In this document: positions 1 through 58,796 of the stretch, in pieces
How positions within the stretch are numbered: position 1 is the first letter of the stretch
How the letters are laid out: each line of letters starts with the position of its first letter
Origin: Candidatus Zhuqueibacterota bacterium
GTDB lineage: Bacteria > Zhuqueibacterota > Zhuqueibacteria > Thermofontimicrobiales > Thiofontviventaceae
Direction: 5' to 3'
NCBI GenBank assembly: GCA_016931935.1
Contig: JAFGDW010000130.1
Location: 1 to 58,796 of the forward strand
DNA: 58,796 nucleotides
Made by a program: the position numbers and the translations under genes
The notes under the pieces: model-generated
Database searches by the model: none
The model's input: only the letters and a program-made list of their open reading frames with translations
Told to the model about the DNA's origin: nothing

Positions 1-184
1 AAGCGGCGGCGCCTGCCTGGGCGCGGCTGTCCCATTGCGCCGTATGCGAGCCGGCCGGTTTGTGTTCATCCAGCAGCGCGGCGATGAGCTGGCCGCGAAT
101 GTTGTAAATGGTCAGGCTGACATGGCCGGGGTGCGGCAGGTCATAACGGATGGTGGTTGATGGATTGAACGGGTTGGGAAAGTT
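1..184 (-). repeat. Near-identical copy of sorting-domain coding DNA (partner 5471-5654)
   Basis: Bases 1-184 match 5471-5654 in the same orientation with five mismatches (at 68, 111, 170, 172 and 180). Both copies encode the same part of a type A sorting domain in the same frame. Similarity stops abruptly at the start of the domain (base 185) and continues off the left edge. This suggests recent duplication or gene conversion restricted to the sorting cassette. Confidence 0.9.
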
Positions 185-1501
185 GGATAATGCAAATTTT
201 CTGGGGATGGCAATATCCGCGCCGGTTTCCTGGCGTCCCTTTTTCGGGCCGTCCACGCCAAGTTCTTCGGCGGCAAGATTAGCATAGGGCGTATCCGGAT
301 ATTTTTTCAATATCTCTTCCAACAGCTTGGCTGCTTTGTCCGGATTGTTTTTGAAATCGGTGAAGATCATGGCTTTCTGATAAAGCGCGTCGGCTTTGTC
401 CATATCTTTGTCCGCGTTGTCCGCCAGTTTATCGATGTAATTCAGGGCTTTATCATAATCATTGGTGCGCATGGCCACGGTTATGTACAATCGTTCCACG
501 TCAGGAGCAACCGGTTTGAATTTATCGTTCGCTATCGTTTCATCGATTAATTGCTCGGCCTGTTTGGGTTGTCCCATTGCGCACAACAGATGCACGATTT
601 GCGACAGGGCGTTGGCTGATGCTGGTGTACCTGCGTATGTATTTACAACATCACGGAATTCACTGATGCACGCCTGCAAGGTATCGGCTTTCGCGGCATA
701 ATCTAACCGCGATGCGTCCGGGGATGTGAGCGCATTGCGTGTATTGACGTAATGATAGTACGCCTGCGCATACGCCGCGCGGGCCGGATCGCTTTCGAAT
801 TGCGGGCTGACCGGATTGCTTGATGAAGACGACGCCGCTATTTTCCGATCGGCCGAAGACGACGGCTTGGCCAATCCGCAGGCATACCAGTCGTCCCAGT
901 CAACCGAATTGTAATTATCGGTAATTGTCGAGCCCTCGGGCATGCCGCTGAATATCGGGCAGTTGACGCAATCGCCGCTCAACAGATCCACGTTATTACT
1001 GGCAGCCAGGGATTCCACATCCTTGTTGTTGCTGCAAAAGAACGGCATTGTCAAGGGAATGGTGTTGCCGTAAAAGGCATACAGGCCGGTAGCGCAGTCG
1101 ACAAAGGAATTGTTCTGCGAATTAACAATACTGGCATTGGTGGTGTACATGCCATACGACCCGCCGTACATATAAACGTTTTGGATTTGACAATCGTAAA
1201 TATTGTTGAGTGACAGCATGCCTGTCCCGATATCCAGGTCTTCCAGATAACAATTATGGGTGGAACCGAGCACGTTCACCGAATTGACCTGGAAGCCACA
1301 CAGCCTGCTTGTATGCACATTATCGAACCGGACATAGCCATTGATTTCCGGCATGCCATAGCCAAAAATATCCACTTTGGTTTTCATGGTAACGTTTTCG
1401 TTGTAGGTTCCCGACATGACGCGGATGACTTCATAATAGATGGCTTCATCGCTATGATTCACTGCCTGCTGGATGGTGGAAAATTGGCCGCGGATGGGGG
1501 G
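1..1501 (-). pseudogene. C-terminal continuation of the M4 protease gene: beta-helix, TPR-like region and type A sorting domain (out of frame, partial)
   Basis: Reading the minus strand from 1495 in the other frame gives a continuous protein to the window edge. It begins IRGQFSTIQQAVNHSDEA, typical of the first coil of a pectate-lyase-like parallel beta-helix, and continues with N/V/Y-rich beta-helix coils to about 960. A TPR-like helical stretch follows (ADKDMDKADALYQKAM, then LLEEILKKYPDTPYANLA) at about 250-450. The end is a type A sorting domain (NFPNPFNPSTTIRYDLP, about 130-185) whose last residues lie beyond base 1. It has no start of its own and would be expressed only if the C-run frameshift is a sequencing error or is bypassed. 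Bases 1-184 nearly match 5471-5654. Confidence 0.72.
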
Positions 1502-3003
1502 CCGCCTGATGTTCGCAGTGAGATGTCGGGCAAGAACGACGTGTTGTCCCCCTGCCTGATTATATGACCACTGCCTTCGCAATTGATATTGAAGCCGTTA
1601 AGATCGATTGTAGCGCCGTCAGATATTGTGAGTACTATGCCGTCTGGTACAGTGACGTTATCCGTTAGAGTATGCCCATCTGTCCAGAATTCATCTGCAC
1701 ATACAGTACCTTCGGTTGTTTGCCCGCTATACAAACCATGAAAGCCAAAATGTGATATAATTGTACATAAATGAGCGCCATTATATATATTTTGGTCTGC
1801 CGTAATGAATGCAGCAGCAGCATCCTGGAAACCCGGAGAAGTTCCCCAGATATAGTGACTCTCAAGGAAAAGCTCGTCAGTAATATCCCTGCCGATGTCC
1901 TCCCATATCTTCATTAATGCTGATGCCCAAATTTGACCATCATTATGAACCCAAAAGCTACCATTTATTGGTAGCTGGCTGTAGTGCCAATCCAAATCAC
2001 ATTCTCTCCCTTCCCAGCAGGGATTATGCCCCACCCAATTAAAAACATCGCCCCAGCGAAAATCATTTGTATATCGAGAGTAAGAAGCTGCCCAATAATC
2101 GGAACAACCTTCCATCAATGAAGCTGTTTCATCTAAATAAACCATCGAACTGTCAAAATTTTCCTGAAATGAATGGGCATGTTCATGCCATATGACATCT
2201 GCGTCCTCGGCATCATCAACACAACCATCACCAAAAGCGACATAATTCTGAGAAGGCATATAGTGCGAATTATCCGCACCATTTAATCCATGAGGATCAG
2301 CCTTGAATTGATGTTGGCTTGGTTCATCATAACCCAACTCAATTAAGCGGCGTGTTGACTTATCAATATGGTAATATACCATAACAGCTTCAAATTCCTG
2401 TTCACTGCGCGTAAAATTAAATCCGTTTTTATCTGTTAATTCCGGGAATATATCATTGGGAGTTTCTTCACCAAGTATTTTACCTTTCACATTTAAATAC
2501 TTTTTCGCTATTATAATCGCTTCATTTTTGGTTATTTGGGGATCCGTTGTATTTATCGATAAATTATACCTATAATTATTCGAAACAAATTTTACGACAT
2601 TTGATTTGTTTAAGGTAATTGTGCTGTTCGATGCATATACGGGAATTCCCTTAATATGCTGCAGGTATTTAATATGAGTACCACCCTTTGATTTCTTTAT
2701 TTTATTTATCTTTACTGTACTTAACTTATTATCAGTCCCCAGTTTTTTATGATTCGTTTGTAAATAACTCAGAGCAATCTCCCTGGGATTATTAGAATCA
2801 ATTTTAAAATTTTCATTATAAAGATAGCGATAGATACTACTTTTCTTTGTTAATTTTCCATTTGCCTTCTTTATATTTTCTTCTTTTTTTAAATTCTTCT
2901 TTTCTAAATGTGCGTTTCCAGCATTCCGATCACTGGCAAAAATGTAGCTACTAGCTGTACAGATCGAACTAATTAAAACCAGTTTAAAAAACAAGTTTCG
3001 CAT
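1459..3003 (-). CDS. Secreted M4-type (thermolysin-like) zinc metalloprotease, N-terminal part of a frameshifted gene
   Basis: Starts at ATG 3003 with a good ribosome binding site (AGGAG, 6 nt upstream). Residues 1-23 are a signal peptide. Residues about 40-200 look like the FTP/PepSY propeptide of M4 proteases. The zinc site HEHAH lies near residue 273, and a downstream E in MEGCSDYWA fits the third zinc ligand, so this is a gluzincin of the M4 type, probably exported. The frame closes at 1459, just after a six-C run (minus strand) at 1496-1501. One extra C would join it in frame to the beta-helix and sorting domain encoded by 1-1495. The protease half is visibly AT-rich, while the downstream half is closer to balanced. 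Catalytic class is fairly sure; substrate is unknown. Confidence 0.8.
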   Translation of the reverse strand: MRNLFFKLVLISSICTASSYIFASDRNAGNAHLEKKNLKKEENIKKANGKLTKKSSIYRYLYNENFKIDSNNPREIALSYLQTNHKKLGTDNKLSTVKINKIKKSKGGTHIKYLQHIKGIPVYASNSTITLNKSNVVKFVSNNYRYNLSINTTDPQITKNEAIIIAKKYLNVKGKILGEETPNDIFPELTDKNGFNFTRSEQEFEAVMVYYHIDKSTRRLIELGYDEPSQHQFKADPHGLNGADNSHYMPSQNYVAFGDGCVDDAEDADVIWHEHAHSFQENFDSSMVYLDETASLMEGCSDYWAASYSRYTNDFRWGDVFNWVGHNPCWEGRECDLDWHYSQLPINGSFWVHNDGQIWASALMKIWEDIGRDITDELFLESHYIWGTSPGFQDAAAAFITADQNIYNGAHLCTIISHFGFHGLYSGQTTEGTVCADEFWTDGHTLTDNVTVPDGIVLTISDGATIDLNGFNINCEGSGHIIRQGDNTSFLPDISLRTSGGPPSAANFPPSSRQ

Positions 3004-3115
3004 TGTTTGCTCCTTATAATTTTAAAAGGTTTAATCGGTTTGGCATTCTTTGGCTTCGCGGTATCGACTATTTAAGTAAGACAATCAAAGGCACCACCTC
3101 CTTATAAAATAAAAT

Positions 3116-4561
3116 TTAGTTTAATAATAATACTTTTCTTACTTCTGTCGAGCGTGACGTTTTTATATGAAAAAAATAAATTCCGGACGAGATATTTGAT
3201 GGGTTCCAATTAACAGAATGAACGCCTTGTTCCTGTAAACCACTATACAGGTTCTCCACCAATCTGCCAGTTATATCATAAATAGAAATGTTAATATTAT
3301 CATTTTCCAATAAACGGTATGTAAGGATTGTTGATTTAATGAATGGATTCGGATAATTGTAACTGACGATAATATTGGGACTTCCATCATCAATATCTGT
3401 TTCACGGTCATATTTCAACAACGTTTTATTTGAACAAAAGATGTAACCAACTGTGCCGTTTTCTACAAAACACATATTCACTAAATGTTCATCTGTTCCT
3501 GATTCTACTTTTTCCCAATTCTCTCCCCCGTCGTTCGTTTTAAAAATAAAGCCATAATAACCAATGGCCCAACCGTGATTTTTATCGATAAATTCAATAT
3601 CAGTTAACGTCGGGCCGTAGAGATGATGAGTTACCCATGTAATGCCGCCATCATTGGTTACTTGAATTTTAGCGGCTCCTCTCATATTACCACCCACAAT
3701 TACTCCATTTAATGAATCAACGAATTCGATATCGTGTATCAGATACGCCTGCGCCATCCGGATGTGCCAGGTTTTGCCACCATCGGTAGTATTCAATAGA
3801 ATTCCCGTATCAGTGTAATGCATATTTATGCCTGAGGCCCACCCATTATCTTCATTAAAAAAGTAGAATTTTGTAATGTAAAAAACAGCATTTGTATCAA
3901 CTCGTACAGGGAGCCAGCTATAGCCGCCATCCGTTGTCTGATAAATAGCATCTATTGCTCCGGCAAAGCCATTTAATGTGTCTAAATAGGTAATTGCTGT
4001 AAAATTTGGAACAGCGATTTCTCTCCAGGTATTCCCGCCATTATTTGTTTTCAATACATAATGTTTTCTCGGTTTATTAAATGTTTCAACTTTAACGAAT
4101 CCATTAAGACGATCAAAAAAATTAATTATTGTTAAATATGCCAACTCTCCTTTTCTGCTTACTCGCCAGTTTCTGCCACCATTTGTCGTTTGCCATATCC
4201 TGCCGGAATCAGGCCAATTGGAAGTAAGCCAACCATTATTCTCATCAAGAAAAATACCATTCATGCTCGAAACTTCATTTGACGTCTCAAAAATAGGAAC
4301 AATAGATTTCCACTCTTGAGCAAGTATCAATGAAGTGCAAAATAGAACATTTATCACTAGATAACATATTGTGATGTAAGGTAGTTTGATGATACTTTTT
4401 TTACATATTTTAAATCTTACTTTAAGCATAGTCGCTTTCTTACATTTGTTGAATGTGACGTTTTTATACCAACCTGTCCGTTGCTTTTGTTTTTCAACCC
4501 ACGTAAAGACCAAAAGATATAAACTATTTAATATGATGATATAGGTGCGTATATTTTTCAA
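3116..4561 (-). CDS. Secreted YCF48/Asp-box beta-propeller protein with type A sorting domain
   Basis: The body (residues about 85-400 of the long form) has repeats such as TNGGRNWR, TTDGGYSW, TTDGGKTWH, NDGGITW and TNDGGENW, diagnostic of Ycf48/Hcf136 and BNR-like propellers. The end (NYPNPFIKSTILTYRL to VRKVLLLN) is a type A sorting domain, so the product should be exported and anchored or released by a type IX-like system. Start is uncertain. A TTG at 4561 has a good AAGGAAG site but precedes two hydrophobic stretches. ATG 4429 would place a normal signal peptide (KLPYITICYLVINVLFC, cleavage after LILA) near the N terminus and give 437 residues. Function unknown beyond a surface propeller. 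AT-rich like the neighbouring protease half. Confidence 0.85.
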   Translation of the reverse strand: MKNIRTYIIILNSLYLLVFTWVEKQKQRTGWYKNVTFNKCKKATMLKVRFKICKKSIIKLPYITICYLVINVLFCTSLILAQEWKSIVPIFETSNEVSSMNGIFLDENNGWLTSNWPDSGRIWQTTNGGRNWRVSRKGELAYLTIINFFDRLNGFVKVETFNKPRKHYVLKTNNGGNTWREIAVPNFTAITYLDTLNGFAGAIDAIYQTTDGGYSWLPVRVDTNAVFYITKFYFFNEDNGWASGINMHYTDTGILLNTTDGGKTWHIRMAQAYLIHDIEFVDSLNGVIVGGNMRGAAKIQVTNDGGITWVTHHLYGPTLTDIEFIDKNHGWAIGYYGFIFKTNDGGENWEKVESGTDEHLVNMCFVENGTVGYIFCSNKTLLKYDRETDIDDGSPNIIVSYNYPNPFIKSTILTYRLLENDNINISIYDITGRLVENLYSGLQEQGVHSVNWNPSNISSGIYFFHIKTSRSTEVRKVLLLN

Positions 4562-4594
4562 AACTACTTCCTTTTCAGTGTTATTAAGAATCCT

Positions 4595-5053
4595 TTATTC
4601 TATTGGTTCAATATTTTTTAAACTGAGATATATACAAGGTTTTAACTGAGCTTTTGGATTTTCAAAAATTTCATAATAAATCCACGAATAATTTCCAGCT
4701 ACAATATTTTTAATATCAATAGCGGTGCCTGTAAAATAATAGAAGAGTCCACTACGGCTATACAAATAGTCATATGTTGACATTGTATCATTTTCAAAAA
4801 TGATATTTATTTCAGCTAATGACTTGCTATCAAACTGAAGCGTATCGAATTCCGGTATTTCGATATCGCGCCAGAATGTCTTTTGAAGTAATTCCAGATC
4901 AGGTATAAGTGTATCATTATTAAAACTGTACACCTCGAATGTGAGCGCATTTAATTTTGCCCGTTTTAATGCTTTCTTTAAAGTTTCGTTTTCATCCTGT
5001 TTATTATTGCCAAGAAATGTATCGCAGTAAGCTAACATTAGGATAGAAAACAT
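4595..5053 (-). CDS. Small exported hypothetical protein; signal peptide interrupted by a TAA at codon 3 of the likely original start
   Basis: The 152-residue frame opens at ATG 5053 with hydrophobic MFSILMLAYC and then a soluble, acidic, aromatic-rich domain that I do not recognise. The best start signal lies further upstream: GGAG at 5077-5080, five bases before ATG 5071. From there the frame reads M-K-stop-Y-V-I-M-F-S-I-L-M-L-A-Y-C, an otherwise normal signal peptide or lipoprotein leader with TAA at 5063-5065. Either the gene carries a nonsense mutation or translation restarts at 5053 with a shortened leader. It lies 33 bp upstream of the propeller gene, same strand. Confidence 0.5.
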   Translation of the reverse strand: MFSILMLAYCDTFLGNNKQDENETLKKALKRAKLNALTFEVYSFNNDTLIPDLELLQKTFWRDIEIPEFDTLQFDSKSLAEINIIFENDTMSTYDYLYSRSGLFYYFTGTAIDIKNIVAGNYSWIYYEIFENPKAQLKPCIYLSLKNIEPIE

Positions 5054-5384
5054 TATTACATATTATTTCATAATATCTCCTTTCACCTTCCCAAATTATA
5101 CTATTTGTAAAATGCCTAACAAAATATGGCGAGGAAAAGTAAATGCTGCCCCCCCCGCACAACCAGCGCGGGCGAAGGTTTAGGAGTGAGACGAGACGTG
5201 AGAGAAGCGCGGACAAATCATTCATAAAATGAAATTGTCAATGGTTGGTTATTACGGAATAAAAAATATTTTGTGAGAAAGTCAAGTAAATTTTTTCAAG
5301 CGTAAAAAAATACCAACCCATTTCGGCAGGATAGCAGCCGCCCATTGTTAAAATAGCCGCGGGCGACTGTTGGTGGAACGTGCG
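5054..5384. other. Non-coding gap between two surface-protein genes
   Basis: No convincing gene. It contains an eight-C run near 5149-5156 and a GC-rich patch (about 5145-5215) embedded in AT-rich sequence. A short minus-strand reading frame at 5004-5225 has low-complexity content, no ribosome site and no recognisable motif, so I do not call it. Confidence 0.5.
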
Positions 5385-7778
5385 TTATTTCACCACCACC
5401 ATTTTCCGTGTCAACACCTGCTCCACACCGTCGTCGCCGGTAAATGTCAATCTACAATAATACACGCCCGAAGCGGCGGCGCCTGCCTGGGCGCGGCTGT
5501 CCCATTGCGCCGTATGCGAGCCGGCCGGTTTGTGTTCGTCCAGCAGCGCGGCGATGAGCTGGCCGCGAATGTTGTAAATGTTCAGGCTGACATGGCCGGG
5601 GTGCGGCAGGTCATAACGGATGGTGGTTGATGGATTGAATGGATTGGGATAGTTATTCAGCAAATGAAAATCCTGAAAACTGGATTTTGTATCTGTTTGA
5701 GTAATTTTGTTCCCGTCCCAATCGATGCCTGTCGTGTAGTCGCGTTTGAAAAGTCCGTTATCAGTGGCCACATAAATAATGTATGGTCGATCAGTTGAAT
5801 ATGCAAGCTGATAAAGATTTAATGTGGGCAGATTACCATTGAGGTCTTCCCACGAATAGCCATTGTCCGGACTATAAATTAGTCCCGTTCCCGGGTAAAT
5901 AAAAAATAATGACTGATGATCCGGTGCAAGTATCAATTGACCGAATTCTTCATTAACCGCCCAATCCTGCCAATATCGGGGATATTCGTTCAATTCAAGC
6001 TGAGTAATCGACCATGTCATTCCCCGATCATTGCTGCGATAATACTGACCGGTTTCTGAGTTAATTACGTAACAGGTATCACCGTTTACACACCAGAAAT
6101 CTGCTGATACACTATCTGGCAGTGTGACAGAACAAATCGTATCATTAGTTGTCACATCAAATGCTATAAGTGCCGGACGCGACAGAATTTCCGCATCATA
6201 GTTTTTATAAGAAAGCCATAATCGGTGGTTATCAAATACTGCCTTTATTGAGCGGACACTCCCTTCTTCCGGTTGGCGGATGTTCCAGGAAATACCGGTA
6301 TCATACGTTTCGATACTAGTAATTCCACGATAATCATCCAGACTGTGGCTATCGAAATGTATTATCGCATGTTCCGGCGTCGACGGATCAACTGCAACAT
6401 GAACTGTGCGTCCGTACCAATCGTAATAAGCGACCGGAATTGAAAACGGATCAATACTGTACCAGGAATTGCCAAAATTTGAGCTTGTCATTATTTGGAA
6501 ACCAGCAGCGTACAAATACTGAGAATGATCGCGGCATGCCTGAAGCAGTCCGGGAAGCACATAGGAGGTTTGGACCGTGCAGTTCCAGGTGTCGCCGTCA
6601 TCATCACTCGTCCATATCCCGCCTTTATGGATGGACAGACAAATCCGCTCAATGCCGTCGTTATTTAAAATCTGTACGCCAGTAATATTGCTACGGTAAA
6701 TTCCATTACTGCTGTTTTCCCACGTACGGCCTCGGTTTGTGGTTTTGAATATCCCGCTTTCGGTAGCGACAAGCAGTTCGCTTTCTTGCCATCGGGCCGC
6801 ATCAATCGCCGTTATATCGCCGCCGAACTGGCCAATCAGCAATAGTTCATCTGATTCCAGGCGATACAGATGCAATTCGCTGGCGGTATTATAATCGACA
6901 CCCTGTGATACGCCGAAAAACAAATCGTTGTCATGTTCAGCCAACGCTGTTACAGACTTCAGATTTGGCAATTTTATCCACGTTTGCCAGTCATTTTTAC
7001 TTTTAAAAATGCCACCATTGTATTCGCCTAATGGATGAAGATCAACATATTCGGCAAATGCATAGCATATACTGTCAGTTGCTGAAGGGTATAAATAGGC
7101 CATGCTCTCCGAGTATGGAGATATCAAATCTGTGACCTGCTGCCATTGTGTCAAACTATCATTGATTGTTCGGTAAATTTTTGTTTTTTCACTGCGAAAC
7201 ATACAATTATGATAATGAATTATGTTTCCTCGTTTTTTAAATGGCAGAATATATGAATTGGGAGAAGAATAATAGTCTGCTTCCGTACCTTTCCACGCTT
7301 GCCATGATTGACCGGCATCAAAACTGATCTGCCATGGCCTTTGCGCTTGTTGATCGGTTTGGACTGCGCTTTTATCAGTAAAGTTCGTAAACGCGGCAAT
7401 GATACTGTCAGTGAGAACAGCGACATGCCATGTCGGTGATTCAATTGAAATTTGCCAATGATTACCGGAATCGTAGCTTATAAATAAGCCCTGCTGGGAA
7501 GCGACTGCCACGACACCTCCGGAACTTAAGGATATTTCATATACCGGATTTCCCTGACCGATTTCGCCAATTGGCTGCCAATGGTCAGCTCGGTCATCAC
7601 TTACATAAGCGCCGCCCTGAAGTACACCGCAAAACAATTTATCCGGATTATCAGGCATGCTTTTCATGCAGGTGATCCAGCCACCGGCAGGGCCGATTTC
7701 TACCCATTGTGAATAAACCGTAGATGTTAAATGGAAAAAAATTACAAAACTAATGGCACAAATTAAACGATTTTTCAT
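5385..7778 (-). CDS. Secreted Asp-box (BNR/sialidase-like) beta-propeller protein with type A sorting domain
   Basis: Starts at ATG 7778 behind GGGGA. Residues 1-23 are a signal peptide. About ten Asp-box-like repeats follow (SDDRADHWQ, SYDSGNHWQ, SFDAGQSWQ, TTNRGRTWE, SDDDGDTWN, SNDRGMTWS, SPDNGYSWE), the fold seen in sialidase-type and VPS10-type propellers. No sialidase FRIP or catalytic set is evident, so a binding or structural role is more likely than hydrolysis. The C-terminal ~85 residues (NYPNPFNPSTTIRYDLP to RKMVVVK) are a type A sorting domain whose DNA nearly matches that at 1-184. Probably exported across the outer membrane. Confidence 0.87.
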   Translation of the reverse strand: MKNRLICAISFVIFFHLTSTVYSQWVEIGPAGGWITCMKSMPDNPDKLFCGVLQGGAYVSDDRADHWQPIGEIGQGNPVYEISLSSGGVVAVASQQGLFISYDSGNHWQISIESPTWHVAVLTDSIIAAFTNFTDKSAVQTDQQAQRPWQISFDAGQSWQAWKGTEADYYSSPNSYILPFKKRGNIIHYHNCMFRSEKTKIYRTINDSLTQWQQVTDLISPYSESMAYLYPSATDSICYAFAEYVDLHPLGEYNGGIFKSKNDWQTWIKLPNLKSVTALAEHDNDLFFGVSQGVDYNTASELHLYRLESDELLLIGQFGGDITAIDAARWQESELLVATESGIFKTTNRGRTWENSSNGIYRSNITGVQILNNDGIERICLSIHKGGIWTSDDDGDTWNCTVQTSYVLPGLLQACRDHSQYLYAAGFQIMTSSNFGNSWYSIDPFSIPVAYYDWYGRTVHVAVDPSTPEHAIIHFDSHSLDDYRGITSIETYDTGISWNIRQPEEGSVRSIKAVFDNHRLWLSYKNYDAEILSRPALIAFDVTTNDTICSVTLPDSVSADFWCVNGDTCYVINSETGQYYRSNDRGMTWSITQLELNEYPRYWQDWAVNEEFGQLILAPDHQSLFFIYPGTGLIYSPDNGYSWEDLNGNLPTLNLYQLAYSTDRPYIIYVATDNGLFKRDYTTGIDWDGNKITQTDTKSSFQDFHLLNNYPNPFNPSTTIRYDLPHPGHVSLNIYNIRGQLIAALLDEHKPAGSHTAQWDSRAQAGAAASGVYYCRLTFTGDDGVEQVLTRKMVVVK
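5471..5654 (-). repeat. Partner copy of the sorting-domain DNA repeat (1-184)
   Basis: Second copy of the ~184-bp near-identical sequence, here inside the end of the propeller gene. It differs from 1-184 at five positions and ends at the first codons of the sorting domain. Confidence 0.9.
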
Positions 7779-7904
7779 AATGTCCCCAATTTTGATGTTT
7801 CAATAGTATTACTACTGAAATCTTGCATTTTTTATGCAAAATATTTGATGCCATGAATTACCAAACCGAATATGATATTAATGTTAAGTTTTGGATGTTG
7901 AATT

Positions 7905-7965
7905 TTGAGTAAAATAACTTCATTCAACATTCAACACTCAAAATTTAAAACTACGGCTTTTCCGC
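7905..7965. repeat. Imperfect inverted repeat sharing ATGTTGAATTTTGAG with 21505-21573
   Basis: The 402-bp gap 7779-8180 has no gene. It holds an AT-rich hairpin-forming stretch in which ATGTTGAATTTTGAG (7905-7919) faces several reverse-complement fragments (ATTCAACATTCAACACTC). The same 15-mer begins another inverted repeat upstream of the sigma-factor gene at about 21505. Probably a dispersed intergenic repeat family. Confidence 0.5.
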
Positions 7966-8120
7966 ACTGGGGAATAGATGTGAAACAGTGATATGATGGA
8001 TTAATATACACAAATCCATAAAAAGTGTATAGTCATTTTCACTTTCACTTCATACTGGCATAATATTTTTACCTGACTATAAAAACAAATACACGCCATT
8101 CTCGGATAAATTTCATAAAA

Positions 8121-8151
8121 GCAAGAGCGGGTGAGCCATACCCGCTCTCGC
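8121..8151 (-). terminator. Hairpin terminator downstream of the VIT/VWA gene
   Basis: GAGCGGGT (8125-8132) pairs with ACCCGCTC (8140-8147) across a 7-nt loop. The stem extends to about 12 bp with one mismatch. It lies 30 bp beyond the stop at 8181, and minus-strand transcription continues into CTTTTATG, a weak T tract. Confidence 0.65.
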
Positions 8152-8180
8152 TGGTTGGGGTGGTATAGTGAGGAGTGGTC

Positions 8181-10217
8181 TTATTTCACGTAATTCATGC
8201 GAATCGTGCTTACAGTGTTCCCCACAATCAACTGGCAGAAGTAAATTCCGGACGGCAATTCCTGGCCAAATGTACCAATGCCGTGGAATGGCAGCGTATG
8301 CATCCCCGGGCCGAGGTGGCTAATGTCAATGACCGCTACTAATTGTCCCAGCATATTGTAAATGCGGAGAAACTTGTGTTGCCCTTTGACGGCATCATCA
8401 CCGAGAAAAAAGCGAATGTTTGTGCTGGAATTGAATGGATTGGGGTAGTTGGCAATCATGCACGACTGCTCAGGACGCTCAATTGGCGATCCTTTTTCCA
8501 CGGTCGTGGCTGGCATGTTAATATAATCAGCAATGTAAGCTGTGTATTTGCAGCGAATGTTGTATTTCAAACTGATATCAATATCCAACAGGCGCAGCGA
8601 ATCCGTTTCTCCGTACACCGCGATCTGCCGTTCAATATCATCGATCATTTCTTTGGCCCAGAGGCTTTGGGCAAATTGATTGGCGTGTGTATCGGTGCTG
8701 AAATCCAGGCGATAATCATACGCGGCCATCCCTTCTGTGGATTGGCCGGCTACCGAAAATGCTGACAAGCCCGGAGTCCGGTAGCGTCCGGTCAGGAAAA
8801 AGCGGTGCCCCTGATAGATGGTGGGATGCTTACGCGGCAGCATGTCATAAACATCGCTCACTCCGAATTCGAGATGGGTATTCATCAACATTGGTTTGTT
8901 GATTTGCCGGAAAACACGGGTCATGCCTGCGGTCAGATTGTCGGTGTCTTTGAGATAGGTGACGAAGCCGTAGTTGAGTAACGAAATCATCTCCAATTTG
9001 GCGCGGTCGAGATCGTCGCCGATAGCAATACTGAAAATGCCGGTTCGATTGGTGTTGCTGGTTTCGATTTCTTTGGGATCGATCACCGTGAAGCCATCGG
9101 TGAACAGCAGAATTGCATTGGCCGCATTTTGATCAGTAAATTGCCCCAGCGTTTGCTGAAGCGCTGTTCCCAAATTGGCACCCCATTGTGTAGAAATTGT
9201 CGTTAAATATTGTTTCGCTGCCTGAATATTGGCCGCCGATGCGATGACAGGTTGATTCTGCCAGATGTTCAGGGCGCTGCCAAATGCAGCAATGTTAAAC
9301 TCATCATGTTCTTCCAGTAAATCCAGGCAGTGGGCGATTGCCTCGATGCTCTGCTCCAGCTTGTAACCACTCATGCTGCCGGATTTATCGATCAGAAAAA
9401 CCACGCGGTTTTTGAGCAGGTTGGCGGGATTGTCGGTTTCGTCCGGTTCGATCATCAATACAAAATGGCCATCCGTATTATCGCCAGCCACCGAATAAAA
9501 ATCCACATTCAGGCTGTCACTGGGAATAGAGTAGTGCATTTCAATATCCTGGTTCAAATACGTTTTAGATGCCTGATACAACAGTTTTTTCATCTGTGGC
9601 TCATCGCGGACAACCGTCAAACCCGGATGACTGACGAGATCGAACGAGGCGATGTTCTTTTGCGAAAGAATATCGAACTCGATGGTTAGATTTTCCAACG
9701 GGTAGGAGACAAACTGCTCCGTTGCCAATGGGTATGTGTAAATCATATTACCTTCGTAATACGAGCTCATACTGATGTAGTGTAATTGGACTTTTTGAAT
9801 GCCACCGGCAGGAATACTTTTCAACATAATTTTAATGCCATTGCGACCGATGTACTCATTCAGTTCGGCGACAATGCCTCCCTCACCAGTTCCGGGATTA
9901 ACGGCCTGTTCTTTCACTTTGAGCACTGCTTTGTACAGCGTGTCATTGAACCAATAGAAAAACGCGGTGGCCCGGGCATCCGCGGGCAGCGGGAACGAGT
10001 AAACAGCGTCGGTCGGGCGATTCCATTCATTTACAAATTCCTGGTAAACGACGGTTTCGGCGATTTGTCCGCTTAGTCGCACGTAGATTTGCGTTGACCG
10101 GTTGCGCAGAAATTCTTTGGGATAATTTGCATCGACAGGGCGTAACATGCCATCGGCCAGCGCTGTTCCTGCCAGTAATCCCATCAGGATGAAAATGTAT
10201 GTTAATTTTCGAATCAT
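8181..10217 (-). CDS. Secreted VIT + von Willebrand A domain protein with type A sorting domain
   Basis: Start ATG 10217 with AAGGAG seven bases upstream. Signal peptide 1-22. Residues about 25-160 form a vault/inter-alpha-trypsin (VIT) domain (AVYSFPLPADARA, and KVQLHYI near its end). A VWA domain at about 270-440 has an intact metal-dependent adhesion motif DKSGSMSG and the later T/D positions (LLFTDG). Residues from about 588 (NYPNPFNSSTNIRFFL) are the sorting domain. VIT-VWA proteins are usually extracellular or matrix-binding; ligand unknown. The next gene upstream (10320-12725) also carries a VWA and sorting domain, 102 bp away on the same strand, so the two may be co-transcribed surface adhesins. 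Confidence 0.9.
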   Translation of the reverse strand: MIRKLTYIFILMGLLAGTALADGMLRPVDANYPKEFLRNRSTQIYVRLSGQIAETVVYQEFVNEWNRPTDAVYSFPLPADARATAFFYWFNDTLYKAVLKVKEQAVNPGTGEGGIVAELNEYIGRNGIKIMLKSIPAGGIQKVQLHYISMSSYYEGNMIYTYPLATEQFVSYPLENLTIEFDILSQKNIASFDLVSHPGLTVVRDEPQMKKLLYQASKTYLNQDIEMHYSIPSDSLNVDFYSVAGDNTDGHFVLMIEPDETDNPANLLKNRVVFLIDKSGSMSGYKLEQSIEAIAHCLDLLEEHDEFNIAAFGSALNIWQNQPVIASAANIQAAKQYLTTISTQWGANLGTALQQTLGQFTDQNAANAILLFTDGFTVIDPKEIETSNTNRTGIFSIAIGDDLDRAKLEMISLLNYGFVTYLKDTDNLTAGMTRVFRQINKPMLMNTHLEFGVSDVYDMLPRKHPTIYQGHRFFLTGRYRTPGLSAFSVAGQSTEGMAAYDYRLDFSTDTHANQFAQSLWAKEMIDDIERQIAVYGETDSLRLLDIDISLKYNIRCKYTAYIADYINMPATTVEKGSPIERPEQSCMIANYPNPFNSSTNIRFFLGDDAVKGQHKFLRIYNMLGQLVAVIDISHLGPGMHTLPFHGIGTFGQELPSGIYFCQLIVGNTVSTIRMNYVK

Positions 10218-10319
10218 TATTAGCTCCTTTAAAAAGTGAAATGTGAGAAGTGAGACATGAAACGGTTGACGAACATGGTGTTTGTACCGTTCTTGATAAT
10301 GGACGTAATATTCACACTT

Positions 10320-12725
10320 CTATTTCAAATAAAGAATTTTCTGAATTGGTGAATAGCGCTGCCCCCCATACGCATCCACTGCTTGTAAACGAACAAAATA
10401 GGTGCCCGCAGCTACCTGCCGACCGAATGTATCGCGGGCGTTCCATTGCACGGTGTGGCGCTGTTGCATACCATTAAGTGGGAATGACTTCACCCGTTGG
10501 CCAAGAATATTGTAAATGGACAATTCGCCGTGTGATAGTTCACCCAGATCCGTTACGATTTGAATCGTCGGATTGAATGGATTCGGGTAACACGTAAGCG
10601 GGCGAGTTAAAGCGCTGACACGGCCGCCAATGTTATATTCCGTATAACCAAATCCGCCGAGTCCGGCGTAGTGAAGTTCCAGCATCACACTGTTTGTACC
10701 GACTGTTGTATTTGGCGACGTGTAGCTGATCATAAATTTATTGGAACCTTTCATGCGGCTGATCTCCAGCATAATATCCCGGAAATTACCGGCTATGTCG
10801 AAAAACTTACCGCCGGTTGGTTCAATAACAGGATTGCACCATTTTGTTTGTAACGAGGGCAGACAGATCGAGTGGACTGTGACTTCGTATTCCAACAGGC
10901 GATTCACCACATCTTGCACAGTCAGGTTAATTTCCGGCTTGACCGGATAATCTTCATCGGTAATCCAGACGAACGTGCGTTTGCTGTTTGGCCTGAGCGA
11001 AAGTTCGGTTGCCTGCCATAGTGCGCCGAGTGAATTTTCACGGCCGCCATATAATTTAATCGAGTTGAGCCAGTTTCGGAATCCTTCGAGATTGCTGGTC
11101 ATATCGTACACATTATCAAAATAATCGCTGAAGGCAACGCCGCCGACTCTTAAATCGATGCCTTGCGCGACCAGGCTGTCGGCAAATTCGTTGATGTGCG
11201 ACCGCACGGCCTGAATGTCATCGCCCATGCTGCCGCTGCAATCGAGCACAAACACCACATCGGCTTGTGAAACACCACCGGTGGTGTCTTTGCCAAATTC
11301 AAAATTACGAACGCGGATTTCATTTTCATATAAAAAGATATTTTCACTTGTCAGATCAAACAAGCGTTGGCCGGTTTTTTCGACCTGGGCTTCAAATAGC
11401 AAACTGACTGATGGATAAAGCGAAGTAATTACTGAATCAATCGTGCATACCAGGCCGGTATCGGACAGGGGAATTGCCGGAATAAATACTTGCCGGTACA
11501 TGGTATCAAGAATTTCACCATTGCGGCGAATATCAAACGAGAGTTCGACAATTTTGTCTTTCAATATTTCTTTTGATTGCAGCGTTGCATTGCGATATTG
11601 CGTGCCCTGAGCGGCCAGATTGAACGATACGGAAGTTGGTGTGCCGGATAATTCCGGGGGATAAGTCAGGTTCATCGTGCAGTTATTGTATGTGGAGTTA
11701 CTGACATTGGTAATTTCGATTACTGTCGGCAGGGTGCGCGGGAACAACAGGTTATTTTCAATTGAAAGAAATCCGGGCAGATCCCAGCGCGTAAACACAT
11801 TACCAAAATCCGGTTGCTCAATCGTAACAGAGATGGATTGAGTAAGTGCCCCCCCATCGGCAATGGTTTGTTCTGTCCCGATAATTTTCAGTGCGGTATC
11901 GTACAGCTTACGCAAATAAGAATTTGAAAACATTGGTGAATCATCCGCATAAATGGATTGCCAATTGTCGACAATTACTTTTTGTGGTGACATGGCAGCA
12001 AAGTCCAGCGTTACGTTCAAGCCGTCGTGGAGACCGATCCGTTCGATCAGCGCCAGCGATGTCGGGGATGTCAACGCCGTGTCATTCCATACCGGTTGGC
12101 TTTTAACTTCCGGCCAGCCATCGCCGCGCTTGCCAAGTCCGGCATCGAAAACGAGTCCGGCAGCGAACGTATGGGGGACAGCGTCGAGATTTTCCAGATT
12201 CATGGAAAGCGTGATTACCCGGCCGCTTTGTTCAGGCGTAATCGAAAAGGTCATTCGGCACAGATTGGCTTGCTCATATGTCAGGGTTAAACCGGAGGGT
12301 GTCGAAACTGGCGCTGCCTGAAATATATCGAACACGCTGGCCGGTTTCTTCCATTGGCCGTCAATTGCGAGCAGCGGGTACGATGTCATTGCATAGGGAT
12401 GGCCGAATGTGATGCCGCATTTGTCATCAAGGCTGCTTGCGGATACACCATTATTGGTGCCAATTGTGAAATGTCCACCCTGCACCAGTGTCATTTCGCT
12501 GATATTGGTTGTCATCTGCTCGCCAGCCGGGCCGATACCGTTGGTTTTGTTGAGTGCGCTCGCGGATGTTACGGATTCAATATCATACTCCGCTTTGTAG
12601 CTGTGCCGGGATGGTGAATTCAATGAATAATTGTCGTGTTGTTGCTCATGAACGGGATCGGTGGTTGCTCCCGCTTGCACATAGATCACCAGTGACATAA
12701 TGATTAGTATCAACGTATGTTTCAT
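10320..12725 (-). CDS. Secreted von Willebrand A domain protein with type A sorting domain
   Basis: Start ATG 12725 with a strong AAGGAGG. Signal peptide 1-21 ends in VQAGA. Residues about 60-460 contain beta-rich regions with no family I can name. A VWA domain at about 490-660 has the intact MIDAS motif DCSGSMGD and FVWITDED. From about 712 (CYPNPFNPTIQIVTDL) a sorting domain runs to QKILYLK. Likely an exported metal-dependent binding protein, probably paired with the VIT/VWA protein that follows. Confidence 0.87.
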   Translation of the reverse strand: MKHTLILIIMSLVIYVQAGATTDPVHEQQHDNYSLNSPSRHSYKAEYDIESVTSASALNKTNGIGPAGEQMTTNISEMTLVQGGHFTIGTNNGVSASSLDDKCGITFGHPYAMTSYPLLAIDGQWKKPASVFDIFQAAPVSTPSGLTLTYEQANLCRMTFSITPEQSGRVITLSMNLENLDAVPHTFAAGLVFDAGLGKRGDGWPEVKSQPVWNDTALTSPTSLALIERIGLHDGLNVTLDFAAMSPQKVIVDNWQSIYADDSPMFSNSYLRKLYDTALKIIGTEQTIADGGALTQSISVTIEQPDFGNVFTRWDLPGFLSIENNLLFPRTLPTVIEITNVSNSTYNNCTMNLTYPPELSGTPTSVSFNLAAQGTQYRNATLQSKEILKDKIVELSFDIRRNGEILDTMYRQVFIPAIPLSDTGLVCTIDSVITSLYPSVSLLFEAQVEKTGQRLFDLTSENIFLYENEIRVRNFEFGKDTTGGVSQADVVFVLDCSGSMGDDIQAVRSHINEFADSLVAQGIDLRVGGVAFSDYFDNVYDMTSNLEGFRNWLNSIKLYGGRENSLGALWQATELSLRPNSKRTFVWITDEDYPVKPEINLTVQDVVNRLLEYEVTVHSICLPSLQTKWCNPVIEPTGGKFFDIAGNFRDIMLEISRMKGSNKFMISYTSPNTTVGTNSVMLELHYAGLGGFGYTEYNIGGRVSALTRPLTCYPNPFNPTIQIVTDLGELSHGELSIYNILGQRVKSFPLNGMQQRHTVQWNARDTFGRQVAAGTYFVRLQAVDAYGGQRYSPIQKILYLK

Positions 12726-12967
12726 AGCACCTCCTTTGAATTTATTATATTCGATAATTTACTGTTTACACAGGAGGACTATTCAATTGTTGTACCACAA
12801 TGAATGAACATCGTAATGACCGAAAAATACGGGGAATTGGCGGTCTTTATTATTTGGTATAAATATTCAGGCTGTGCATACTATTCGCAGCGGAGCAATT
12901 TATGCACAATTTGTGTTGTGAAATTTGGATGAAGGGGATATATTAGAGATTGAATTGATCGGACAGC

Positions 12968-13000
12968 ACAAACCAGGTATTTTTAAAATACCTGGTTTGT
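12968..13000. repeat. 33-bp palindrome, copy 1 (copy 2 at 37615-37647)
   Basis: A 16-bp perfect inverted repeat (arm ACAAACCAGGTATTTT) around a single central base, in the divergent gap between 10320-12725 and 13083-13382. The same 33-bp palindrome with two substitutions occurs at 37615-37647, 12 bp beyond the stop of the acyl-CoA synthetase gene. Terminator-like shape, but at this copy no gene ends, so it may be a dispersed palindromic repeat. Confidence 0.75.
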
Positions 13001-13009
13001 GGGAATATA

Positions 13010-13045
13010 CCGTAGAGAAAATTTATGAATTTTCTCTACGGTTTT
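13010..13045 (+). terminator. Strong hairpin with T tract just upstream of the 13083 gene
   Basis: Perfect 14-bp stem (arm CCGTAGAGAAAATT at 13010-13023, partner 13028-13041), 4-nt loop TATG, then TTTT on the plus strand. It looks like a rho-independent terminator or attenuator 42 bp before the start of the next plus-strand gene. A TATAAT-like -10 follows it, so it may insulate that gene rather than attenuate it. Confidence 0.65.
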
Positions 13046-13053
13046 CACATTGT

Positions 13054-13059
13054 TATAAT
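13054..13059 (+). promoter_or_regulatory. Possible -10 box (TATAAT) for the 13083 gene
   Basis: A perfect TATAAT 24 bases before the ATG, between the hairpin and the ribosome site GAGGAT. No good -35 is seen at normal spacing, where the hairpin arm lies, so this is tentative. Confidence 0.35.
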
Positions 13060-13082
13060 AGCAATTTAAATGAGGATACATC

Positions 13083-13382
13083 ATGAAAATAATTGCACTT
13101 GAACACGAACTGGATGGCGCACAGGCTGCAGATTTTAAAAAATATGGCGCTGATGAAGCCCGGCGAGTCTGGGAGTTGACGCAACAGGACATCATTCGCG
13201 GAAGCTATTTCCGCACCGATCGAAATGACGCTGTGCTCATTCTGGAATGTGAATCTGCCGATGCTGCCGAGAATGCATTGCGCACGCTGCCATTTGTGAA
13301 GTATGGATTGATTCGGTTTGAATTAATTCCACTAAAGCCGTATCCGGGATTGGCGCGATTGTTTGCCGATAGCATGGGGTAA
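13083..13382 (+). CDS. Small dimeric alpha/beta-barrel protein, muconolactone isomerase-like family
   Basis: 99 residues starting at ATG 13083 with GAGGAT six bases upstream. The pattern (KIIALEHEL, then EARRVWELTQQDIIRG, YFRTDRNDAVLILE, FELIPLKPYPGLARLF) matches small ferredoxin-fold proteins related to muconolactone delta-isomerase/YciI-like proteins, some of which are mis-annotated as superoxide dismutases. No cofactor motif is visible. It stands alone, on the opposite strand from its neighbours, between a hairpin/-10 region and a terminator. Family assignment is from sequence pattern; the reaction is unknown. Confidence 0.75.
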   Translation: MKIIALEHELDGAQAADFKKYGADEARRVWELTQQDIIRGSYFRTDRNDAVLILECESADAAENALRTLPFVKYGLIRFELIPLKPYPGLARLFADSMG

Positions 13383-13435
13383 TGAAGCAAAATGAAATGA
13401 TTTAGGAGAGCATATAAACGTTTCGAGCGCAACGC

Positions 13436-13460
13436 GCTACGCACTTCGAAAGTGCGTAGC
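13436..13460. terminator. Hairpin between convergent genes
   Basis: GCTACGCACTT (13436-13446) and AAGTGCGTAGC (13450-13460) form a perfect 11-bp stem with a 3-nt loop between the plus-strand gene ending at 13382 and the minus-strand gene ending at 13477. No long T tract, but the position fits a shared terminator. Confidence 0.55.
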
Positions 13461-13476
13461 ACGTACTCGCGGGATA

Positions 13477-15393
13477 TTATTTCACCAAACAAATCTTCCG
13501 AACCTGCACGACATCATCAACCTGCAATTTCACCAGGTAAATTCCCGATACAATCGGCAGACCCTGCTGATCGGAACCGTCCCACATACAAGAATGGTTA
13601 CCGGCACGTTGGGATTCATTGACTAACACACGCACGGTTTGTCCCAGCAAATTAAGAACCTGTATATTGACAAAAGCATCTTTTGGCAAGTCATATGAAA
13701 TTCGAGTGTGTGCATTAAACGGATTGGGATAGTTGGGATAAAGCCGTATCGTAGCTGCGGTAGTAACGGATTGGTTAAATTTCAAAATAGCGCTGGTTAA
13801 TCGATTCACTTTCAACACTGCATCCCACAATGCCAGCGCGGGCTTGGCCGATCCATCTAATTTGAACATGCCGATCCGGTTGAAGGCATTGCGGTACACT
13901 TCGGGCACACCAAAATAGGTTTGATCGTAGACGGAAAACCAGGAGATCGCTTGTGCATTCACCGAACTCAATTCAGTGACCATGCGCGACAGCCAATCGA
14001 CCTGCTTATCGAATCCTACGGAGATGTCGATACCGCCAGGCGCGCCACATTCAGGGATAATTACCGGCAGCTCTGGTGCGATTTGCGCAGGCGCAGCGAA
14101 ATATCCCGGGGCGAAAGTGACGCTAATATTCCCCATAATGGCTGGATAAAAACTATAGGCGACGCTTTGCAGCTCCGGCATAAGCTGTTTCCATATGTCT
14201 GCGTGTTGCATGTTTATATGGCCGCTCGGGTCCGTCATCCAGTCGATTGTAAAATAGGAAGTGACATGAATATCCGGATAAAGTTGCGTCAATGTGTCAG
14301 CCAGACTTTTAAACAAATGTACATACGCCGGCCATTGATCAGGGTGTCGTTCATAAAATATGTTTGCCTCCACACCAACTACGACATATTCCGGCTCTAC
14401 CAATTCGCACAATGCCAGCATCTCTGTGTAGTAGGATTGCCATACTGCTTCATCGTTCAAACTGCCTACTGTTGAGCCATCCGGAGCAAAATTTATATCA
14501 CCGACTTCGTTTTCTGTATCGTGGGTAAAATCCAGAGTGAGGATAATGTCCAGTCCTAATTCGCGAGCTAGCTCCGCCTGCTTCAACTGTTGTTGATGTC
14601 CCCACTGAATATCATCCCCGGTGATGCTGCACCAACGTGTATGGAAAAAAATATTAACGAACTCACCATGATCGGCAATTGTGCGGATGACATCCTCTTT
14701 GGCTTTCTCACTCATGTTGATCGAATTCTCCTGTACGAATCCCATTTGAAATGAGCGTTGTGCAATCGGGGATTGCATGACAATCGATTCGGAGATCGGT
14801 GTATCAACTTCTGTAGTAACGCGAACATTATCGATCCAGACCGCGCCCGGTTCTTTGGGGACGACGCAAGCCAAAGCGATGAAAGACGCAGCATCTTTCG
14901 CTGTGAAACTTCCGCTGTACGTGTGAAACGTGCCATCGGTACTGTCCGCAAGCAGAATAACATCCCCGGCCAGTCCAATACCTAATTCAGGATCGGGAGG
15001 GAGTGTTTCATTCACAGCAAACAACAGAACCAAAGGCGAACTTTGGAATCCCTGTTGGGCAATGTCAATTTGCAATTCCACTGTTTTGCCTTTCAAGGTT
15101 GCGCTGTTAATATCCAGTATCTGTGAAAGGGTGTAGTTATCTGCCGCATCTGGATATGATTCTAACTTGATGCTGCGACTTCCTTCGGTTTTAAAATGTG
15201 AATCGAATGACCAACATCCCCACTTTAACACGTCCTGTGCGCTATCGATGAAGCCAATCATCCAATAGGGGGGACGGAGCGTGTCGTCTGCGGCCATTTC
15301 AAAACCAGGGTTGGTGACAACGTTTGTGAGAGTAGCAAAGCATGGTGATGTAGTAGCAAGCAAAATTATTAGTATACTTGTTTTCATTTTCAT
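13477..15393 (-). CDS. Secreted TIM-barrel glycosidase-like protein with N-terminal carbohydrate-binding-like domain and sorting domain
   Basis: I choose ATG 15393 (AGGA six bases upstream, then MKMKTSILIILLATTSPCFA signal peptide) over the further 5' start; 638 residues. Residues about 25-190 resemble a galactose-binding/CBM jelly roll (VTNPGFEMAADDTLRPPYW, and VWIDNVRV at its end). Residues about 200-530 look like a clan-A-type TIM barrel with LDIILTLDF, VVVGVEANIFYER, VIIPECGAP (possible nucleophile Glu) and AISWFSVYDQT. The usual NE acid/base pair is not clear (VEAN instead), so family and activity are uncertain. GH53-like is one possibility. Residues from about 550 (NYPNPFNAHTRISYDLP) are the sorting domain. 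Confidence 0.78.
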   Translation of the reverse strand: MKMKTSILIILLATTSPCFATLTNVVTNPGFEMAADDTLRPPYWMIGFIDSAQDVLKWGCWSFDSHFKTEGSRSIKLESYPDAADNYTLSQILDINSATLKGKTVELQIDIAQQGFQSSPLVLLFAVNETLPPDPELGIGLAGDVILLADSTDGTFHTYSGSFTAKDAASFIALACVVPKEPGAVWIDNVRVTTEVDTPISESIVMQSPIAQRSFQMGFVQENSINMSEKAKEDVIRTIADHGEFVNIFFHTRWCSITGDDIQWGHQQQLKQAELARELGLDIILTLDFTHDTENEVGDINFAPDGSTVGSLNDEAVWQSYYTEMLALCELVEPEYVVVGVEANIFYERHPDQWPAYVHLFKSLADTLTQLYPDIHVTSYFTIDWMTDPSGHINMQHADIWKQLMPELQSVAYSFYPAIMGNISVTFAPGYFAAPAQIAPELPVIIPECGAPGGIDISVGFDKQVDWLSRMVTELSSVNAQAISWFSVYDQTYFGVPEVYRNAFNRIGMFKLDGSAKPALALWDAVLKVNRLTSAILKFNQSVTTAATIRLYPNYPNPFNAHTRISYDLPKDAFVNIQVLNLLGQTVRVLVNESQRAGNHSCMWDGSDQQGLPIVSGIYLVKLQVDDVVQVRKICLVK

Positions 15394-15550
15394 TACAAAT
15401 CCTGTCTTAATTTTTGAATAAATTTCGTTTTTTAATGACAAATATGCGTTAGAATTTTAATTAAAAGACAATAGAAGTATCCTCTCAAAACAAGATGGTA
15501 GTAATTAAAATTGAAATCAAATAGCTTCTCAAAATTTTGCAGAGCGCAGA

Positions 15551-15585
15551 GCGCATAGCAAAAGCACAAATCTATCGCTATGCGC
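15551..15585. other. Inverted repeat downstream of the DUF4249 gene
   Basis: GCGCATAGC (15551-15559) and GCTATGCGC (15577-15585) are perfect 9-bp arms separated by 17 bases, about 80 bp beyond the DUF4249 stop. A possible transcript end, but there is no T tract. Confidence 0.4.
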
Positions 15586-15664
15586 CATGCACTTTGCATA
15601 TATAGCTTTACCCTCCAATATTGAATAGATACCAATAGAACTCGCCCAAATCAGGCGAAATTTC

Positions 15665-16510
15665 CTAGTCCAACACCACATTCACAGAATCCACACTATA
15701 CGATCCAAACACGCCGCGGCCACCATCGACCAACCGGAAATCCTCACCGGTTTCCAAAGCGATGCTGCCTTTGAGTGCGTAGTCGTACAGATTGCGGTCG
15801 ACAGCGAGAATTTTGATGACTGCATTGTTGGAATACAAATCGGCTTGTTCGGTCAAATAATAATCATCCACATTGGTCAATCGGGCGGGAGAATTATATT
15901 CCAACTCCTCCGTGATGATATTGAAACGATCCGCCGGATTCCGTTTGTTTGTGATGACAAAATTCAGGAGATAAGCCGCTATTGATGAATTTTCAGTCCA
16001 CGACACTGTCGCTTGTTTCACGGCTGAGCGCATTATATGTGTGTCGGTCTGAGGCTGAATAATTGAGGGGCGCACCGGTACTTGTGTGGTTGCGGCGAGC
16101 TTCCCAATGCCTGGCACCGTAACCCGCAATTCATAAGACACACCAGGTTGTGCCTGGAATTCATCGCGGCGGTCCAGGTAAATGCCTTTGTAATCATAAT
16201 CATCAGGACGAAAATGGCTGTCAATCGGTTTACAATAAAAATCGAATGTGACCGTATCACTCGCGCCAATGATTTGTACAATAGCATTATCGATAATCAG
16301 ATTGGGCGTTCGGTTAATGTCCCATTCATCCACTTCATTGACGTGCATGGTCCGCTCCACAACAACAAACTCATCATCACCACCGTAACAAATCATACCG
16401 AACACATTGACTTCTGTGGCATAATCTGGTGCATAAACCTCCTTTTTAGGAACAAAACCATCGCAGGCGAATAACAGGCAACAACATGCTAAAATCGATA
16501 TATTTTTCAT
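15665..16510 (-). CDS. DUF4249 lipoprotein, partner of the TonB-dependent receptor
   Basis: Start ATG 16510 with GGAG six bases upstream. Lipoprotein signal with lipobox LLFAC (Cys about 16). The 281-residue length, beta-rich body and end (GGRGVFGSYSVDSVNVVL) match DUF4249, a family found next to TonB-dependent receptors in FCB bacteria and thought to be a periplasmic or surface partner of the receptor. It follows the receptor gene after 215 bp that hold an inverted-repeat element, on the same strand. No SusD-like gene is present, so this lipoprotein probably takes that partner role. Confidence 0.85.
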   Translation of the reverse strand: MKNISILACCCLLFACDGFVPKKEVYAPDYATEVNVFGMICYGGDDEFVVVERTMHVNEVDEWDINRTPNLIIDNAIVQIIGASDTVTFDFYCKPIDSHFRPDDYDYKGIYLDRRDEFQAQPGVSYELRVTVPGIGKLAATTQVPVRPSIIQPQTDTHIMRSAVKQATVSWTENSSIAAYLLNFVITNKRNPADRFNIITEELEYNSPARLTNVDDYYLTEQADLYSNNAVIKILAVDRNLYDYALKGSIALETGEDFRLVDGGRGVFGSYSVDSVNVVLD

Positions 16511-16602
16511 TTTTTCTCCGTCATTAGAAATTCAATTAGATACAAAACAAGGTGATCGATGATCTGTGATCAATTATCAGTTACGGGCGTAGATACTGCA
16601 TC

Positions 16603-16709
16603 ATCGTTCCCGCTCCCTGACCGGGAATGCCGGTTACAAGGCTCTGCCTTGCGAATAAAACGCGGCACAGCCGCACGTTTCCCGTTCCCAGCGCGACATT
16701 GGGAACGAT
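16603..16709. repeat. Inverted-repeat-bounded intergenic element
   Basis: ATCGTTCCC at 16603-16611 and GGGAACGAT at 16701-16709 are perfect 9-bp ends of a 107-bp GC-rich stretch. Internal hairpins include GGCTCTGCC and GCGGCACAGCCGC. It resembles GTTCCC-type palindromic intergenic elements of many bacteria. No target duplication seen. It separates the receptor gene from its DUF4249 partner. Confidence 0.6.
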
Positions 16710-16725
16710 ACGGACGATTATAATA

Positions 16726-19332
16726 TTAAAACTTAAAATTCACACCAATCGTTGGCACAAACGGAAACATCGGCATGCCCTGACGAATCGAGGGCAAGCG
16801 GTGGTTCACCAGATCGTACTCGCCTTCAAAATCATAATTGTACAAATACAAATTGTTGTGATTCGTCAGATTAATAATTTGCAAGAATGCCTGCAGGCTC
16901 CAGTGCCGGAAGGTGTAGGTGCGCATAAAATTGACATCCCAGCGGAAATAGGCTGGCATGCGTCGCGAACTTTTCTCAGCTTTTACCGGCTCCCGTGATG
17001 ATATGATGGAATGTCCCTCATCGGCTTCAAAATAGTTGACCCAGCCAATTGTCGGCGTTTCCGGTAAACCGGAATAAAAGGAAACCCGGGTCGAGACATC
17101 CCATTTCGAGCTTAATTTATAATTCAATACGCCGGTGAATGCATGACGCCGGTCATACCCCGGATAGTAGGTTTGATATTGCTTCTGAAAATTTTTGTTT
17201 TCAACAAAACTCGATGGCCGCGCTAGTTCGATAGTTTTCTCGGTCAGCGCCCAGGTGTAACTGAGCCATCCGTTCAGGTCGCCCTTTTGTTTACGCAGCA
17301 GAAATTCCACGCCATAGGCTTTGCCCCAGCCCTGCAAAAAATCATCGTCTTCACCTTTACCGCCAAGCTCATTGAGATCGAGCAGGTTGTCATAATCCTT
17401 GTAATATCCCTCGAGCGTGAACATGTACTCGTCATCACGGAACAGGTATTCCAGACCGGCAATCGAATGAATCGCCCGGATCGGTTTATAACGATGATCC
17501 ACGGGAAACCATAAATCGATTAATCGTAAATAATTCATTTCGTCCAAATCTTCAGGATTGAACGTGTAGAAATATTGGTGATACACACCTGTCGATAATT
17601 TTATATTGAGGTTGGATTGCATCCGGTAGCGAAAGCCCAGCCGCGGATCAGCACGAAAATACTTGCCGAGATTGTAATAGGTGAACCGGGCGCCAGCCTG
17701 AATGTTAATCAGCGGCGACACCTTCCAGTCGTCTTGAATGTAGCCGGAAGCGAAATCCGCCTTGCGTTTGTAGTCGAGCAGTTCTAAATCGTTGATTCGG
17801 GCGCCAATGGCAAAATTCAATCGTTGATATTCCAATCCCAGTTTGACATCATGTTGTGGCGATAAAAAATAAGTGGTCTCATTTTTTATTGTCAGGTCGT
17901 TAATAATATCTCGCGCCCGTGTCGTTTCCTGATCGTAATCGCCATCAAATTTTGCCCGGAACCGACTTTTGGCGATGATGAAGTCGGAAAACAGCCGGGG
18001 ACTAAACATGTACTGGTATTTCAGCGTAGAGCAGAAATTCCCCAATCGAATATCCGTCATATCTTTGCCGGACACACGTTCCTGCTGCAAGTTATGATCC
18101 CAAATTTTTCGATCTTCTTTATAATTGAAAACATCATCACCATAAAAACCGCTGAGCGTAATTTTGCTGTTCCTGCTGATGGCGTAATTTACTTTGCCGT
18201 GAAAATCATAAAAGTAATAGGGAATTTTGAAATCCGTATTCGATGTGTGCGGCCGGATAAAATTATTATAAATGAAATCGAAATACGTGCGGCGTGCGGA
18301 AATTAACACCGAACCTTTGGGAATCGGGCCTTCCACTAGCAATTTAGAACTGAGCAGGCTGACACTACCGCTGGTTTCGTACTCCTTGCTGTTGCCATCC
18401 TTGTTTGTTACGGAAATTACTGACGACGCGGCATTTCCATACTGCGCCGGAAATCCCCCCAGCGAAACATCAACATTTTTGATGGCATCCGTGTTAAACG
18501 TACTGAACACGCCGCCAAAGTGATATGGATTGTACACGCGTACATCATCGAGCAGAATCATATTTTCCGAAGGATTGCCGCCGCGAATGTACAGCGCGCT
18601 GGAAAAGTCGCTTTGCGCCACTACGCCGGGCAGCAACTGAATCGCTCGGAATACATCGGCTTCGACAAATGCCGGCGCCTTTTCAAATTCCTGCTGTGAC
18701 ATCTGAATTTTGCTGGTTTCGATCTGTCGTTCAAACCGTTCGCGCTCGGCTGTCTTCACAATGGTTTCGCCCTCGATCACACTTTGAGAGAGCTGAAAAT
18801 CCAACGTCATGGTTTTACCACCGCCAATCGTTATTTGCCGGTCTGCAATTCCATAACCCATCATCATTACACGGACGGTGTAGCTGCCATCGGGAATTTG
18901 CGGGATGACAAAGTAGCCGTTGTCATCGGTAGCATCGCCCCAGGGTGTTTCGCGCAGGACAACATTGGCATAGGGTATTGTCTCGCCATTGGCAGCATCG
19001 CGCACCATGCCGTTAATCAGGTTCAGTTTGGATTGATATACAAGCAGAATTTTATCACCCTGTTCAATGTACTTGATATGATGGCCATTGAACATTTCAT
19101 CCAGAAATGCCTTTACAGTCTGTTTGGTTTTCTTTAATGTAACAATTTTTTTCAATGGCAGCTCATTACTATAGGAAAATGTAAAGCCGCCCTTTTGGCT
19201 GATTTCTTTCAGTAGATTTTCAACGGTGGCGTTTTTTTGAGTCACTTCAACAACTTTGTTAAGATGACGGGTTTGCGCAAACGCATGATGGGTGGTCATT
19301 ATAAGCAAGCATGTAAAAAGTATGTATTTCAT
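16726..19332 (-). CDS. TonB-dependent outer-membrane receptor with N-terminal STN signalling domain
   Basis: Start ATG 19332 (AGAGGA upstream). Signal peptide 1-19. Residues about 24-100 are an STN domain (ATVENLLKEISQKGGFTFSY), which in FecA-type transducers contacts FecR. Residues about 105-190 are a carboxypeptidase-regulatory-like domain (GMVRDAANGETIPYANVVL). Next come a plug with the RGGNPSENMILLDDVRVYNP motif and a 22-strand-type barrel ending in F (GVNFKF). It is energised by TonB/ExbBD, not in this window. Substrate unknown. The sigma and anti-sigma genes lie directly upstream, so it is likely a signal-transducing receptor controlling its own expression. Confidence 0.93.
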   Translation of the reverse strand: MKYILFTCLLIMTTHHAFAQTRHLNKVVEVTQKNATVENLLKEISQKGGFTFSYSNELPLKKIVTLKKTKQTVKAFLDEMFNGHHIKYIEQGDKILLVYQSKLNLINGMVRDAANGETIPYANVVLRETPWGDATDDNGYFVIPQIPDGSYTVRVMMMGYGIADRQITIGGGKTMTLDFQLSQSVIEGETIVKTAERERFERQIETSKIQMSQQEFEKAPAFVEADVFRAIQLLPGVVAQSDFSSALYIRGGNPSENMILLDDVRVYNPYHFGGVFSTFNTDAIKNVDVSLGGFPAQYGNAASSVISVTNKDGNSKEYETSGSVSLLSSKLLVEGPIPKGSVLISARRTYFDFIYNNFIRPHTSNTDFKIPYYFYDFHGKVNYAISRNSKITLSGFYGDDVFNYKEDRKIWDHNLQQERVSGKDMTDIRLGNFCSTLKYQYMFSPRLFSDFIIAKSRFRAKFDGDYDQETTRARDIINDLTIKNETTYFLSPQHDVKLGLEYQRLNFAIGARINDLELLDYKRKADFASGYIQDDWKVSPLINIQAGARFTYYNLGKYFRADPRLGFRYRMQSNLNIKLSTGVYHQYFYTFNPEDLDEMNYLRLIDLWFPVDHRYKPIRAIHSIAGLEYLFRDDEYMFTLEGYYKDYDNLLDLNELGGKGEDDDFLQGWGKAYGVEFLLRKQKGDLNGWLSYTWALTEKTIELARPSSFVENKNFQKQYQTYYPGYDRRHAFTGVLNYKLSSKWDVSTRVSFYSGLPETPTIGWVNYFEADEGHSIISSREPVKAEKSSRRMPAYFRWDVNFMRTYTFRHWSLQAFLQIINLTNHNNLYLYNYDFEGEYDLVNHRLPSIRQGMPMFPFVPTIGVNFKF

Positions 19333-19362
19333 TGTGTTCCTCTAATTTCATGTGCATTGGAA

Positions 19363-19393
19363 CGTGCTACGCAATCTCAAATTGTGTTGCACG
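19363..19393. other. Imperfect hairpin upstream of the TonB receptor gene
   Basis: CGTGCTACGCAAT (19363-19375) pairs with ATTGTGTTGCACG (19381-19393), 11 of 13 bp, 5-nt loop, 30 bp upstream of the receptor start. It resembles the GCTACGCACTT hairpin at 13436. Possible leader structure or dispersed palindrome. Confidence 0.4.
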
Positions 19394-19582
19394 TTTGAAT
19401 TAAGGGTCAGGGTACATGGATAGTCAATTAAGGCGTTGTTCTTTATATTGACTGAATTAAACTAATTGGACATTCAGTTGGAGTATCGCTTCATACTTCG
19501 ACTACGCTCAGTATGAAGCTGTGGTAGACTTCACCCCGAGCGAGTCGAGAGGTGAAACGCATACCAATTACACAGATAAGAC

Positions 19583-19736
19583 GTATCCATTCAATAAAAG
19601 AGGGTAGTTTTAATTTGTAAGTAAGGTTTTACACTTCGACTCCGCTCAGTGTGAAGTGGTGGCATAATTTCATGCTGAGCGAAGTCGAAGCATGATAATA
19701 CTGTATCATTAATTCCATGATTTATTGAACGGATAC
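19583..19736. mobile_element. MITE-like element A1, 154 bp, with 8-bp target duplication
   Basis: Left end GTATCCATTCAATAAA (19583-19598) and right end TTTATTGAACGGATAC (19721-19736) are inverted repeats with 15 of 16 matches. The flanks are a perfect 8-bp direct repeat GATAAGAC (19575-19582 and 19737-19744). The interior holds palindromes of the CACTTCGACT/CGCTCAGTGTGAAG type and no coding capacity. Ends and duplication length are shared with 31609-31769 and 54194-54389. It sits in the 446-bp gap between the FecR and TonB-receptor genes. Just left of it (19490-19555) lies another CTTCATACTTCGACTACGC-type palindrome without clear ends. Confidence 0.85.
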
Positions 19737-19778
19737 GATAAGACTATAATTCAATTCTTTGTTGGAACAGATTAATAA

Positions 19779-20774
19779 TTAATTGATAATAATAGTAACC
19801 GGATCTTTAATCGTATATGAACAGTGCAGCACGATGCTTATTTCCTCGATAATCTGACTAATCGACTGATCTTTAAACTGTGATGTGAATCTACGTGCAT
19901 TCAATTTGGGATTATCAATCTTAATATGAACATTGTACACACGTTCCAATGTACTGATAACGTCTGCCAGCGGTGTGTTATTAAATACTAGCACACCGGT
20001 TTTCCAGGCCAGTAAATTGGCATCATAACTTTGGGATTTCACAAATTGGGATGAATCGTTTTTAAATTCGCCGTATTCTCCTTTCACTAATTCGATGCGA
20101 TTGTCATGATGATCGGATTGAAACACCGCCACTTTGCCGGAAACAACCGTCACTTGCACGCAATTACACAGCGAATCGGTGCGTACATTAAATGACGTGC
20201 CCAACACCTGCGTGGTCACCTGTTGCGTGCGAATTCGGAATGGATGCGCTTCATCGTGTGTCACGTCAAAGTAGGCCTCGCCGTTTAACACAAGAGTGCG
20301 ATCTTCCAAAAACTGTTTGGACTGATAGTCTAGTTGAGTGGCCGCATTTAAATGAATCGTACTGCCATCCGGCAAGGTAATAGTCATTTTTTCGTGTGCC
20401 CGGGTGGTAATGCTCATCACACGATTAAGACTGCTTCGATACCAAAGCACGCCGGCACCAATTCCAACACATAATACCAGCATAGCCGCAATTCGCAGCA
20501 TGTACCGCATCGGTGTATATGATTCACGTCTGCGCAACAGTGCAATAGTCGCCTGCCGAGACGTGAAATTCATGCGTGCTTTTACTTTCTGCCAATCCGC
20601 TTCCACATCAATCGCTGCAAATTCGGCGATATGAGTTGACTTGTTCCACAGCTTTTGAATGCGTTGAAATTCAGTCCGATTGGCATCGTTTGTGGCAATC
20701 CATTCATCCACACGCCGAATTTCTTCCTGCTCAGCCTGCCCGGCCAGGTATTTGACGATGAGTTTAATATCCAT
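19779..20774 (-). CDS. FecR-type anti-sigma factor
   Basis: 331 residues. The N-terminal cytoplasmic region (DIKLIVKYLAGQAEQEEIRR, DUF4880-like) binds the sigma factor. One membrane span lies at about 84-107 (MLRIAAMLVLCVGIGAGVLW). The periplasmic FecR domain (ITLPDGSTIHLNAATQLDY, then GEAYFDVTHDEAHPFRI, VLGTSFNVR) and a DUF4974 C-terminal domain follow. It lies 138 bp after the sigma-factor gene and upstream of the receptor. Expected to hold the sigma factor inactive until the receptor STN domain signals substrate binding. Confidence 0.92.
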   Translation of the reverse strand: MDIKLIVKYLAGQAEQEEIRRVDEWIATNDANRTEFQRIQKLWNKSTHIAEFAAIDVEADWQKVKARMNFTSRQATIALLRRRESYTPMRYMLRIAAMLVLCVGIGAGVLWYRSSLNRVMSITTRAHEKMTITLPDGSTIHLNAATQLDYQSKQFLEDRTLVLNGEAYFDVTHDEAHPFRIRTQQVTTQVLGTSFNVRTDSLCNCVQVTVVSGKVAVFQSDHHDNRIELVKGEYGEFKNDSSQFVKSQSYDANLLAWKTGVLVFNNTPLADVISTLERVYNVHIKIDNPKLNARRFTSQFKDQSISQIIEEISIVLHCSYTIKDPVTIIIN

Positions 20775-20912
20775 ATAAATACCCCATTTGTTTGTCCCTT
20801 TGCTATTATGACAACTGAAATTGGGGGCACACGTAGTGAATTTTAAAAAAATGTTTTTTCAGAAAAGATTGTTGGTGGGATTTAGAAGGCTCGATATACG
20901 GAGCAGTTGGTA

Positions 20913-21488
20913 TCAATACAAGAAATGCATTAATAATGATAAATGATCTACAAGTTTGACTTTCAATATTTTAATCGCCTTGCTAATATGCGTCTCCACT
21001 GTCCGTTTGGAAATATTCAATTGATCTGCGATTTGCTGGTTGGTCATACCATCAATACGGCTCATGGTAAAAATTTTTTGGCACTGCGGGGGAAGTTCTT
21101 TAATTGCCTGAAAGATGAAATATTCCAGCTCGGTCTGGGCAATCGTATCATGTAAATCTATGTGGGTGTCAGCCTCCTGTTGGATGCGGGCGTGATGTTC
21201 ATCACGGGTTTTGACGTGCTTCAAATAATTCAAACAGCGATTGTGAACCGATGTATACAAGTATGCTTTGATGGATGTTGTGATATTTAGTGACCCATGC
21301 TTTTCATACAGATTCACAAAAAAATCCTGCACTATTTCTTTAGCCACATCCATATCATCTACATATTTTCGAGCAAAAACCGTGAGTTGGGAATAGTACG
21401 TTTTGAATAATGTCTCGTATGCTCGCTCGTCGCCAGCGGCCAATTGCTGAAGAAGATTGTCGGGGGAACTTTCCATAGATAATAACAT
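20913..21488 (-). CDS. ECF RNA polymerase sigma factor (FecI-like, Bacteroides-expansion type)
   Basis: 191 residues. Region 2 (YETLFKTYYSQLTVFARKYV, then EIVQDFFVNLYEKH) and region 4 (LPPQCQKIFTMSRIDGMTN, QQIADQLNISKRTVETHIS helix-turn-helix) are complete. Start could be ATG 21488 or ATG 21476 (MESSPDN); neither has a strong ribosome site. It heads the sigma/FecR/TonB-receptor/DUF4249 set and ends in TGA. Predicted to drive the receptor operon on release by FecR. Confidence 0.93.
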   Translation of the reverse strand: MLLSMESSPDNLLQQLAAGDERAYETLFKTYYSQLTVFARKYVDDMDVAKEIVQDFFVNLYEKHGSLNITTSIKAYLYTSVHNRCLNYLKHVKTRDEHHARIQQEADTHIDLHDTIAQTELEYFIFQAIKELPPQCQKIFTMSRIDGMTNQQIADQLNISKRTVETHISKAIKILKVKLVDHLSLLMHFLY

Positions 21489-21504
21489 TCAGATGTATAC
21501 TTCA

Positions 21505-21573
21505 ATGTTGAATTTTGAGTTTTGAATGCTGAATGAATTGTTTTTTGCTCACAATTCAATATTCAAAACTCAG
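21505..21573. repeat. Inverted repeat upstream of the sigma-factor gene
   Basis: TTGAGTTTTGAATGCTGAAT (from 21515) pairs imperfectly with the reverse complement of CAATTCAATATTCAAAACTC (21553-21572). It begins with ATGTTGAATTTTGAG, shared with 7905-7919. It could act as terminator for the HD-domain transcription unit boundary or be a dispersed repeat. Confidence 0.5.
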
Positions 21574-21613
21574 CTTTTCCACTAGTAAGCAATGTCAATA
21601 AAACCAATGTTTT

Positions 21614-22159
21614 TTAGTTAATCCACTGTTGATACTCATCCATTTTTTTGAGTAGCCGTTGCGCCAGATAGTCGCTCGCCGGATGCAGCATGTCATAAAT
21701 CAACTGAGATTCCCGGGGATAACGGCTTATTTGCCCTTTTGTCCAGGTGGCCGGTGGTCGTCGCAAATTCGTGATGCGGTCGGCCAGTTTGACCATTGCT
21801 ATTTCCGGTGGCTGTATCTGAATCCGTTGCAGGCTGTCCGCCATTTGTTGTGATTTCTCTATATCCGGATTTTTGCTCAATGCGAGTACGCCATCAGCGA
21901 CCTGTGTTCCGAATGTACGGGCAACTTCGTCATAGGTTACATTCGTATCTTCAATCACGTCATGAAGCAAGGCGCATTGAACCGCAAGCGAACCATTGTG
22001 ATGGATTTCAACGTGCAGTGCACCAATCACTTCCATCGTAACAAGTGAAATGTGCAATAAGTAGGAAATGTCACTCCCCGGCATGGTTTGGCCGAGATGG
22101 GCTTGTGCCGCGAAATTGTAAGCAGTTATATATTCGTCAGGATTCCAGTTAAGTGTCAT
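21614..22159 (-). CDS. HD-domain protein, small alarmone hydrolase/MESH1-like
   Basis: 181 residues. The metal-binding HD pair appears in ALLHDVIEDT (about 65-74) and the further Asp in KLADRITNL (about 124-132), the pattern of the SpoT/MESH1 (p)ppGpp hydrolase HD domain. No synthetase, TGS or ACT domain, so it is a stand-alone hydrolase-like protein. YLLHISLVTMEVI near the N terminus fits the first His ligand. It could hydrolyse (p)ppGpp or a related nucleotide. Start at ATG 22159 with GGATCTGAACC upstream. Monocistronic, between repeats. Confidence 0.82.
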   Translation of the reverse strand: MTLNWNPDEYITAYNFAAQAHLGQTMPGSDISYLLHISLVTMEVIGALHVEIHHNGSLAVQCALLHDVIEDTNVTYDEVARTFGTQVADGVLALSKNPDIEKSQQMADSLQRIQIQPPEIAMVKLADRITNLRRPPATWTKGQISRYPRESQLIYDMLHPASDYLAQRLLKKMDEYQQWIN

Positions 22160-22197
22160 GGTTCAGATCCTTACATAGTTTGCGATTGAATATAATA

Positions 22198-22334
22198 AGG
22201 GTGTGCGCAAAAATAAATAGCAGTTTGTGATTCATAAATATCACACTTCGACTTCGTTCAGTGTGAAGCTACGCATTTCATGCTGAGCGAAGTTGAAGCA
22301 TGAAAGAATAACATTTATTTTATGAGCAGCGCCT
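22198..22334. repeat. Inverted-repeat-bounded element with CTTCGACT palindromes
   Basis: Ends AGGGTGTGCGCAAAAATAAA (from 22198) and the reverse complement of the stretch ending GCGCCT at 22334 match imperfectly over ~21 bases. The interior has CACTTCGACTTCGTTCAGTGTG and TTTCATGCTGAGCGAAGTT-type palindromes like those in 19583-19736 and 45206-45381. Flanking AATATAAT/AAGATAAT is only an approximate duplication, so this may be an old or degenerate MITE-like copy. Confidence 0.5.
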
Positions 22335-22345
22335 AAGATAATTTA

Positions 22346-22765
22346 TCAATTTCTAATGTTCTCAAATCCGACATATTTTGCTTCGAATGATTTTTTCCCA
22401 TGCTTGAAAAATTCATTGAAATCCCATGGTGTCGTTTCCAGCAGTGCTTCGTATTCAGGCTTTATCACATATGTGAATACGGATTTTACATCCCCGGATA
22501 TCAGCGTAACATTGACCAACCGGCGTTCGTACATCGAGCCTTCAAATTTATCAAGTTTGGCAAGATTGGCTTCGGTAATATCTGAATACACAATGCCGTT
22601 GGTCTGGTGTCCCAAGCATGGAATAATTCCCGGATAGGTTTCATTGCGAACAATAAAGCAGCGATAATCCTGAAGCACTGCACTCCCAAGAACATGGCAG
22701 TGGCTGACAACAGTGTGCATGATATCCCTGCACATCAAAGAACCATAGGTGAACAGAGGGTGCAC
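22346..22765 (-). CDS. Gamma-glutamylcyclotransferase-like (AIG2/GGCT fold) protein
   Basis: I choose GTG 22765 because GGAG lies five bases upstream and the protein then opens with VHPLFTYGSLM, the substrate-loop YGSL motif of the GGCT family; 139 residues. A longer ATG start at 22807 would overlap the preceding gene and lacks a ribosome site. The candidate catalytic Glu is in KLDKFEGSMYERR. Family members cleave gamma-glutamyl amines or peptides to 5-oxoproline. Substrate not inferable. It begins 14 bp after the stop of the LVIVD-repeat gene, so the two may be co-transcribed. Confidence 0.82.
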   Translation of the reverse strand: MHPLFTYGSLMCRDIMHTVVSHCHVLGSAVLQDYRCFIVRNETYPGIIPCLGHQTNGIVYSDITEANLAKLDKFEGSMYERRLVNVTLISGDVKSVFTYVIKPEYEALLETTPWDFNEFFKHGKKSFEAKYVGFENIRN

Positions 22766-22779
22766 ATCAACTCCAGTCG

Positions 22780-24900
22780 TTATTTTAACAGCAACATTTT
22801 TCTGCATTCGGAACCATCTGTCGTACGTAATACGTACACGTACATACCGCTGGCAAGTTCCTTATCGTCAAATACGACTGCATGTTCACCCACAGATTGT
22901 TGACCATCGACCAATATATCCACGCAACGGCCGGATACATCATACACTGCAAGGTTAACATGCTGCGTTTTGTTCAAAGAATAACGGATGGTTGTGTTCG
23001 CATTAAATGGATTTGGAAAATTTTGCGCAAACGAAAATTGGTACGACCGTTTATTTTCCTGAGTATCCGTTTCCGATGCACCGTTGAAGCTGATGATCAG
23101 CATCCCACCGCTGCGATCGGCCACATATACTTTATTGTCACTCAGAACAACACCGCGTGCCAGGCCCGGCGTATCATAATAACCAATTTCCAACGGTTGA
23201 GCAGGATTGCTAACATCGATCACACGAAGACCACACCAGTGATCGGCGACATAGGCTGTTTTACCACTTACAGCCACGGCCAGCGCATAGCCTTGTGTAT
23301 CGAAAAATCCCAGTTCCTGAGGCTTGGCAGGATTGCTGACATCAATGATACGGAGCCCGGCATCAAAATCGGCAATATAAACGGTGCTGCCACTAATGGC
23401 AATTCCCCGTGCGGATCCCGGTGTATCAAGTGCGCCGATATCCTGTGGATTTTCAGAGTTGGCTACATTCACGATACACAGCCCGCGCCAAAGATCCGCA
23501 ATATAAGCCATATTACCACTAATCGCAACACCCCAGGCGGAACCAATGGAATCATAAAATCCAATTAATTGGGGATGCATCGGATTGCTGATATCGATGA
23601 TGCGAATGCCGGCTGTGCCATCCGCCACATATACTGTATTGCCACTCACCGCAAGTTGGTAAGCATCGCCGCGCGTAAGGTAGTGCCCCATCTCCTGCGG
23701 CTGTGTCGGATTCGTCACATCAACCACATGAAGTTCGGAAGCCCAATCGAGCACATAGGCCTTGCCGCTGCGAACAATTACACTCCAGGCCGAACCCGTT
23801 GTGTTGCACAAACCAATGTCCTGCGGGCAGCACGGTCTGCTCACATCGACGATACGTAAACCGATATTGTCATCAGCTATATATGCTGTATTTCCATTTA
23901 CAGCGATTCCCCAGGCCGATCCCGGAGTTTCGTAAACACCCACCTGCTGTGGATCTGCAGGATCATTCACGTCAATAATTCGGAGACCTCCATAGCCATC
24001 CACAACATACACCAGAGTACTATCAATAATAGCGGCACTTGCTGTTCCGGGAGTATCAAAAAATCCCAGTTCCAATGGATGCTGGGGATTGCTGACATCG
24101 ATCATACGCAGCCCATTGGTATCATCAGTCAAATAAATCGTGTTGCTGTGAACGACAAGGCCATAGGCATTTCCCTGTGTATCGTAAAATCCGACCTCCT
24201 GAGGATTTGCAGGATTGCTCACGTTTACTACGCGAAGGCCGGCATTCCCATCAGCGACATATGCCAGACTATCTGTGACAGCGACGCCCCAGGCAGATCC
24301 CGGAGTGACATAATAACCCAGCTCAACCGGTTGCGCTGGCTGGCTTACATTTATTATCCTGAGACCGGCGCCGTAATCTGCCACATACGCAAGACTATCA
24401 TTAATCGCAACACAATTGGCCCAGCCCGGTGTATTGTATATCCCAAGTGGATGCAGATTTGTCGGTTTGGTGATATCAACGATGCGCAGACCATAATCCC
24501 GTTCTGCCAGGTACGCTGTGTTACCGTTAATGACTATATCATCAACAAATCCCGGTGTATCATAATATGTTATTTCATAAGGTTCAGCGGGATTACTTAC
24601 GTCAATCACGCGCAAGCCCGCGTCACCCGCAGCAACAAATGCAATTGTATTTTTAATGGAGATCGACATAATGAGACCGGGAATTGTAAATGAACCCACA
24701 CGTTGTGGATGAGCTAAATCCGTGCAATCCAGAATAACAAGTTGGCAGCCTGCACCAATCAGCATCATTGAGCCATAACGTGCGGCGGCGGAACATGCAC
24801 CATCAGTCGCCCCCAAAAGTGTACAATTATTCGATATTGCAGCGGACACCTGGCTATTGGCCAGGATAATCAGAACCACACCAATGATGTACTTTTTCAT
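22780..24900 (-). CDS. Secreted LVIVD-repeat beta-propeller protein with type A sorting domain
   Basis: ATG 24900 begins MKKYIIGVVLIILANSQVSA, a clear signal peptide, and is preferred over the longer open frame; 706 residues. The body is about 13 tandem repeats of 42 residues of the form G-x-Y-D-T-P-G ... A-Y-V-A-D-x-x-x-G-L-R-I-I-D-V-S-N-P-x-x-P-x-E-L, the LVIVD family of surface propellers. From about 637 (NFPNPFNANTTIRYSL) comes a sorting domain to CRKMLLLK. Likely exported; function probably binding or structural. Confidence 0.9.
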   Translation of the reverse strand: MKKYIIGVVLIILANSQVSAAISNNCTLLGATDGACSAAARYGSMMLIGAGCQLVILDCTDLAHPQRVGSFTIPGLIMSISIKNTIAFVAAGDAGLRVIDVSNPAEPYEITYYDTPGFVDDIVINGNTAYLAERDYGLRIVDITKPTNLHPLGIYNTPGWANCVAINDSLAYVADYGAGLRIINVSQPAQPVELGYYVTPGSAWGVAVTDSLAYVADGNAGLRVVNVSNPANPQEVGFYDTQGNAYGLVVHSNTIYLTDDTNGLRMIDVSNPQHPLELGFFDTPGTASAAIIDSTLVYVVDGYGGLRIIDVNDPADPQQVGVYETPGSAWGIAVNGNTAYIADDNIGLRIVDVSRPCCPQDIGLCNTTGSAWSVIVRSGKAYVLDWASELHVVDVTNPTQPQEMGHYLTRGDAYQLAVSGNTVYVADGTAGIRIIDISNPMHPQLIGFYDSIGSAWGVAISGNMAYIADLWRGLCIVNVANSENPQDIGALDTPGSARGIAISGSTVYIADFDAGLRIIDVSNPAKPQELGFFDTQGYALAVAVSGKTAYVADHWCGLRVIDVSNPAQPLEIGYYDTPGLARGVVLSDNKVYVADRSGGMLIISFNGASETDTQENKRSYQFSFAQNFPNPFNANTTIRYSLNKTQHVNLAVYDVSGRCVDILVDGQQSVGEHAVVFDDKELASGMYVYVLRTTDGSECRKMLLLK

Positions 24901-25098
24901 ATTATTGTTCCAGACAAGAGTTAAAATCCACTCCCCCAAAACTATTTGCAGACAAAATTACCAACTCGTGCTAATCAGCAGCCATTTATTGAACGTTAAT
25001 CCGGACAATTCAATGAATTCCTGAACCTTTGAATTGTTAAGCATGTGCGTATTTATTGCTCGATTGCGTGCAGAAAAAGTTGTTTCCTGGAAAGTTGA

Positions 25099-25884
25099 TT
25101 AGGGCACTAAAAATTGTTTGAATTGTACCTCGCCCTTGCCAGATGCAATTTCACTTCCGATTTCAATGCTCGATACAAACCACTCCGGTTTTAGCGCGCC
25201 GGTGGACAGACAAAAATTAAAATATTCGGTCAGATCAATTTTGCCCTTATGTGGAAGTTTTTCAGGTAGCAATGCAATAAAAATCCAGGCACCTTCAGGA
25301 CCGGTGTGATTGCGATCGATAAATACTTCATGACGGCGTCCACCGATCACGGTTTGTGTCCTGAATTTTGATTGAAAGAAATCCATATTAAGGTGATCAA
25401 ACCAAATCATTAATTTTGCGCGGATATTTTCCGGGTGGGGAGTTACACTATCAGTGAAAGTTATATCGGTTGTGGTGTTATAAATACCATTCGCTCTTAT
25501 TACTTTGTAGTCATACTCAATAGTGAATTGTGCGTTTCTTAATGCGATTGGCAGCCGCGGGGATGTCGATTCGTATCCATCATATGGTTTTCGCCCGAAA
25601 ATAATTTCCGGGTAGGATTTGATAACATATGCTGCCGGATTATCAGTTTCCTTTGAAAAATCCCAACGCCAGCCACGGCTCCCGTTCATTGTATCGCAAA
25701 AAATGATTTCTTTCCACGAACCATGGGCAGCAGCAACGTTCCATGTACAATTTTCCACGAGATATTCACCATCGCTGATCCGATCCCACTCTGCGGATTT
25801 TTCGATCTGTGATGAGTGCGTACAGCCGGAAAGTCCAATGAATGCAAATAGGACGCTTATAATCCATATGCGTTGAATTAGCAT
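25099..25884 (-). CDS. GH12-like lipoprotein; putative nucleophile Glu replaced by Lys
   Basis: I choose ATG 25884 (AAGGA eight bases upstream; MLIQRIWIISVLFAFIGLSGC, lipobox LSGC), 261 residues. The order NCTWNVAAA, SYPEIIFGRKP, LPIALRNAQFTIEYDY, GIYNTTTDITF, KLMIWFDH and SIEIGSEIASGKGEVQF matches the family 12 jelly-roll (endoglucanase/xyloglucanase). In GH12 the nucleophile is the Glu in E-x-M-I/V-W; here that position is Lys (AKLMIW). The acid/base-like Glu (GSE) is kept. So it may bind glucan without retaining hydrolysis, or my alignment is off. Lipid-anchored, monocistronic. Confidence 0.65.
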   Translation of the reverse strand: MLIQRIWIISVLFAFIGLSGCTHSSQIEKSAEWDRISDGEYLVENCTWNVAAAHGSWKEIIFCDTMNGSRGWRWDFSKETDNPAAYVIKSYPEIIFGRKPYDGYESTSPRLPIALRNAQFTIEYDYKVIRANGIYNTTTDITFTDSVTPHPENIRAKLMIWFDHLNMDFFQSKFRTQTVIGGRRHEVFIDRNHTGPEGAWIFIALLPEKLPHKGKIDLTEYFNFCLSTGALKPEWFVSSIEIGSEIASGKGEVQFKQFLVP

Positions 25885-26019
25885 ATCGATTATCCTTCGG
25901 AAGCTGTTATTCTTAAACTGATAAAGTGGCGCTATCTTGAATAGAACATTCTTGCACTGGTGTAGCAGGATACGGGAGCGTTTTACATTCATAATGATTA
26001 ACTCCTGTTCGGTGATCAT

Positions 26020-26582
26020 ATGTGTGTGGCAAATCCATTGCCATATTATAGATATAGATGGATGGAAAATAGTGATTGATATTTAATTGGCTATCATGGT
26101 TCGAGGGAATATAGCCTGAGTCTATCGAAGGACTCATCGCAAAGTTCGAGCTTCAGCCAGAGCGAAGTCGATGGCAATTCGCTTAGCTGGTCATTCACAT
26201 AAAGCGGTAATATTTTTACTGTAGCATTCAATTAGAAGTACGTGGAATGCAATCACTTTATACATGATGTACGATAACCACTCTTGTGACAATGCCATTG
26301 TGCTAAAGTTCGCACGTCATTCTTCACTCCGCGCCGCTTCGTTCAGAACGACGACTAATTCACTTGCTTTAATATCATTGACTCTTGTGAAGGTTTTGGG
26401 AGAAAAAGAAATGTAGGTTGTGCTGGTTTTGAGCAAATTGCTATTAAATTGTGCGCATCTAAAACCTTTGTAAGAATTTCCCCGACAAATATGGGTAGCA
26501 TGAAAGACTTGAAAGAACGTGGTTAGTCAGGTAGCATTTGAATTGTCGTATATCGCTTATCGCCCCGTATACATTTAACAAT
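26020..26582. other. Non-coding gap with degenerate CTTCGACT-type repeats
   Basis: 563 bp without a convincing gene, between the GH12-like and antiporter genes. Fragments resembling the CTTCGACT/GCTCAG palindromes appear at about 26125-26175 (TTCGAGCTTCAGCCAGAGCG) and 26300-26345 (CGTCATTCTTCACTCCGCG), without clear ends or target duplications. Confidence 0.45.
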
Positions 26583-27815
26583 TTACTTGTGCTTCTTAAT
26601 AACTTTTATTTCGCCTGCTTTTATAAGCGTTATTTTGGAGACAACGGGACCAAGAATTTCATGAATAATGGTCGCGCCGATGATGACGTTTAAAATAATA
26701 GTTGAAATCGAATGAAAGGTAGGTTGTTGTTGAATGAGCAAAGCCAGGCCGACGACGATACCCCCTTGAGGAATTAATCCGCCGGCAGTATATTTCTGCA
26801 CTGGCAGAGATGATTTTGCAAGTTTTCCGCCCATAAATGTTCCGGCAAATTTACCGGCTGAGCGAAATAAAATAAAAATGATAATGAATAGATAATTGGA
26901 TACCAGCACCGAAAAATCAAGATGCATGGCGCTGATGGTGAAGAATAGCACGAAAATTAGTTCTTCAGTGTATCGTTCGAGAATGTTAAATATTTTTTCT
27001 TTTTTAATATTATAATTGACAACGACAATTCCCATCGTCATAGTTGAAAGCAGTTCGTCCGCACCAAGCAATCCCGCCACACCATAACACAACGCTAACA
27101 AACTAATGATGAGACTGATGAGCACGCCTTCGGATTCTTTTTTGATTACTTTTATCAGAAAATTCAGTAATAAACCAAACAGAATGCCTCCGATAATTGA
27201 ACCCGCTATTTGCAGCAATGGGCGGACAATCGATGCAAGTCCAATGGATTCGTGTTGAATGCACATTCCTGCAAACGATATTGCCAGACTATAATTGATG
27301 ATTCCAAAAATATCATCAAATGCAGCCACGCCCATAATTGTGGATGTAACTTCGCCCTTTGCCTTGTATTCGTGTTCGACGGCCAGCGTCGCTGACGGAT
27401 CGGTCGGTGATGCCAGTGATGCCAATAACAAGGCCAGCGGAATAAAGAAAGCAACCATACCATTTCCGGCGGAAGGAAGCAGTACTGGTCCCAACAGAAC
27501 AAAAAACACGGCGACAAATAGAAATGCAAATTGAGCTTCGAAAATAGTAATATAAATGATCGATTTCCCCAAAATGCGAATTTTGGAAAACAATAATGTA
27601 CCACCGACCGAGAAGGTGATGAATGATAATGCAATATTCGTCACCAAATCGGTATGCACGACAAAGGTTTCGGGCACAAAATGGGTTAACTGCGGATTGA
27701 GAATCAAACCTGCAAGAATATAACCAGTCACTTTGGGCAGTCCGATGCGTGTACATATTTCGCCAACAATAAATCCGGTAAAGATAATGATTCCGATCAG
27801 AAGAATAGGTTGCAT
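26583..27815 (-). CDS. CPA2-family cation:proton antiporter
   Basis: 410 residues, almost wholly hydrophobic with about 11-13 membrane spans, beginning MQPILLIGIIIFTGFIVGEI and then GLPKVTGYILAGLILNP, the signature opening of KefB/NapA-type exchangers. LASPTDPSATLAV (about 134-146) fits the conserved ion-binding region of the Na+/H+ exchanger domain. No C-terminal RCK/TrkA domain, so it is a transporter-only form. Probably exchanges Na+ or K+ for H+ at the inner membrane. Ribosome site weak (AGAGTG). Confidence 0.87.
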   Translation of the reverse strand: MQPILLIGIIIFTGFIVGEICTRIGLPKVTGYILAGLILNPQLTHFVPETFVVHTDLVTNIALSFITFSVGGTLLFSKIRILGKSIIYITIFEAQFAFLFVAVFFVLLGPVLLPSAGNGMVAFFIPLALLLASLASPTDPSATLAVEHEYKAKGEVTSTIMGVAAFDDIFGIINYSLAISFAGMCIQHESIGLASIVRPLLQIAGSIIGGILFGLLLNFLIKVIKKESEGVLISLIISLLALCYGVAGLLGADELLSTMTMGIVVVNYNIKKEKIFNILERYTEELIFVLFFTISAMHLDFSVLVSNYLFIIIFILFRSAGKFAGTFMGGKLAKSSLPVQKYTAGGLIPQGGIVVGLALLIQQQPTFHSISTIILNVIIGATIIHEILGPVVSKITLIKAGEIKVIKKHK

Positions 27816-27995
27816 ATTAATTCACTCTGTATTTATGGGTTGATTACAGCGATTTGTTAAGAAAGTATCGGGATTCCCCGGAATAGAAAAAAGCGACTAT
27901 TTTAGGCGCTAATCGAAAATTCATAGAAATCGTACTTGGATTTCGAATGAAAATTTTGTACTTTGTGTACGTCATGTACATTTTAGAGGTGAAAA

Positions 27996-28247
27996 ATGAT
28001 ACACAAAATTCCTACGGCCGAAGCAAGAAAAAATTTTGCTGATATCGTAAATAATGTTGCCGATGGTAAAGAACCAATTGTTCTTATGCGAAGAGGGAAA
28101 GCTCTTGCTGCTTTGGTCTCTATTGAAGATCTTGAAATTTTACAACGAATTGAAGACCAACAAGATATTGCTGATGCCTGGAAAATCAAAGATGAACCTG
28201 GTGAAAACATTAAGTTATCCGATTTAAAAAAGGAACTTAATCTTTGA
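27996..28247 (+). CDS. Phd/YefM-type antitoxin, apparently orphaned
   Basis: 83 residues, start ATG 27996 with AGAGGTG upstream. The N terminus (IPTAEARKNFADIVNNVADG, then PIVLMRRGKALAALVSIEDL) is the Phd/YefM DNA-binding and dimer fold. The acidic C terminus normally neutralises a RelE/ParE-type toxin. The start of such a toxin overlaps its stop (TTGA), but the toxin breaks off after about 19 residues. As a DNA-binding antitoxin it would still autorepress its promoter. Confidence 0.88.
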   Translation: MIHKIPTAEARKNFADIVNNVADGKEPIVLMRRGKALAALVSIEDLEILQRIEDQQDIADAWKIKDEPGENIKLSDLKKELNL

Positions 28248-28321
28248 AATATACGGTTGAATTAAAGAAATCTGCTGCTAAAACATTACACAAACTCCCC
28301 CTGTCCATTTGGCGTAGTTGA
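28244..28321 (+). pseudogene. Truncated RelE/ParE toxin remnant
   Basis: From TTG 28244 (overlapping the antitoxin TGA) the frame reads KYTVELKKSAAKTLHKLP, the first helix of a RelE/ParE-family toxin, then unrelated residues and TGA at 28319-28321. Only ~19 of the usual ~85-95 residues remain, so the ribonuclease core is gone. The break is at a C run near 28297-28301. Confidence 0.75.
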
Positions 28322-28403
28322 GTTCCAGTCTCGTTGCTGCTAACTTTAAATTGCAATGGTTACGTTTTGAAATCGAAATCAAATTAAAAATAGCTCATTG
28401 AAT

Positions 28404-28766
28404 TTATTTTTTATCTGCCAGCAGCCACTTTGTTGCCGCTTGCTCTGTCCGAAAAACCTGGTATTCCTGATTTTTTTGTTCCCGGTACACTTCATGCATC
28501 CGGGCAAGACCAAACGCCAAATCGTCGGGAGCAACAACAGCGATTTTTGATGGTTTAAACTTCTCACTTTTAGCGATGTCAGCAACATTTTTTAAATCAT
28601 CTGCTGATAAATTCGCACCATGCCGTAAATCCCACAACCGTAATTCATGCTGTTCAAACTTTACAACTTCTTTTATGGCACTGATTAAGTCGTCAGCAGT
28701 TGGCATATCATTAAATCGAATGAAGACAATCCCGTTTATTAAGTCAATCAGATATCTATTACTCAA
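28404..28766 (-). CDS. STAS/SpoIIAA-like small cytoplasmic protein
   Basis: 120 residues, apparently starting at TTG 28766 (AAAGGTG 9 bases upstream). The alternation NRYLIDLINGIVFIRF, DDLISAIKEVVKFEQHELRLWDLR and SKIAVVAPDDLAFGLARMHEVY is typical of stand-alone SpoIIAA/STAS-like domains of unknown role. No signal peptide or membrane span. No operon partner obvious; it lies between the broken toxin and the mannosidase. Confidence 0.6.
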   Translation of the reverse strand: MSNRYLIDLINGIVFIRFNDMPTADDLISAIKEVVKFEQHELRLWDLRHGANLSADDLKNVADIAKSEKFKPSKIAVVAPDDLAFGLARMHEVYREQKNQEYQVFRTEQAATKWLLADKK

Positions 28767-28889
28767 TTATGCACACCTTTCTTGCTTCCTCACTAACATT
28801 GGCAATGAATTCTGAATTAAATTCAATCTTGTTTTTTTGTATGAATTTGCGTATTATAAGTAATTCTTCCTGCTTCGCAATTTTAAAAT

Positions 28890-31490
28890 CTACTTATACG
28901 AATCCCTCAACGTCACAATCTTCACCTTCGTCTTAAAATCCTCCGGCCGCTCCTCGCATTCAAAATTTAACATTTTCCGTTCGCCGGGCAGCAGGTCGAA
29001 ATAATTGTCGGTTAAAAAGCCATCGGCATCGATGCTGAAATAGACATTTTTCGCCAGCTTGTCAGTACTCATGGTAATGCGGTAACCATTGTTCAATTTG
29101 GCGTAGCTGACATCAAGTTTCGGCGTTGGCAATACCAAATTGCGCGGCGTCACAAAATACAGAATGTTGCGGGCAATCTCTTTGTTGTCATTCATAACCT
29201 GAGCCACGACAAACATACGGGTGGTGTCCAATTGCGCGGAGATTGTCGACAATTGCTGTGAAAAATACAGCTTGCTTGTGTTGGCAGCAATGGTTACTGA
29301 TTGTGTGTTTTCCCAGGAGCGAATGCCATCGACATCCATCAGCGTTAGTTTGAGTTGCGCATTCAGTGGTTGCAGTCGGTCGGAAACAATCGTCACGTGT
29401 AATTCGCCATCCTGCTCGCGGGGGAGAACCAGAATGTCCTGATACGTCCGTTTGGCAGCGTAGTGCAACGCTTTCCAGCGGCCGTAATAATCTACGCTCG
29501 ACCATGATGCTACCGGCCAGCAGTCATTGAGTTGCCAGTAAAGCGAGCCCATGCAAAACGGCATGTGTTCGCGATGCGTTTCCATTGCCCGCTGCACGCC
29601 CCACGCCTGCAGCAACTGGCCGACATACAATAACGATTCAAAATCTTTGGGTTCTTTGTAGTAGTGATCCATATACCATTTTATCACCCGGTTGCCTTTG
29701 CCGCTGCGTTGATGCGCCATCATCACTGGAGAGTCAATATCCCAGTCTTCCGGGAGGGTATATTGCTTAACGGATTTAAATTCAGGGAACGATTGAAATC
29801 CATATTCGCTCATGAACCGACCAATGTTTTTGTCGAAATTCTCGAACAGCCGATTGCCGTGCCATACGCCCCAGTAGTGGATGTCACCTGATTTAGCTTC
29901 GATATCAGCGCGCTTGTTAAAATCAGCCAATGGTGATGACGGCCAATACAGCCGATCAGGATCGAATTCGTCGATAATTTCCGGCAGCATTTTGTGAAAC
30001 ACAGCTTCATAATCGTTCCAGATTTGGTCGCGGATCTTTTTATCGTAGCTTTCCTTCCACGTCCAGCCGCCGTCGGTGCCATAGCCCCAGGCTGTGTCGT
30101 TCTCGTTGTTCCCACACCACAATGCAATGCAGGGATGGTTACGCAGCCGTTTGACGTTCTGTATCGCTTCTTCCCGGACATTTTCCAGAAATTCCTGATC
30201 GCCGGGATACATGGCGCAGGCAAACATAAAATCCTGCCAGACCATAATGCCGTGTTCGTCACACAGATCATAGAAAATATCGTTCTCGTAAATGCCGCCG
30301 CCCCAGACACGCAGCATGTTCATGTGGGCATTCACCGCATCCATAATAATCTGCTCGTAGCGCTCCCTTGTAACGCGCGGCACAAAATTATCGCAGGGGA
30401 TGTAATTGGCGCCTTTGGCAAACACCGGTACGCCATTAAGCTCCACATAAAATGACTTGCCGCTCCCATCGGAATCAGGATCACGAACAATGCGTAACGT
30501 GCGTAGGCCGATACGCGTGATGCACTCATCGTGACGCGTTTTTCCGATGCGAACGACGCCCTTCACGGTGTACAAGTGGGGTTCACCCAGTCCATTGCTC
30601 CACCAGCGTTTGGGCTTTTTGATTTCGAACGGCACATTATATGTGTGAATACCGTGTTCCAGCTTCACTTTCTGTTTAGCGATGTCGTCATCGTTGTCAC
30701 CAAGATAAACGTGCAATTCCGCATTATGTGTACCGGTGGCGTTGATTTCGAATTCAGCGGTGAGTTTTGCCAGGTTGTCATCGAGTTGATTTTGCACAAT
30801 CCGCATGCTGAGAATTTTGGTGTTGTTCCAGCCAACAAGCTCCACATCACGCCAAATGCCTGCCGTAATCAATCGCGGACCCCAATCCCAACCGTAATGG
30901 TAGCCAGCTTTGCGAGCGAAAATTGAAACACGTTTATTGCCAAGTCCGCCATTTTCAGATTGATCGTTCACTGCCGGCAAATCGTAACCCAATTCAGCCA
31001 GTTTGGGCAAATCTGTATTAATCGGTGAATGAAAATAAATGCGCAAAATATTTTCACCAGGATGCAAATGCGATTTTGCCTCAACAGTCCATTCGCGAAA
31101 CATATTATCGGTGGATAGAAGTAGCACATCGTTCAGGTAAATATCGGCGTACGTGTCCAATCCTTCGAACGTTAGTTCCAAATGATCCTTTTTCAGGATG
31201 TCATCATCGACCTGAAACGTACGTTGATATTCCCAATCCACTTTATCAATCCATTGCTGTTCGCGTTCATTCATTCGATAAAATGAATCTTTGATTTTTC
31301 CGTCAGCCATTAAATCAGTATGAACCGTACCGGGCACCGTCGCAGGATGCCAGTTTTTTTCATGCGCCTGCCGGAATTGCCATTTCCCCGATAAATTAAT
31401 GCGTACCAAATCCGTTCGTCCGGATTCTCCACACGATTGTAATACTGTAAGCATAGCTAACATTCCTAAAGTAATGATGAAGCGTGACAT
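28890..31490 (-). CDS. GH2 beta-mannosidase, lipoprotein
   Basis: ATG 31490 has GGAGGG eight bases upstream and gives a lipoprotein signal (MLTVLQSC, Cys about 20); 866 residues. Domain order is that of GH2 mannosidases: jelly roll (about 40-200, WEYQRTFQVDDD, GYHYGWDWGPRLITAGIWR), Ig-like sandwich, TIM barrel with acid/base Glu in WCGNNENDTAWGYG and nucleophile Glu in FMSEYGFQSFP, then C-terminal beta domains. It removes terminal beta-mannose from manno-oligosaccharides at the cell envelope. No other mannan gene is adjacent, so it is not in an obvious utilisation locus. Confidence 0.93.
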   Translation of the reverse strand: MSRFIITLGMLAMLTVLQSCGESGRTDLVRINLSGKWQFRQAHEKNWHPATVPGTVHTDLMADGKIKDSFYRMNEREQQWIDKVDWEYQRTFQVDDDILKKDHLELTFEGLDTYADIYLNDVLLLSTDNMFREWTVEAKSHLHPGENILRIYFHSPINTDLPKLAELGYDLPAVNDQSENGGLGNKRVSIFARKAGYHYGWDWGPRLITAGIWRDVELVGWNNTKILSMRIVQNQLDDNLAKLTAEFEINATGTHNAELHVYLGDNDDDIAKQKVKLEHGIHTYNVPFEIKKPKRWWSNGLGEPHLYTVKGVVRIGKTRHDECITRIGLRTLRIVRDPDSDGSGKSFYVELNGVPVFAKGANYIPCDNFVPRVTRERYEQIIMDAVNAHMNMLRVWGGGIYENDIFYDLCDEHGIMVWQDFMFACAMYPGDQEFLENVREEAIQNVKRLRNHPCIALWCGNNENDTAWGYGTDGGWTWKESYDKKIRDQIWNDYEAVFHKMLPEIIDEFDPDRLYWPSSPLADFNKRADIEAKSGDIHYWGVWHGNRLFENFDKNIGRFMSEYGFQSFPEFKSVKQYTLPEDWDIDSPVMMAHQRSGKGNRVIKWYMDHYYKEPKDFESLLYVGQLLQAWGVQRAMETHREHMPFCMGSLYWQLNDCWPVASWSSVDYYGRWKALHYAAKRTYQDILVLPREQDGELHVTIVSDRLQPLNAQLKLTLMDVDGIRSWENTQSVTIAANTSKLYFSQQLSTISAQLDTTRMFVVAQVMNDNKEIARNILYFVTPRNLVLPTPKLDVSYAKLNNGYRITMSTDKLAKNVYFSIDADGFLTDNYFDLLPGERKMLNFECEERPEDFKTKVKIVTLRDSYK

Positions 31491-31608
31491 GGTTTTCCCT
31501 CCAGTTATTAACAAAAACGGGCTAATAATTCGTGACCGTTTTCGAGTTTCAAAATATAAAAGTTATTGGCCAAAATCAAGTAAAAAACATGGTTATCACA
31601 TGTTGAAC

Positions 31609-31769
31609 GTATCCATTCAAAAAATGTGGTGAGTGTACCCTCCGACACCGTTCGTGCCGCGAACGGCTGCGGCACGCCGCTGCGAGACGGCAAGCTCAGG
31701 GTACGGAGCATATCGTTGACTGAGTCCGCCGCGGCGGATCAACATAACCAACTAATATTGAAAGGATAC
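31609..31769. mobile_element. MITE-like element A2, 161 bp, with 8-bp target duplication
   Basis: Left end GTATCCATTCAA (31609-31620), right end TATTGAAAGGATAC (31756-31769). Flanks are a perfect 8-bp direct repeat TGTTGAAC (31601-31608 and 31770-31777). The interior has an inner inverted pair GTACCCT/AGGGTAC and GC-rich palindromes (CCGCGAACGG, GATCCGCC-type). Non-coding. Its reverse complement is closely related to 54194-54389. Upstream of the mannosidase gene. Confidence 0.85.
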
Positions 31770-31974
31770 TGTTGAACGTCAGTAAATATTAAATCAGTAC
31801 ATTTATATTAATCATCTGTAAATTTATTTCTGACATCTCATTTCCAAGTAGATAAAAAATTTTAGCCACAGAATAACACGGATGGAACAAAAAAATATCA
31901 GTGCATATCCGTATTAATCCGTGGATAATTAAATTTCGTCTTCGGGTATTCAGTTAAATCCGCAAAAGACTAAA

Positions 31975-32100
31975 ATGTCATCTTGATCCCGCCGTTTTTT
32001 GGCGGGAGAAGGATCTCTGACCACCAACAGCAACGAGGACAGATATTCATCATTCCGATAAACAGCATCGGAATTCAGAATGACATCCAAGCTGAGCTAA
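31975..32100. repeat. Intergenic inverted repeat (ATGTCAT ... ATGACAT)
   Basis: AATGTCATCTTGATCCC (from 31975) faces TTCAGAATGACATCC near 32083, with an internal CCCGCCGTTTTTTGGCGGG hairpin. Related in style to 49390-49508. No target duplication identified. With 31609-31769 it fills the 715-bp gap between the mannosidase and the IS element. Confidence 0.45.
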
Positions 32101-32229
32101 CTGGATAGCCGGAAATTTCATCCTTTGAAGGAATTAATTCTTACATTACGCTTTTACTCCAAAAAAATATTTCCCAGTCAGGTTTCCTTAATTTTGAGAC
32201 TGACTGGATTTGACAGTCGATCACCACTA

Positions 32230-33501
32230 GTAGATCGTTTCCAAAATAACATTGCATTTTAATATCTTTATTATTATCTTGAATTCAGACAATAGACATA
32301 AATATTGGAGGATTCAAGATGCCCTTAAAAAGTAAACGTGCAAAATTACAGCTTTCAGAAACCGAATTAGAACGACTTGGTAAAATTAGTCGTTCTCGCT
32401 CTGAAAAACAGGCTCGTGTCCAGCGAGCACAAATAATACTGGACTATCATAGCAATATGACAGTGACTGATATAGCGAGAAAACATCGTACTAATCGTCC
32501 CAGAATTGAACGAATCATAAATAAAGCACTACAATTAGGAGCAACTTCAGCTTTGGATGATTTACACCGAACAGGCAAGCCCCAGAATATTACATTCGAT
32601 GCCAAAGCCTGGTTTATTTCGATCGCCTGTCAGAAACCAAAAGATTTTGGACTGGCTTCGGAAACCTGGACAGCAGCAGGTCTAGCTGAATTTATACGTA
32701 ACCACTGTCAACAGGCAGGACATCCATCCCTGACCAAACTTTCAAAAGGGACAGTCACAAAGATATTGGCAAAAACTGAAATTCATCCGGAAAAAATCCA
32801 GTATTATCTGGAACGCCGGGACCCTGCTTTTGAGAATAAAATGCTGCAAGTTCTCCATGTTTATAAAGAAGTTGAACTTATTAAAGAACAAATAGCAAAT
32901 GGACAGGAACAGATCGCTGTTATATTATCCTATGATGAAAAACCAGGTGTTCAGGCAGTAAAAAACATTGCTGCTGAGTTGCCACCAGTACCAGGCAAAT
33001 ATAGTAGTTTTCAAAGAGACCATGAATACAAGCGCCTAGGTACGGTATCAATATTGGCATCAATCGATTTATTGACTGGCCAGATTTATGGTCAAGCCGT
33101 TGATCGTCATCGAAGCAAAGAGTTTATTGACCATTTGCAGTTGCTAGACTCAAGCTACCCTGTTAAATTAAAAATAAAAATAATATTGGATAATCATAGC
33201 GCTCATATTTCAAAGGAAACACAGAAATATTTAACATTACATCCAAACAGATTTGAATTTGTTTTTACACCGACACACGGTTCATGGTTAAACATGATAG
33301 AAATGTTTTTCAGCAAAGTCGCTCGTACATTATTAAGGCACATCAGAGTTAATTCGAAGAATGAATTAAAAGAACGCATAGTTAAATATTTTGATGAATT
33401 GAACCAGTCACCGGTTGTCTTTAAATGGAAGTACAAAATGGACGAAATTTCAATTACTAACTGATATTATTATTAGCAATATTAATTAGGAAACTCACTA
33501 C
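32230..33501 (+). mobile_element. IS630-family insertion sequence, apparently complete
   Basis: The transposase gene is bounded by inverted ends: left GTAGATCGTTTCCAAAATAA (from 32230) and right, read on the minus strand, GTAGTGAGTTTCCTAATTAA (from 33501). They share GTAG, GTTTCC and a later ATTGC. Both ends abut TA dinucleotides (32228-32229 and 33502-33503), as expected for IS630/Tc1-mariner insertion at TA. About 1272 bp. Frame and DDE residues intact, so potentially active. Confidence 0.85.
32319..33464 (+). CDS. IS630-family transposase
   Basis: 381 residues with GGAGG ribosome site. The N-terminal helix-turn-helix (MTVTDIARKHRTNRPRIERI, about 47-66) binds the ends. The DDE catalytic residues are visible as D in LSYDEKPGVQA (about 206), D in IILDNHSAH (about 291) and E in HGSWLNMIEMFFSKVART (about 329), the Tc1/mariner-like signature of IS630. 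Full length, no frameshift. Transposes the surrounding element by cut and paste into TA. Confidence 0.95.
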   Translation: MPLKSKRAKLQLSETELERLGKISRSRSEKQARVQRAQIILDYHSNMTVTDIARKHRTNRPRIERIINKALQLGATSALDDLHRTGKPQNITFDAKAWFISIACQKPKDFGLASETWTAAGLAEFIRNHCQQAGHPSLTKLSKGTVTKILAKTEIHPEKIQYYLERRDPAFENKMLQVLHVYKEVELIKEQIANGQEQIAVILSYDEKPGVQAVKNIAAELPPVPGKYSSFQRDHEYKRLGTVSILASIDLLTGQIYGQAVDRHRSKEFIDHLQLLDSSYPVKLKIKIILDNHSAHISKETQKYLTLHPNRFEFVFTPTHGSWLNMIEMFFSKVARTLLRHIRVNSKNELKERIVKYFDELNQSPVVFKWKYKMDEISITN

Positions 33502-33596
33502 TAGTTCGCGACACACCCAAATGATTTTGAATAAATTATCAACAAACACATCCAATTAATGAATTAATAATTAATGGTAATCATATCTTTGTATCT

Positions 33597-33621
33597 ATCC
33601 TGTTAATCCTGTTTATCCTGT
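33597..33621. repeat. Short tandem-like ATCCTGTTA motif
   Basis: Three ATCCTGT units spaced ten bases apart (ATCCTGTTAATCCTGTTTAT...) in the non-coding gap 33502-33823. This pattern is common in bacterial intergenic DNA; no function can be claimed. Confidence 0.4.
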
Positions 33622-33762
33622 CTAATTTTGTTTTTAAATTGACGCATATTGCCGGTCTACGCCGGAGCAAGATTTTCTAAGTTTGGAATACTTTGTAGCT
33701 GAGTATTTTGAATAATCATTTAAAATAATAATGCTGACAGATAAGGTCAAACCTTTAAAAAC

Positions 33763-33800
33763 AAAAAAATCCCTCCCCGATTGCTCAAGGAGGGATTTTT
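33763..33800 (-). terminator. Rho-independent terminator for the pyruvate:ferredoxin oxidoreductase gene
   Basis: AAATCCCTCC and GGAGGGATTT arms (about 33767-33776 and 33789-33798) with a 12-base loop, flanked by A and T runs on both sides, 24 bp beyond the stop at 33824. Works in both directions in principle. Confidence 0.85.
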
Positions 33801-33823
33801 ACATTTATAATTTTCAGGACAAT

Positions 33824-36800
33824 TTAACCAGCCAGGCCTTTATAGAACTCATAGCGTTCTTTTACGACCTTTGCAAATTCGTCCCAATAACCGTCGACCT
33901 TTTCCGGGAAGGTTTGCTTTAACGTACTGTAGCGTTTTTCACCGGCAAGAAAATCTTTCACATCCAGCGTTGGTTCTTTCGAATCCAGCGTGAATGGATT
34001 CTTGCCTTCAGCTTTCAGGGCCGGATTGTAACGGTACAACATCCAGTAACCGGTGTCCACAGCTTTTTTCTGTTCGATCTGCGCATGGGACATGTCAATA
34101 CCATGATTGATACATGGCGCATAGGCGATAATGATTGCCGGTCCGTTGTACGCCTCAGCTTCAGTCACCGCTTTGATGTACTGCTGCTTGTTTGCGCCCA
34201 TCGCTACCATCGCGACATACACGTAACCGTAGCTCATCATCATCAAGCCGAGATCCTTTTTCTTAGTCTTCTTACCTGATTCAGCAAATTTAGCCACTGA
34301 ACCCAACGGTGTGGCTTTGGATGCCTGTCCACCCGTATTCGAGTAGACTTCTGTATCCATCACCAGTACATTGATATTGCGGTTCATTGCCAGCACATGA
34401 TCGAGACCGCCGTAACCAATATCGTACGCCCAGCCATCACCACCGAAGGCCCACACGCTCTTGTCCACAAAGTAGCTATCCAGTTCCTGGATTTTACGGA
34501 GGATTGCTTGTGCATCGCCAGAGGCTTTCGCTACGGCATCGGGCAACAGCGATTGAATTACGCGGGCATTAGCTTTGGCGTCATCATCTTTGGAGTTGAA
34601 CAATTCTTTTGCTTTGTTCAATGCATCACGCAGATTGCCATCCACGCCATTGCTGCCAGCCAGAATTTTTTCTACGTTGAACAACAATTGCCGACGGTTG
34701 GCATCCACAGCCAGGCGCATACCCATGCCATATTCCGCATTGTCTTCGAACAGTGAGTTTGCCCAGCTTGGGCCGTGACCATCTTTGTTTTTGGTGTACG
34801 GAATTGTCGGGAACGTGCCACCCCAGATTGATGAACAGCCAGTGGCATTGGCAACGATCATGCGATCGCCATAAAGTTGGGTGATGAGTTTCACATATGG
34901 TGTTTCACCACAACCCGCACAGGCGCCGGAAAACTCCAACAACGGTTGTTTGAACTGGCTGCCTTTAATGGTTTCCACTTTCACCTGCTTGCTGGTAACA
35001 TCTTCCGGCAGGTTCATGAAGAACTTCCAGTTTTCGGTTTCCAATTCGCGTTCCTGTTCAATCGGACGCATTTCCAGCGCTGCTTTCGGACAGTCGGTGG
35101 CGCACACAGCGCAGCCCTGACAGTCTTCAATCAGCACCTGGACTTTATAATCATACTGATCTTTATCTTTGGCCAATGCAGTCAATGTCGTGAAACTGGC
35201 TGGCGCATCTTTCAGATTTTCACGGTCAATCAGTTTCGAGCGAATCGCAGCATGCGGACAGACAAACGAACATTGGTTACACTGAATACAATTTTCCGGA
35301 ATCCAGTGCGGTACCATTGGCGCAACACCACGTTTTTCCAGTGCCGTGGTGCCCGATGGTACAAAGCCATCGAATGGCATGGCCGAAACCGGAATTTCAT
35401 CGCCTTTTTCGCGCATGATTTTTTCGATCACGTTGGTAGTAAACGCATCGGCATTGTCTGGAATCAGCTTCTTTACTTCCATCGCTTCTGCCGGTAAATC
35501 GCCCGGAACCGTTACTTCAACCAATGCTTCATCGGTTTTGTCGACTGCGGCCCAGTTCATTTTTACAATTTCTTCACCACGTTTGCCGTACGTCTTTTTG
35601 ATAGCATTTTTAATCATATCGATGGCTTGCTTCCGATCGAGCACACCGGAGATCAGGAAGAATGCCGTCTGCATTACGGTATTGATACGACCGCCAAGTC
35701 CGACGTCGGTGGCGATTTTCAATGCATCGATATTATAAAGTCTTATTTTCTTTTGAATGATTGTTTTCTGTACGTCGCGGGACAGATTCTTAAAAACATC
35801 GTCGCCCCAGTTGGAGTTGATCAGGAACACACCGCCATCTTTGATGCCTTCGAGCACATCGTAACGGCCGATGAATGCCTGATTATGACACGCGATAAAG
35901 TCTGCATGCTGTACCAGATAGGGTGATTGAATCGGGGATTTACCGAAACGCAGATGGCTGCGGGTAATACCACCGGATTTTTTGGAATCATACTGGAAAT
36001 AACCCTGTGCATACAGATCGGTGTTGTCGCCAATTATTTTGATCGAGTTTTTATTTGCACCAACCGTACCGTCCGATCCGAGTCCCCAGAATTTGCAGGA
36101 AATCGTTTCTGCCGGCAGTGAGTTGATTTGTTCCTTAATTTCAATCGATGTATTGCTAACGTCATCGACGATACCGACGGTGAATCCGTGGGTGCAGGCG
36201 CCACTAAGGTGATCGTAAACTGCTTTCACCATGGACGGCGTGAATTCTTTTGACGACAATCCGTAACGTCCGCCAACGATTTCAACGTCCTTACCCTTTA
36301 AAGCCGAGACGACATCCAGATACAGTGGTTCGCCAATTGAACCGGGTTCTTTGGTGCGGTCAAGCACTGCAATTTTATTCACAGAAGCCGGAATTGCATT
36401 CACAAATGCATCCACCGAAAACGGACGGTACAGGCGAACTTTCAGCAATCCGAGTTTTTCGCCTTTTTTATTCAGGTAATTGATCGTTTCTTCGATTGTT
36501 TCACAGCCCGATCCCATAGCAATGATAATGCGATCGGCATCCGGTGCACCGACATAATCGAACAAGTGGTACTGACGGCCAATTTTTGTAGCCAGCAAAT
36601 TCATGTACTCCTGAACGATGCCTGGCGTAGCGTCATAATATTTATTGATAGTTTCACGCCCCTGGAAGTATACATCGGGATTCTGCGCACCGACTTTTAC
36701 TCGGGGGTTTTCAGGATTCATGGCGCGGCCACGGAATTCTTCGATGTACTTCATGTCGACCATTTCCGCAATTGTTTCATAGTCGATGACTTCAATCTTC

Positions 36801-37345
36801 TGGATTTCACTGGAGGTTCGGAATCCATCAAAGAAATTCAAAAACGGTACTTTTGATTTCAGTGTTGCCAGATGCGACACAATCGCCAAATCCATAATTT
36901 CCTGAACAGAATTGGCGGCCATCAACGCATAGCCGGTATTTCGGGCAGACATCACGTCCGAATGATCGCCAAAAATCGATAGCGACTGAGCTGCCAGCGA
37001 ACGTGCGGATACGTGGAAAACCGTCGGCAGCATTTCGCCGGCAATTTTATGCATATTGGGAAGCATCAGCATAAGACCTTGTGATGCTGTAAATGTTGTT
37101 GTAAAAGCGCCTGCGGATAACGATCCGTGTACAGCACCGGCAGCGCCGGCTTCCGATTGCATTTCAATCACATCGACGGTCTGACCAAAAATATTCTTGC
37201 GGTTATTTGCAGCCCAACTATCGGCAAGTTCGCCCATCCCCGAAGACGGAGTAATTGGGTAGATAGCAGCAACTTCAGAGAATGCATACGCCACATGGGT
37301 AGCAGCCATGTTCCCTTCAAGTGTTTCTTTTTTAAATGTTTTCAT
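33824..37345 (-). CDS. nifJ: Pyruvate:ferredoxin (flavodoxin) oxidoreductase, single-chain
   Basis: 1173 residues, the usual length for the fused homodimeric enzyme; start ATG 37345 with AAGGG. In order: pyrimidine-binding domain (AAIYPITPSSGMGELAD, with SEAGAAGAVHGS), transketolase-C-like domain II, EKR region, two [4Fe-4S] motifs (CIQCNQCSFVCPHAAI about 689; CQGCAVCATDCPKAAL about 744) and the TPP domain with a further cluster (SGACAGCGETPYVKL; NATGCSSIWGG; WAFGGDGWAYDIGYGG). Converts pyruvate + CoA to acetyl-CoA + CO2 with reduced ferredoxin. The ADP-forming acyl-CoA synthetase 315 bp upstream on the same strand can then conserve the thioester as ATP. Confidence 0.97.
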   Translation of the reverse strand: MKTFKKETLEGNMAATHVAYAFSEVAAIYPITPSSGMGELADSWAANNRKNIFGQTVDVIEMQSEAGAAGAVHGSLSAGAFTTTFTASQGLMLMLPNMHKIAGEMLPTVFHVSARSLAAQSLSIFGDHSDVMSARNTGYALMAANSVQEIMDLAIVSHLATLKSKVPFLNFFDGFRTSSEIQKIEVIDYETIAEMVDMKYIEEFRGRAMNPENPRVKVGAQNPDVYFQGRETINKYYDATPGIVQEYMNLLATKIGRQYHLFDYVGAPDADRIIIAMGSGCETIEETINYLNKKGEKLGLLKVRLYRPFSVDAFVNAIPASVNKIAVLDRTKEPGSIGEPLYLDVVSALKGKDVEIVGGRYGLSSKEFTPSMVKAVYDHLSGACTHGFTVGIVDDVSNTSIEIKEQINSLPAETISCKFWGLGSDGTVGANKNSIKIIGDNTDLYAQGYFQYDSKKSGGITRSHLRFGKSPIQSPYLVQHADFIACHNQAFIGRYDVLEGIKDGGVFLINSNWGDDVFKNLSRDVQKTIIQKKIRLYNIDALKIATDVGLGGRINTVMQTAFFLISGVLDRKQAIDMIKNAIKKTYGKRGEEIVKMNWAAVDKTDEALVEVTVPGDLPAEAMEVKKLIPDNADAFTTNVIEKIMREKGDEIPVSAMPFDGFVPSGTTALEKRGVAPMVPHWIPENCIQCNQCSFVCPHAAIRSKLIDRENLKDAPASFTTLTALAKDKDQYDYKVQVLIEDCQGCAVCATDCPKAALEMRPIEQERELETENWKFFMNLPEDVTSKQVKVETIKGSQFKQPLLEFSGACAGCGETPYVKLITQLYGDRMIVANATGCSSIWGGTFPTIPYTKNKDGHGPSWANSLFEDNAEYGMGMRLAVDANRRQLLFNVEKILAGSNGVDGNLRDALNKAKELFNSKDDDAKANARVIQSLLPDAVAKASGDAQAILRKIQELDSYFVDKSVWAFGGDGWAYDIGYGGLDHVLAMNRNINVLVMDTEVYSNTGGQASKATPLGSVAKFAESGKKTKKKDLGLMMMSYGYVYVAMVAMGANKQQYIKAVTEAEAYNGPAIIIAYAPCINHGIDMSHAQIEQKKAVDTGYWMLYRYNPALKAEGKNPFTLDSKEPTLDVKDFLAGEKRYSTLKQTFPEKVDGYWDEFAKVVKERYEFYKGLAG

Positions 37346-37614
37346 AATATCCCTTCTAACCTCGCTACAATTAAATTAAAATATTCACTGGATTAGTATT
37401 TATCGGCAAAAGTGAGAGATGTACCTTGAGATAGGTTTTTATACAGATTTTAATCAGGCCAATTCCATATTTTGACTGTGAGAATTTTTCCGATACTTAC
37501 CCGCCACACCCATCCGGTAAGTTAAAGAACCTTAATTTACACAATTCAAATTTTATTTTCAAGTTAATTTTTCATTTTTTCTATTTAACATCAACCCACA
37601 ATCTTCGCAAATGA

Positions 37615-37647
37615 ACAAACCAGGTATTTCTAAAATACCTGGCTTGT
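37615..37647. repeat. 33-bp palindrome, copy 2 (copy 1 at 12968-13000)
   Basis: Same palindrome as 12968-13000 with two substitutions, 12 bp downstream of the acyl-CoA synthetase stop on the minus strand. Here a terminator function is plausible. Confidence 0.75.
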
Positions 37648-37659
37648 ATAGAAATCAGT

Positions 37660-39789
37660 TTATTTGTTTTCAATCCGTTTTAACAAAATCCGGCTATCAG
37701 CAACCACGCATCCTTCACCTGCCGGATAGACAATTAACGGGTTAATATCCAGTTCATTGATTTCCGGATTTTCTGAAACGAGTTGTGACAGGCGCAAAAT
37801 ACATTCCTTGATTGCCTTGCAATCCGAAGGCGCTGCGCCTCGTACACCCTGAAGAATTTTGTATGTTTTAATGGTATTAATCATACGTTCGGCGCTGGTT
37901 TCCCACATTGGGGCTAACCGGAATGTAACATCCTGCATGGCTTCCACAAACGTACCACCAAGACCAAACATACAGAGCGGTCCGAATTTCGGATCTTTCA
38001 CGGCGCCAAGAATTACTTCCACACCTTTTTTCGCCATTTGCTCCATCAACACGCCATCAATTCGAGCGTCGGCTTTAAAAGCTTTGGCATTCGCCAGAAT
38101 CTGATCGAACGCGTCGTGTGCTTCCTGTTTCGTTTTTATTTTTAACATTACACCGCCGGCATCAAATTTATGAATAATGTCCGGAGACATAATCTTCATG
38201 GCAACCGGCAAACCGACTTCGTCGCACACCGCGTCAATTTCTGTATGATCACGCACCATTACACTCTTCAATAACGGGAATCCATAGTTGGCCAGAATTT
38301 CATTGGCTTCCTTTTGTCCCATATAGTATTCGGCGTGTTCTTTGAGTTTCGAATCGATAATCGTACGCGCATCAGTTTTTTTGACTTCAAAATTGACGAC
38401 GCGGCGATTTGGGAGTTTCATATTTTCTGAGTAGTGATACATGGATGCGAGTGCGCGGACAGCGTCTTCGGGGTATGGATAGTTGGGGAATCCGTGAGCT
38501 TCAAGATGTTTAATACCCTCGGACACGTCCACAATTCCCATAAACGAACATAGCACCGGTTTCTTAATGCCCTTGGCGGCGTGCGGCACAATTTCTGCCG
38601 TCTCCAGGATGTCCGTCATTGCTTGCGGCGTTAAAATCACCATAGCGGAATCGACATTTTCATCCAGAAGAATATGGCGGATCGCCGACTCGTAACGCTG
38701 ATGGGTGGCATCCCCGATTACATCCACCGGATTATTCACGGAAGCCGTTGGCGGCAGATCGCGGCGCAGCTTGTCTTTTGTTGGTTCCGATAGCTGGGCG
38801 ATTTCTAAATTGTGACGAATCGCAGCATCCGTTGCCATAATTCCCGGTCCACCGGCGTTGGTGATAATGGCAATTCGATTGCCGTTCGGTAGTGGCTGCT
38901 GGGCAAACGCCACGGCATTATCCAGCAATTCGCTGATATTATCCACTCGTTGAATACCGGCTTGTGCGAAAATAGCGTTATATGAATTATCCGAACCAGC
39001 CAATGAACCGGTATGCGACGCGGCAGCTTTAGCGCCAGCAGCAGAGCGACCGGATTTCACTGCGATCATCGGTTTGTGACTTTCCCAGGCGATTTTTCTG
39101 GCGGTTTCCAAAAATTTTCGGCCATCAGAAATATCTTCCAGGTACATCAGAATAACATCGGTATCGGGATCATCCTGCAGGTAGCGTAACAAGTCGATTT
39201 CATTTACATCCGCTTTGTTTCCAAAACTGATAAATTTTGAAAATCCAATATTCCGCCCTTCAGCGTAATCCAGTACTGAAGTACACAATGCGCCTGACTG
39301 AGAGATGAATGCTATATTGCCTTGCTTGGGCATTTTCGTGGCAAAACTGGCATTCATACTGGTTTCCTGTTTGGTATTTATCACACCCAGACAATTCGGT
39401 CCGATCACACTTATATCATATTTTCGCGCTGTTTCCTTTAATTCTTTTTCTAATTCAACTCCTTCGCCGCCGATTTCCTTAAATCCCGCGGTAATAACAA
39501 CGGCAGCTTTCACGCCTTTATTACCAGCTTCCACCAGTACTGAATTGACCGCTTTTGTCGGGACAACGATAACGACAAGATCAATTTCATCAGGAGTATC
39601 GGTAAGGCTTGGATAAGCTCGGATACTCATTATAGATCGCGCCTTAGGATTCACCGGGTATAGCACACCCTGATACCCGCCCTGTATCAAGTTCCGAAAA
39701 ATCGCCTGCCCGACAGCGCCAGGACGATTGGTTGCACCGACCACTGCGATGGATTGCGGATTCATGATCGATTCAATATGATTTGACAT
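37660..39789 (-). CDS. ADP-forming acetate--CoA ligase (acyl-CoA synthetase, NDP-forming), fused alpha-beta
   Basis: 709 residues, start ATG 39789 with AAGGAGG. Residues 1-460 are the alpha part: CoA-binding Rossmann fold (IAVVGATNRPGAVGQAIF, VIGPNCLGVIN), succinyl-CoA-synthetase-like domain (GNIAFISQSGALCTSVLDYA) and the phosphorylated His in ASHTGSLAGSDNSY (about 258). Residues about 480-709 are the beta ATP-grasp part (LPVAMKIMSPDIIHKFDAGG; ELDINPLIVY). Makes acetate + ATP from acetyl-CoA, ADP and phosphate. Placed upstream of nifJ in the same orientation, giving pyruvate to acetate with substrate-level phosphorylation; could run in reverse. Confidence 0.93.
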   Translation of the reverse strand: MSNHIESIMNPQSIAVVGATNRPGAVGQAIFRNLIQGGYQGVLYPVNPKARSIMSIRAYPSLTDTPDEIDLVVIVVPTKAVNSVLVEAGNKGVKAAVVITAGFKEIGGEGVELEKELKETARKYDISVIGPNCLGVINTKQETSMNASFATKMPKQGNIAFISQSGALCTSVLDYAEGRNIGFSKFISFGNKADVNEIDLLRYLQDDPDTDVILMYLEDISDGRKFLETARKIAWESHKPMIAVKSGRSAAGAKAAASHTGSLAGSDNSYNAIFAQAGIQRVDNISELLDNAVAFAQQPLPNGNRIAIITNAGGPGIMATDAAIRHNLEIAQLSEPTKDKLRRDLPPTASVNNPVDVIGDATHQRYESAIRHILLDENVDSAMVILTPQAMTDILETAEIVPHAAKGIKKPVLCSFMGIVDVSEGIKHLEAHGFPNYPYPEDAVRALASMYHYSENMKLPNRRVVNFEVKKTDARTIIDSKLKEHAEYYMGQKEANEILANYGFPLLKSVMVRDHTEIDAVCDEVGLPVAMKIMSPDIIHKFDAGGVMLKIKTKQEAHDAFDQILANAKAFKADARIDGVLMEQMAKKGVEVILGAVKDPKFGPLCMFGLGGTFVEAMQDVTFRLAPMWETSAERMINTIKTYKILQGVRGAAPSDCKAIKECILRLSQLVSENPEINELDINPLIVYPAGEGCVVADSRILLKRIENK

Positions 39790-40571
39790 GCATCCTCCTT
39801 AAATTTGATTGATATATGCACCCTGCTCCGGAATGCATTTAAATATAATATATTGTAGTGAAATAATATGTGTGTAGCCACTAATATTCTGTAAAATTCA
39901 TAAAAACTGTGCACGTCACCCGGCGAATTACGGGCAATCGTTCTATCGCAAACTACTCATTATATATTGTCGAATGATTTCAAAAAAAAATTAACAAATC
40001 GTTGAACATTTTGTAACAATGTCCCGGAGAAGATGGAATTATCCAACGAACTTTAAATGTGTACTGTTACAAGCGGGGTCACTTCGGGTTGAGGACGTTA
40101 AACAACCGTGTTATACAAAATCAAAACACCAAATGTAAGTATTTTTTCCTTAAAATAAAAGGATTATTTTTAAAATTTCTAAATTATTTTTATGAGATTC
40201 GGTAATAAACGGAATTATATTTAGTGAAATGAGAAGATAGCCTTTTTTTATTCTGCTAGCCGGCAATAATCAGTTAATTTGAATGTGTCCGCAAAGTGAT
40301 GTACGATGCTCCTTACACATACTAAAGACAGTGAAATTAGATATAAATCACTATGCATTGAAGTGCGTCGCACGTTACCACGAAAACGGTTACATCAAGA
40401 TAACATTTGGATTTTTCTATACCTGTTACGGCTTAGAATGTACCCGGCTAATCCGTATGTTACTAACTGACCCGTAAGGAGTATATTTTATTGCAAGCTC
40501 AAACTCGCGAGAACGTAGCATCTCTTCTCACAATTTCCGTTGTCCATTGTCCGTGTTCAATTCTCCGTAAA
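39790..40571. other. Non-coding gap
   Basis: 782 bp, AT-rich, upstream of the acyl-CoA synthetase gene and downstream of the ChaN-PDZ gene (both minus strand). No gene, RNA or clear hairpin recognised. It probably holds the promoter for the synthetase/nifJ pair. Confidence 0.45.
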
Positions 40572-41981
40572 TTATTCTCCCACCGGTTCGATCGTAAAGG
40601 AAATTGTCACCTTTTTATCTTCCCGGAGCACGACAAATGTAATTGAATCCCCCCAATTTTTGAAATGGAGATGTTTCTTTAATGCAGACATAGTTTTGAA
40701 TGTAGTGCCATCAATCGAAACAATAATATCCCCCTGTTTAAGCCCCTGCTTCTCGGCAATACTTTCCGGAATAATGCGCTTTACCGGGAATCCCTGCTCC
40801 ACCGGATCATCAATGCTAAAGCCAAATGATGGATATTCTTCATCTTTCAGTTGCTTTTTCCCCCACAAGAAATCTGCAAGACTGCGGGAGACAATATGGT
40901 ACGGTGTATCTTCCATACTCCCCATGCCATGCATCATCGACATGGGCGGCATTTTTTTATCATCAGTTTTTTGCTCGCTCATGCCGGGCATCGCAGGCAT
41001 TGTGTGGGATGGAGATTTTTCCATTGCCGTACCTGACATATCGGAAGCCGTTGAATCGGCGTCATCTGTTTTACGTTGTTTTTTAATACTTTTCTTCACT
41101 TTCATCATCACCGATTCTTCCACCGAATCGGGCACATCCACTGCCACGATTGAGGCAAACGGAAACTCACTGCGGTCGTTAATAATGCGCCCGATTCCCA
41201 GATTGTAGGCAACGTGACCGCTACCGGCAAATACCAACACAATGGCATCCGGGTGTTTTTTAGCGACATCGATCGCTCCCTCCCCCATGACTGTATCCCA
41301 CAAACTTTGGGCAGCATAAATATTTTTAAACTGTGCAGGCGCAGTGGCATCCATACCTTCCATCGCGACTTTCACAAAGTAACGATGCTCAACATTGGAG
41401 GTATCGACAACCGGAATTGCAGCGGCTTCTTCGAGCGACAATCCGGCCAGGCCATGCATACCAATTTTTGAGGCATATTCATGATCCGTATTCACCCCGA
41501 ACATCGGTATATGCTGGGCTTTTGCATACTGAAAAATTGCTTGATAATAGCGATAATTATGCCCCCAGGTATTAAAATAATCAACTTGATCCATAAACTC
41601 ATCTTCTGTCAATTCACCTTTCACCCATTTCTGCAACGCATCATTTTGGGAAGGCGTAAACATTTCCAGCGCCAGACACACTTTTTTTCCGGCTTCGGTC
41701 AAACCCTTCATTACTGCCAGTTGCATATCATGGTGCAGTTGATTTGTGTGTGTTTCCCCAATCATAACAATCCGAAAATGTTGCAACCCCTTGATAAGTT
41801 GATCGGTGGAAATATTCTGATTTGCTTTTGTGTCCAGAATTTTATCCAGCTTTACCGCACAAAAATCGTATTTACGAGCGGGATCCCCGATGGGAAGCCG
41901 TTCGGTATCAAACACATTTTCATCGGCGAACAGATTTGCTGCTATAAAAAAAACACAAAGTGCAATCACGCGTTGAATCAT
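40572..41981 (-). CDS. ChaN-type (haem-binding uptake, Tiki/TraB-like) protein with Met/His-rich linker and C-terminal PDZ domain
   Basis: Start ATG 41981 with a strong AGGAGG. Signal peptide 1-19. Residues about 45-290 are the ChaN/DUF399 fold: FRIVMIGETHTNQLHHDMQ, KKVCLALEMFTPSQND and VLVFAGSGHVAYNLGIG hold the conserved GETH, E and GxxH residues. Residues about 313-355 form a low-complexity linker rich in Met, His, Lys and Asp (MPAMPGM, MPPMSMMHGMGSM), reminiscent of periplasmic copper-binding stretches. Residues about 375-465 are a PDZ domain (VKRIIPESIAEKQGLKQGDI). Probably periplasmic, binding haem or metal. I infer the linker may chelate metal. Confidence 0.85.
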   Translation of the reverse strand: MIQRVIALCVFFIAANLFADENVFDTERLPIGDPARKYDFCAVKLDKILDTKANQNISTDQLIKGLQHFRIVMIGETHTNQLHHDMQLAVMKGLTEAGKKVCLALEMFTPSQNDALQKWVKGELTEDEFMDQVDYFNTWGHNYRYYQAIFQYAKAQHIPMFGVNTDHEYASKIGMHGLAGLSLEEAAAIPVVDTSNVEHRYFVKVAMEGMDATAPAQFKNIYAAQSLWDTVMGEGAIDVAKKHPDAIVLVFAGSGHVAYNLGIGRIINDRSEFPFASIVAVDVPDSVEESVMMKVKKSIKKQRKTDDADSTASDMSGTAMEKSPSHTMPAMPGMSEQKTDDKKMPPMSMMHGMGSMEDTPYHIVSRSLADFLWGKKQLKDEEYPSFGFSIDDPVEQGFPVKRIIPESIAEKQGLKQGDIIVSIDGTTFKTMSALKKHLHFKNWGDSITFVVLREDKKVTISFTIEPVGE

Positions 41982-42202
41982 GGAGGCCTCCTGGCTAATT
42001 TTCCGAATCCGTATAAAATTTTATTGACATTGACATGGATTTGTTGTAAAATAATTCATTGTTTTTATACTATATCGTATTATATCGAATGTAGTTATAA
42101 ATTGCAAGCTGTTTTTAATGATCTGGCTAAAATCCAGTAATTTCAGGTAAACCGGTCACGATTCATTCACTTATGCTGAATTCATAATAGGTAATTCTTA
42201 CT

Positions 42203-43447
42203 ATGCCATCTCACTCGTATCTAAAACTTGCGTTAGCCATTGGCTGCTGCCTGATTCTTATTAATCTCCTTAATGCATCAACAAACTGGTCGCGATTTCG
42301 CGGCCCAAACGGTCAGGGAATCAGTTCGGAAGAAAATCTCCCGACATCCTGGAGCAGTAATGATTATGACTGGATTGCACAATTGCCGGGCAGTGGACAT
42401 TCATCTCCGGTTGTTTGGCAGAACCGTGTGTTCATCACCTCAGCGGACAAAACAAAAGCCAAGGGCTATTTACTCAGCATTGACTTGCATTCCGGGACGA
42501 TTCTTTGGACGCAAACTATCCCGGTAGAAGCTCCGAAAATGCATCCGGATAACAGCCTGGCAGCGTCCACACCGGTTGTCGATGAAACACAAGTTTACGT
42601 GGTTTGGACGTCAAAAAATGATATTCGTGTGATTGCATACACACACGATGGCCGGCAACAATGGGCCGCCACCTACCCGCCTGTACACAGCCGCCACGGC
42701 GCCAGCAATTCACCGATGCTTGTTGATAATATATTGATAATTACACGTGAACAGGAAACTGACAGTCCGTACGCAAGTAGCTGGATCGGGATCGATAAGA
42801 ACGATGGCAGCACAGTGTGGGAAATTGAACGGCCCACAGCGCCCGACAATTCATTTTCGACGCCATGTGTCATGACCTCGGAAACCGGTGAACAACTTGT
42901 AGTTTTCACCAGTGAATCCAACGGTCTCACCGCTGTCCGTCCCGTTGACGGGACAATTATCTGGGAAGTGAATGATATTTTCACCTCACGAGTCGTTGTC
43001 TCCCCCGTTATTGATAATGGTTATTTGCTTTCAACCAGCCGGAATGAAGGTTTTGTTTTTCATATAAATTCTCTGAAAACTTCTCCCGATATTAAATATA
43101 AGTTAGAGAAAAAATTCACGCCGTATGTTCCGACTCCTTTGATGAAAGATAACTTGCTCTACATCGTCATGGACAACGGGAGCATTTCCTGTCACCAACT
43201 GACATCCGGTGAACTGCTATGGCGCGAACGCCCTTCGGGCGCAATTTATGGTTCACCGGTTTGGGTGGATGGTCATATTTATATGATCACACGCAAAGGC
43301 GAAGTGATCGTGGTGCAAGCCGGAGAAACATATCAGTTGGCGTCGATCATTCCGCTTGATGAAAAAAGTCATGCCACACCGGCTGTAGCCGATGGGAGAC
43401 TGTTGCTAAGAACTGAATCGAAATTGTTTTGTGTGGGGAGTAAATAA
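42203..43447 (+). CDS. Secreted PQQ-like beta-propeller protein (BamB/quinoprotein-like fold)
   Basis: 414 residues. Signal peptide about 1-26. The start NWSRFRGPNGQGISSEENLP is typical of the PQQ-repeat proteins common in Planctomycetes and FCB bacteria. Repeats such as GYLLSIDLHSGTILW, WIGIDKNDGSTVWE, AVRPVDGTIIWE, CHQLTSGELLW define an eight-bladed propeller. No quinoprotein dehydrogenase active-site set is evident, so it is more likely a binding or structural propeller. Start ATG 42203 with a weak AGGT. Divergent from the ChaN-PDZ gene across 221 bp. Confidence 0.85.
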   Translation: MPSHSYLKLALAIGCCLILINLLNASTNWSRFRGPNGQGISSEENLPTSWSSNDYDWIAQLPGSGHSSPVVWQNRVFITSADKTKAKGYLLSIDLHSGTILWTQTIPVEAPKMHPDNSLAASTPVVDETQVYVVWTSKNDIRVIAYTHDGRQQWAATYPPVHSRHGASNSPMLVDNILIITREQETDSPYASSWIGIDKNDGSTVWEIERPTAPDNSFSTPCVMTSETGEQLVVFTSESNGLTAVRPVDGTIIWEVNDIFTSRVVVSPVIDNGYLLSTSRNEGFVFHINSLKTSPDIKYKLEKKFTPYVPTPLMKDNLLYIVMDNGSISCHQLTSGELLWRERPSGAIYGSPVWVDGHIYMITRKGEVIVVQAGETYQLASIIPLDEKSHATPAVADGRLLLRTESKLFCVGSK

Positions 43448-43527
43448 GTAAAAGATCGGGATTGATTTTTTTTAAGGAAAGAAGTATATTCAATACAAAT
43501 ACTATACACATAAAAAAATAGGAAAAT

Positions 43528-43749
43528 ATGCATTCAGCTCAAACCATTCTTGAAGAAGCTCTTAAAATGAAACCGACAGATCGTTTTTTAATTCTGGATG
43601 GCTTACTTAAAAGCTTGGATGAACCTGATAAATCAATTGATGAAATATGGGCGGAAGAAGCAGAAAGTCGACTAAAAGCTTATCGAAATGGAATATTAAA
43701 GACTTATAGCTATGATGAGGTATTCGGCAACAGTAAGGATCCACAATGA
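43528..43749 (+). CDS. Addiction-module antitoxin (putative addiction module component family)
   Basis: 73 residues; AGGA upstream of ATG 43528. The sequence AQTILEEALKMKPTDRFLIL, then DGLLKSLDEPDKSIDEIWAEEAESRL, matches the small family paired with RelE/ParE-type toxins. Its stop overlaps the next start (ATGA at 43746). That downstream toxin is internally deleted, so the antitoxin appears orphaned. Confidence 0.87.
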   Translation: MHSAQTILEEALKMKPTDRFLILDGLLKSLDEPDKSIDEIWAEEAESRLKAYRNGILKTYSYDEVFGNSKDPQ

Positions 43750-43889
43750 ACTTACGGATTTCCGATTTCGCTCGTAAAGAATTAGAAAATGCTATCTATT
43801 ATTATGACCTTATTGAAGAAGATGGTATTGTTATTTCAGCGGTGGCGCATCAGTATCGAAAACCAGATTATTGGATAGATAAAAAGTAA
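43746..43889 (+). pseudogene. RelE/ParE toxin with internal in-frame deletion
   Basis: 47 residues. The N terminus (MNLRISDFARKELENAIYYY) is the first helix of the family, and the C terminus (EEDGIVISAVAHQYRKPDYW) is the last strand with its HxxRxPxYW end. The ~45-50 residues normally between them, including the central strands and catalytic or gyrase-contact positions, are missing without loss of frame. Unlikely to be toxic. Co-transcribed with the antitoxin (4-bp overlap). Confidence 0.8.
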
Positions 43890-44072
43890 AATTAGACCTA
43901 AGTGTAGAACTGAGGTTTATTTTTATTAAAAATTGTTTGTGTTACAGCCGTGATAGTAATATACTAATTGAGCGGTTACGTAAATGTTAAATGACCAGCA
44001 AGCAAGTAAATTTATAATGATCTGTCATTCAACCAAGAAATAGAAGCCTTGTATAACCTGGAGACCACCACA

Positions 44073-45122
44073 ATGCTCCCAAAAACAATGAAAGCGCTCG
44101 TTAAAAAATACCCCAAACCCGGCCTATGGCTGGATGAAGTCCCCGTCCCGGAAATCGGGATCAATGAAGTGCTTATTAAAATTAAGAAAACATCTATCTG
44201 CGGAACGGATGTGCATATCTGGAACTGGGATGACTGGGCGCAGAAGACAATTCCGGTACCGATGCACGTTGGCCATGAATTTGTCGGGACAATTGCCGCG
44301 ATGGGCAGCAATGTGCATGATATGAAAATTGGCGACGTTGTGTCTGGCGAGGGACATCTCGTATGTGGCCGCTGCCGCAATTGCCTGGCCGGGCGTCGGC
44401 ATCTGTGCAACGCCACCAAAGGCGTTGGTGTGAATCGTCCCGGTGCGTTTGCGGATTATTTGAAAATCCCCGTCACCAACGTATGGCACGCCAGTTCATC
44501 GGTTCCGCTGGATATCCTGAGCATTTTCGATCCGTTTGGCAATGCCACGCACACCGCGCTGTCGTTCGAAGTGCTGGGCGAAGATGTGCTGATCACCGGC
44601 GCTGGCCCAATCGGGTTGATGGCAGCAGCAATTGTTCGTCATGCCGGAGCACGCTATGTGGTGATTACGGATGTGAATCCGTACCGACTGGAGTTGGCTA
44701 AAAAAATGGGTGCGAATGTGGCGTTAAACGTGAATGAAAAATCCATTGCTGAAGTGCAAAAAGAACTACGCATGAAAGAGGGATTCGATGTCGGACTGGA
44801 AATGTCCGGCAATCCGCAGGCGTTTAATGATATGATTCATAATATGTCACACGGCGGGAAAATTGCATTACTCGGGCTTCCCACCACCGATTTTGCGATC
44901 GACTGGAATACCGTCATTTTCAACATGCTCACCATTAAAGGCATTTACGGGCGGGAGATGTACGAAACCTGGTACCTGATGCAATCGATGATTCAAACCG
45001 GGCTGGACATCACACCAGTGATCACACACAAATTCCATTACACCGAATTTGAGCACGGATTCGAGATTATGCGGTCTGGCAATTCCGGTAAAGTTATATT
45101 GGATTGGGACGAGAAAGAGTAA
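44073..45122 (+). CDS. tdh: L-threonine 3-dehydrogenase
   Basis: ATG 44073 (GGAG nine bases upstream) gives 349 residues, the usual Tdh length. Zinc-dependent MDR fold: catalytic zinc ligands in [16 protein letters not shown] and GHEFVG, structural zinc cysteines in [15 protein letters not shown], Rossmann motif [12 protein letters not shown]. The [10 protein letters not shown] and [10 protein letters not shown] patches are characteristic of Tdh among MDR enzymes. Oxidises L-threonine to 2-amino-3-ketobutyrate with NAD+. The usual partner kbl is not in the window. Confidence 0.94.
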
Positions 45123-45205
45123 TCCGTACTTCAACACTTATTTTTCAAATAGTACTTTTACTCGTTACTTTATAACAAGCTGTTGGCTTTTTGCTATTAG
45201 CAACT

Positions 45206-45381
45206 CAATGTCATAAAGTTAAGCTGATATTTCTTGATCTTAGATTCCTAACATGCTTCGACTTCGCTCAACATGAAGCAGTCGTTGACTTCACACTGAG
45301 CCCTTCGTCAAGCTCAGGATATACTCCGTCGAAGTGTGAATAGGTCAAATAACTAACTTTTGTCTTAACTTAATGGCATTG
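45206..45381. mobile_element. MITE-like element B, 176 bp, with 10-bp target duplication
   Basis: Left end CAATGTCATAAAGTTAAG (45206-45223) and the right end read on the minus strand (CAATGCCATTAAGTTAAG from 45381) match at 16 of 18 bases. The flanks are a perfect direct repeat ATTAGCAACT (45196-45205 and 45382-45391). The interior carries CTTCGACTTCGCTCAACATG and the same family of palindromes as 19583-19736, though the ends differ. Non-coding, between tdh and the PPK2 gene. Confidence 0.82.
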
Positions 45382-45427
45382 ATTAGCAACTACAAATAAA
45401 AAGATACAACTTCATTAAGGAACCTAT

Positions 45428-46171
45428 ATGCCCGAATACAAATCCGAACTTAGAAATCTTCAAGTCGAACTGGTAAAAATGCAAAAATGGGTCCAGAAAC
45501 ATGAAAAACGTGTCATCGTCATTTTTGAAGGACGGGACAGCGCCGGCAAAGGTGGCGCAATCCGGCGGTTTACCCGGTACCTTAATCCACGATCAGCCCG
45601 GGTTGTGGCGCTGGCCAAACCAACAGACTGGGAGCGTGGGCAATGGTATTTTCAACGCTATGTCAGCGAACTGCCCGGCCCTGGCGAAATTGTATTTTTT
45701 GACCGAAGCTGGTACAATCGCGCTGCAATTGAGCCGGTGATGGGTTTCTGCACCAAAGAGGAATATGAACGATTTCTCAGGCAGGTCCCGCAATTCGAAT
45801 TCATGTTGCACGAAGACGGCATTATTCTCATCAAACTTTGGTTCTCAATTGCCATTGATGAACAGAAATTGCGGTTGAAGGAACGGAAAACCAATCCGCT
45901 CAAACAATGGAAACTGAGCACCACCGATCTAGAGGCGCAGACCAAATGGTACGAATTCACAAAGTACAAAGAACGCATGTTTGAGCAGACGCACCGGTCA
46001 TTCAGTCCATGGGTAATTATCGACGGGAACGACAAGCAGAAAGCACGCGTCGAATCGATGCGTTATGTACTTTCGCAAATCAACTATAGCGGCAAAGGCG
46101 AAATCGGTGTTTCGTTTGAACCGAATACCGACGTCCTTAAAATTTACGAACCGGAAAAGCCGGAGAAGTAG
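45428..46171 (+). CDS. ppk2: Polyphosphate kinase 2
   Basis: 247 residues, start ATG 45428 with AAGGA. P-loop kinase core: Walker A VIFEGRDSAGKGGAIRRF (about 33-50), the RVVALAKPTDWERGQWYFQR segment, Walker B/lid IVFFDRSWYNRAAIEPVMGF and the C-terminal SPWVIIDGNDKQKAR. Single-domain form, using polyphosphate to phosphorylate ADP or GDP. Complete, cytoplasmic, probably monocistronic. Confidence 0.94.
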   Translation: MPEYKSELRNLQVELVKMQKWVQKHEKRVIVIFEGRDSAGKGGAIRRFTRYLNPRSARVVALAKPTDWERGQWYFQRYVSELPGPGEIVFFDRSWYNRAAIEPVMGFCTKEEYERFLRQVPQFEFMLHEDGIILIKLWFSIAIDEQKLRLKERKTNPLKQWKLSTTDLEAQTKWYEFTKYKERMFEQTHRSFSPWVIIDGNDKQKARVESMRYVLSQINYSGKGEIGVSFEPNTDVLKIYEPEKPEK

Positions 46172-46200
46172 GTACCCATTGAAGTTTTGGAATTAAACGT

Positions 46201-46332
46201 GGGGCTGTATCAAAAGTCGAAAGAATTGTCATTCCCGCAAAAGCAGGAATCCACAACTGATTGATTTTACTGGATGCCCGCTTTCGCAGGCATGACAGCA
46301 TTGAACAAAATGATGACTTATGATACAGCCCC
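46201..46332. mobile_element. MITE-like element C, ~132 bp, long inverted ends
   Basis: GGGGCTGTATCAAAAGTC at the left (46201-46218) and its reverse complement with one mismatch at the right (to 46332). ACGT lies just outside both ends (46197-46200, 46333-46336) and may be a 4-bp target duplication or part of the ends, as it is self-complementary. The interior has the TCATTCCCGC/GCAGGAATCCA type of hairpins. Non-coding, in the gap after ppk2. Confidence 0.7.
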
Positions 46333-46461
46333 ACGTCAAACAAGTAATCCATTCACGATTTCACTTCACACAGTCCGCTCAATGAAACGATTTTAAATTC
46401 AGGTCGTTTATAACTTCATAAATTTCATCCAACAATTACTGCATATAAAAAGGAGGTATTC

Positions 46462-49311
46462 ATGAACCGGCTCCGGACATTATTCATTTTTATCATTTTT
46501 CTGCTGAGCCTGCATGTGGCCTGTTCCCGCATGACAACATCCACCACCATGAACAACAAAGCAACGGTCAACGAGCAGCAAATCCCACTTGATTCGGATG
46601 TTATGCACGGAACATTTGCCAATGGCTTGCAATACTTCATTAAAAATAATCACAAACCCGAAAACCGCGCCCAGTTGTGGCTGGTCGTAAATGCCGGCTC
46701 CGTACTGGAAGATAGTTCACAGCAGGGACTGGCGCATTTTTGCGAGCATATGGCTTTTAACGGTACCAAACATTTTGAAAAACAGCACCTGGTAGACTAC
46801 CTCGAATCGATCGGCATGAAATTCGGCCCGGAAATTAACGCGTACACAAGTTTCGATGAAACCGTCTACATGCTGCAAGTACCTACCGACAGCGCTGATA
46901 TCATGGAAAAAGGCTTTCAAATCCTTGAAGACTGGGCGCACGCGGTTAGTTATGATGATGACGAAATCGATAAAGAACGGGGCGTCATCATCGAAGAATG
47001 GCGGCTCGGACGCGATGCAGATTCACGTATGTTCGACAAACAACTGCCCGTGCTGTTCAAGGATTCGCGATATGCAATCCGCTTGCCGATCGGCAAAAAG
47101 AATATTTTGGAATCATTCGTCCACGATACCTTACGCCAGTTCTACCACGACTGGTATCGTCCCGATCTGATGGCTGTGATTGCTGTTGGCGACTTTGATA
47201 ATAATCGTATTTTCTCGCTAATAGAGCAGCACTTCGCTAATATTCCTGATCCGGCGCATGAAAAGCCGCGCATCGTCTATCAGGTTCCCGATCATCAGGA
47301 AACATTATTTGCCATCACAACCGATCCGGAAGCAACGCACAATACCGTTAGCATTTACTTTAAAAGTGATGTGCAATCGCTGCAAAGCGTCACAGATTAC
47401 CGGCGAATGCTCATTTCCAGGCTATTCAACCACATGCTGAACGACCGGCTCGAGGAATTGACCAAACAGACCGATCCACCGTTTTTGTACGGCTACTCCG
47501 GGCAGGGACGTTTTGTTCGCACAAAAGAAGTGTACCTGCTTGGAGCGGTTGTGAAAGATAACGGTATTGATCGCGGACTTGATGCGCTGCTCACCGAAGC
47601 CGAGCGTGTACGACTGCATGGTTTTACCAAATCGGAGTTGACCCGTGCGAAAACGGCATTGTTGCGAAGTATGGAGAAAGCATTTGAGGAGCGCAACAAA
47701 ACGCCTTCACAAAGCTATGCAAAAGAGTTATCAAATTATTTTCTGGAAGATGAACCAGCGCCCGGCATTGCCTGGGAATATGAAGAATCGCAACAGCTTT
47801 TTCCGGGTATTACGGTTCAGGAAGTCAACGCGCTCGTTAATAAATGGATTACTGCACATAATCGCGTTGTTCTGGTGGATGCTCCGGAAAAACCGGACCT
47901 GCACGTTCCCACTGAAGATGAACTCAACAATGTGATCAACACTGTGGCCAGCAAAAATATCGAACCGTATGTTGATAGTATCTCCGATGCCCCGCTCGTC
48001 GCCAATCCACCCACGCCGGCTGCTGTGGTCGATGAACGCACTATCGAATCCATTGGGGTTACTGAGTGGATACTAGCCAACGGCATTAAAGTCGTGCTCA
48101 AGCCGACCAATTTTAAAAACGACGAAATTTTATTCACCGCATTCAGTCCGGGTGGCACGTCGCTGGCTGCTGATTCGAATTATGTGTCGGCGGCAATTGC
48201 ATCTTCGATTGTGGTTGAAGGGGGCCTGGGCGATTTCAGTCAGATTCAATTGCAGAAAAAACTGACCGGAAAAGTCGTAAAGGTAAATCCTTTCATCGAC
48301 GATTTGTCAGAAGGAATCTCCGGGAGCGCCTCCCCGCAGGATGTGGAAACCATGTTCCAACTTATCTATGAATTTTTCACTTCCCCACGTGAAGATGATG
48401 ACGCATTTGCATCGTACATGGAACGCATCAAAGGTTTCATTGAAAATCGCAGCGTCGATCCGGAAACAGCATTCCGGGATACCATTCAGGTGACGATGGC
48501 GCAACATAATTTCCGTGAGCGCCCGTGGTCATTAAATCTGTTGAAGGAAATTAACTATAAAAGCGCGCTAAAAATTTTCCGGAACCGGTTTGCCGATGCC
48601 AGTGATTTTACATTCATCTTTGTTGGAAATTTTCAACCTGCAGATTTGAAACCATTAATCGAATTATATCTGGGTGGCTTGCCAGCATTGCAACGCGATG
48701 AGCACTGGCGTGACCCGCACATCAATCCACCAACCGGCATTGTCAAAAAAAATGTGAAGAAGGGCGTAGAAGCCAAGAGTCAGGTCCGCCTGTCATTCAC
48801 CGGACCATTTGAATGGAATGAAGAAAATCAGTATGCATTTGAATCGATGAAACAGGCGCTGCGCATCAAACTGCGGCAAAGCCTGCGTGAAGACAAAGGC
48901 GGCACGTATGGCGTTGGCGTCTGGGGATCACCATCCCGGTATCCGGCTTCAACGTATGCACTCAACATCACCTGGGGCTGCAACCCAACGCGCGTCGATG
49001 AGTTGATTGGTACATTATTCACACAAATTGATAGCTTGCAACACGATCCGTTGGACGACCTGACACTGACCAAATTGCGGGAAACACAAATACGCAGCCA
49101 GGAGACTAATCTAAAGGAAAATAAGTTCTGGCTCACCGGCTTACAACGAAGCTATTGGCTGGATTCCGATCCGGAATTAATTCTTGATTTGCCGAAACTG
49201 GCTGAGACCTTATCCAAACCAATGATTCAACGTGCCGCGCAACACTATTTGAATACGTCAAATTATGTACAGGTCGTTTTGTATCCGGCGGACTACGAAG
49301 CGATGAAATGA
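46462..49311 (+). CDS. M16-family zinc protease (two-domain pitrilysin/insulinase-like), lipoprotein
   Basis: 949 residues, ATG 46462 with AGGAGG. Signal with a Cys at about 20 (LHVAC), likely lipidated. Zinc-binding HxxEH in LAHFCEHMAFNG (about 91-102) and distal Glu ligand in KERGVIIEEW (about 171-180). Second inactive M16 half from about 520 (WILANGIKVVLKPTNFKNDE) with the R/Y substrate-binding pair in the GGTYGVGVWG region. Ends in TGA, showing TGA is a real stop here. Degrades peptides or unfolded proteins in the periplasm. Confidence 0.94.
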   Translation: MNRLRTLFIFIIFLLSLHVACSRMTTSTTMNNKATVNEQQIPLDSDVMHGTFANGLQYFIKNNHKPENRAQLWLVVNAGSVLEDSSQQGLAHFCEHMAFNGTKHFEKQHLVDYLESIGMKFGPEINAYTSFDETVYMLQVPTDSADIMEKGFQILEDWAHAVSYDDDEIDKERGVIIEEWRLGRDADSRMFDKQLPVLFKDSRYAIRLPIGKKNILESFVHDTLRQFYHDWYRPDLMAVIAVGDFDNNRIFSLIEQHFANIPDPAHEKPRIVYQVPDHQETLFAITTDPEATHNTVSIYFKSDVQSLQSVTDYRRMLISRLFNHMLNDRLEELTKQTDPPFLYGYSGQGRFVRTKEVYLLGAVVKDNGIDRGLDALLTEAERVRLHGFTKSELTRAKTALLRSMEKAFEERNKTPSQSYAKELSNYFLEDEPAPGIAWEYEESQQLFPGITVQEVNALVNKWITAHNRVVLVDAPEKPDLHVPTEDELNNVINTVASKNIEPYVDSISDAPLVANPPTPAAVVDERTIESIGVTEWILANGIKVVLKPTNFKNDEILFTAFSPGGTSLAADSNYVSAAIASSIVVEGGLGDFSQIQLQKKLTGKVVKVNPFIDDLSEGISGSASPQDVETMFQLIYEFFTSPREDDDAFASYMERIKGFIENRSVDPETAFRDTIQVTMAQHNFRERPWSLNLLKEINYKSALKIFRNRFADASDFTFIFVGNFQPADLKPLIELYLGGLPALQRDEHWRDPHINPPTGIVKKNVKKGVEAKSQVRLSFTGPFEWNEENQYAFESMKQALRIKLRQSLREDKGGTYGVGVWGSPSRYPASTYALNITWGCNPTRVDELIGTLFTQIDSLQHDPLDDLTLTKLRETQIRSQETNLKENKFWLTGLQRSYWLDSDPELILDLPKLAETLSKPMIQRAAQHYLNTSNYVQVVLYPADYEAMK

Positions 49312-49389
49312 GTGCTGGTTGATAGCCAGGATTTACTTGTTTACAATCTGTATAATATTATATTTAATGACGGAATTCCAACACTTTTA

Positions 49390-49508
49390 CTGCCATGCTG
49401 AGGAGTGAAACGACGAAACATCCATGACCACAATTTTTTTGGCGAAATATTTTATTCGTGGTCATGGATTCTTCGCACCGATGAAAAGAATCGATGCTCA
49501 GAATGACA
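49390..49508. repeat. Intergenic inverted repeat around ATCCATGACCAC/GTGGTCATGGAT
   Basis: ATCCATGACCAC (49419-49430) faces GTGGTCATGGAT (49458-49469), with outer arms CTGCCATGCTGAG and CTCAGAATGACA. A stem-loop of ~120 bp in the 342-bp non-coding gap before the cytochrome b-like gene. Style matches 31975-32100. No target duplication seen. Confidence 0.6.
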
Positions 49509-49653
49509 ATTTTAGGTATTTTCGCTCAACCATCAAATTGTATCGCATCCGTCCATTTTGAAATAAGTGAATTACAATAATATCTAACATTTTCTCGTTT
49601 ATGTAATTCTGAACCGAATCCGGCCACCACATAAAGACAAGGAAATTTATTCT

Positions 49654-50549
49654 ATGATGGCCGAAAACTCCAAACGGTTCGATGGATTTCTGGTGTTTTT
49701 AATCCTGATTTATGTTCTTTCAAGCCTTGGTTTTATTTACTATCTATATCACGGCTGGGACTATTATTCAACAGGTTTTGCGGAACGACCGCGTCACGAA
49801 GCTTACCGCCTGCTGAAACCCGGAGGCAATTTTGGGCACGGTTTTGGCATCGTTGGCTCAGCTATGATGCTTGTAATGTTGTTATATTCATTGCGGAAAC
49901 GAACCCCCGTGTGTTTGCAAAAATCGGAACGCTGGTGCACTGGCTGGATATTCATATTTACCTTGGTATTTTTGGACCGTCATTGATTGTGCTGCACAGC
50001 ACGTTTAAAGTAAACGGACTGGTAGCTGTCAGTTTTTATTCGATGGTGGCTGTGGCACTTAGCGGGATTCTGGGCCGCTACCTTTATCTGCAAATTCCCC
50101 GCAATATTCAGGGACATGAACTGTCATTAAATAAACTAAACGATCTCGATCAAAAATTGACGCAATTGCTCAAGCAACGATTCGCATTCACCGATCCGAT
50201 GATCCGGCAAGTTGAACATTTAACGGCCAGTTCGCACCTTGAATCGAAAAGCACGCTCGTATTTCTGTTTACATTATCAACAGATGGCCGCAAACGCAGA
50301 CGTGCATTTAATAAATTCAGACGGGAAAATCCTGTCGTTCATAAACTGGCAAAGCACCAGGTTCGGGCCATGTTATCACTTGCCCGGCAAAAAGCAGTGC
50401 TTCACCAACGCATTCAGGTACTCAACCGCGTGAATCAAATCTTCCATTACTGGCATGTCATTCACAAACCGTTTGCATTTATCATGATTATCATCATGTT
50501 TGTTCATATTACCGTCGCTGTGATGTTCGGATATAAATGGGTATTTTAA
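49654..50549 (+). pseudogene. Cytochrome b-like / multihaem-partner membrane protein, frameshifted at a C run
   Basis: Start ATG 49654 with AAGGA. The frame reads through two membrane spans (FLVFLILIYVLSSLGFIYYL, then FGIVGSAMMLVMLLYSLRKR) and closes at 49986. The continuation in the next frame to 50549 (VFAKIGTLVHWLDIHIYLGI, then GPSLIVLHST and HYWHVIHKPFAFIMIIIMFV) has His-rich spans typical of di-haem cytochrome b domains. Adding one C to the five-C run at 49904-49908 joins them as RKRTPRVFAKIG. Head of the electron-transfer locus; likely passes electrons from quinol or flavoprotein to the following multihaem cytochrome. Confidence 0.75.
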
Positions 50550-50550
50550 A

Positions 50551-52380
50551 ATGAAGACGAAAATCGTTGTTCTGTTGTTCGTTGTTCTTCCATGTAATGC
50601 TTTTGCTCAACTTTCTCCGGGGAAATTACACCAGTCCCATGCTGCTCTTGAAGGACTGCAAAATTGCTCCAAATGTCACCAATTCGAAAAACAAATCAGC
50701 GCTCAGAATTGCCTGGCCTGTCATACCGTGCTTCAGCAACGAATTGAAGCCCACAAAGGCTTGCATGCCAATAATGATTAACAGGAATGCCAAAAGTGCC
50801 ATATCGAACACCAGGGCCGGGATTATGAGTTGATTTACTGACCCGATGGTAAGGACAATTTCCAACACGACCTGACCGGATATAAGCTGGAGGGCAAGCA
50901 CCCGCAACTCAAATGTGCGTATTGCCATCAGGAAAAGAATATTGTCGATAAAGCAATGTTGATCGAAAAGAAGAAGAATTTGAACCGAACCATGCTGGGC
51001 TTATCACAGGAATGTCTCTCCTGCCACACCGGTGAACATCGGGCGCAATTGGGCGCCGATTGTTTAAAATGTCACGCCATGAACGGCTGGAAGCCGGCTA
51101 ACAAATTTGATCACGCCCGGGCGAACTATCGGCTGACCGGAAAGCATCGTCAGGTTGAATGCTTGAAATGTCATCCACAGGTGACTGACCATAAGTTTGC
51201 CGACGATCCGTCATTTTCCAACTATAAAAGCATTAAATTTGCTGCCTGCACCGATTGTCATCGTGATGAACACAACAATCAGTTTGGGCAGAAGTGTGAA
51301 TCGTGTCATTCTACCACGGGCTGAAAAACTGTGAATCGCCAGCAGTTCAATCATAATCGTACGGCTTATCCGTTGCGAGGTAAGCATGTTACTGTGGAAT
51401 GCGAACGTTGTCATCTGCCCGGCAAGCCGCTTAAAATTCAGCGCTACGGGAAATGTGTTGATTGCCACGCGGATTATCATCGCGGTCAATTTAACAAGCG
51501 CGAATTTATCGGGCAATGCGAAAAATGTCATTCGGTCGAGGGATTCACGCCGGCAACGTTCACGATTGAACAGCACAATCAACTTGATTTCCGGTTGGAG
51601 GGCGGCCATCTGGCCGTGCCGTGTATTGCCTGTCACAAAAAAATTAATCATGGACTGCCCAACGAAACCATGCAATTCCATTACCCGTCCACAACATGCC
51701 TGGATTGTCACGCCGATCCCCATGGCGGCCAGGTAGACAAATATGTTCGGCAAAACGGCTGCGAAGCCTGCCATTCAGTGGCCAGTTGGCACCGGATTAC
51801 GTTTGATCACAACCGCACTAAATTTCCGCTTGAAGGCAGACACGTGGAAACCGCCTGTGCTCGCTGCCACATCAACGATGACCAACCGGCAGTCAAAAAA
51901 TCGTATGCATTTGTAAATGTTTCCACCGAATGCCAGTCGTGTCACGACGACATTCATCTCGGTCAGTTCCGGGAGAAAAAGAAGCGCGACGGCAAAAGCC
52001 TCACCGAATGCGGGCGCTGCCACACACCGACTGATTGACTGGCAGAAAAGTTCAATCACAATACGTTCTCAACGTTTAAACTCGATGGCGCCCATCAATA
52101 CGTAAAATGTGAACATTGCCACAAACAAATTACATTGAAAGGAATCACGTTCCGGCTGTACAAACCACTCCGCTCGGATTGCAGTTTTTGTCATGATACC
52201 CGGAAGAAGGAGTTAGGAAGTTGTAGATTAAAAAACATGGAACACGAATCGCAACATAGGCTGATGCGTACTTTATTTGGCCATTGGACGGTGTGGGCTT
52301 TTCAATCTAAATACACCGAAGGTGTAAAACAACAAAGCCCAGGGTCGAGCGAAGCGACACCCTGGGGAAAAAAGATATAA
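50551..52380 (+). pseudogene. 20-CxxCH multihaem cytochrome c with one TAA and three TGA in frame
   Basis: ATG 50551, one base after the previous stop; signal peptide to about residue 20. The frame from 50551 stays open except for TAA 50779-50781, TGA 50839-50841, TGA 51322-51324 and TGA 52036-52038, with no frameshift. By my count it contains 20 CxxCH haem sites. Repeats read C-x-x-C-H-x4-W-x-n-F-x-H-x-n-L-x-G-x-H-x-x-V-x-C-x-x-C-H; the TGAs at 51322 and 52036 fall exactly on the repeat Trp, and 50839 reads LIY-stop-PDG, where Trp is plausible. Real coding similarity ends by about 52230; beyond that the frame runs into non-coding repeat to TAA 52378. Either decaying, mis-sequenced, or read through. 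Confidence 0.8.
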
Positions 52381-52600
52381 AAAATGAACTCTGAAAGAGT
52401 TCAACAGCGTGCGAATGGAATTGACCCATAAAAAAATTATAGATGAGCCCATTCTAAAAACCGCGAATTACACAAATGGACGCGAATAGAAATTTATTAA
52501 GTCTTATAAAAACAATGCGCCGAAGGACGCATCTGTCCCGCCGAAAAAAGCGGGACATGATTGGTGAAAATTAGTGAAATTCGTGGTTAAGCTCTTTTTA
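52240..52600. other. Non-coding/repeat stretch between cytochrome and barrel genes
   Basis: Bases after about 52240 lose coding character. They include a CCCAGGGTCGAGCGAAGCGA-type palindromic unit (52339-52365) and AATTCGTGGTTAAG/CCGCGAATTACAC-style intergenic motifs. The stretch lies where the 5' end and signal peptide of the barrel gene would be expected, so it may have replaced them. Confidence 0.55.
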
Positions 52601-52625
52601 AGCCGACAAAGAGCGTCGGCTTAAA
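52597..52625. other. Perfect 11-bp hairpin at the broken start of the barrel gene
   Basis: TTTAAGCCGAC (52597-52607) and GTCGGCTTAAA (52615-52625), 7-nt loop. The right arm lies inside the open barrel reading frame (which is open from 52602). Confidence 0.6.
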
Positions 52626-52664
52626 TACATCTCTGCTGAAAATGTCTATATTGACGGCGGTCAA

Positions 52665-54128
52665 ATGGATGGATTGAGTGTTGGCGATACATTGGTTGTT
52701 TATCAAAAAAAAACGAAAGTTGCTGTGCTGAAAATTAACTACACAGCAGATCACTCGGCGGCGTGCTCGGTGCTGGTAAAACGTGGGGAGGTTCAACCGG
52801 GTGATCTTGTTCAGGCTATTTCACTGAAGCCGCAACAGAATGCGCCGGTCGAACACAAATCGCGCGTGCGGAAAACTGCTGCGGGTAAATCGTCGTCTTC
52901 AAAGCTGGATCGCGCCCGATTGAGCGGTAATGTTAGCTTCCAATGGTATCATGTCGAAGATCAGTCCAGCGGCGGTTATAATTTCGATCAACCGGGTGTT
53001 CGGTTGAATCTGAAAGCCAAAAACCTGTTTAGTGAGCATTTGAATTTCCGTTTAAAGACACGCAGCCGTTACAATCAGCGTGCCCATAGTTTCAGCAGCA
53101 CGGTGCCACAGGATGAATGGCGCAACCGGATTTACTCCGCCAGTCTCAGCTATGACAATGAGGATGCGCCGGTCAATTTTCAGTTCAGCCGGATTATTTC
53201 CAATGTTTTCAGCGGCATCGGTTATATTGATGGATTGCTGCTGCAACAGAACCTGAATCAGCAATTCCGTTACGGCGTATTTGGCGGCACGCAACCGCAA
53301 TGGCGGTATGCCGATTTTCAAACCTCGATCCAAAAATATGGCGCGTACGCCAATTACGTTCGGGGCGAATATGGCAGCAAGCGCTATGAAGCCACGCTGG
53401 CGCTGGCCGGAGAATATCATAGCTCGGTGGTAAGCCGTGAATTTGTGTACATCCAGAATAACTATTCGGATGCAAAATTTAACATCTACCAAAGCGCTGA
53501 ACTGGACGTCAATCGCGACTGGCGAAAGACGCGCACCGGGCAAAGCATGTCGCTTTCCAATTTGTACATCAATGCGTCGTGAACTGCCACCTCCTGGCTG
53601 ACCACCGGCTTGAGCTTCGATAACCGGAAAAATTACTACACCTATGAAATTCGTTCGGTTGCCGATAGTCTGTTCGATGATGCAATGCGCTACGGTGTGC
53701 GCTGGAATATTAACGCGCGATTGCCCAATAATTATCGCGTGTTCGCCAATGCCGGCTTGCGAGCGCGCCAGACCGACACGCAAAATACATACTCGTTTGC
53801 CGGAGGCGTCAGTAAATTCAACATCACGTCAATGCGCTTGTACGTGAACGTGTACGCATCGGGATTTCTCAACTACTTTGCCGATGGTTACCACGGTTCG
53901 CTGCAATTCGGCAAACGCTTTCAAGCCGGTCATGACGTGAATTTCAGTTATGGAAATTACTCATATATATTGAGCACCGTGAATACAACACGTATGAACC
54001 AATGGCTGCGCGCCAACAGTACATTGCAACTGTTCCGGCATTTTTATGTGAGTGAAAATTACGAATATGTCTGGGGCGACGATTCCCCCGGGCAACGGGT
54101 GTACGCGGAGCTGGAGTATCGGTTTTAA
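52665..54128 (+). pseudogene. Outer-membrane beta-barrel protein of the multihaem locus; N-terminally truncated, one in-frame TGA
   Basis: The frame is open from 52602 (KYISAENVYIDGGQ precedes the first ATG at 52665), with no signal peptide or ribosome site, so the true 5' end is missing. A small beta domain (MDGLSVGDTLVVYQKKTK) is followed by a long Tyr/Asn-rich barrel (NVSFQWYHVE, RNRIYSASLSYDNED, FGGTQPQWRYADFQ) ending in F (YAELEYRF), the usual outer-membrane end. TGA 53580-53582 interrupts YINAS-stop-TATSWL without loss of frame. It probably formed the outer-membrane sleeve for the multihaem cytochrome, like porin-cytochrome conduits; that role is inferred from position. Confidence 0.7.
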
Positions 54129-54193
54129 GATGTTTAATAAAGAATAAAAACTTTATAAACCACGAACCACACGAAACACACTAACTATTTTTT

Positions 54194-54389
54194 ATATCCA
54201 TTCAATATTAGTTGGTTATGTTGATCCGCCGCGGCGGATCATGCCAAAGGCAGATGCGCCTTCGGAGCGCTCAGTCAACCGTTTGTTCCGTACCCTGAGC
54301 TTGCCGTCTCGCAGCGGCGTGCCGTTCCGATGCATCGGAACACGAATGGTGTCGAAGGGTACACTCACCATCATTTATTGAAAGGATAC
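54194..54389. mobile_element. MITE-like element A3, 196 bp, with 8-bp target duplication
   Basis: Left end ATATCCATTCAATATTAG (from 54194) and right end TTTATTGAAAGGATAC (54374-54389). Flanks are a perfect 8-bp direct repeat TATTTTTT (54186-54193 and 54390-54397). Much of it is the reverse complement of 31609-31769: shared TTAGTTGGTTATGTTGATCC, CTGAGCTTGCCGTCTCGCAG and GGTACACTCACCA. It carries extra palindromic sequence (CCGATGCATCGG, GCGCCTTCGGAGCGC). Non-coding. Its right end is 60 bp before the Fe-S flavoprotein start. Confidence 0.85.
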
Positions 54390-54449
54390 TATTTTTTCGT
54401 GTATTCTGTGATTTTCGTGGTTCAAAATAAAAACAACCTGGAATTCAAA

Positions 54450-55760
54450 ATGGAATCACAAATTATTTGGTTTAGCACGATTGTACTAATCGCTCTGATC
54501 TTCATTCCGTATGTTATAAAATTCAGGAAGCGGCAGAAACATGATTATGAACGGCATCAGGAAGCTGTTGCATTAGACGCGGACAAACCGATTGCCCAGT
54601 ACCCACAAATCGATATTATGAAATGCATCGGCTGCGGCACATGCGTTATGGCCTGCCCCGAAGGCGATGTGCTAGGCATCGTGCATGGGAAGTCAGCAGT
54701 TATCAACGGCCTGAAATGTGTGGGACATGCCCGCTGTGCCGAGGTGTGTCCGGTGAATGCCATCACCGTCGGTCTGGGAGATATTTCAGCACGTGATGAT
54801 ATTCCACTAATGAACGATGCGAACGAAACCAATTTGCCCGGCCTTTACATTGCCGGTGAGCTGGGTGGGCTGGCGTTAATCAAGAATGCTATTTCTCGCG
54901 GAAAGCGTGTGGTCGATCACATTGCTGCAGATATACTGCCGGGCCAGAATGAGATGTACGATATAATTGTTATCGGCGCCGGACCAGCGGGTATCAGCGC
55001 AGCGCTGACTGCCAAACAGCATGACCTGTCGTGCCTGATTCTGGATCAGCAGGGATTCGGCGGTACGATTTTGCAATACCCGCGCAAAAAAGTGGTCATG
55101 ACTCACCCGGTGGAAATTCCGCTTTATGGTTGGTTGAACAAACAAGAATATACAAAGGAAGAGCTGCTTGCTATTTGGAATGAAATTCATCGAAAATTCA
55201 AGCTGAATATCAAAATTGGTGAAAAACTGGAACATGTGCGCCGCAAAGGCAACGGATTTCATGTCCAGACAAATAAAAATTCGTATTCGGCGCAGCGCGT
55301 TGTGTTGGCATTGGGCCGCCGGGGCACCCCACGCAAACTAAATGTACCCGGTGAAGAATCCGCAAAAGTAATGTACAAACTGATCGACGCTGAAAGTTAT
55401 CAGAATAACCATATTCTGATCGTCGGTGGCGGCGATAGCGCTGTTGAGGCAGCGATCGGCCTGTCGATGCAACCGGGCAACTCGATTACAATATCCTATC
55501 GTAAAGCGAAATTTTTCAGATTGAAGAAGAAGAATCAACAAAATATCAGTGAACTGATTGCGACCGGCAAAGTAAGGGTGATATATAATTCCAACGTTAT
55601 TAAAATCAGCCACGAATCGGTTGAACTTTCCACGCACGACGGCGTTCAACGATTGCAAAATGATTATGTGTTAATTTTTGCAGGCGGCGAACCTCCGTTC
55701 AAACGGTTAAAAGATATCGGCATTGAATTCGGTGGAGAAGAAAAAAGTGTGGCAGCATAA
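54450..55760 (+). CDS. Membrane-anchored [4Fe-4S] ferredoxin / FAD-NAD(P)-dependent oxidoreductase
   Basis: I choose ATG 54450 (MESQIIWFSTIVLIALIFIP, one membrane span); a longer frame back to 54330 only reads through the MITE-like element. 436 residues. Two Fe-S motifs at about 57-105 (CIGCGTCVMACPEGD; then CVGHARCAEVCPVNAI, where the second Cys is His). Thioredoxin-reductase-like fold: FAD motif DIIVIGAGPAGISAAL (about 170) and NAD(P) motif HILIVGGGDSAVEAAIGL (about 318). Likely moves electrons between NAD(P)H and the membrane or ferredoxin; placed after the cytochrome genes it may feed or drain them. Intact, unlike the three genes before it. Confidence 0.87.
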   Translation: MESQIIWFSTIVLIALIFIPYVIKFRKRQKHDYERHQEAVALDADKPIAQYPQIDIMKCIGCGTCVMACPEGDVLGIVHGKSAVINGLKCVGHARCAEVCPVNAITVGLGDISARDDIPLMNDANETNLPGLYIAGELGGLALIKNAISRGKRVVDHIAADILPGQNEMYDIIVIGAGPAGISAALTAKQHDLSCLILDQQGFGGTILQYPRKKVVMTHPVEIPLYGWLNKQEYTKEELLAIWNEIHRKFKLNIKIGEKLEHVRRKGNGFHVQTNKNSYSAQRVVLALGRRGTPRKLNVPGEESAKVMYKLIDAESYQNNHILIVGGGDSAVEAAIGLSMQPGNSITISYRKAKFFRLKKKNQQNISELIATGKVRVIYNSNVIKISHESVELSTHDGVQRLQNDYVLIFAGGEPPFKRLKDIGIEFGGEEKSVAA

Positions 55761-58608
55761 TGTTCGTATTTGGGTGTTTATAATATCAATCTTGTTTGGC
55801 CTGACAACAGGCTACGCACAGATTGATATCGGTACAGCTCAATATCCGCCGGGGATGAACTGGCAACAACTTTCCACCGAGCATTTCCATGTCATCTATC
55901 CAAAAGCCCTCACCGCGGATGCCCAGCGGGTTGCCAATCTATTAGAACGCACGTACAATCCACTACAAAAATCCCTCGATGGCCGCTTTACACGTTTGCC
56001 GGTCATTCTCGGTAACCAGACAGCGCAGGCCAACGGTTTCGTTACGTTAGCGCCATGGCATTCGGAATTTTACAGCATTCCGCCACAATCAGGATTTGTC
56101 GGTGACTGGTACGAAACACTTGCCGTTCATGAAATACGGCACGCCGTGCAGTTTACCAAAATGGATCAAAAATTCGTCCGGCTGGGGCGAATCGCTTTTG
56201 GGGAAGCCGGCTGGGCAGCATTCTCAATTGTTGCCGCGCCAGCGTGGTTTTGGGAAGGCGATGCTGTTCTCATGGAAACTGCGCTCACCCGAACCGGACG
56301 TGGCCGGTCGCCCTGGTTTGACTTGGGATTGCGCGCACCGCTGTTGAAACATCGCCGCTACTCATATTCCAAAGCTTATTTCCGCTCGTTTCAGGATTAT
56401 ATTCCCGACCATTACACGCTTGGTTACCACCTGGTTACATATGTTCGGCGTCAAAATACCGGACAGGATATGTGGAATCAGGTGCTGAACAGATCAACAC
56501 GAATGGCCTTCTGGCCGTTTACATTTTCCAATTCGTTGAAACACTATACGGACGCGTCAATATCGGACACATACAATCAGGCCATGGAAGACTTAAGCGA
56601 TTTATGGTCAGAACAACTCAAGCGAACTCCGATTGTGGACGTATCGCATATCCCGATGCAACCGGCCTCTAATTGGGACAACTACCTTTACCCGCAACCC
56701 CAACGTGATGGTTCGGTCATCGCCTTGCGAACCGGTTTGGGCACCCCATCCACGCTGGTTCGCGTGACGCCGGATGGTGATGTGCACACAATCCGCCAGA
56801 TTGCGCCGTATGATAAAATTTCTGCGCGTGGCGGTAAAATTGTTTGGAATGAAATTGTCCCGGACATCCGCTGGGGTAATCGCGATTATGCCGATATCGT
56901 CGTCCTTGATCTGAAAACCAATCACGCCCTCCGGCTTACAACGCATCGAAAATTATTTGCGCCGGCCCTGTCACCCGATGGTCAGTTGATTGCTGCCGTG
57001 GAATATACATCCGAAAGCACTTGTTCAATAGTGATTCTCGACGCGGCAACCGGTCAGCAGATGAATCAATTTGTCAGTCCGAATAACGATTTCATTACAA
57101 CACCAGCCTGGGCGCTCGATAGCAACTCAATCATTTGCGTATTACAGAACCACGATGGCCGGGCGCTGGCGTTGGTAGATGTCGAATCCGGCAAATTTAA
57201 GCAACTCACACAGTTTGCTCCGGAGGAAATCTCCGATCCGCAAATAGTCGGTAATACGGCTGTGTATCATTCCAATCAATCCGGAATCGAGAACATCCGA
57301 AGTTTTGATATCGTTACCGGACAGTATCATGTGCTCACATCACGGCCGTACAGCGTCGTGGAGGCGGCGATTTCGCCCGATGGCACGCGACTCTATTTTC
57401 AGGATTATGACTGGAATGGCCACCGGATCGCTTACATCCCGTTTCAGCCCAATGAAAGCGTTGTGGATGAATCACAATTACCGCCCCGGATTGACTATTT
57501 TGCCCCAATCGCGGACGAAGAAAACACAGTCCCGTTGTTCTCCCCGGACAGCATTCATTATAAACCCTATGGGGTGAAACCGTACCATCCCTGGGAGCAT
57601 CTGCTTAAGGTACACAGTTGGTACTTGCTTCCGGCTGATCCCTGGTATTATGCCCAGCTCATTTCCACCGACTTGATGAACCGGATGGCGTTCATGCCCG
57701 GGATTGTCTACAACACAAATGAACATGCGACCAACTATTTTGCGAGTGTCGAATACGCTGGCTTCTTCCCTATTTTTGATGTAAATACACGAATCGGCGA
57801 GCGAGTGGCAACGTTTAATTATGAAGGGAAAACACATTATTACGACTGGCAGGAAAAATCGGTTGGCGGTGGTTTTCGGATTCCGTTGAACTTGTCACGC
57901 GGGATTTATTCAACTCATCTCAATTTATCGGCACATGTATCGTACACTTCGATTAGCGATCAGAGAGTCGGTTTCGGTATCGAACGAAATGATAGGCGCT
58001 ATTATACCGACCATAACAATGGGACGCTAATTCCCATGCAATATTCATTTTCGTTTAATCGCTCGCGGCGTGCATCGTATCGCGATTTCCAGCCTCGCTG
58101 GGCACAGTCGGTTAATATCTTCTACCGGCATACACCGTTTGAAGCTGATTATCGCGGCGAGCAGTTTGCCGTACAAGGACAATTATTTTTTCCGGGGATT
58201 TTCAATCATCACAGCCTGCGGTTATCTTCACAATTTGAACATCAACAGCCGTACAATTATATCTTCTCCGAGCAGTTCCAGTTTCCGCGTGGCTATGATT
58301 ATGTCTATTATTCCACACTCGCGCGCGCTTCGGTTGACTATGCGCTGCCGTTGTGGTACCCGGATGTCGAGTTCGGGTCATTTTTGTACTGGAAACGCAT
58401 GAAAGCCAACCTGTTCGCCGATTACGCGATTGGCGATGAACACAGCGACCGCGACACGTTTAAATCTGTCGGCGTTGATGTGTCGCTGGAAATGTTTCCA
58501 TTCACATTGCCTTTGAGTATTGATTTTGGGGTTCGCGCGGTGTATCGCTTCACTGACAGGGAATCCAGAATCGAGCCGATGGTATTTGGGGCGTTGCCGT
58601 TGCAATAG
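55747..58608 (+). CDS. HExxH metalloprotease-like / WD40-TolB-type propeller / outer-membrane barrel protein
   Basis: I choose GTG 55747: GGAGAAG six bases upstream, followed by a signal peptide (WVFIISILFGLTTGYA); it overlaps the previous stop by 14 bp. 953 residues. Residues about 30-290 are a gluzincin-like peptidase domain with HEIRHAVQF (about 128) and FWEGDAVLMET (third ligand Glu about 171). Residues about 300-580 are beta-propeller repeats (LSPDGQLIAAVEYTSES, ISPDGTRLYFQDYDW). Residues about 620-953 form a surface-antigen-like barrel (YYDWQEKSVGGGFRIPLNL to GVRAVYRFTD). Probably in the outer membrane; translationally coupled to the flavoprotein gene. Confidence 0.85.
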   Translation: MWQHNVRIWVFIISILFGLTTGYAQIDIGTAQYPPGMNWQQLSTEHFHVIYPKALTADAQRVANLLERTYNPLQKSLDGRFTRLPVILGNQTAQANGFVTLAPWHSEFYSIPPQSGFVGDWYETLAVHEIRHAVQFTKMDQKFVRLGRIAFGEAGWAAFSIVAAPAWFWEGDAVLMETALTRTGRGRSPWFDLGLRAPLLKHRRYSYSKAYFRSFQDYIPDHYTLGYHLVTYVRRQNTGQDMWNQVLNRSTRMAFWPFTFSNSLKHYTDASISDTYNQAMEDLSDLWSEQLKRTPIVDVSHIPMQPASNWDNYLYPQPQRDGSVIALRTGLGTPSTLVRVTPDGDVHTIRQIAPYDKISARGGKIVWNEIVPDIRWGNRDYADIVVLDLKTNHALRLTTHRKLFAPALSPDGQLIAAVEYTSESTCSIVILDAATGQQMNQFVSPNNDFITTPAWALDSNSIICVLQNHDGRALALVDVESGKFKQLTQFAPEEISDPQIVGNTAVYHSNQSGIENIRSFDIVTGQYHVLTSRPYSVVEAAISPDGTRLYFQDYDWNGHRIAYIPFQPNESVVDESQLPPRIDYFAPIADEENTVPLFSPDSIHYKPYGVKPYHPWEHLLKVHSWYLLPADPWYYAQLISTDLMNRMAFMPGIVYNTNEHATNYFASVEYAGFFPIFDVNTRIGERVATFNYEGKTHYYDWQEKSVGGGFRIPLNLSRGIYSTHLNLSAHVSYTSISDQRVGFGIERNDRRYYTDHNNGTLIPMQYSFSFNRSRRASYRDFQPRWAQSVNIFYRHTPFEADYRGEQFAVQGQLFFPGIFNHHSLRLSSQFEHQQPYNYIFSEQFQFPRGYDYVYYSTLARASVDYALPLWYPDVEFGSFLYWKRMKANLFADYAIGDEHSDRDTFKSVGVDVSLEMFPFTLPLSIDFGVRAVYRFTDRESRIEPMVFGALPLQ

Positions 58609-58796
58609 AATAAATCAAATGAAAAAACATTTCCATATTCATATCCATGACATTCTGTTTTTTTAAATTCTTCGACAAATAATTTGTACTTACTTTGTTG
58701 TTTTACGGCATCCCCTCGGTCAACTACACCTTTTAATTGACCGAGAAGTTCTTTAAAATATCAGATTTTGTCAGCCGGAGTCCAGTTGGGCGGCAG
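58609..58796. other. Unassigned right edge
   Basis: 188 bp after the last gene. On the minus strand one frame reads CRPTGLRLTKSDILKNF, then stop near 58734, which could be the end of a gene entering from the right. Another frame reads KELLGQLKGVVDRGDAV and KYKLFVEEFKK after a TGA at 58761-58763. I cannot choose between them and call no gene. Confidence 0.3.

Follow-up and report, generated by a model that had tools for sequence, protein, structure and literature searches.

In-frame stop codons in a 20-haem cytochrome gene of a Candidatus Zhuqueibacterota bacterium probably reflect recent inactivation of an electron-transfer gene cluster

Results

The multihaem cytochrome gene described here most probably belongs to a recently inactivated electron-transfer gene cluster (we put the probability at about 0.8), and is not a gene in which TGA is read as tryptophan. 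It lies in contig JAFGDW010000130.1 of GCA_016931935.1, a metagenome-derived assembly of a Candidatus Zhuqueibacterota bacterium, and we refer to the whole 58,796-nucleotide stretch that was analysed as the window. The observations behind this reading are the lesions themselves, the conserved columns at which they fall, a missing gene, and the ordinary use of TGA elsewhere in the genome. Early decay was one of the options offered in the original prediction and is the best supported of them, because the whole cluster is damaged, including by a TGA at a tyrosine column; read-through of UGA, also among those options, is unlikely.

The cytochrome frame and its stop codons

The cytochrome frame and its lesions are as follows.

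50551..52209, plus strand: 20-haem c-type cytochrome frame with 20 CxxCH motifs and stops at 50779, 50839, 51322 and 52036
50779..50781, plus strand: in-frame TAA, residue 77, at a variable, mostly Tyr column
50839..50841, plus strand: in-frame TGA, residue 97, at a column that is Trp in 119 of the 120 homologues listed
51322..51324, plus strand: in-frame TGA, residue 258, at a column that is Trp in 120 of the 120 homologues listed
52036..52038, plus strand: in-frame TGA, residue 496, at a column that is Trp in 120 of the 120 homologues listed

The frame is thus intact, as originally proposed, apart from one TAA and three TGA codons, and it matches the Pfam families Cytochrome_C7, Cytochrom_c3_2 and Cytochrom_CIII and an MtrC-MtrF-like domain. 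Homologues were sought with its translation, entering TGA as W and TAA as X, which gave at least 4556 matches among 8000 scored candidates, the best with 64% protein identity and most of the best 100 listed with 41-64%. Alignment at the TGA sites, which the original prediction called for, bears out its view that each replaces a tryptophan, including the less certain case at 50839. Only five columns in the alignment of the 120 homologues listed are Trp in more than half of the sequences; three of these are TGA here, and the other two, each Trp in 117 of 120, are TGG. The fifth codon after CxxCH had been noted as Trp twice, Phe once and TGA twice, and this holds, with TGG at residues 180 and 413 and TGA at residues 258 and 496. 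At the TAA column, 76 of the 120 homologues listed have Tyr, 28 Phe, 12 His, two Leu, and one each Asn and Trp. Altogether the 556 codons include two TGG, three TGA, 17 CAA, 18 CAG, three CGA and no TAG.

The natural C-terminus has been lost. Homologues end at about residue 556-560, and the frame here continues through repeat-like DNA as far as a TAA at 52378; the translation of this extension matches a repeat found at another place in the genome. No DNA match was found in a plasmid collection, and query P0002 matched no solved structure.

The cytochrome is found in one of the 12 genomes of the host order, that of the window (92% complete, 7.89 Mb, 4.56% estimated contamination), and in none of the 11 others; only three of the 12 reach 90% completeness with no more than 5% contamination. 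Matches, some of them weak, occur in 21 of 63 genomes of the class (query P0001) and in 24 of 82 genomes of the phylum (query P0002).

Damaged neighbours and a missing partner

In seven relatives whose loci were compared, a membrane-like protein gene precedes the cytochrome, which is followed by at least one further multihaem cytochrome, a barrel-like protein and then an Fe-S/FAD oxidoreductase; the L027 locus is cut by a contig end, and in L031 and L112 the oxidoreductase lies ahead of the cytochrome instead. In 49 of 80 related loci a barrel-like gene lies downstream in the same orientation, and 48 of these have at least ten CxxCH motifs in one frame between the cytochrome and the barrel-like gene. 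The exception is L148, where the barrel-like match begins 4 bases past the cytochrome match and there is no second multihaem frame. The corresponding features of the window are listed below.

49654..50549 (49654-~49905 and ~49908-50549), plus strand: conserved membrane-like protein gene, recognised from relatives' proteins, split in two frames
52210..52619 (410 bases), no strand: filler in place of the second multihaem cytochrome, with two dispersed repeats inside
52620..54128, plus strand: conserved downstream gene, recognised from relatives' proteins, 5' end missing, TGA at 53580
54450..55760, plus strand: Fe-S/FAD pyridine-nucleotide oxidoreductase gene (Pyr_redox_3, Fer4), apparently intact, last of the cluster

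Six relatives' proteins (that of L027 included) align across both frames of the upstream gene. Its putative membrane-like character is read from the sequence, and neither piece matches a Pfam family. No stops were found in 70 distinct homologues, a count made with a single-alignment coverage filter that would drop split copies. Frameshifts had been taken to be absent; this is correct inside the cytochrome, but not for this gene, which is split between two frames.

The filler contains no CxxCH motif in any of its six frames. Much of it is made up of members of two intergenic repeat families of about 100 and 160 bases, at ~52303-52406 and ~52438-52600, and the search for these (40 of 115 candidates scored) gave at least 48 match rows in the genome, the window's own included and some being fragments of one place. 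Many of the dispersed copies lie at contig ends, suggesting that the repeats break the assembly. Nowhere else in the 92% complete genome is there another real match to the cytochrome, the only one being a short match to the repeat-like tail, and the identical query does recover second cytochromes in other genomes.

Alignment of the downstream gene with its relatives begins only at 52608-52620, and 33 to 108 N-terminal residues of the relatives' frames have no counterpart here, so that the start of the gene and any signal peptide are missing. The product is likely an outer-membrane barrel, and neither the gene nor its homologue P0122 matches a Pfam or NCBIfam family. The TGA at 53580 had been counted as further support for the tryptophan pattern, and this did not hold up: the column is Tyr in 28 of the 30 closest relatives and Trp in 17 of 119. 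Two invariant columns of this gene are also broken, by a Gly-to-Ser and a Gly-to-Glu change that both fit G-to-A mutation. The oxidoreductase aligns with relatives over nearly its whole length, and its intact state among decaying partners suggests that it may be useful in its own right. With one neighbour lacking its 5' end and the second cytochrome absent, the window does not hold an intact cluster of the porin-cytochrome type. A working complex is unlikely, given that the upstream gene is split, a partner is missing, a 5' end has been lost and two genes contain stops.

The stops are peculiar to the window. None lies inside the best cytochrome match at any of the 80 related loci, and in loci L003-L026, which share some contigs with that set, they occur only at residue 550 or beyond; we therefore take the stops of full-length copies to be gene ends. 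Stops were also recorded in matches of G024, G033, G054, G030, G039, G042, G031, G066 and G075, and those in the full-length copies fall under this reading, which extends neither to the weak G066 and G075 matches nor to the second-cytochrome ones at G039:C392 and G042:C71:6319-6615. None of the full-length relatives examined has inner stops.

Decoding of TGA in the host

TGA looks like an ordinary stop in this host, and its decoding looks normal. A search with RF00005 gave at least 41 tRNA matches from 150 of 323 candidates scored, and all 41 were typed by ARAGORN. The only tRNA-Trp among them has anticodon CCA, five anticodon-stem pairs, G24 and A9 (in our own numbering from the sequence). 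The suppressor tRNA-Trp(UCA) suggested for follow-up was not found among the 41 matches listed; the genome is 92% complete and a tRNA could have been missed, and since tRNA-Ile(GAU) and tRNA-Ala(UGC) are absent from the typed lists, some tRNA genes must be out of view. UGA-reading tRNA-Trp variants are described as having a four-pair anticodon stem, G24A or A9C in the part of a study of UGA-to-Trp code changes that we consulted (PMC13092985), and the host tRNA-Trp(CCA) has none of the changes named there. Release factor 2 is intact, with a stop-free prfB match of 523 bits. TGA is also a common terminator, ending 178 of 744 long frames (TAA 400, TAG 166) in 1.48 of the 7.89 Mb, or 19% of the genome. 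Genome-wide reading of UGA as Trp was accordingly not supported, as none of the signs of recoding (a UGA-reading tRNA-Trp, a lost or altered RF2, rarity of TGA as a stop) was found among the 41 tRNAs typed, in the prfB match or in the 19% of the genome scanned.

A composition-based scan for frames split by a stop gave TAA 30, TGA 21 and TAG 19 at the loosest cut-off, TAA 13, TGA 3 and TAG 6 at a stricter one, and TAA 4, TGA 1 and TAG 3 at the strictest; the scan found 53580 but missed the TGA sites of the cytochrome itself, and is a weak test for genes of odd composition. When the 21 TGA splits were judged by eye, most looked like antisense frames or neighbouring genes, and one was selenoprotein-like. 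This is a ResA/TlpA-like thioredoxin frame at L237 (G000:C127), 19282-19995 on the plus strand, with an AhpC-TSA match (E 1e-24) and a weak match to a C-terminal sorting tail. Its TGA, at 19522, replaces the first Cys of a W-C-x-x-C motif, and together with a tRNA-Sec at G000:C301:31299-31393 (64 bits, above the cut-off) this makes it a candidate selenoprotein. Selenocysteine was rejected for the cytochrome itself: the tRNA-Sec is present, but all three TGA columns are tryptophan.

Nonsense without missense

Premature stops or a change of frame, one hallmark of a pseudogene, are found in three genes of the cluster: the cytochrome has four stops, the gene after it has one, and the upstream gene has the frame change. 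Change at conserved residues, another such hallmark, is not apparent: the broken invariant columns number 0 of 131 in the cytochrome, 2 of 70 in the downstream gene and 0 of 19 in the upstream gene, and homologues of the downstream gene themselves break 0 to 4 of the same 70. The cytochrome figure, for which TGA was read as W, refers to columns invariant in 30 homologues, each of which breaks 0 to 2 invariant columns in a leave-one-out control, and all 20 haem motifs are kept. Residues unseen in the 120 homologues listed number six in the cytochrome frame, compared with 2 to 11 in the 20 closest homologues.

The strong bias from TGG to TGA that had been claimed for the cytochrome was confirmed. 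Under four mutational spectra, the probability that at least three of four stops arise by TGG to TGA ranges from 0.00004 (uniform mutation) to 0.004 (G:C to A:T transitions only, from which the TAA could not have arisen); this and all the other stop and missense tests are post hoc, the pattern having already been seen. The probability of no missense at the 131 invariant columns before the fourth stop is 0.0012 to 0.0059. A looser set of 125 columns, those conserved in 114 or more of the 120 homologues, shows one missense change, at residue 161, and gives a probability of 0.006 to 0.026; pooling the three damaged genes (five stops, two conserved missense changes) makes the shortage of missense milder, at 0.014 to 0.064. 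Nonsense without missense, mostly at tryptophan codons, is therefore a real property of the cytochrome, and the absence of missense and the excess of TGG to TGA go beyond simple neutral models, leaving a remainder that is not fully explained by neutral decay. Such near-perfect conservation means that the gene was lost only recently, that selection has continued, or that nonsense has been accepted or preferred where missense was not.

Alternatives to simple decay were also considered. Ordinary tRNA-Trp(CCA) might read UGA as Trp, with UAA read as Tyr, giving a little full-length cytochrome, so that matched stops are tolerated and missense is removed. The three TGA codons at Trp columns, the TAA at a mostly Tyr column, the 131 unbroken invariant columns and the excess of nonsense all suit this explanation, and bacterial in-frame stops under purifying selection have been described in what we consulted of PMC7918605. 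However, a ribosome would have to pass four stops in series to make a product whose partner gene is missing, whose downstream neighbour has no 5' end and whose upstream neighbour is split; the TGA at 53580 lies outside the Trp columns, no suppressor was seen, the tRNA-Trp(CCA) lacks the changes noted above, and split frames show no excess of TGA (21 of 70, and 3 of 22 at the stricter cut-off). We regard it as improbable on balance. A related version is very unlikely: that the code is ordinary and the cytochrome is made at a low level by near-cognate tRNAs reading the three UGA as Trp and the UAA as Tyr, with selection removing missense but sparing matched stops, so that stops are tolerated gene by gene and the code is unchanged.

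Selection could instead have favoured silencing. Once its partners were lost, an exported haem-rich fragment might be costly, and stops, the earlier the better, would then be favoured over missense. This would account for nonsense exceeding conserved missense and for the two very early stops at residues 77 and 97, but one early stop would have sufficed, those at residues 258 and 496 would be useful only if they came first, and a bias towards Trp codons is not predicted; we consider it the most doubtful of these explanations. Error in sequencing or assembly, or a mixture of strains, also seems very improbable in this metagenome-derived genome of 381 contigs. The estimated contamination and the lack of excess missense at conserved sites are compatible with it, but random errors would produce missense far more often than stops (a computed 0.05 or so of random changes are stops), a missing gene replaced by repeat-bearing filler is not a matter of base errors, and all 26 long frames listed in the window are open. 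Comparison by eye of the sequences flanking the five stops (those of the cytochrome and 53580) found no common methylation or deamination motif.

Discussion

We infer the following order of events, loss of function and mutational cause for recent inactivation of the cluster. Repeat-bearing intergenic DNA would have taken the place of the second cytochrome gene, removing with it the 3' end of the first and the 5' end of the next. The complex, which is predicted to transfer electrons across the cell envelope, could then no longer have assembled. Its surviving genes would afterwards have gathered stops and a frame change, mostly through G-to-A or C-to-T mutations, before much missense accumulated. 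TGA would act as an ordinary stop throughout, and most ribosomes would have halted already at the TAA, after residue 76.

Read as decay, the window captures a predicted electron-transfer cluster shortly after inactivation, with every haem site still present, in an order whose other 11 genomes are without the cytochrome. It also illustrates that TGA at the Trp sites of a single gene can be mistaken for recoding if the neighbouring genes are not examined. Should the excess of matched stops over missense turn out to be general, it would bear on how often stop-bearing bacterial genes are still expressed.

A literature search found no report that joins a multiheme cytochrome with a pseudogene and an in-frame stop codon, and the part of PMC12977616 that we consulted mentions gene loss once and does not mention pseudogene, truncation, frameshift or stop codon. 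Four kinds of known system invite comparison with the window. Changes of UGA to Trp, in the consulted part of PMC13092985, resemble the cytochrome in having TGA at Trp positions, but here only one gene is involved, the tRNA-Trp(CCA) has a five-pair stem, RF2 is intact and TGA is a common stop. The genes described in the consulted part of PMC7918605 likewise have in-frame stops in an otherwise conserved frame, but theirs are common to several species, whereas the stops of this cytochrome are found in no relative and its neighbours are broken. Porin-cytochrome clusters for extracellular electron transfer are described in Ignavibacteria and others (PMC7399161, in the part consulted), and in them multihaem cytochromes adjoin an outer-membrane protein, as in the window, where the barrel is putative and comes from a gene without a Pfam or NCBIfam match. 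The order of genes around the 20-haem cytochrome is shared with intact clusters of homologues in Calditrichota, Ignavibacteria, Bacteroidota and others (for example L081, CP070707.1, and L080, L100, L028 and L112), but those are open and have a second cytochrome at 48 of 49 loci, whereas the cluster in the window has three damaged genes and lacks one.
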